This document shows, in pieces, positions 1-20,059 of a DNA stretch of 20,059 bases. The translations under genes were made by a program, and so were the position numbers. The first letter of the stretch is position 1. Every line of letters starts with the position of its first letter. The stretch spans positions 1 through 20,059 of the forward strand of contig JAHDCH010000015.1 of the NCBI GenBank assembly GCA_020629995.1, written 5' to 3'. Under the pieces are notes generated by a model that saw nothing but the letters and a program-made list of their open reading frames with translations, ran no database searches and was not told the DNA's origin. The stretch is from Pseudaestuariivita sp. (GTDB lineage: Bacteria; Pseudomonadota; Alphaproteobacteria; Rhodobacterales; Rhodobacteraceae).

Positions 1-580
1 CTTGCGCAAAGACGAGCATTTCGCGGAACTGGGCATCGCCCGCATTGGACGCGGTAACAGATGCATCGCCCCGAGTCTGATCGACAACCAGAACATAGCC
101 GGGGTCCGGCGGTGCCAAAGAGACGTCGAACGCATTGTATTTGCTTAAGGAAAGCTCGGACAGGCGCGCGATACCATCCCGTGCGCGCGACAAAAGCGCG
201 GTGTCGTCCAGCGGATGCGAGGCGAGCAGCCTTTCCAGAGCCGAGGGCCCGGCAGGGTCGAAGTGCAGCCCGTCAGGGTCGATCAAAAGCCCCAGAGGTG
301 GGCTGCCGCCCGCCCGACCCGGATGGACGGACCGCAAAAAAGCGTCCTCGACATGCAACAGCGGCGTGCCACGCTTTTCGGCCACGTGGCGGCCCCGGTG
401 GGCCGTGGGCGAATTGCCCCAGACCGCCACCAGATCATCCGGTCCGGGCAGGCCCGCGCGCACCGGATACCCGGCCAGAGCCATGATCCGGCGGATGCGT
501 CTTTGCGTGAAAAAACCGCCGTTGAATGCAAAGACCCGCCGCGATTGGGCGGCGGGTCCGGTGGGGTGGGATGAACTCAC
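1..580 (-). CDS. kpsC: KpsC-like capsule polysaccharide beta-Kdo transferase, N-terminal part
   Basis: This is the first 193 codons of a gene that continues past the left edge. KpsC-family enzymes act at the inner membrane. They extend the poly-beta-Kdo linker on the phosphatidylglycerol anchor to which group 2 capsules are attached. Visible family marks are an N-terminal segment VFAFNGGFF near residue 16, GLLIDPDGLHFD near residue 98, and LSKYN followed by GYVLVVDQTRGDASV near residues 145-170, all typical of the first half of KpsC. I chose the GTG start at 580 because a perfect Shine-Dalgarno GGAGG (588-592) lies seven bases upstream, inside the end of the export lipoprotein gene, whose stop is only three bases away. 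The two genes are therefore probably translationally coupled. An unusual 10-bp hairpin lies in the first codons (533-558). Family assignment is strong; the C-terminal half cannot be assessed. Confidence 0.88.
   Translation of the reverse strand, partial: MSSSHPTGPAAQSRRVFAFNGGFFTQRRIRRIMALAGYPVRAGLPGPDDLVAVWGNSPTAHRGRHVAEKRGTPLLHVEDAFLRSVHPGRAGGSPPLGLLIDPDGLHFDPAGPSALERLLASHPLDDTALLSRARDGIARLSELSLSKYNAFDVSLAPPDPGYVLVVDQTRGDASVTASNAGDAQFREMLVFAQ
533..558 (-). terminator. Strong hairpin inside the first codons of kpsC; possible attenuator
   Basis: A perfect 10-bp inverted repeat (GACCCGCCGC / GCGGCGGGTC) encloses a six-base loop. On the minus strand it sits about 26 bases after the stop of the export lipoprotein gene and is followed by TTTGC, so it resembles a weak intrinsic terminator. 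It is translated as residues 8-16 of KpsC. The hairpin is seen directly; the regulatory role is inference. Confidence 0.4.
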
Positions 581-583
581 GCG

Positions 584-1744
584 TCAGCCTCCGGTGCCGG
601 TGCCTCCGGTCAGCGTGGTGATCGACGAAGCGGTCGTGCCAACAGCGCCCAGCGTGCCGGTCACGGCCGAGATCACCTTGGAGAATTGCGAGAACGGCGC
701 TTCGGTCACGTACACCGTGTCGCCATCGCGGATCAGGAAATCACGCGCCAGGAACAAGCCATTGGGCTTGGTCAGGTCCAGCACATAGATCATGCGCTGC
801 GCGCCTTGCAGGTCATTGCGGCCCAGCACCTGGTTCGAGATTTCCTGCGCTTCGTTGCGAAACACGAACACCCCGGTGGGGTCTGCCGCGGCGGGGAGAA
901 GGCCGCCGACCTGTGCAATGGCTTCGACCGCCGAAAGCGTCTGCGTCTCGAAGGGAACGCGCGCCTGAGTGCCGGTGGTGCCCAGCGTGGTAAAGGCGCG
1001 GGTGTCTTCTTCGACAAGGATGCGGTCACCACCGCGCAGGGCGATGTCGAAATGCGGATGTTCGTACAGGTCCTGGAACCAGACCTTTTCGCGGTGTTTG
1101 CCGCGGATCACCGTGACTTGGGCGATTTCAGGCTCGATGATGATGCCGCCCGCGCGGGCCAGCATGGCCGACAAGGTGCGCGTGGGCCGTTCGATCGCAT
1201 AGACGCCCTGACCGCCGATACCGCCAACCAGCGACACGGTCGATCCGTCGCCCGCCACGCGGCGCACCTGCACCTGCGGATCGGGGGTCTGGTCTTCGAG
1301 CTTGCGGGTGATGATGCGGCGCACGGCCTCGGGCGTATTGCCTGCCGCCTTGATCCGGCCTGCGTAGGGCACAAAGATAAAGCCCGACCCGTCAACCTGC
1401 ACCTCTTCGAGGATGGTCGAGTTCGCCGCCTCGCCAGCCAGAAGGCCGTCATCGACGTTTTCCCAGATGGTCAGGCCCAGCGTGTCGCCGGCGCGGATCG
1501 TGTCCGAGCCGAGCTGGCCTGCCTTTTTGAACTTTTCGGAAAAGCCCAAGGCGGGGGTGACGGCGGTGGCGCGGGTCACGCGGTCGTTGACCGACACGAC
1601 AAAGGCATCGCCTTCGCGCTGGACCGAGCCTGCAAAGATTTCACGCTTGTTGGGTCCCGAGCGCGGGAGGCCACAAGATGCGACGACGGCGATAGCCGTC
1701 AACAGCGCGATTGAACGCGCCAGACGAGTGGGTCTGGAAGTCAC
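584..1744 (-). CDS. Outer-membrane polysaccharide export lipoprotein (OPX family, Wza/CtrA-like)
   Basis: This 386-residue lipoprotein is predicted to form the outer-membrane or periplasmic exit channel for capsule. It starts with GTG and has a purine-rich AGGAGA ribosome site about eight bases upstream. The N-terminus is a lipoprotein signal with lipobox V21-A-S-C24, so Cys24 should be the acylated residue. A Poly_export domain follows (about 80-160, containing GDTLGLTIWENVDDGLL and VQVDGSGFIFVPYAG), then two SLBB-like modules (about 170-245 and 253-348; for example VSLVGGIGGQGVYAI and LRGGDRILVEE). A small, Ala/Thr/Gly-rich C-terminal helix (about 350-376) could be the segment that spans the outer membrane, as in Wza. 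It directly precedes kpsC and is separated from kpsS by an opposite-strand gene. The ABC-transporter parts (KpsM, KpsT, KpsE) are not in this window. OPX identity is secure; the subgroup (KpsD, CtrA or Wza) is not resolved. Confidence 0.87.
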   Translation of the reverse strand: MTSRPTRLARSIALLTAIAVVASCGLPRSGPNKREIFAGSVQREGDAFVVSVNDRVTRATAVTPALGFSEKFKKAGQLGSDTIRAGDTLGLTIWENVDDGLLAGEAANSTILEEVQVDGSGFIFVPYAGRIKAAGNTPEAVRRIITRKLEDQTPDPQVQVRRVAGDGSTVSLVGGIGGQGVYAIERPTRTLSAMLARAGGIIIEPEIAQVTVIRGKHREKVWFQDLYEHPHFDIALRGGDRILVEEDTRAFTTLGTTGTQARVPFETQTLSAVEAIAQVGGLLPAAADPTGVFVFRNEAQEISNQVLGRNDLQGAQRMIYVLDLTKPNGLFLARDFLIRDGDTVYVTEAPFSQFSKVISAVTGTLGAVGTTASSITTLTGGTGTGG

Positions 1745-2038
1745 TGCAAGGTCTCCTCGACCTGATGTTCTGCCTCAAGTTTTTCTTTCAACCTGCCTGA
1801 ATCCTGCAAAAAAATCCAGTGTTGGCACGGCAACAATACCGGTGTGGACCCCAGACTGTTGCCGGAGTGTCGCGTTTGCGCGTCAGGGCACTAGGGGTTG
1901 TGGTTGGCGGCGCGCTATCAGCAATCCCTGTCGTCCCAAAGGACGCCGGAACGGGGCAAGGATGCGCCCGTTGACGTAAGGTCGGGCTGGACAGGGGCGC
2001 GTTTGGCCACAAGGCTCGATGCGAAATACGGGGGTCAC
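1745..2038. promoter_or_regulatory. Divergent intergenic region with near-palindrome at 1820-1835
   Basis: This 294-base gap lies between the divergently transcribed capsule export gene and the hemolysin III gene. No convincing gene is present; the open frames here have no recognisable protein content. A near-palindrome, TGTTGGCACGGCAACA (1820-1835, one mismatched pair), lies about 75 bases before the export gene start, next to an A/T run, and could be an operator. Promoters for both genes are expected here, but I could not assign convincing -35/-10 pairs. Confidence 0.25.
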
Positions 2039-2689
2039 ATGTCCACAGCGCCAACTTTTCCCAGCACCAACCTGATCTACCGGCGTGCCGATCTGGTTGT
2101 GCATCTGGTTGGTCTGGCGCTGATCCTCGGGGCCGGGGGCGCGCTGGTGTTCAGGTCGGTGCACATGCTGGGCGCGGGGCTGATCGCGGCGGTGGTGATC
2201 TATGTGGCTTGTGCTCTGGCTTCGAACCTGGCCTCGACCGCGTATCATTTTGCGCCCTGGCACGCGCGCCGGCAGATGCTGCGCAGGCTGGACCATGCGG
2301 CGATCTACCTGAGCATTACGGGCACATTTACCCCGTTCTTCGTGGTGGCCGGCACGCCATGGACCATTGGCCTGCTTGTCCTGTGCTGGGCTTTGACGGT
2401 GGCGGCGGTCTGGAACAAGCTGCGCAATCCGGCGGTCAAGTCGCGCTGGTCGACGGCGTCTTACCTGGGTCTTGGCGCGCTGGGTCTGTGCGCCCTGCCG
2501 CAGATGGGAGACGTCCCCATCGGATCGCTCTGGCTGATCCTGGCTGGGGCGGCGGCCTATGTCATCGGCACCGGGTTTTACGTGAGGAAATCGATGCCGT
2601 TTCGGTATGCGATCTGGCATGCATTCGTGGATGTGGGGGCGATCTGCATGTTCCTTGGCATCTGGCTGGCGCTTTTTCCCGGCGCCTGA
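2039..2689 (+). CDS. Hemolysin III / PAQR family integral membrane protein (TrhA-like)
   Basis: This 216-residue protein has about seven hydrophobic helices and belongs to the HlyIII/YqfA (TrhA) family, related to eukaryotic progesterone and adiponectin receptors. Bacterial members are linked to membrane-fluidity homeostasis; the haemolysin name is historical. Family marks are S66-T-A-Y-H70 at the end of the second helix, LDHAAIYLSITGTFTPF (Asp85, His86), and Y190-A-I-W-H194 in the last helix. The longer open frame extends upstream to 1898, but family alignment and the hydrophobic start favour the ATG at 2039. In PAQR proteins the last helix usually carries HxxxH for zinc; here the first His position is Tyr190 and only His194 remains. 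The gene is inserted between two capsule genes on the opposite strand and ends nine bases from the kpsS stop. The family call is firm; the biochemical role is unknown. Confidence 0.87.
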   Translation: MSTAPTFPSTNLIYRRADLVVHLVGLALILGAGGALVFRSVHMLGAGLIAAVVIYVACALASNLASTAYHFAPWHARRQMLRRLDHAAIYLSITGTFTPFFVVAGTPWTIGLLVLCWALTVAAVWNKLRNPAVKSRWSTASYLGLGALGLCALPQMGDVPIGSLWLILAGAAAYVIGTGFYVRKSMPFRYAIWHAFVDVGAICMFLGIWLALFPGA

Positions 2690-2698
2690 CGGCGACGC

Positions 2699-3988
2699 TC
2701 AGTTCACCAGGCGAAGTTGCTGGCGCGGTGCGGCAGTGCCGGATTTGAGCGCGTCATACGGGTCTTCGCCTGCCAGCATCATGTCCACGACCTGCCGGAG
2801 CAACTGACGCCGCCCGCGCGCAGAGTAGAACCCGCCAGGCAGTTGCGACGTTTCCAGCAAGTAGCGGCGGTAATCCTTGTAGGCGCGGTTGTCCGGCCGC
2901 GAGGGCTGGGCAAAGAAATCGCCAAGGCTCTGGGTCGAGACAAACTCGGGCTTGGAATAGACCGCGCTGCCAAAGACCTTGAGAGGGATGCCGCGCCACA
3001 GAACCTGCTGGCCAGCGGTTGAATTCACGGTGACCGCGGTGCGCGCATCGTTCAGCAAGGCAGCCAGTTTGCCGCCACGCACATAATGTACTCGGTCGCG
3101 GATGCCGAATTTGCGCGCCAGTTGGCGAACTGACCGGCGCACTGGCACACGCCCGTCCTCGAGCGGGTGGGCCTTGATCACCAGATGGTGGTGCCCCGGC
3201 GCATCCTTGGCAAAGCCTTCGATCACCAGTTCCAGAAAATCGGTCATGGTGACAAAGGGTGAATGCATCTGGAACGAGCTGTCATGTTCCAGTTGCAGCA
3301 GCGTCAGGTGATAGGGAAAACCGCCCGTGCGGATACGCAGCGTCGAAATCCAGCGGTCGATGGCCAGCAAAGGCATCAGCAACAGCCGTTGAAGGTACAG
3401 CTGGAATTCCTTGGCAACCGGGATGGCGCGGTGGGTGCGCAGATTGCGATAGGCACCGTTCCGGAACAGCACGAAAAAGTGGTAGAGCGCGCCGTAGAAC
3501 ACATGCTGGCGCATGTCGCCCCAATGAGCAGGCGGCAAGGGCGCTTCCATATCGGACAGGGCCAAAGCCTGCTGCATGTCGTCCACCGACATGTCCATCA
3601 GGCGCGAATTGCCGTTGGATCCACCACGCTCATAGGTCACCCAATACGGGCGCATGTAGCCTTCTTCAAAGACGTGGACGCGCAGGCCCAGCTCTTCGGC
3701 GATTTCGACGGCCCGGGCATGGACAGGCCGTGTGTCGCCATACAAGACGATGTCGGTCACGCCCTTGTCGGCCACAAGGGCGCGAAACGCCGCCGGCCAG
3801 TCAGCCAGTTTGCCGGTGTAGGGAATATAGCTGGAGGGGTGGAACCAAAAGGCACGGTCGCCCGCGTTGAACCCCACACGCCAGACCGTAGGCCCCGCCT
3901 TGCGCAGCATCTTTCCCAGGCGGTGAAAGAACGGCCCGTGAGGTCCCTGAAGGAACAGAAAAACCTGATTGTCCGTGGCGTTGCCCAT
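2699..3988 (-). CDS. kpsS: KpsS-like capsule polysaccharide beta-Kdo transferase
   Basis: This 429-residue protein belongs to the KpsS/LipB family. These enzymes place the first beta-Kdo residue on lyso-phosphatidylglycerol, on the cytoplasmic side of the inner membrane, before KpsC extends the linker. Characteristic segments are VFLFLQGPHGPFFHRLG (residues 9-25), the E108-E-G-Y-MRP motif (about 106-113), IKAHPLEDG (271-279, with the family His-Pro), and TVNSTAGQQVLWRGIPLKV (320-338), typical of the nucleotide-sugar-binding half of these transferases. Full length is close to the usual 390-430. The ATG at 3988 lacks a clear Shine-Dalgarno. It is the furthest upstream of the three minus-strand capsule genes and is separated from the other two by the hemolysin III gene, so it is probably transcribed from its own promoter in 3989-4106. 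Confidence 0.88.
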   Translation of the reverse strand: MGNATDNQVFLFLQGPHGPFFHRLGKMLRKAGPTVWRVGFNAGDRAFWFHPSSYIPYTGKLADWPAAFRALVADKGVTDIVLYGDTRPVHARAVEIAEELGLRVHVFEEGYMRPYWVTYERGGSNGNSRLMDMSVDDMQQALALSDMEAPLPPAHWGDMRQHVFYGALYHFFVLFRNGAYRNLRTHRAIPVAKEFQLYLQRLLLMPLLAIDRWISTLRIRTGGFPYHLTLLQLEHDSSFQMHSPFVTMTDFLELVIEGFAKDAPGHHHLVIKAHPLEDGRVPVRRSVRQLARKFGIRDRVHYVRGGKLAALLNDARTAVTVNSTAGQQVLWRGIPLKVFGSAVYSKPEFVSTQSLGDFFAQPSRPDNRAYKDYRRYLLETSQLPGGFYSARGRRQLLRQVVDMMLAGEDPYDALKSGTAAPRQQLRLVN

Positions 3989-4106
3989 GGCGCAGCGTTA
4001 CCCCATAAGGTGTTGACCAAATGTTTAGCCGCGGAGAAGGGCGAAATTAAGGCGCCGTTTGCCAAGATTTCCCCGTACCGCGCGGAAAAGAGCGAGGAAG
4101 TGCCAG

Positions 4107-4700
4107 ATGTTCACCGGGATCGTCACTGACATTGGCGTGGTGCGGCAGGCCGAGATGCGCGGCGATCTGCGCGCGCGGATCGAAACGGGCTATGACACCG
4201 CAACGATCGACATCGGAGCCTCGATCGCCTGCGACGGCGTGTGCCTGACCGTCGTCGATCTGGGCCCGGATTGGTTTGACGTCGACATTTCGGCGGAAAC
4301 GGTCGCAAAGACCAACATCGGCCACAACGCGTGGGAGGCCGGGCGCAGGCTGAACCTTGAACGCGCGCTCAAGGTGGGGGACGAACTGGGCGGGCATATC
4401 GTGTCGGGGCATGTCGACGGCGTCGCGCCGATTGTCGAGATGCGGGACGAGGGCGACAGCACCCGCGTTGTGCTTGAAGCGCCCGAAGCGCTGGCCAGGT
4501 TCATCGCGCCCAAAGGGTCGGTCGCGCTGAACGGCACATCGCTGACGGTGAACGAGGTCGATGGCCGCAGGTTCGGGATCAACTTTATCCCGCACACCAA
4601 GGCCGTAACCACATGGGGCGACGCCAAGGCGGGCGATCAGGTGAACCTCGAGATCGACACGCTGGCGCGCTATGTCGCCCGGCTGGCCGAAGCGGGCTAG
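4107..4700 (+). CDS. ribE: Riboflavin synthase, alpha chain
   Basis: This 197-residue cytoplasmic enzyme dismutates two molecules of 6,7-dimethyl-8-ribityllumazine into riboflavin and the pyrimidinedione recycled by lumazine synthase. Two tandem lumazine-binding barrels are visible: residues 1-96, beginning MFTGIV and containing ACDGVCLTV with Cys46, and 97-190, containing GGHIVSGHVDG with His102, LNGTSLTVNEV and EIDTLARYV. All are family hallmarks. I chose the ATG at 4107 because MFTGIV is the near-universal start of this family and a GAGGAAG ribosome site lies six bases before it; longer frames upstream are not supported. The rest of the riboflavin pathway is not adjacent. No FMN riboswitch is visible upstream. 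The stop codon TAG overlaps the stop codon of the convergent photolyase-like gene. Confidence 0.95.
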   Translation: MFTGIVTDIGVVRQAEMRGDLRARIETGYDTATIDIGASIACDGVCLTVVDLGPDWFDVDISAETVAKTNIGHNAWEAGRRLNLERALKVGDELGGHIVSGHVDGVAPIVEMRDEGDSTRVVLEAPEALARFIAPKGSVALNGTSLTVNEVDGRRFGINFIPHTKAVTTWGDAKAGDQVNLEIDTLARYVARLAEAG

Positions 4701-5908
4701 AGCGGCAACGCCATCTGAGCGCGGTCGATCCGGGCAAGGATCTTGGGGATCTTGTCCTTGAACTTGAAAAAGCCGGCCGTGGCAAAGGGCCAGGCATGGC
4801 TGTCGTAGTCGCGGCGCAGCTGCACGAGGGTGATGCCATGGCCCTGCAGATTACGGTCGGCGGCCGCAAGCACCGAAGCCGTGGGCCCCACTGGGGCGTA
4901 GGCTGTCACAACCTGCTGCAAGCCTGACTCAACGGCCCATTCGGTCAACTCATCCGCGGTGACAACCGGCGACACAGCGGGCGTTCCGGGCCAGCGCGCG
5001 ACGGCATCGTCCAGTGCCGCGGTGCGGAACGCTGGCACATGTGGTGCCATGTGCAGGATCGCGGTGGTTGTTTCCGGCTCGAGCCGCGCGTGCGCGTCCG
5101 GGTCGGGAACGGCCTGCCAGACATGCGCGGGCGCGCAATCTTCCTGTGTCAGAAGGACGCCGGTTCGCAGATTGGGTGCCACACCCTGCGCCACGGGCAA
5201 GGTGCCGCATGGAGGATTTTCGAACCCGTCCAGAGGTGCGGCAAAGGCTGCAAGCTGGCCCGACGGGTCGAACCTGCCGCCGGTGTATTTGCGGATATTG
5301 TCGGGGCGGGCGAGATAGGTCTTGCCGACGGTCTGCATCCCGCCCACCCAGCGCCAGCCCAGCGTGTTGGACGCAGGATCCCCATCCAGCAAGTGCCGCA
5401 GGAAGAAATCCGCGCCCAGCTCCCACGGCAGGCGCAGGGTATAGATCCAGATCGAGGCAAACCACATGCGCGCGTGATTGTGCAGGTATCCCGTCTCGGC
5501 CAACTCCCGCGCCCAATGGTCGAAACAGGCGATGCCGGTGTCGCCCTTGCAGGCGGCTTCCCATTCGGCGCGCAGGCCAGACGAGGTTTGTACGCGGTTC
5601 CAGGCATGGCGCAGGTCGGCCTCGTAGCTGGTCCAGACCGAAGGGCGCAGTTCCAGCCAGCCTTTCCAGTAGGTGCGCCAGACGACTTCCTGGACAAATT
5701 TCTGAACGGTGCTTGGTGCATAGCGTTCGGTGACGGCGGCCAGCACCTCTTCTTCGGAAATCAGGCGGTGACGCAGGTAGGGCGACAGGCCCGACACATG
5801 CGGATGGCCCGGCAGATCAAAGTTGCGCTGGGATGCATAGACCCCGGCGAGAGGCAGAAAGCGGTCAAGCCGGGCGAGGCCGGCGGCACGTGTGGGCTCG
5901 AAGGTCAT
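4697..5908 (-). CDS. Photolyase/cryptochrome-like FAD protein with apparently reordered domains
   Basis: This is a 403-residue flavoprotein of the DNA photolyase/cryptochrome superfamily. The FAD-binding helical domain occupies residues about 15-220 at the N-terminus: SGLSPYLRHRLIS (39-51), FVQEVVWRTYWKGWLE (71-86), GYLHNHARMW (140-149), LLDGDPASNTLGWRW (173-187) and DNIRKYTGGRFDP (203-215). By alignment with E. coli photolyase, the electron-transfer Trp triad appears retained (W185, W162, probably W116), and Asn181 matches the Asn that contacts flavin N5 in photolyases. The usual antenna alpha/beta domain before it is absent. Residues about 248-395 instead look like such a domain placed after it, ending in GITLVQLRRDYD and FFKFKDKIPKIL, which resembles the end of a normal antenna domain. 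The start ATG lacks an obvious ribosome site. DNA repair or light sensing is plausible but not proven. Confidence 0.82.
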   Translation of the reverse strand: MTFEPTRAAGLARLDRFLPLAGVYASQRNFDLPGHPHVSGLSPYLRHRLISEEEVLAAVTERYAPSTVQKFVQEVVWRTYWKGWLELRPSVWTSYEADLRHAWNRVQTSSGLRAEWEAACKGDTGIACFDHWARELAETGYLHNHARMWFASIWIYTLRLPWELGADFFLRHLLDGDPASNTLGWRWVGGMQTVGKTYLARPDNIRKYTGGRFDPSGQLAAFAAPLDGFENPPCGTLPVAQGVAPNLRTGVLLTQEDCAPAHVWQAVPDPDAHARLEPETTTAILHMAPHVPAFRTAALDDAVARWPGTPAVSPVVTADELTEWAVESGLQQVVTAYAPVGPTASVLAAADRNLQGHGITLVQLRRDYDSHAWPFATAGFFKFKDKIPKILARIDRAQMALPL

Positions 5909-6005
5909 TGGGAGGGTGTAGGATTGCGGGCAGGCGCTTCAATGGTTCGTTAACGCTTTTCGGTGATCCAGCGGGGCGCGGAAGCATGTCTTGGCTGCAG
6001 CCTCC

Positions 6006-6035
6006 CTTGAAGGTCGGCTGGCGCAGGACTAAGAC
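6006..6035 (+). promoter_or_regulatory. Candidate heat-shock (RpoH-type) promoter for clpP
   Basis: CTTGAA at 6006-6011 is followed after 17 bases by CTAAG (6029-6033), about 55 bases before the clpP start. CTTGAA is the -35 consensus of alphaproteobacterial sigma-32; the -10 match is partial (the consensus is closer to CYTAT). Read as a housekeeping promoter it is TTGAAG-N17-TAAGAC. clpP is a classic heat-shock gene, which supports the reading. Confidence 0.4.
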
Positions 6036-6088
6036 TCTCCGGCAAGGCGCAGACGCGCGCCCCGAGGCATTGAAACGAGGCAGGCAAG

Positions 6089-6721
6089 ATGCGCGACCCG
6101 ATTGACACCTACATGAATACGCTTGTGCCCATGGTGGTTGAGCAGACCAGCCGCGGCGAACGCGCCTATGACATCTTTTCGCGCCTGCTGAAGGAGCGCA
6201 TCGTGTTCCTGTCGGGCCCGGTGCACGACGGCATGTCGCAGCTGATGGTGGCGCAGCTGCTGCACCTTGAGGCGGAAAACCCCAGCAAAGAAATTTCGAT
6301 GTACATCAACTCGCCCGGCGGCGTGGTGACCAGCGGGCTGTCGATCTACGACACGATGCAGTATATCAAACCCAAGATCGCGACGCTGGTGGTGGGGCAG
6401 GCGGCCTCGATGGGCTCGCTTCTGCTGGCGGCCGGTGAGCCGGGCATGCGCATGTCGCTGCCCAACAGCCGCGTGATGGTCCACCAGCCGTCGGGCGGAT
6501 ATCAGGGCACCGCAACCGACATCATGATCCACGCCGAAGAGACGCTGAAGCTCAAGCGCCGCCTGAACGAGATCTATGTCCGCCACACCGGTCAGACGCT
6601 CGAAAAGGTTGAAGCCGCGCTCGAGCGCGACTACTTCATGTCGCCCGAGGAGGCCAAGGACTTTGGCCTGATCGACGAGATTGTCGAAAGCCGTGGCAAG
6701 GGCGATGACGCAGAGGCCTGA
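6089..6721 (+). CDS. clpP: ATP-dependent Clp protease proteolytic subunit
   Basis: This 210-residue protein is the serine peptidase that forms the double heptamer chamber of the cytoplasmic ClpXP and ClpAP proteases. The complete catalytic triad is visible: Ser107 in GQAASMGS, His132 in VMVHQPSGG and Asp181 in ERDYFMS, with the same spacings as the E. coli enzyme (25 and 49 residues). The substrate-binding YINSPGG is at 72-78. A short N-terminal segment ([18 protein letters not shown]) leads into the handle region. A GAGG ribosome site lies eight bases before the ATG. clpX follows 142 bases downstream in the same direction and may have its own promoter. Length and content are standard for Rhodobacteraceae. 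Confidence 0.97.
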
Positions 6722-6863
6722 TGCGGCTTGCCGCGCGGCGGGTCCATTAACGGCATTTTGACGTTGTGGTGCGCAAGTCGAGCGCCTAAGCTGGCGACGA
6801 CTTGGGATACGTTAACAAACAAGCGCAGGTCAGCGGGGCGACTGGCGGGCGGATAGGTGTAAC

Positions 6864-8126
6864 ATGGCGACGAATTCTGGCGGCGACAGCAAGAACACCC
6901 TCTATTGCAGCTTTTGCGGCAAATCTCAGCATGAGGTCCGCAAGCTGATTGCAGGGCCGACCGTGTTCATCTGCGATGAATGCGTCGAATTGTGCATGGA
7001 CATCATCCGCGAGGAAACGAAGGCCGGTGGCCTCAAATCCTCCGAAGGCGTGCCGACGCCCAAGGAAATCTGCGAAGTTCTGGACGACTACGTGATCGGC
7101 CAGTCCGTGGCCAAGAGGGTCCTGTCGGTTGCCGTGCACAACCACTACAAGCGCCTGAACCATGCCCAGAAATCCGGCGACATCGAGCTGGCGAAGTCCA
7201 ACATCCTGCTGATTGGCCCGACGGGCTGTGGCAAGACCCTGTTGGCCCAGACGCTGGCCCGGATCCTGGACGTGCCGTTCACCATGGCCGACGCCACCAC
7301 GCTGACCGAAGCTGGCTATGTCGGTGAAGATGTCGAGAACATCATTCTCAAGCTGCTCCAGGCGTCCGAATACAACGTCGAACGCGCGCAGCGCGGCATC
7401 GTTTACATCGACGAAGTCGACAAGATCACGCGCAAGTCCGAAAACCCCTCGATCACCCGCGACGTGTCGGGCGAAGGTGTTCAGCAAGCGCTGCTCAAGC
7501 TCATGGAAGGCACCGTGGCCAGCGTGCCGCCGCAAGGTGGGCGCAAGCATCCGCAGCAGGAATTCCTGCAGGTGGACACAACCAATATCCTGTTCATCTG
7601 CGGTGGCGCCTTTGCTGGCCTCGACAAGATCATCAAGCAGCGTGGCAAAGGCTCGGCCATGGGCTTTGGAGCTGACGTGCGCGACGAAAGCGAAGCCGGG
7701 GTGGGCGAGACGTTCAAGGATCTCGAGCCCGAAGATCTGCTAAAGTTCGGCCTGATCCCCGAGTTTGTGGGCCGTCTGCCGGTTCTGGCTACGCTGGAGG
7801 ATCTGGATCAGGACGCTCTCGTGACGATCCTGACCCAGCCAAAGAACGCGCTGGTCAAGCAATACCAACGCCTGTTCGAGTTGGAAGACACCGACCTGAC
7901 CTTTACCGACGAAGCCTTGGGCGCGATTGCCAAGCGGGCGATCGAGCGCAAGACCGGCGCGCGCGGCCTGCGGTCGATCCTCGAAGATATCCTGCTGGAC
8001 ACGATGTTCGACCTGCCGGGAATGGACAGTGTGACCGAAGTGGTCGTGAACGAAGAAGCGGTCAATTCCGACGCTGCACCGCTCATGATCCACGCCGAAG
8101 GCAAGGAAACAGCAACCGCCGGCTAA
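6864..8126 (+). CDS. clpX: ATP-dependent Clp protease ATP-binding subunit ClpX
   Basis: This 420-residue AAA+ unfoldase recognises, unfolds and threads substrates into ClpP. Domains in order: an N-terminal C4 zinc-binding domain (Cys15, Cys18, Cys37, Cys40) for adaptor and substrate binding; Walker A GPTGCGKT (118-125); pore loop GYVG (151-154); Walker B IVYIDE (179-184); RKH loop (227-229); and a sensor-2 segment with GARGLRS near residue 370. The ClpP-docking loop reads M266-G-F rather than the E. coli I-G-F, a conservative change. It lies 142 bases downstream of clpP. A REP doublet begins eight bases after the stop and may protect the 3' end or help terminate the message. Confidence 0.97.
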
Positions 8127-8133
8127 GCCGCAA

Positions 8134-8211
8134 GATGGGTGACAAGCACCCATCCTACAGCGGGAACACAGCGGCATGATCAATGTGTAGGGTGGGTGCT
8201 CGTCACCCACC
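8134..8211. repeat. REP doublet (REPIN/BIME-like) downstream of clpX
   Basis: Two palindromic units face each other across a 28-base spacer. Unit 1 (8134-8158) is an 8-bp perfect stem GATGGGTG/CACCCATC with loop ACAAG, followed by CTAC. Unit 2 (8187-8211) is GTAG followed by an 8-bp stem GGTGGGTG/CACCCACC with loop CTCGT. Unit 1 matches the reverse complement of unit 2 at 22 of 25 positions; the three differences are transitions. An outward GTAG next to a short stem is the signature of REP elements handled by RAYT (TnpA-REP) transposases. No RAYT gene is in the window. Confidence 0.75.
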
Positions 8212-8243
8212 TTCTTTGCGAAAGACAACAGGGCAAGGGGCAG

Positions 8244-8600
8244 ATGACGATCAAGCGCATTTCATCGGGCGGCGAATTTGAAGCCAAGGTCGGGTATTGC
8301 CGCGCCGTTGTTGCAGGCGGTTTTGTGCATGTGGCGGGCACGGTCGGTCAGGGTGACGACGTGGTGACCCAATGCGCGTCGGCGCTGGACACGATCCGCG
8401 CCGCTTTGGAAAAGGCGGGATCGGGCATGGACCGGGTCGTCCGCGTCACCTACATGCTGCCGGACCGCCACGAATTTACCCCGTGCTTTGACCTGCTCGC
8501 CGGCACGTTTGGCGACAATCCTCCGGCAGCGACGATGATCGAATGCGGGTTGATTGATCCCAAGTACCGGATCGAGATCGAGGTCACTGCCCTGGCCTGA
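8244..8600 (+). CDS. RidA family (YjgF/YER057c/UK114) protein
   Basis: This 118-residue cytoplasmic protein belongs to the RidA superfamily, whose archetype hydrolyses reactive enamine/imine intermediates made by pyridoxal-phosphate enzymes such as threonine dehydratase. Seen here are the chorismate-mutase-like fold landmarks VHVAGTVG, ALEKAGSGMDRVVRVTYML, and the C-terminal PKYRIEIEVTALA. Arg109, in the position of the conserved active-site Arg that binds the carboxylate, is present just before the IEIE strand. It differs from canonical RidA near the end (ATMIECGLIDPKY in place of a typical RidA segment), so it probably belongs to another RidA subgroup whose substrate is unknown. The start ATG is preceded by a G-rich ribosome site (AGGGGC). 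It is convergent with the DJ-1/PfpI gene, 23 bases away. Confidence 0.88.
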   Translation: MTIKRISSGGEFEAKVGYCRAVVAGGFVHVAGTVGQGDDVVTQCASALDTIRAALEKAGSGMDRVVRVTYMLPDRHEFTPCFDLLAGTFGDNPPAATMIECGLIDPKYRIEIEVTALA

Positions 8601-8623
8601 TGTGAACGGCGGGGACGGGCAGG

Positions 8624-9406
8624 TTATTCGGCCGCCCTCGCATCAGCGGATAACCCGTCCGCATAACACAGCTCGGGCGGCATCTGAGGCAGCGGTAGCA
8701 TCGCAAAGTTGCTGCTGCCGTTATATTCCATCAGGATCCGGGTTTTTTCGCTCGCGTTGCGGCCCATGACAGCCTCGAGCACGGCAAACGCAAGATCGAG
8801 CCCGCAAGACACACCGCCCGAAGCGGCGATGACCGGGTGCGCGGAATGGTTCATGACAAAGCGCACGCCGTGACGCACCGTAGCCTGGCTGGCCGGTGGC
8901 AGCCCGGATCCCGCGCCAACAAGGGCGTCCAGGTCGGGCAGGAAGGCGTGATGTGTCGTCGCCTCGCGACCGCTGAACAGGCCCGCCTTGGCCGAAAAGA
9001 AAGCCCCCACGCACACGCTGGCGACCATCCCGGCCCGCCGCCCGACCGAAGCCAGCCAGGCCACGATGGCCTGGCATTCGGCATGCTGCGCCGTGTAGCG
9101 CGCGGCAGAGCCGGGTGGCGAGGTGGCCGGATCCGGCGGAATGCCAAGGATTGCGTTCACGATCGGAGGGCCGCCACCCGCAACAAAAACAATGTCCGAC
9201 GGTCCCGGCACCACATCACCAAGCGCCGCATCGCACCCGACCCGAAAACCATGCAGGGCGGTCACCGTCTTGCCGCTGACCGAGATGATCTTCATCTCGA
9301 ACGGGTCCAGCCCGGTGGCCACACGCGCCATGGAAAACACATCGAACGGACCTGAGAAATCGAGCACTTCCGCATCGTTGAAAACAACAAAATAAAGGGT
9401 CGGCAT
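8624..9406 (-). CDS. DJ-1/PfpI family protein (class I glutamine amidotransferase-like)
   Basis: This 260-residue protein has the DJ-1/PfpI flavodoxin-like fold, closest in look to isonitrile hydratases and the sensor half of GlxA-type regulators, but without an AraC helix-turn-helix. The opening TLYFVVFNDAEVLDFSGPFDVF matches the family start. The nucleophile elbow SVCVGAF carries Cys132, followed by SAKAGLFSGREATTHH, and a later SGGVSCGLDLAF is typical. I chose the ATG at 9406 because it has GAGG five bases upstream and fits the family N-terminus; a second ATG at 9445 would add 13 residues. Unusual features are a Pro/Ser-rich insertion (about 88-105) and His-His where relatives often have His-Trp. 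The substrate is unknown; isonitrile hydratase activity is only a possibility. Confidence 0.8.
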   Translation of the reverse strand: MPTLYFVVFNDAEVLDFSGPFDVFSMARVATGLDPFEMKIISVSGKTVTALHGFRVGCDAALGDVVPGPSDIVFVAGGGPPIVNAILGIPPDPATSPPGSAARYTAQHAECQAIVAWLASVGRRAGMVASVCVGAFFSAKAGLFSGREATTHHAFLPDLDALVGAGSGLPPASQATVRHGVRFVMNHSAHPVIAASGGVSCGLDLAFAVLEAVMGRNASEKTRILMEYNGSSNFAMLPLPQMPPELCYADGLSADARAAE

Positions 9407-9449
9407 GGCAGCCTCGTAAAAAGTGAAATCGAAGACATCATTCAACCTA

Positions 9450-9464
9450 TGCGATAAAATCGCA
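9450..9464. promoter_or_regulatory. Perfect 6-3-6 palindrome upstream of the DJ-1/PfpI gene
   Basis: TGCGAT-AAA-ATCGCA is a perfect inverted repeat with a 3-base centre. It lies 44 bases before the preferred start of the DJ-1/PfpI gene, within the divergent region shared with the NDUFA12 operon. On the minus strand it overlaps a possible -35 (TTGCGA). It may be an operator; nothing else supports this. Confidence 0.3.
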
Positions 9465-9579
9465 AGGACGTCGCGCGGATTGTTGCGCGCTGCGAGGGTG
9501 ACAGCGCGCGCAGCTGCTTTGCCCTAGACTTGGCCAGCCCCATGCGCCATATCTCGGGCGTTGCGGATGGAGGCACCTG

Positions 9580-9963
9580 ATGGGCATTCTGAACACTCTT
9601 TTGCGCGCCGTCACATGGTGGAACGGCTCGACGCTGGGCACCTCGCTGTATACGGCACGGCGCGGTGTGAAAGTGGGCGAAGATGCACAAGGCAACACCT
9701 TTTACGAGACGCGGGACGGCAAACGCCGCTGGGTGATGTACAATGGCGAGGCCGAGGCCAGCCGCATCGACCCCGATTGGCATGGCTGGCTGCATCACAC
9801 GTTTCGCGAACCGCCGACCGACCGTCCTCTGGCGAAAAAGACCTGGGAAAAGCCGCATCAGGAGAACCTGACCGGCACCGCGATGGCCTACGCGCCGGCG
9901 GGGTCGATCCGCCGCGCGGATCCGGCGCCGCGCAGCGATTACGAGGCATGGGCGCCTGAATAA
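9580..9963 (+). CDS. NADH:ubiquinone oxidoreductase subunit, NDUFA12 (B17.2) family
   Basis: This 127-residue protein is the alphaproteobacterial homologue of the mitochondrial complex I accessory subunit NDUFA12. It is expected at the cytoplasmic side of the membrane-bound complex I. Family marks are the start [58 protein letters not shown], and the Pro-rich end. GGAGG lies six bases before the ATG. In Alphaproteobacteria this gene commonly lies apart from the nuo operon, as here. Its TAA stop overlaps the ATG of mlaD by one base (TAATG), so the pair should be translationally coupled. Confidence 0.93.
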
Positions 9964-10412
9964 TGTCAGGCTCGCGCACCGAGATTCTGGTCGGCGGCGT
10001 TGTGCTGGCCGCAGCAATCGGCTTTGTGGTCTACACGGCACAGGCCACGGGCGCAGGCGCGCGCGCTGGCGGCTATGAGCTGACCGCCTCGTTCCGCTCT
10101 CTGGAAGGGGTGGGGCCGGGGACGGACATCCGCCTTGCCGGCGTCAAGGTGGGCACAGTCAGCGACGTGACCCTGAATCAGGACACATACCGCGCCGACA
10201 TGGTCATGGCGATCCGCGAGGGGATCAACATCCCCGACGACAGCGCGGTTCTGATCGCGTCCGAAGGGCTGCTGGGCGGGTCGTTCGTGGAAATTGACCC
10301 CGGCGGGTCGCCTTTCAACTTTGAACCCGGCGCCGAGATCGAGGACACCCAGGGTGCGGTGAGCCTTATCTCGCTGCTCTTGCGGTTCGTGACCGGGAGT
10401 GACAGCGAATGA
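9963..10412 (+). CDS. mlaD: MlaD-like MCE-domain phospholipid transport protein
   Basis: This 149-residue inner-membrane-anchored protein has one MCE domain. MlaD forms a hexameric ring in the Mla system, which moves phospholipids between inner and outer membranes and keeps outer-membrane asymmetry. A single transmembrane helix (residues about 8-26) is followed by the MCE domain (about 37-115): ELTASFRSLEGVGPGTDIRLAGVKVG, then DDSAVLIASEGLLGGSFVEIDPGG. This is the classic MlaD arrangement. A short tail ends in ISLLLRFVTGS, resembling the hydrophobic C-terminal helix of MlaD. It overlaps the preceding NDUFA12 gene by one base and the following DUF2155 gene by four (ATGA). The other mla genes (E, F, C, B) are not in the window, so its partners must be encoded elsewhere. 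Confidence 0.92.
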   Translation: MSGSRTEILVGGVVLAAAIGFVVYTAQATGAGARAGGYELTASFRSLEGVGPGTDIRLAGVKVGTVSDVTLNQDTYRADMVMAIREGINIPDDSAVLIASEGLLGGSFVEIDPGGSPFNFEPGAEIEDTQGAVSLISLLLRFVTGSDSE

Positions 10413-10765
10413 TCCGAGCTGCCTTGATCGCTGCCTTGCTTGCGGCGCCTGCCACGGCACAGGTTGCCACCTCCAACGGCACAGGCGCAATTTTGCGCGC
10501 GCTCGACAAGGTGTCGGGCCGGGTCAAGGACCTCAAGATCGACGTCGGCCAGGCAGAGCAGCTGGGCCGCATCCAGATCGCGCTGCGGGAATGCCGCTAT
10601 CCACGTGGCAACCGGTCGGGCGATGCATTTGCATTTCTGACCGTGCGCGAAACCGGGACCGAAGAGGATGTGTTCTCGGGCTGGATGGTTGCATCATCAC
10701 CGGCGCTGAACGCGATGGACCATTCGCGCTATGACGTCTGGGTGCTGCGCTGCACCACGCCCTGA
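10409..10765 (+). CDS. DUF2155 domain protein, exported
   Basis: This 118-residue exported protein of unknown function has a Sec signal (residues 1-17, hydrophobic core AALIAALLAAPATA, cleavage after ATA). The mature part matches DUF2155: ATSNGTGAILRALDKVSG, LRECRYP and FSGWMVASSPALNAMDHSRYDVWVLRC. Cys62 and Cys115 could form a periplasmic disulfide. The start overlaps the mlaD stop by four bases (ATGA), with GGGAG nine bases upstream. The co-operon position with mlaD suggests an envelope role, but none is established. Its last 37 bases overlap the 3' end of aat on the other strand. The domain call is confident; function is not known. Confidence 0.92.
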   Translation: MIRAALIAALLAAPATAQVATSNGTGAILRALDKVSGRVKDLKIDVGQAEQLGRIQIALRECRYPRGNRSGDAFAFLTVRETGTEEDVFSGWMVASSPALNAMDHSRYDVWVLRCTTP

Positions 10766-11376
10766 GCGTCAGCCGGAGGCGGCGCAGTGATGTCCGGCCG
10801 CAATTCAAGAGCCGCGCGCAGGCGGCGTTTGTAGACCGCCCGCTCGATCTCGACCCCGCCAAGCGAAGCAAGGTGATCCGTCAGGAACTGCGTGTCACAC
10901 AAGGTGAACCCGGCCCGCGCGAGCCGGTCCATCAGATAGGCCAGCGCGGTCTTTGATGCATTTGTACGGCGCGAGAACATGCTTTCGGCGCAAAACGCGC
11001 CACCCACAGCCACGCCGTACACGCCGCCCGTCAGCTTGCCGTCCTGCCAGACTTCGACCGAATGGGCGTGCCCCATCATGTGAAGCGCGGAATAGACGCT
11101 GCTGATCTCGTCGTTGATCCAGGTCTCTTCCCGGTCGGCGCATCCGGCGACAACCGCGTCAAACGCCGCGTTCAGCGTTACGTCAAAGCCGCCCCGTCGC
11201 AGGTGACGGGCCAGGCTGCGGGACATGTGAAAGCCGCCGATGGGCAGGATGCCGCGGCGGCGCGGGTCGACCCAGAATATCTCGTTTGATCCGCGCGTTT
11301 CGGCCATTGGAAACACACCCGACGCATAGGCATGCATCAGAAGATCGGGCGTCAAAGGGGGCGAGCGGTCGGACAT
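10729..11376 (-). CDS. aat: Leucyl/phenylalanyl-tRNA-protein transferase
   Basis: This 215-residue cytoplasmic enzyme adds Leu or Phe from aminoacyl-tRNA to proteins bearing N-terminal Arg or Lys, marking them for N-end-rule degradation. Family motifs are complete: GVFPM near residue 20, WVDPRRRGILP (35-45), ETWINDEISSVYSALH (about 84-99), GHAHSVEVW, GGVYGVAVGGAFCAESMFS, TNASKTALAYLM, and GFTLCDTQFLTDHLASLGG. The last ten or so residues (GVVQRSTQTS) are not conserved and are encoded opposite the end of DUF2155. It lies 69 bases downstream of accC on the same strand, the usual Rhodobacteraceae order accB-accC-aat. The start lacks a strong ribosome site. Confidence 0.95.
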   Translation of the reverse strand: MSDRSPPLTPDLLMHAYASGVFPMAETRGSNEIFWVDPRRRGILPIGGFHMSRSLARHLRRGGFDVTLNAAFDAVVAGCADREETWINDEISSVYSALHMMGHAHSVEVWQDGKLTGGVYGVAVGGAFCAESMFSRRTNASKTALAYLMDRLARAGFTLCDTQFLTDHLASLGGVEIERAVYKRRLRAALELRPDITAPPPADAQGVVQRSTQTS

Positions 11377-11413
11377 CGCTGTCAGTTTACCGCAAGGCCA
11401 GCGGCGGTGCGAG

Positions 11414-11435
11414 GCCCCGGAAACGTGTCCGGGGC
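11414..11435 (-). terminator. Hairpin between accC and aat
   Basis: A perfect 8-bp stem (GCCCCGGA / TCCGGGGC) with a six-base loop lies 10 bases downstream of the accC stop. No T-tract follows. It could partly terminate or stabilise the accBC message and so lower aat expression. The structure is seen; its function is inferred. Confidence 0.45.
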
Positions 11436-11445
11436 GCGCGGAATG

Positions 11446-12792
11446 TCAGGCGGTGTTCTGATCAAGCCAGTGTTCCAGCCAGTGGATGTTGTAATCCCCG
11501 GCGTGGATGTCCGCTTCTTCGAGCAGAGCGTGGAACAATGGGACGGTCGTGTCGATCCCGTCGATGATCAGCTCGCCCAGGGCGCGGTTCAGACGCGCCA
11601 GCGCTTCGGGACGGTCACGGCCATGCACGATCAGCTTGCCGATCAGGCTGTCGTAATATGGCGGGATCGAATATCCGTCATAGATCGCGGAATCCATCCG
11701 CACGCCAAGGCCCCCGGGCGCGTGGTACTGCGTGATCCGGCCCGGCGAGGGCGCGAAATTCGGCAGCTTTTCCGCGTTCAGGCGTACCTCGATGGCGTGG
11801 CCGTTGATCTGCAGATCGTCCTGGCTGAACGACAAGGGCAGACCAGATGCCACGCGGATCTGTTCGCGCACCAGATCAACGCCAAAGATCGCCTCGGTCA
11901 CCGGGTGTTCGACCTGCAGGCGGGTGTTCATCTCGATGAAATAGAACTCGCCCTTTTCGTACAGGAACTCGATCGTGCCTGCGCCGGCATAGTTGATGTC
12001 GGCCACGGCCCTGGCGCAGATGGCACCGATCTCGGCGCGTTCTTGCGCGGAGATCGAAGGGCCGGGGGCTTCTTCGAACACTTTCTGGTGGCGGCGCTGG
12101 AGCGAGCAATCGCGCTCGCCCAGATGCACGGCGCCCCCTTGGCCATCCCCGAACACCTGGATCTCGATGTGGCGCGGGGTGGTGAGGTATTTCTCGACAT
12201 AGACCTCGTCGTTGCCAAAGGCTGATTTGGCCTCGGACCGCGCAGTGGAAAAGGCGGTTTCCATGTCGGCGGCGTTCTGTGCCACCTTCATGCCGCGCCC
12301 GCCACCGCCGGCAGTGGCCTTGACGATGACCGGATAGCCGAACTCTTCGCCAATCGCCCGCGCAGCGGCCAGATCAGGCACGCCGCCGTCCGAGCCGGGC
12401 ACGCAAGGCACGCCCAGCGCCTTCATCGTGTCCTTGGCGGTGATCTTGTCGCCCATGATGTTGATGTGGTCGGCGGTGGGGCCAATAAAAGTCAGCCCAT
12501 GATCCTGCACGATCTGCACAAAGCGGGCGTTCTCGGACAAAAAGCCATACCCGGGATGGATCGCCTGCGCGCCGGTGATCTCGCAGGCCGAGATGATCGA
12601 CGGCATATGCAGGTAGCTTTGCGTGCCGGACGGCGGGCCGATGCAGATCGCCTCGTCCGCCATGCGCACGTGCATGGCGTCGCTGTCGGCGGTGGAATGC
12701 ACGGCGACCGAAGCAATGCCCATCTCGCGGCAGGCCCGGATGACGCGCAGCGCGATCTCGCCGCGGTTGGCGATCAGGATCTTGTCGAACAT
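11446..12792 (-). CDS. accC: Biotin carboxylase subunit of acetyl-CoA carboxylase
   Basis: This 448-residue cytoplasmic ATP-grasp enzyme carboxylates the biotin carried by AccB, using bicarbonate and ATP, the first half-reaction of malonyl-CoA synthesis. Visible sites are Lys116 in MGDK, Lys158 in VIVKAT, the glycine-rich loop GGGGRGMKV (162-170), Glu275 in GTIEFLYE, Glu287 in [16 protein letters not shown], and Arg337 in IEVRLNA, all in positions expected from the E. coli enzyme. Length matches the family. It starts one base after the accB stop and has no ribosome site of its own, so translation is probably coupled to accB. Confidence 0.97.
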
Positions 12793-12793
12793 C

Positions 12794-13288
12794 TTATGCG
12801 ATGACCATCAGGGGCGCGCCAAATTCGACCGGGGCGCCATCCTCGACAAGGATGCGCTGGACCGTGCCGGAATGGGGCGCGGGGATCTGGTTCATGGTCT
12901 TCATGGCTTCGACGATCAGGATCGTGTCGCCTTCGCTGACCTTGTCGCCCACCTTGACAAAGGCCGGAACGCCCGGTTCCGCCTGAAGATAGACGGTGCC
13001 CACCATCGGAGACGTGACAGCGCCCGGCAGCGCGGCGGGGTCGTCGGTTTCGGCAGGCGCAGCGGCGGCGGGGGCGGCCGGCGCTGGCGCGGCAGCACTC
13101 GGAACAGGCGCGGGGGCCGCGGCCACGGCCTGTACCACCTGCGCCCCACCACGCGAGACGCGCACGTTCAGGCTGTCATTCTCGCCGAATTCGCGTTTGA
13201 CCTGGACTTCATTCAGATCATTGTCCCGCAGCACCTTTGCCAGCGCTTCGATGAAGGCGACATCGGCCTCCTGACGTTTCTGGGTCAT
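12794..13288 (-). CDS. accB: Biotin carboxyl carrier protein of acetyl-CoA carboxylase
   Basis: This 164-residue carrier shuttles carboxyl-biotin from AccC to the carboxyltransferase. The N-terminal helical part (1-48, [17 protein letters not shown]) is followed by a flexible Ala/Pro-rich linker (about 53-80) and the biotinyl domain (about 90-164). The biotin target is Lys130 in EAMKTMN; the Thr after Lys replaces the Met of E. coli EAMKMMN, a common alphaproteobacterial form. The start ATG has GAGGG five bases upstream. It is the first gene of accB-accC-aat. The stop TAA is one base from the accC start. Confidence 0.97.
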
Positions 13289-13336
13289 TCTTTCCCTCGT
13301 GCCTGTGCGGCCCGGTCTGTGCGGGCATCACCGGCG

Positions 13337-13365
13337 CTTATACGGGAAGCCGAACGCAAGGGAAA
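13337..13365 (-). promoter_or_regulatory. Candidate accB promoter
   Basis: On the minus strand TATAAG (13337-13342) is a good -10 element about 49 bases before the accB start. Seventeen bases upstream of it is a weak -35 (TTTCCC, 13360-13365). It lies in the 101-base gap between the RTX gene stop and accB. Only the -10 is convincing. Confidence 0.35.
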
Positions 13366-13389
13366 GCCGCCTGCGTCCGGCGCAATGCA

Positions 13390-15777
13390 CTATAGAACAA
13401 AGTCGGCGGCTGTGAGGCTGGGTGCGCCGTCCAGCCTGAGGTCGAAATCGGCGATCCCGTCACCATCGACATCGGCCTGCACGATCGTGAAGGCGCCGGC
13501 TGACGCCAAGCGCACTTCGCCCGCGGTGCCCGAGAAGGCAGTCGTTCCGATGAAGGTGAATGCATCGTTGGCCCCGCCCGGGATCGCGTCGATGGCCGAC
13601 AGGTCGATCTGGTCGATACCGGGTTCAAAGTCGCGGATGATGTCGCGGGTCCCGGTCCCGGAGAAGCTTTCGTCCACGGTCGCGAAATAGAAGGTGTCGG
13701 CTTCGCCGTCGGGCACAAAGACGCCACCCGAAAAGGTGCCGCCGTTCATGATATCGCGCCCGCCGCCGCCCGAGATGAGATCTGCGCCCGTGCCGCCACG
13801 TACGACGTCATTTCCTGCGTAGCCGAACAGAGAGTCATTCCCGGTTCCGCCGTCCAGAGTATCAAGCCCCGTGCCACCGATGATGGTGTCGGCCCCGCCG
13901 CCACCCACGACAAGGTCATTGCCCCCGCTGGCAGACAAAGTGTCGTCGCCGCCCAGTCCAAATATGCGATCACTGCCCGAGGACGAGGTAATCAGATTGG
14001 CGCCAGTGGTCCCCGTCAGAACATCGTTGCCCGTACCGGTTGTGAGGTTTTCGATGTTGAGGATGACGTTGGTCCCCGAGGGGCCGGTGTTCTGGGCGGT
14101 GGTGGTGTTCAGATTGACCGTGATCGCCCCGTTATAATCGAGGAAATACAGAATATCCACGCCATCGCCTCCATCGACGAAATCGTCGCCGGGGCTTTCG
14201 AAGATAGCGTCATTTCCGTCGCCTGCGACAATGGAATCCTGGCTGAAACCGCCATCCAGCGTGTCGTTGAAATTGGTCCCGGTGATCGTATCGTTGCCGA
14301 AACCGCCATTCCCGGTAAAGCCGAGCTGCTGATCGCCGACCAGGGTAATGAGATCGCCGCCGCCGCCTCCGGTGACGAACACGCCGGTCAGAACGTCCGC
14401 GTGGTCCGAACCGATCAGGTTGTTGACGTTGACCAGAATGTCCCCTTCTGCATCGCCGCCCATGCCGATCCCGGTCTGGGTGTTCACGGTCACGCCCTGA
14501 TCCGATCCTTCATACGAGGCCGTGGTCCAATTGGGTTCGAGACCCACAAGAATGTCTGCACCCGAGCCACCGAGAAAAGTGACGAAATTGAAAGGCGTAT
14601 CGGCAGCAAGCACGTCATCACCGTCCCCGCCGGTCAGGACGCCGGATCCTGACAGCACGTCATCCCCGGCCCCGATCTCGTACCCGATCACATTGTCCAG
14701 ACGAATTTCCGGTGACAGCCAGAACAACGCATCCCCAACCTGCGCCAAAGTGCCCAGCCGGTTGTCGCGCGATGCTCCCGCGGACGTGCCGACAATATCC
14801 ACAATGTTCAATGCGCCAAGCGCCAGGGAGCTGTCGCTGATTTCGTAGGTGTAGATCGCGTCGCGCCCTTCGGGTTGCACCAGAAGATAGGGCTGTGCGC
14901 TGGACTCGAAGAGTGCAACCGAGCTGACCCCCGTCAGCGAAAGCTGCGAATTCTGAGCGGCCAGGCTGAGGGACAGGTTGAAATCAAGCTCGAGGGTGAA
15001 CAATCCGTTGGTTTGGTCGGCGATGTAAAAGAACGACGATGATCCGACTTCGATCGCCGCGATGTCGACCATGTTTGTCGCGGCGGGCACCGAAAGGCTT
15101 TCGATGATGACCAGCGCGCCAGTGGCTTCGTTCACCGAATAGACCGAGACCGTGTTGTTGTCGGCATCAGCAATGACCATGCGGAACTCGGACGCGGTGC
15201 TGTAGGTGTGCATCGCCGTCACATTGCCGATCTCGGTTGAGGCAGAATCGTTGATATTGCTGACAAATGTCAGAATGCCGGAGGAATCGACGCTGTAGAC
15301 CACCAGACCGTCATCGGTGTCGGAGGCGGCATAGATGTAGGTTGCTGTCGGGGTCTCAAGCACTTCGATCAGATCAACGCCCTGCAGGTTGGCGATCGGG
15401 GACAGCGCCTCGAGCGCGCTGTCGGTCAGGGTGGCATAGGGGCTGCTGTCGGTCAGGGCAAAGACCGAAAACCCGGAATCGTCCGAACCGGCCGCGACCA
15501 GAAACTGGTTGCCGCCCACTTCGAACGTGTCGAGCGATTGCACGTTCTGAAGCGCGGACACGCCGCTGTCGGACAGGGTTCCGACATTGGTCATGGTGCC
15601 GGACGCGTCCAGCGTATAGATTTCGACGGCGTCTTCTGTTGCGCTGCCTATGTAGACAAATGTCGTGCCATTGATCACTGTGCTGACGATTTGCGAGGCA
15701 TTGTTCAACTGAGCCGCGATATCATCCGAAGCAACGGTGCCGAGAGTGTCAGCGGCGACGCCTTGGGAAGTAAACAT
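13390..15777 (-). CDS. Secreted RTX protein with N-terminal beta-propeller-like domain (paralogue 1)
   Basis: This 795-residue acidic protein has no signal peptide, as expected for type I secretion. Residues about 25-368 hold some seven repeats with strands such as TFVYIGS, QFLVAAGS, TYIYAAS and SFFYIAD, each followed by a V/IxxY/F-type strand; this suggests a seven-bladed propeller of the lactonase/YVTN kind. Residues 370-675 carry about nine strict GGxGxDxxx calcium-binding nonapeptides and as many degenerate ones, interrupted by GVTVN...GGDAEGD and ITVNLNTTTAQNTG spacer modules. Residues 675-795 resemble the serralysin (M10) C-terminal region, with IIRDFEPGIDQIDLS, an EF-hand-like DVDGDGIAD (769-777) and terminal DFVL, a typical type I secretion end. 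I find no Lys and no Cys. The ATG is preceded by GGAGAGG. No transporter genes are nearby. No enzymatic motif is recognised. Confidence 0.87.
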   Translation of the reverse strand: MFTSQGVAADTLGTVASDDIAAQLNNASQIVSTVINGTTFVYIGSATEDAVEIYTLDASGTMTNVGTLSDSGVSALQNVQSLDTFEVGGNQFLVAAGSDDSGFSVFALTDSSPYATLTDSALEALSPIANLQGVDLIEVLETPTATYIYAASDTDDGLVVYSVDSSGILTFVSNINDSASTEIGNVTAMHTYSTASEFRMVIADADNNTVSVYSVNEATGALVIIESLSVPAATNMVDIAAIEVGSSSFFYIADQTNGLFTLELDFNLSLSLAAQNSQLSLTGVSSVALFESSAQPYLLVQPEGRDAIYTYEISDSSLALGALNIVDIVGTSAGASRDNRLGTLAQVGDALFWLSPEIRLDNVIGYEIGAGDDVLSGSGVLTGGDGDDVLAADTPFNFVTFLGGSGADILVGLEPNWTTASYEGSDQGVTVNTQTGIGMGGDAEGDILVNVNNLIGSDHADVLTGVFVTGGGGGDLITLVGDQQLGFTGNGGFGNDTITGTNFNDTLDGGFSQDSIVAGDGNDAIFESPGDDFVDGGDGVDILYFLDYNGAITVNLNTTTAQNTGPSGTNVILNIENLTTGTGNDVLTGTTGANLITSSSGSDRIFGLGGDDTLSASGGNDLVVGGGGADTIIGGTGLDTLDGGTGNDSLFGYAGNDVVRGGTGADLISGGGGRDIMNGGTFSGGVFVPDGEADTFYFATVDESFSGTGTRDIIRDFEPGIDQIDLSAIDAIPGGANDAFTFIGTTAFSGTAGEVRLASAGAFTIVQADVDGDGIADFDLRLDGAPSLTAADFVL

Positions 15778-16026
15778 TGTGCAAATCCTCTCCTGAAATC
15801 ACTCTTCGCCTGGCAAAGATGGCGCGTTTTCCAATGTCATTTGCCCCGTCATACGGGGGGTGGGCAGGTGTCTGGTGCGCAAGGACCGAGGCCGTGAAAG
15901 CCGCGGTCGCCCGCAGTGGCGCGCCGAAAAACCGTTGGCGCGAAGTGATCAAAAACTTGGGCAAAAGGTTAACAGCGCAGGCTTGTGTCGTAAACCGTGC
16001 CGGCGCTTCTGCCCGGAGGCTGACCC
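15778..16026. other. Intergenic region between the two RTX genes
   Basis: These 249 bases separate the stop of the upstream RTX paralogue from the start of the downstream one, both on the minus strand. I see no gene and no strong terminator hairpin. The ribosome site of the downstream gene is at its edge. A promoter for the downstream gene probably lies here, but I could not identify one with confidence. Confidence 0.3.
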
Positions 16027-18426
16027 TTACAGGATGAAATCACTGGCCGTCAGCGTCGGAGCGCCGTCGAGCCGAAGTTCGAAATCGGAAATGCCGTCTC
16101 CGTTGACGTCTGCCTGCACAAGCGTGGAGGCACCGGCAGACACAACCCGCAATTCGCCTTCGAGGCCTGAAAAGGCCGCGCTGCCGATAAAGATGAAGGC
16201 TTCGTTCGTGGCGTTGCTCAGCTCGTCCGCGTCGATGAGCGACAGATCGATGATGTCGGTGCCCGGTTCAAAGTCACGGATGATGTCGCGCTGGCCGCCC
16301 GGGGTGCTTTCGGCGATGTTGCCAAAGTGAAACGTGTCGGCATCGCCGTCAGCCACGAAAGAGCCGCCCGAAAACGTGCCGCCCACCAGAATGTCGCGCC
16401 CGGGCCCGCCATCGATCAGGTCAGCCCCCGTGCCGCCGATCAACTGGTCGTTGAGCGATCCGCCATCCAGCGTGTCGTCGCCGGGGCCGCCATTGAGGTT
16501 GTCGAGCCCAAAGCCACCAACCAAGAAGTCATTTCCGCCACCACCATTCAGCACGTCATTGCCAAGCTGGCCCAGCAGGGTGTCGTTGCCGCCAAGGCCG
16601 AACAGATTGTCAGAGCCCGACGCACCATCCAGCAAGTTGTCGGCGGTCGATCCGACAAAACGGTCGTTCCCGATGCCGCCCAGCACGCCTTCGATATTCA
16701 GCAGCGTATCGGTGCCGCCCGCACCGGTGTTTTGCGCCGTCGTGACGGCCAGCGACAGGTCCACCGTTCCGCCGGTGTCCGAGTACAGGATGTAATCATA
16801 GCCCGCGCCACCATCCAGCGTGTCGTTGCCCGGGCCGCCCACCAGAGTGTCATTGCCGTCGTTTCCAACCAGTGAATCCTGGCTGGCTCCGCCATCGAGG
16901 TAATCATTTGCGCTGTCACCGATCAGGGTGTCATTGCCCGTCTCTCCGTAAAAGATCGCTGGCAGGCCAGGAACGGCCATCAACAAGTCCGAAAGCGCGC
17001 CGCCTTCGGCCTCTTCGGCGGTGATGACGTCCACAAAATCCGACCCCACGACCGCTTCGATGCTGAAGAACGTGTCGCCCTCGGCATCGCCACCCAGCGC
17101 CAGCCCGAGGGCGAGGTTCACCGTCACGCCGCTGTCCGAGCCGCTGTAATCCGCAGTATCGGTGGAATCGCCGCCAAACAGCTGATCGGCGCCCGCCCCG
17201 CCATCGAACAGGTTGCTGCCGTTCAGGCCCAGCAACACGTCATTCCCGCCGCCTCCGATCAACGTGTCGCTGAACATGGTGCCGACCACGACATCGTCAC
17301 CGCCGCCCACAAGATAAGAGCGGACCGCATCGGCGCTGAACCCTGCTGCCAGCAGGATCACTTGCCCATCCACGACCACGCTTGTGGACCCGTATACCGT
17401 TTCGCCAAAGATGCCTGTTGTTTCAAACGCGCCAACGGGCACCAATTGCCCCTGGTTGGGCGCGCCTGCCGGAGCGATCTGATACAGGCTGACGTCAGCG
17501 TCCGATTGTTCAAACGCCGCAATGTACTGGCTGTCGCCTGCCTGGAACAGATCGAGGCTGAAGGTGAACGTGGAGTTTGGGGCAGATGTGACCTGTTGAA
17601 TATGTGTCAGGGACCCGCCATTAAACTGCGTCACGTTTACGCCGCCGATGCCATCTTGGCTGCTTGTGTAGATATAGGCGTTGCTGCCGACGACGGCGAC
17701 CTGGATGTCATAGACCTCGGAATAGGTGTCGGTCCTGATCCCGCTGGTCACGGTGTCCACCGCCGACAACGCGCCGGTGCTGCTGTTCACGCTGAACACG
17801 GTCATGCCGTCGTCCGAGGACCCGGCGACCACAATGTAGTTGGTCCCCCCCAGTTCAAAGGCTTCGATGTCGTAGATGGCGTCAATGGCCAGCGCAGCCG
17901 TGTCCGGAACATCGTCTACATGGGTCAGCGCACCTGTTGCATCGACCGAAAAGATGGACAGGCCATTGTCAGTCTGCGCACCGGCGTAGATGAACGCGGT
18001 GCCGCCCACCTCGACAACCCCGATCCCCCAGACGTCGCTGAGGTTATAGTCGACGTTTTCGCTGTCAAAAACGGTGTCAGCCAGGGTCAGGTACGGCGCG
18101 GTGTCCGACAGGATATAGGTCGAAATCCCGTCCTCTTGCGAGCCGATGACCAGCATCTGCACCCCGCCGACAGTGAATGTTTTCACTTCGATCACAGAGT
18201 TCAACGCAGCCAAAGGGCCATCCAGAACCGACCCGACCGGCGTCAGCGTTCCGTCCGCGTCCAGGGTCGAAACCTGAATGGCGTTTTCGACATACGATGT
18301 GCTGTAGACAAAGGTCGTGCCGCCGATGACGGCGGTGTCGACCTCGAGAGGGCCCTCCAGAGTGGTGCCGCCACTTTCGATCAGCTCGTCAGCCAGTGAG
18401 AGGGAAACGCCAGAAACAACAGCCAT
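16027..18426 (-). CDS. Secreted RTX protein with N-terminal beta-propeller-like domain (paralogue 2)
   Basis: This 799-residue protein has the same architecture as its neighbour: propeller-like repeats (about 25-370; TFVYSTS, QMLVIGS, AFIYAGA, NYIVVAG, AYIYTSS, QYIAAFE, VILLAAG), an RTX block (about 372-680) with about ten strict GGxGxD nonapeptides, and a serralysin-like end containing IIRDFEPGTDIIDLS, a DVNGDGISD calcium loop and terminal DFIL. The last 120 residues are close to those of paralogue 1 (roughly two-thirds identical by eye), so the pair arose by tandem duplication. I chose the ATG at 18426, with GGAG seven bases upstream; a TTG at 18441 would add five residues. There is no signal peptide and no Cys, and only one Lys. 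It is probably exported by a type I system encoded elsewhere. Its function is not known; adhesion, matrix or calcium-dependent surface roles are guesses. Confidence 0.87.
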   Translation of the reverse strand: MAVVSGVSLSLADELIESGGTTLEGPLEVDTAVIGGTTFVYSTSYVENAIQVSTLDADGTLTPVGSVLDGPLAALNSVIEVKTFTVGGVQMLVIGSQEDGISTYILSDTAPYLTLADTVFDSENVDYNLSDVWGIGVVEVGGTAFIYAGAQTDNGLSIFSVDATGALTHVDDVPDTAALAIDAIYDIEAFELGGTNYIVVAGSSDDGMTVFSVNSSTGALSAVDTVTSGIRTDTYSEVYDIQVAVVGSNAYIYTSSQDGIGGVNVTQFNGGSLTHIQQVTSAPNSTFTFSLDLFQAGDSQYIAAFEQSDADVSLYQIAPAGAPNQGQLVPVGAFETTGIFGETVYGSTSVVVDGQVILLAAGFSADAVRSYLVGGGDDVVVGTMFSDTLIGGGGNDVLLGLNGSNLFDGGAGADQLFGGDSTDTADYSGSDSGVTVNLALGLALGGDAEGDTFFSIEAVVGSDFVDVITAEEAEGGALSDLLMAVPGLPAIFYGETGNDTLIGDSANDYLDGGASQDSLVGNDGNDTLVGGPGNDTLDGGAGYDYILYSDTGGTVDLSLAVTTAQNTGAGGTDTLLNIEGVLGGIGNDRFVGSTADNLLDGASGSDNLFGLGGNDTLLGQLGNDVLNGGGGNDFLVGGFGLDNLNGGPGDDTLDGGSLNDQLIGGTGADLIDGGPGRDILVGGTFSGGSFVADGDADTFHFGNIAESTPGGQRDIIRDFEPGTDIIDLSLIDADELSNATNEAFIFIGSAAFSGLEGELRVVSAGASTLVQADVNGDGISDFELRLDGAPTLTASDFIL

Positions 18427-18532
18427 GAAATCGCTCCGCAAAATCCTTGATAAAGAGGTCTTTGCAGAATTTCAGACGAGTCTATGCAATCTGGCAAGTA
18501 TGGGAATCCGGTCTCGGCCCGGATGGCAGGGG

Positions 18533-18565
18533 CAAGGGGGCGGGCTGCAAGAGCCCGCCCCCTTG
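18533..18565 (-). terminator. Strong hairpin after acs
   Basis: A perfect 14-bp inverted repeat (CAAGGGGGCGGGCT / AGCCCGCCCCCTTG) with loop GCAAG lies 13 bases after the acs stop codon and before the RTX paralogue 2 promoter region. It lacks a T-tract downstream. Its position fits a terminator or 3'-end stabiliser that separates acs from the RTX genes. Confidence 0.7.
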
Positions 18566-18578
18566 GGATGGTACGCGT

Positions 18579-20059
<1,481 letters not shown>

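Follow-up and report, generated by a model that had tools for sequence, protein, structure and literature searches.

The reverse strand of the 20,059-nucleotide stretch of DNA analysed here (the window) carries an open reading frame that raises a question of domain order: which kind of photolyase-family protein places its FAD domain first, and what is the domain that follows it? The frame at 4697-5908 encodes a photolyase-family flavoprotein with the FAD domain first and an alpha/beta domain after it, and its strand and length are those given in the first-pass annotation. The gene and its parts are as follows:

4697..5908 (-), whole gene, NewPHL-type photolyase of 403 aa, stop codon included, ATG at 5908 (open reading frame and translation)
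5237..5908 (-), N-terminal FAD catalytic domain, residues 1-224
5174..5236 (-), linker, residues 225-245, without secondary structure in the predicted model
4700..5173 (-), C-terminal alpha/beta domain, antenna-like, residues 246-403 (model, separate refold, fold searches)
4745..4804 (-), most conserved stretch of the C-terminal domain, residues 369-388, consensus D..AWP.AT.GFF.FK.KIP
5354..5356 (-), W185, equivalent of E. coli W382, the FAD-proximal Trp (alignment; invariant in 96 sequences)
5423..5425 (-), W162, equivalent of E. coli W359 (alignment; invariant in 96 sequences)
5585..5587 (-), T108 at the place of E. coli W306, the third Trp of the triad being missing (alignment)
5366..5368 (-), N181, equivalent of E. 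coli N378 (alignment; invariant in 96 sequences)

The sole Pfam domain of the protein is FAD_binding_7 (residues 71-218, E 1.6e-23, covering profile positions 1-144 of 203). A scan with E up to 1 finds neither the antenna domain DNA_photolyase (PF00875) nor the N-terminal DPRP domain of FeS-BCP, the prokaryotic 6-4 photolyases. PDB chains found by sequence, such as 1tez (E 1.1e-19), align from residue 3 of the protein onward through the FAD-domain half of conventional photolyases; the 60 listed of 69 matches are photolyases or chance matches, with no NewPHL-like chain or close relative among them. In a fold search, model residues 1-224 align with E. coli photolyase 196-461. The FAD domain therefore starts at residue 1, rather than near residue 39 as first read, and is preceded by no antenna domain.

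The electron path of this domain is, by alignment, shorter than initially supposed. The protein was aligned with 13 ordinary photolyases, that of E. coli among them, leaving out 10 of 23 photolyases without the second motif; E. coli residues are given in what we take to be the published numbering, one less than a count that includes Met. In this alignment W185, W162, N181, W77 and W187 are placed opposite W382, W359, N378, W277 and W384, respectively. The proposed photolyase-type Asn181 is thus borne out, as are two members of the proposed Trp triad, W185 and W162. The third, W116, lies opposite Leu 313, and the W306 place holds T108. With two tryptophans aligned and a threonine in place of the third, the Trp chain is by alignment a dyad and not a triad. 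A Trp dyad is also stated for the NewPHL of D. shibae in the relevant passage of PMC8948257.

Behind the linker, the predicted model contains one five-stranded alpha/beta unit with helices. It extends over residues of about 246-403, mending the earlier span of 248-395, with pLDDT mostly above 90 and lower values at 271-290 and in the final 13 residues. Whole-model fold searches were taken up by FAD-domain matches and gave no test of this unit, so residues 236-403 were folded alone; the same fold was returned, with pLDDT 91.5. Photolyase and cryptochrome chains lead the search made with this separate model, and universal-stress-protein (Usp) folds score close behind, an outcome that agrees with the fold proposed in the first-pass annotation. 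Such chains fill VIA ranks one to four and some 40 of 50 rows, a count inflated because many rows are repeated entries of few proteins. As predicted, the domain has the core alpha/beta fold of photolyase antenna domains; only a small number of the rows align its end with part of the antenna side. In a conservation alignment of 96 of 240 listed proteins, D369, W373, G379 and I387 are invariant, and F380, F381, F383 and K384 are kept in at least 90%.

Direct profile comparison gives a fainter signal. The C-terminal domain family of 68 sequences (80 related loci, of which 72 have a motif-bearing reading frame and 67 were kept, plus the window protein) matches the class I antenna at 29.9%. The antenna alignment used here began with 30 PF00875 loci (L106-L135), eight of them without a photolyase reading frame by motif and one more dropped, and has 22 rows with E. 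coli. When the C-terminal family is enlarged to 180 sequences, the match rises to 41.7% over 99 co-linear columns; the same profile scores 15.9 against DPRP, 9.3 against Usp, 1.1 against CTP_transf and 0.2 against the FAD domain. DPRP is the N-terminal domain at the antenna's place in FeS-BCP photolyases. The direct match is too weak alone, and a bridge through an iron-sulfur group of FAD-first proteins was therefore needed.

Two Deinococcus plasmid proteins, L136 and L137, have the FAD domain first. The C-terminal domain of L137 gives a PF00875 match under the curated cut-off (E 0.001); no such match was found for that of L136 in the Pfam scan. PF00875 is precomputed for P0260, one of the best 120 of 1067 L137 relatives, and 113 of the 120 listed have a CxxC...C motif behind the FAD core followed by at least 162 residues. 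Compared with the C-terminal domain of these 113 sequences, the class I antenna scores 97.3% (134 of 171 columns), the window protein's C-terminal family 92.2% (111 columns), DPRP 85.8% (110 columns), Usp 75.7% (just 35 columns) and CTP_transf 1.5%. As yardsticks, the class I antenna scores 85.9% against Usp and 1.8% against DPRP; because of the latter value, a low profile score is no bar to kinship. The profile comparison suggested in the first-pass annotation is thus weak when made directly and strong through the iron-sulfur relatives. Among those relatives, P0277, P0278, P0279 and P0281 (688-709 aa) carry an extra uracil-DNA glycosylase domain, PF03167, which is C-terminal in three printed sequences and places two DNA repair activities in one chain.

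Taken together, the fold matches of the C-terminal domain alone and the iron-sulfur profile bridge support an antenna-like domain after the FAD domain, and we take the C-terminal domain to be of antenna type in both the NewPHL and the iron-sulfur FAD-first groups. The circular permutation originally proposed holds in its domain order; as an event it is likely, not proven, and the same antenna domain has likely been moved, rather than a related one recruited. An unlikely alternative is that the domain is Rossmann/HUP-like and of other origin, for example Usp-like, and was recruited as a lid. The lead of photolyase and cryptochrome chains in the fold search argues against a recruited lid, as far as rows swollen by repeat entries can, as does the coverage of the iron-sulfur C-terminal domain, which is broad on the class I antenna and short on Usp; the low direct score, judged by the antenna-DPRP yardstick, allows kinship. 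Because the end of the domain pairs with the antenna side in so few rows, the moved antenna was weighed lower, and the lid higher, than they would otherwise have been. On balance, there is a little better than an even chance that neither the NewPHL nor the iron-sulfur SPL proteins lack an antenna: their C-terminal domain would be that very domain, relocated to follow the FAD domain.

The arrangement of an FAD domain first with this C-terminal domain is real and common. At least 7998 relatives were scored in a large protein collection. The 120 listed, the window protein included, are 381-445 aa long; the other 119 are 55-71% identical over 95-100% of the query, and FAD_binding_7 is the only precomputed domain in all 120. 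With a member from an AT-rich genome as query, relatives are mostly 378-417 aa, with some pieces of 219-348 aa. Hosts of the named loci are Rhodobacterales and other Alphaproteobacteria; further hosts, partly metagenome bins, are Beta- and Gammaproteobacteria, Verrucomicrobiia, Eremiobacterota and Actinomycetota. A C-terminal domain match occurs in 19 of 289 genomes of the class scan, the window's own among them. Phage records gave 10 matches, none covering more than 80% of the query.

A tree of 65 FAD domains includes 20 NewPHL-type, 18 class I, 10 FeS-BCP and 16 FeS-SPL rows, taken in from 10 of 15 FeS-BCP loci, 18 of 23 ordinary photolyases and 16 of 120 L137 relatives; one NewPHL row, P0209, has 13% of its columns filled. 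Branches with support of at least 100/99 set apart the NewPHL-type, the class I and the FeS-BCP rows, each as a group, and a branch at 92/93 does so for the 16 FeS-SPL rows. The window protein stands among the 20 NewPHL-type rows at 100/99, in a clade built from its own relatives and apart from the iron-sulfur rows; its nearest row, P0002, is 80% identical over 215 columns. As to a possible single origin of the FAD-first order, a grouping of NewPHL, FeS-SPL and Persicobacter (all 37 rows) receives 46/0, and holding NewPHL and FeS-SPL together without Persicobacter gives an AU p of 0.367; long branches meet in both cases, and the bootstrap is not settled. The Persicobacter row is a divergent Bacteroidota FAD-first photolyase-like reading frame on plasmid pPP1 of Persicobacter psychrovividus (L138:2387-3598), unannotated in the plasmid table and on a long branch of the tree.

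In the window, the photolyase gene lies head to head with clpP-clpX (4697-8126). Among 80 related loci with fetched flanks of up to 4 kb, clpP is found in 41 and clpX in 40, and where clpP is present it lies upstream on the opposite strand in 40 of 41. These loci are the top-scoring matches, with titles that point mainly to Rhodobacterales, and 59 are longer than 9 kb. A functional link to the convergent riboflavin synthase neighbour was dropped, as this neighbour recurs in 1 of the 80. In another genome (G035, contig C1 124552-126419; L015 and L147), a NewPHL-type gene and a photolyase gene of FeS-BCP type (DPRP) are neighbours in the same orientation. Farther along the window, two adjoining genes at 13390-18441 (-), of 795 and 804 aa, have similar ends and glycine-aspartate rich repeats of calcium-binding type, and are probably a tandem duplicate.

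Two other assignments of the window protein must be weighed. Photolyase-family members can lose repair, and the genome has two more members of the family: an antenna-first photolyase on contig C256, and an FeS-BCP-type gene with a DPRP match on contig C223. Both points would suit a light sensor (cryptochrome) without repair activity. This is nevertheless very unlikely, as the equivalents of E. coli W277, N378, W382 and W384 are kept in the alignment, and a passage of PMC9426592 cites the D. shibae and M. mesophilicum members of the class as CPD photolyases. Less probable still, to the point of being nearly negligible, is a place in the iron-sulfur FAD-first group (SPL, Phr6 of Cyanobium) instead of NewPHL. 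That group has the same domain order, and the AU value obtained without the Persicobacter row would permit one clade with NewPHL; however, the group is marked by four cysteines for an Fe-S cluster, the window protein has only C120, C128, C234 and C258 and no CxxC, and its position in the tree is apart from the iron-sulfur rows.

We therefore retain the reading of the window protein as a NewPHL-class photolyase, with the repair mechanism proposed here, FAD re-reduction and a C-terminal antenna-type domain, at a probability of about 0.93. The analysis itself shows the architecture, the predicted folds of the two domains, the conservation, the Trp dyad by alignment and the clade formed with the protein's relatives. 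Under this proposal, repair would involve: excitation by light of the reduced FAD in the N-terminal domain; transfer of an electron from the excited flavin to a cyclobutane pyrimidine dimer, probably in single-stranded DNA, upon which the dimer would split; and re-reduction of oxidised FAD via W185 and W162. The C-terminal alpha/beta domain, which follows the FAD domain in the chain rather than preceding it, may pack on that domain and close off the FAD site, and is not expected to bind a light-harvesting pigment. By analogy, the protein is most likely a single-strand CPD photolyase. Substrate, repair, sealing of the site and lack of a pigment are carried over from the class and from what the 2020 abstract of Emmerich and colleagues is said to report.

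The unusual domain order recovered from raw sequence reading is real, but already in print, which corrects the initial view that it had not been described. NewPHL (Emmerich 2020) and SPL (Xu 2021) are treated in passages of PMC9426592, PMC13274461, PMC9649867, PMC9178010, PMC8948257 and PMC9498864. PMC13274461, citing Emmerich 2020, ascribes to NewPHLs or SPLs CPD repair in single-stranded DNA and an inverted domain topology, and PMC9426592 (Haney 2022) describes Phr4/5/6 as a photolyase with reversed domain order and Fe-S cysteines. Short photolyases are cited as being without the alpha/beta domain, and the family is held to have possibly descended from them. They appear instead to carry an alpha/beta domain at the other end, a possible addition to knowledge. 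The evidence for an antenna-type second domain in two FAD-first groups is a useful addition, relevant to the argument that the lack of that domain makes short photolyases ancestral. If the domain is the antenna itself, the main structural argument for deriving all photolyases and cryptochromes from antenna-less ancestors of NewPHL/SPL kind would fall away, and either NewPHL/SPL are permuted two-domain enzymes or the usual order is the permuted one.

Compared with known systems, the window protein conforms to the NewPHL class (Emmerich et al. 2020, NAR 48:12845). By description, the NewPHLs of D. shibae (A8LJA9) and M. mesophilicum (M7YZC8) share its FAD-first order and C-terminal second domain (here FAD_binding_7 at 71-218 and the C-terminal domain at 246-403), the Trp dyad (stated for D. 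shibae) and bacterial, partly alphaproteobacterial hosts; we infer that it belongs with these characterised proteins. Phr7 of Prochlorococcus is similar by description, with an N-terminal FAD domain, a C-terminal Z-domain (termed an atypical, short photolyase domain) and, like the window protein, no Fe-S cysteines (PMC9426592), but its host is cyanobacterial. The SPL (Xu et al. 2021)/Phr6 group, seen here in the L137 relatives, likewise has the FAD domain first and an antenna-type domain after it, and differs in its CxxC...C motif and in a C-terminal domain nearer the class I antenna profile. Cyanobium PCC 7001 is listed as a phr6 holder in a passage of PMC9426592, and P0341, among the best 120 of 1067 L137 relatives and named as a protein of that strain, is probably its Phr6. 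The class I CPD photolyase of E. coli (phr, L105) shares the FAD fold, the proximal and middle Trp and the Asn378 equivalent; unlike in the window protein, its antenna domain is N-terminal and the W306 position is occupied by Trp.
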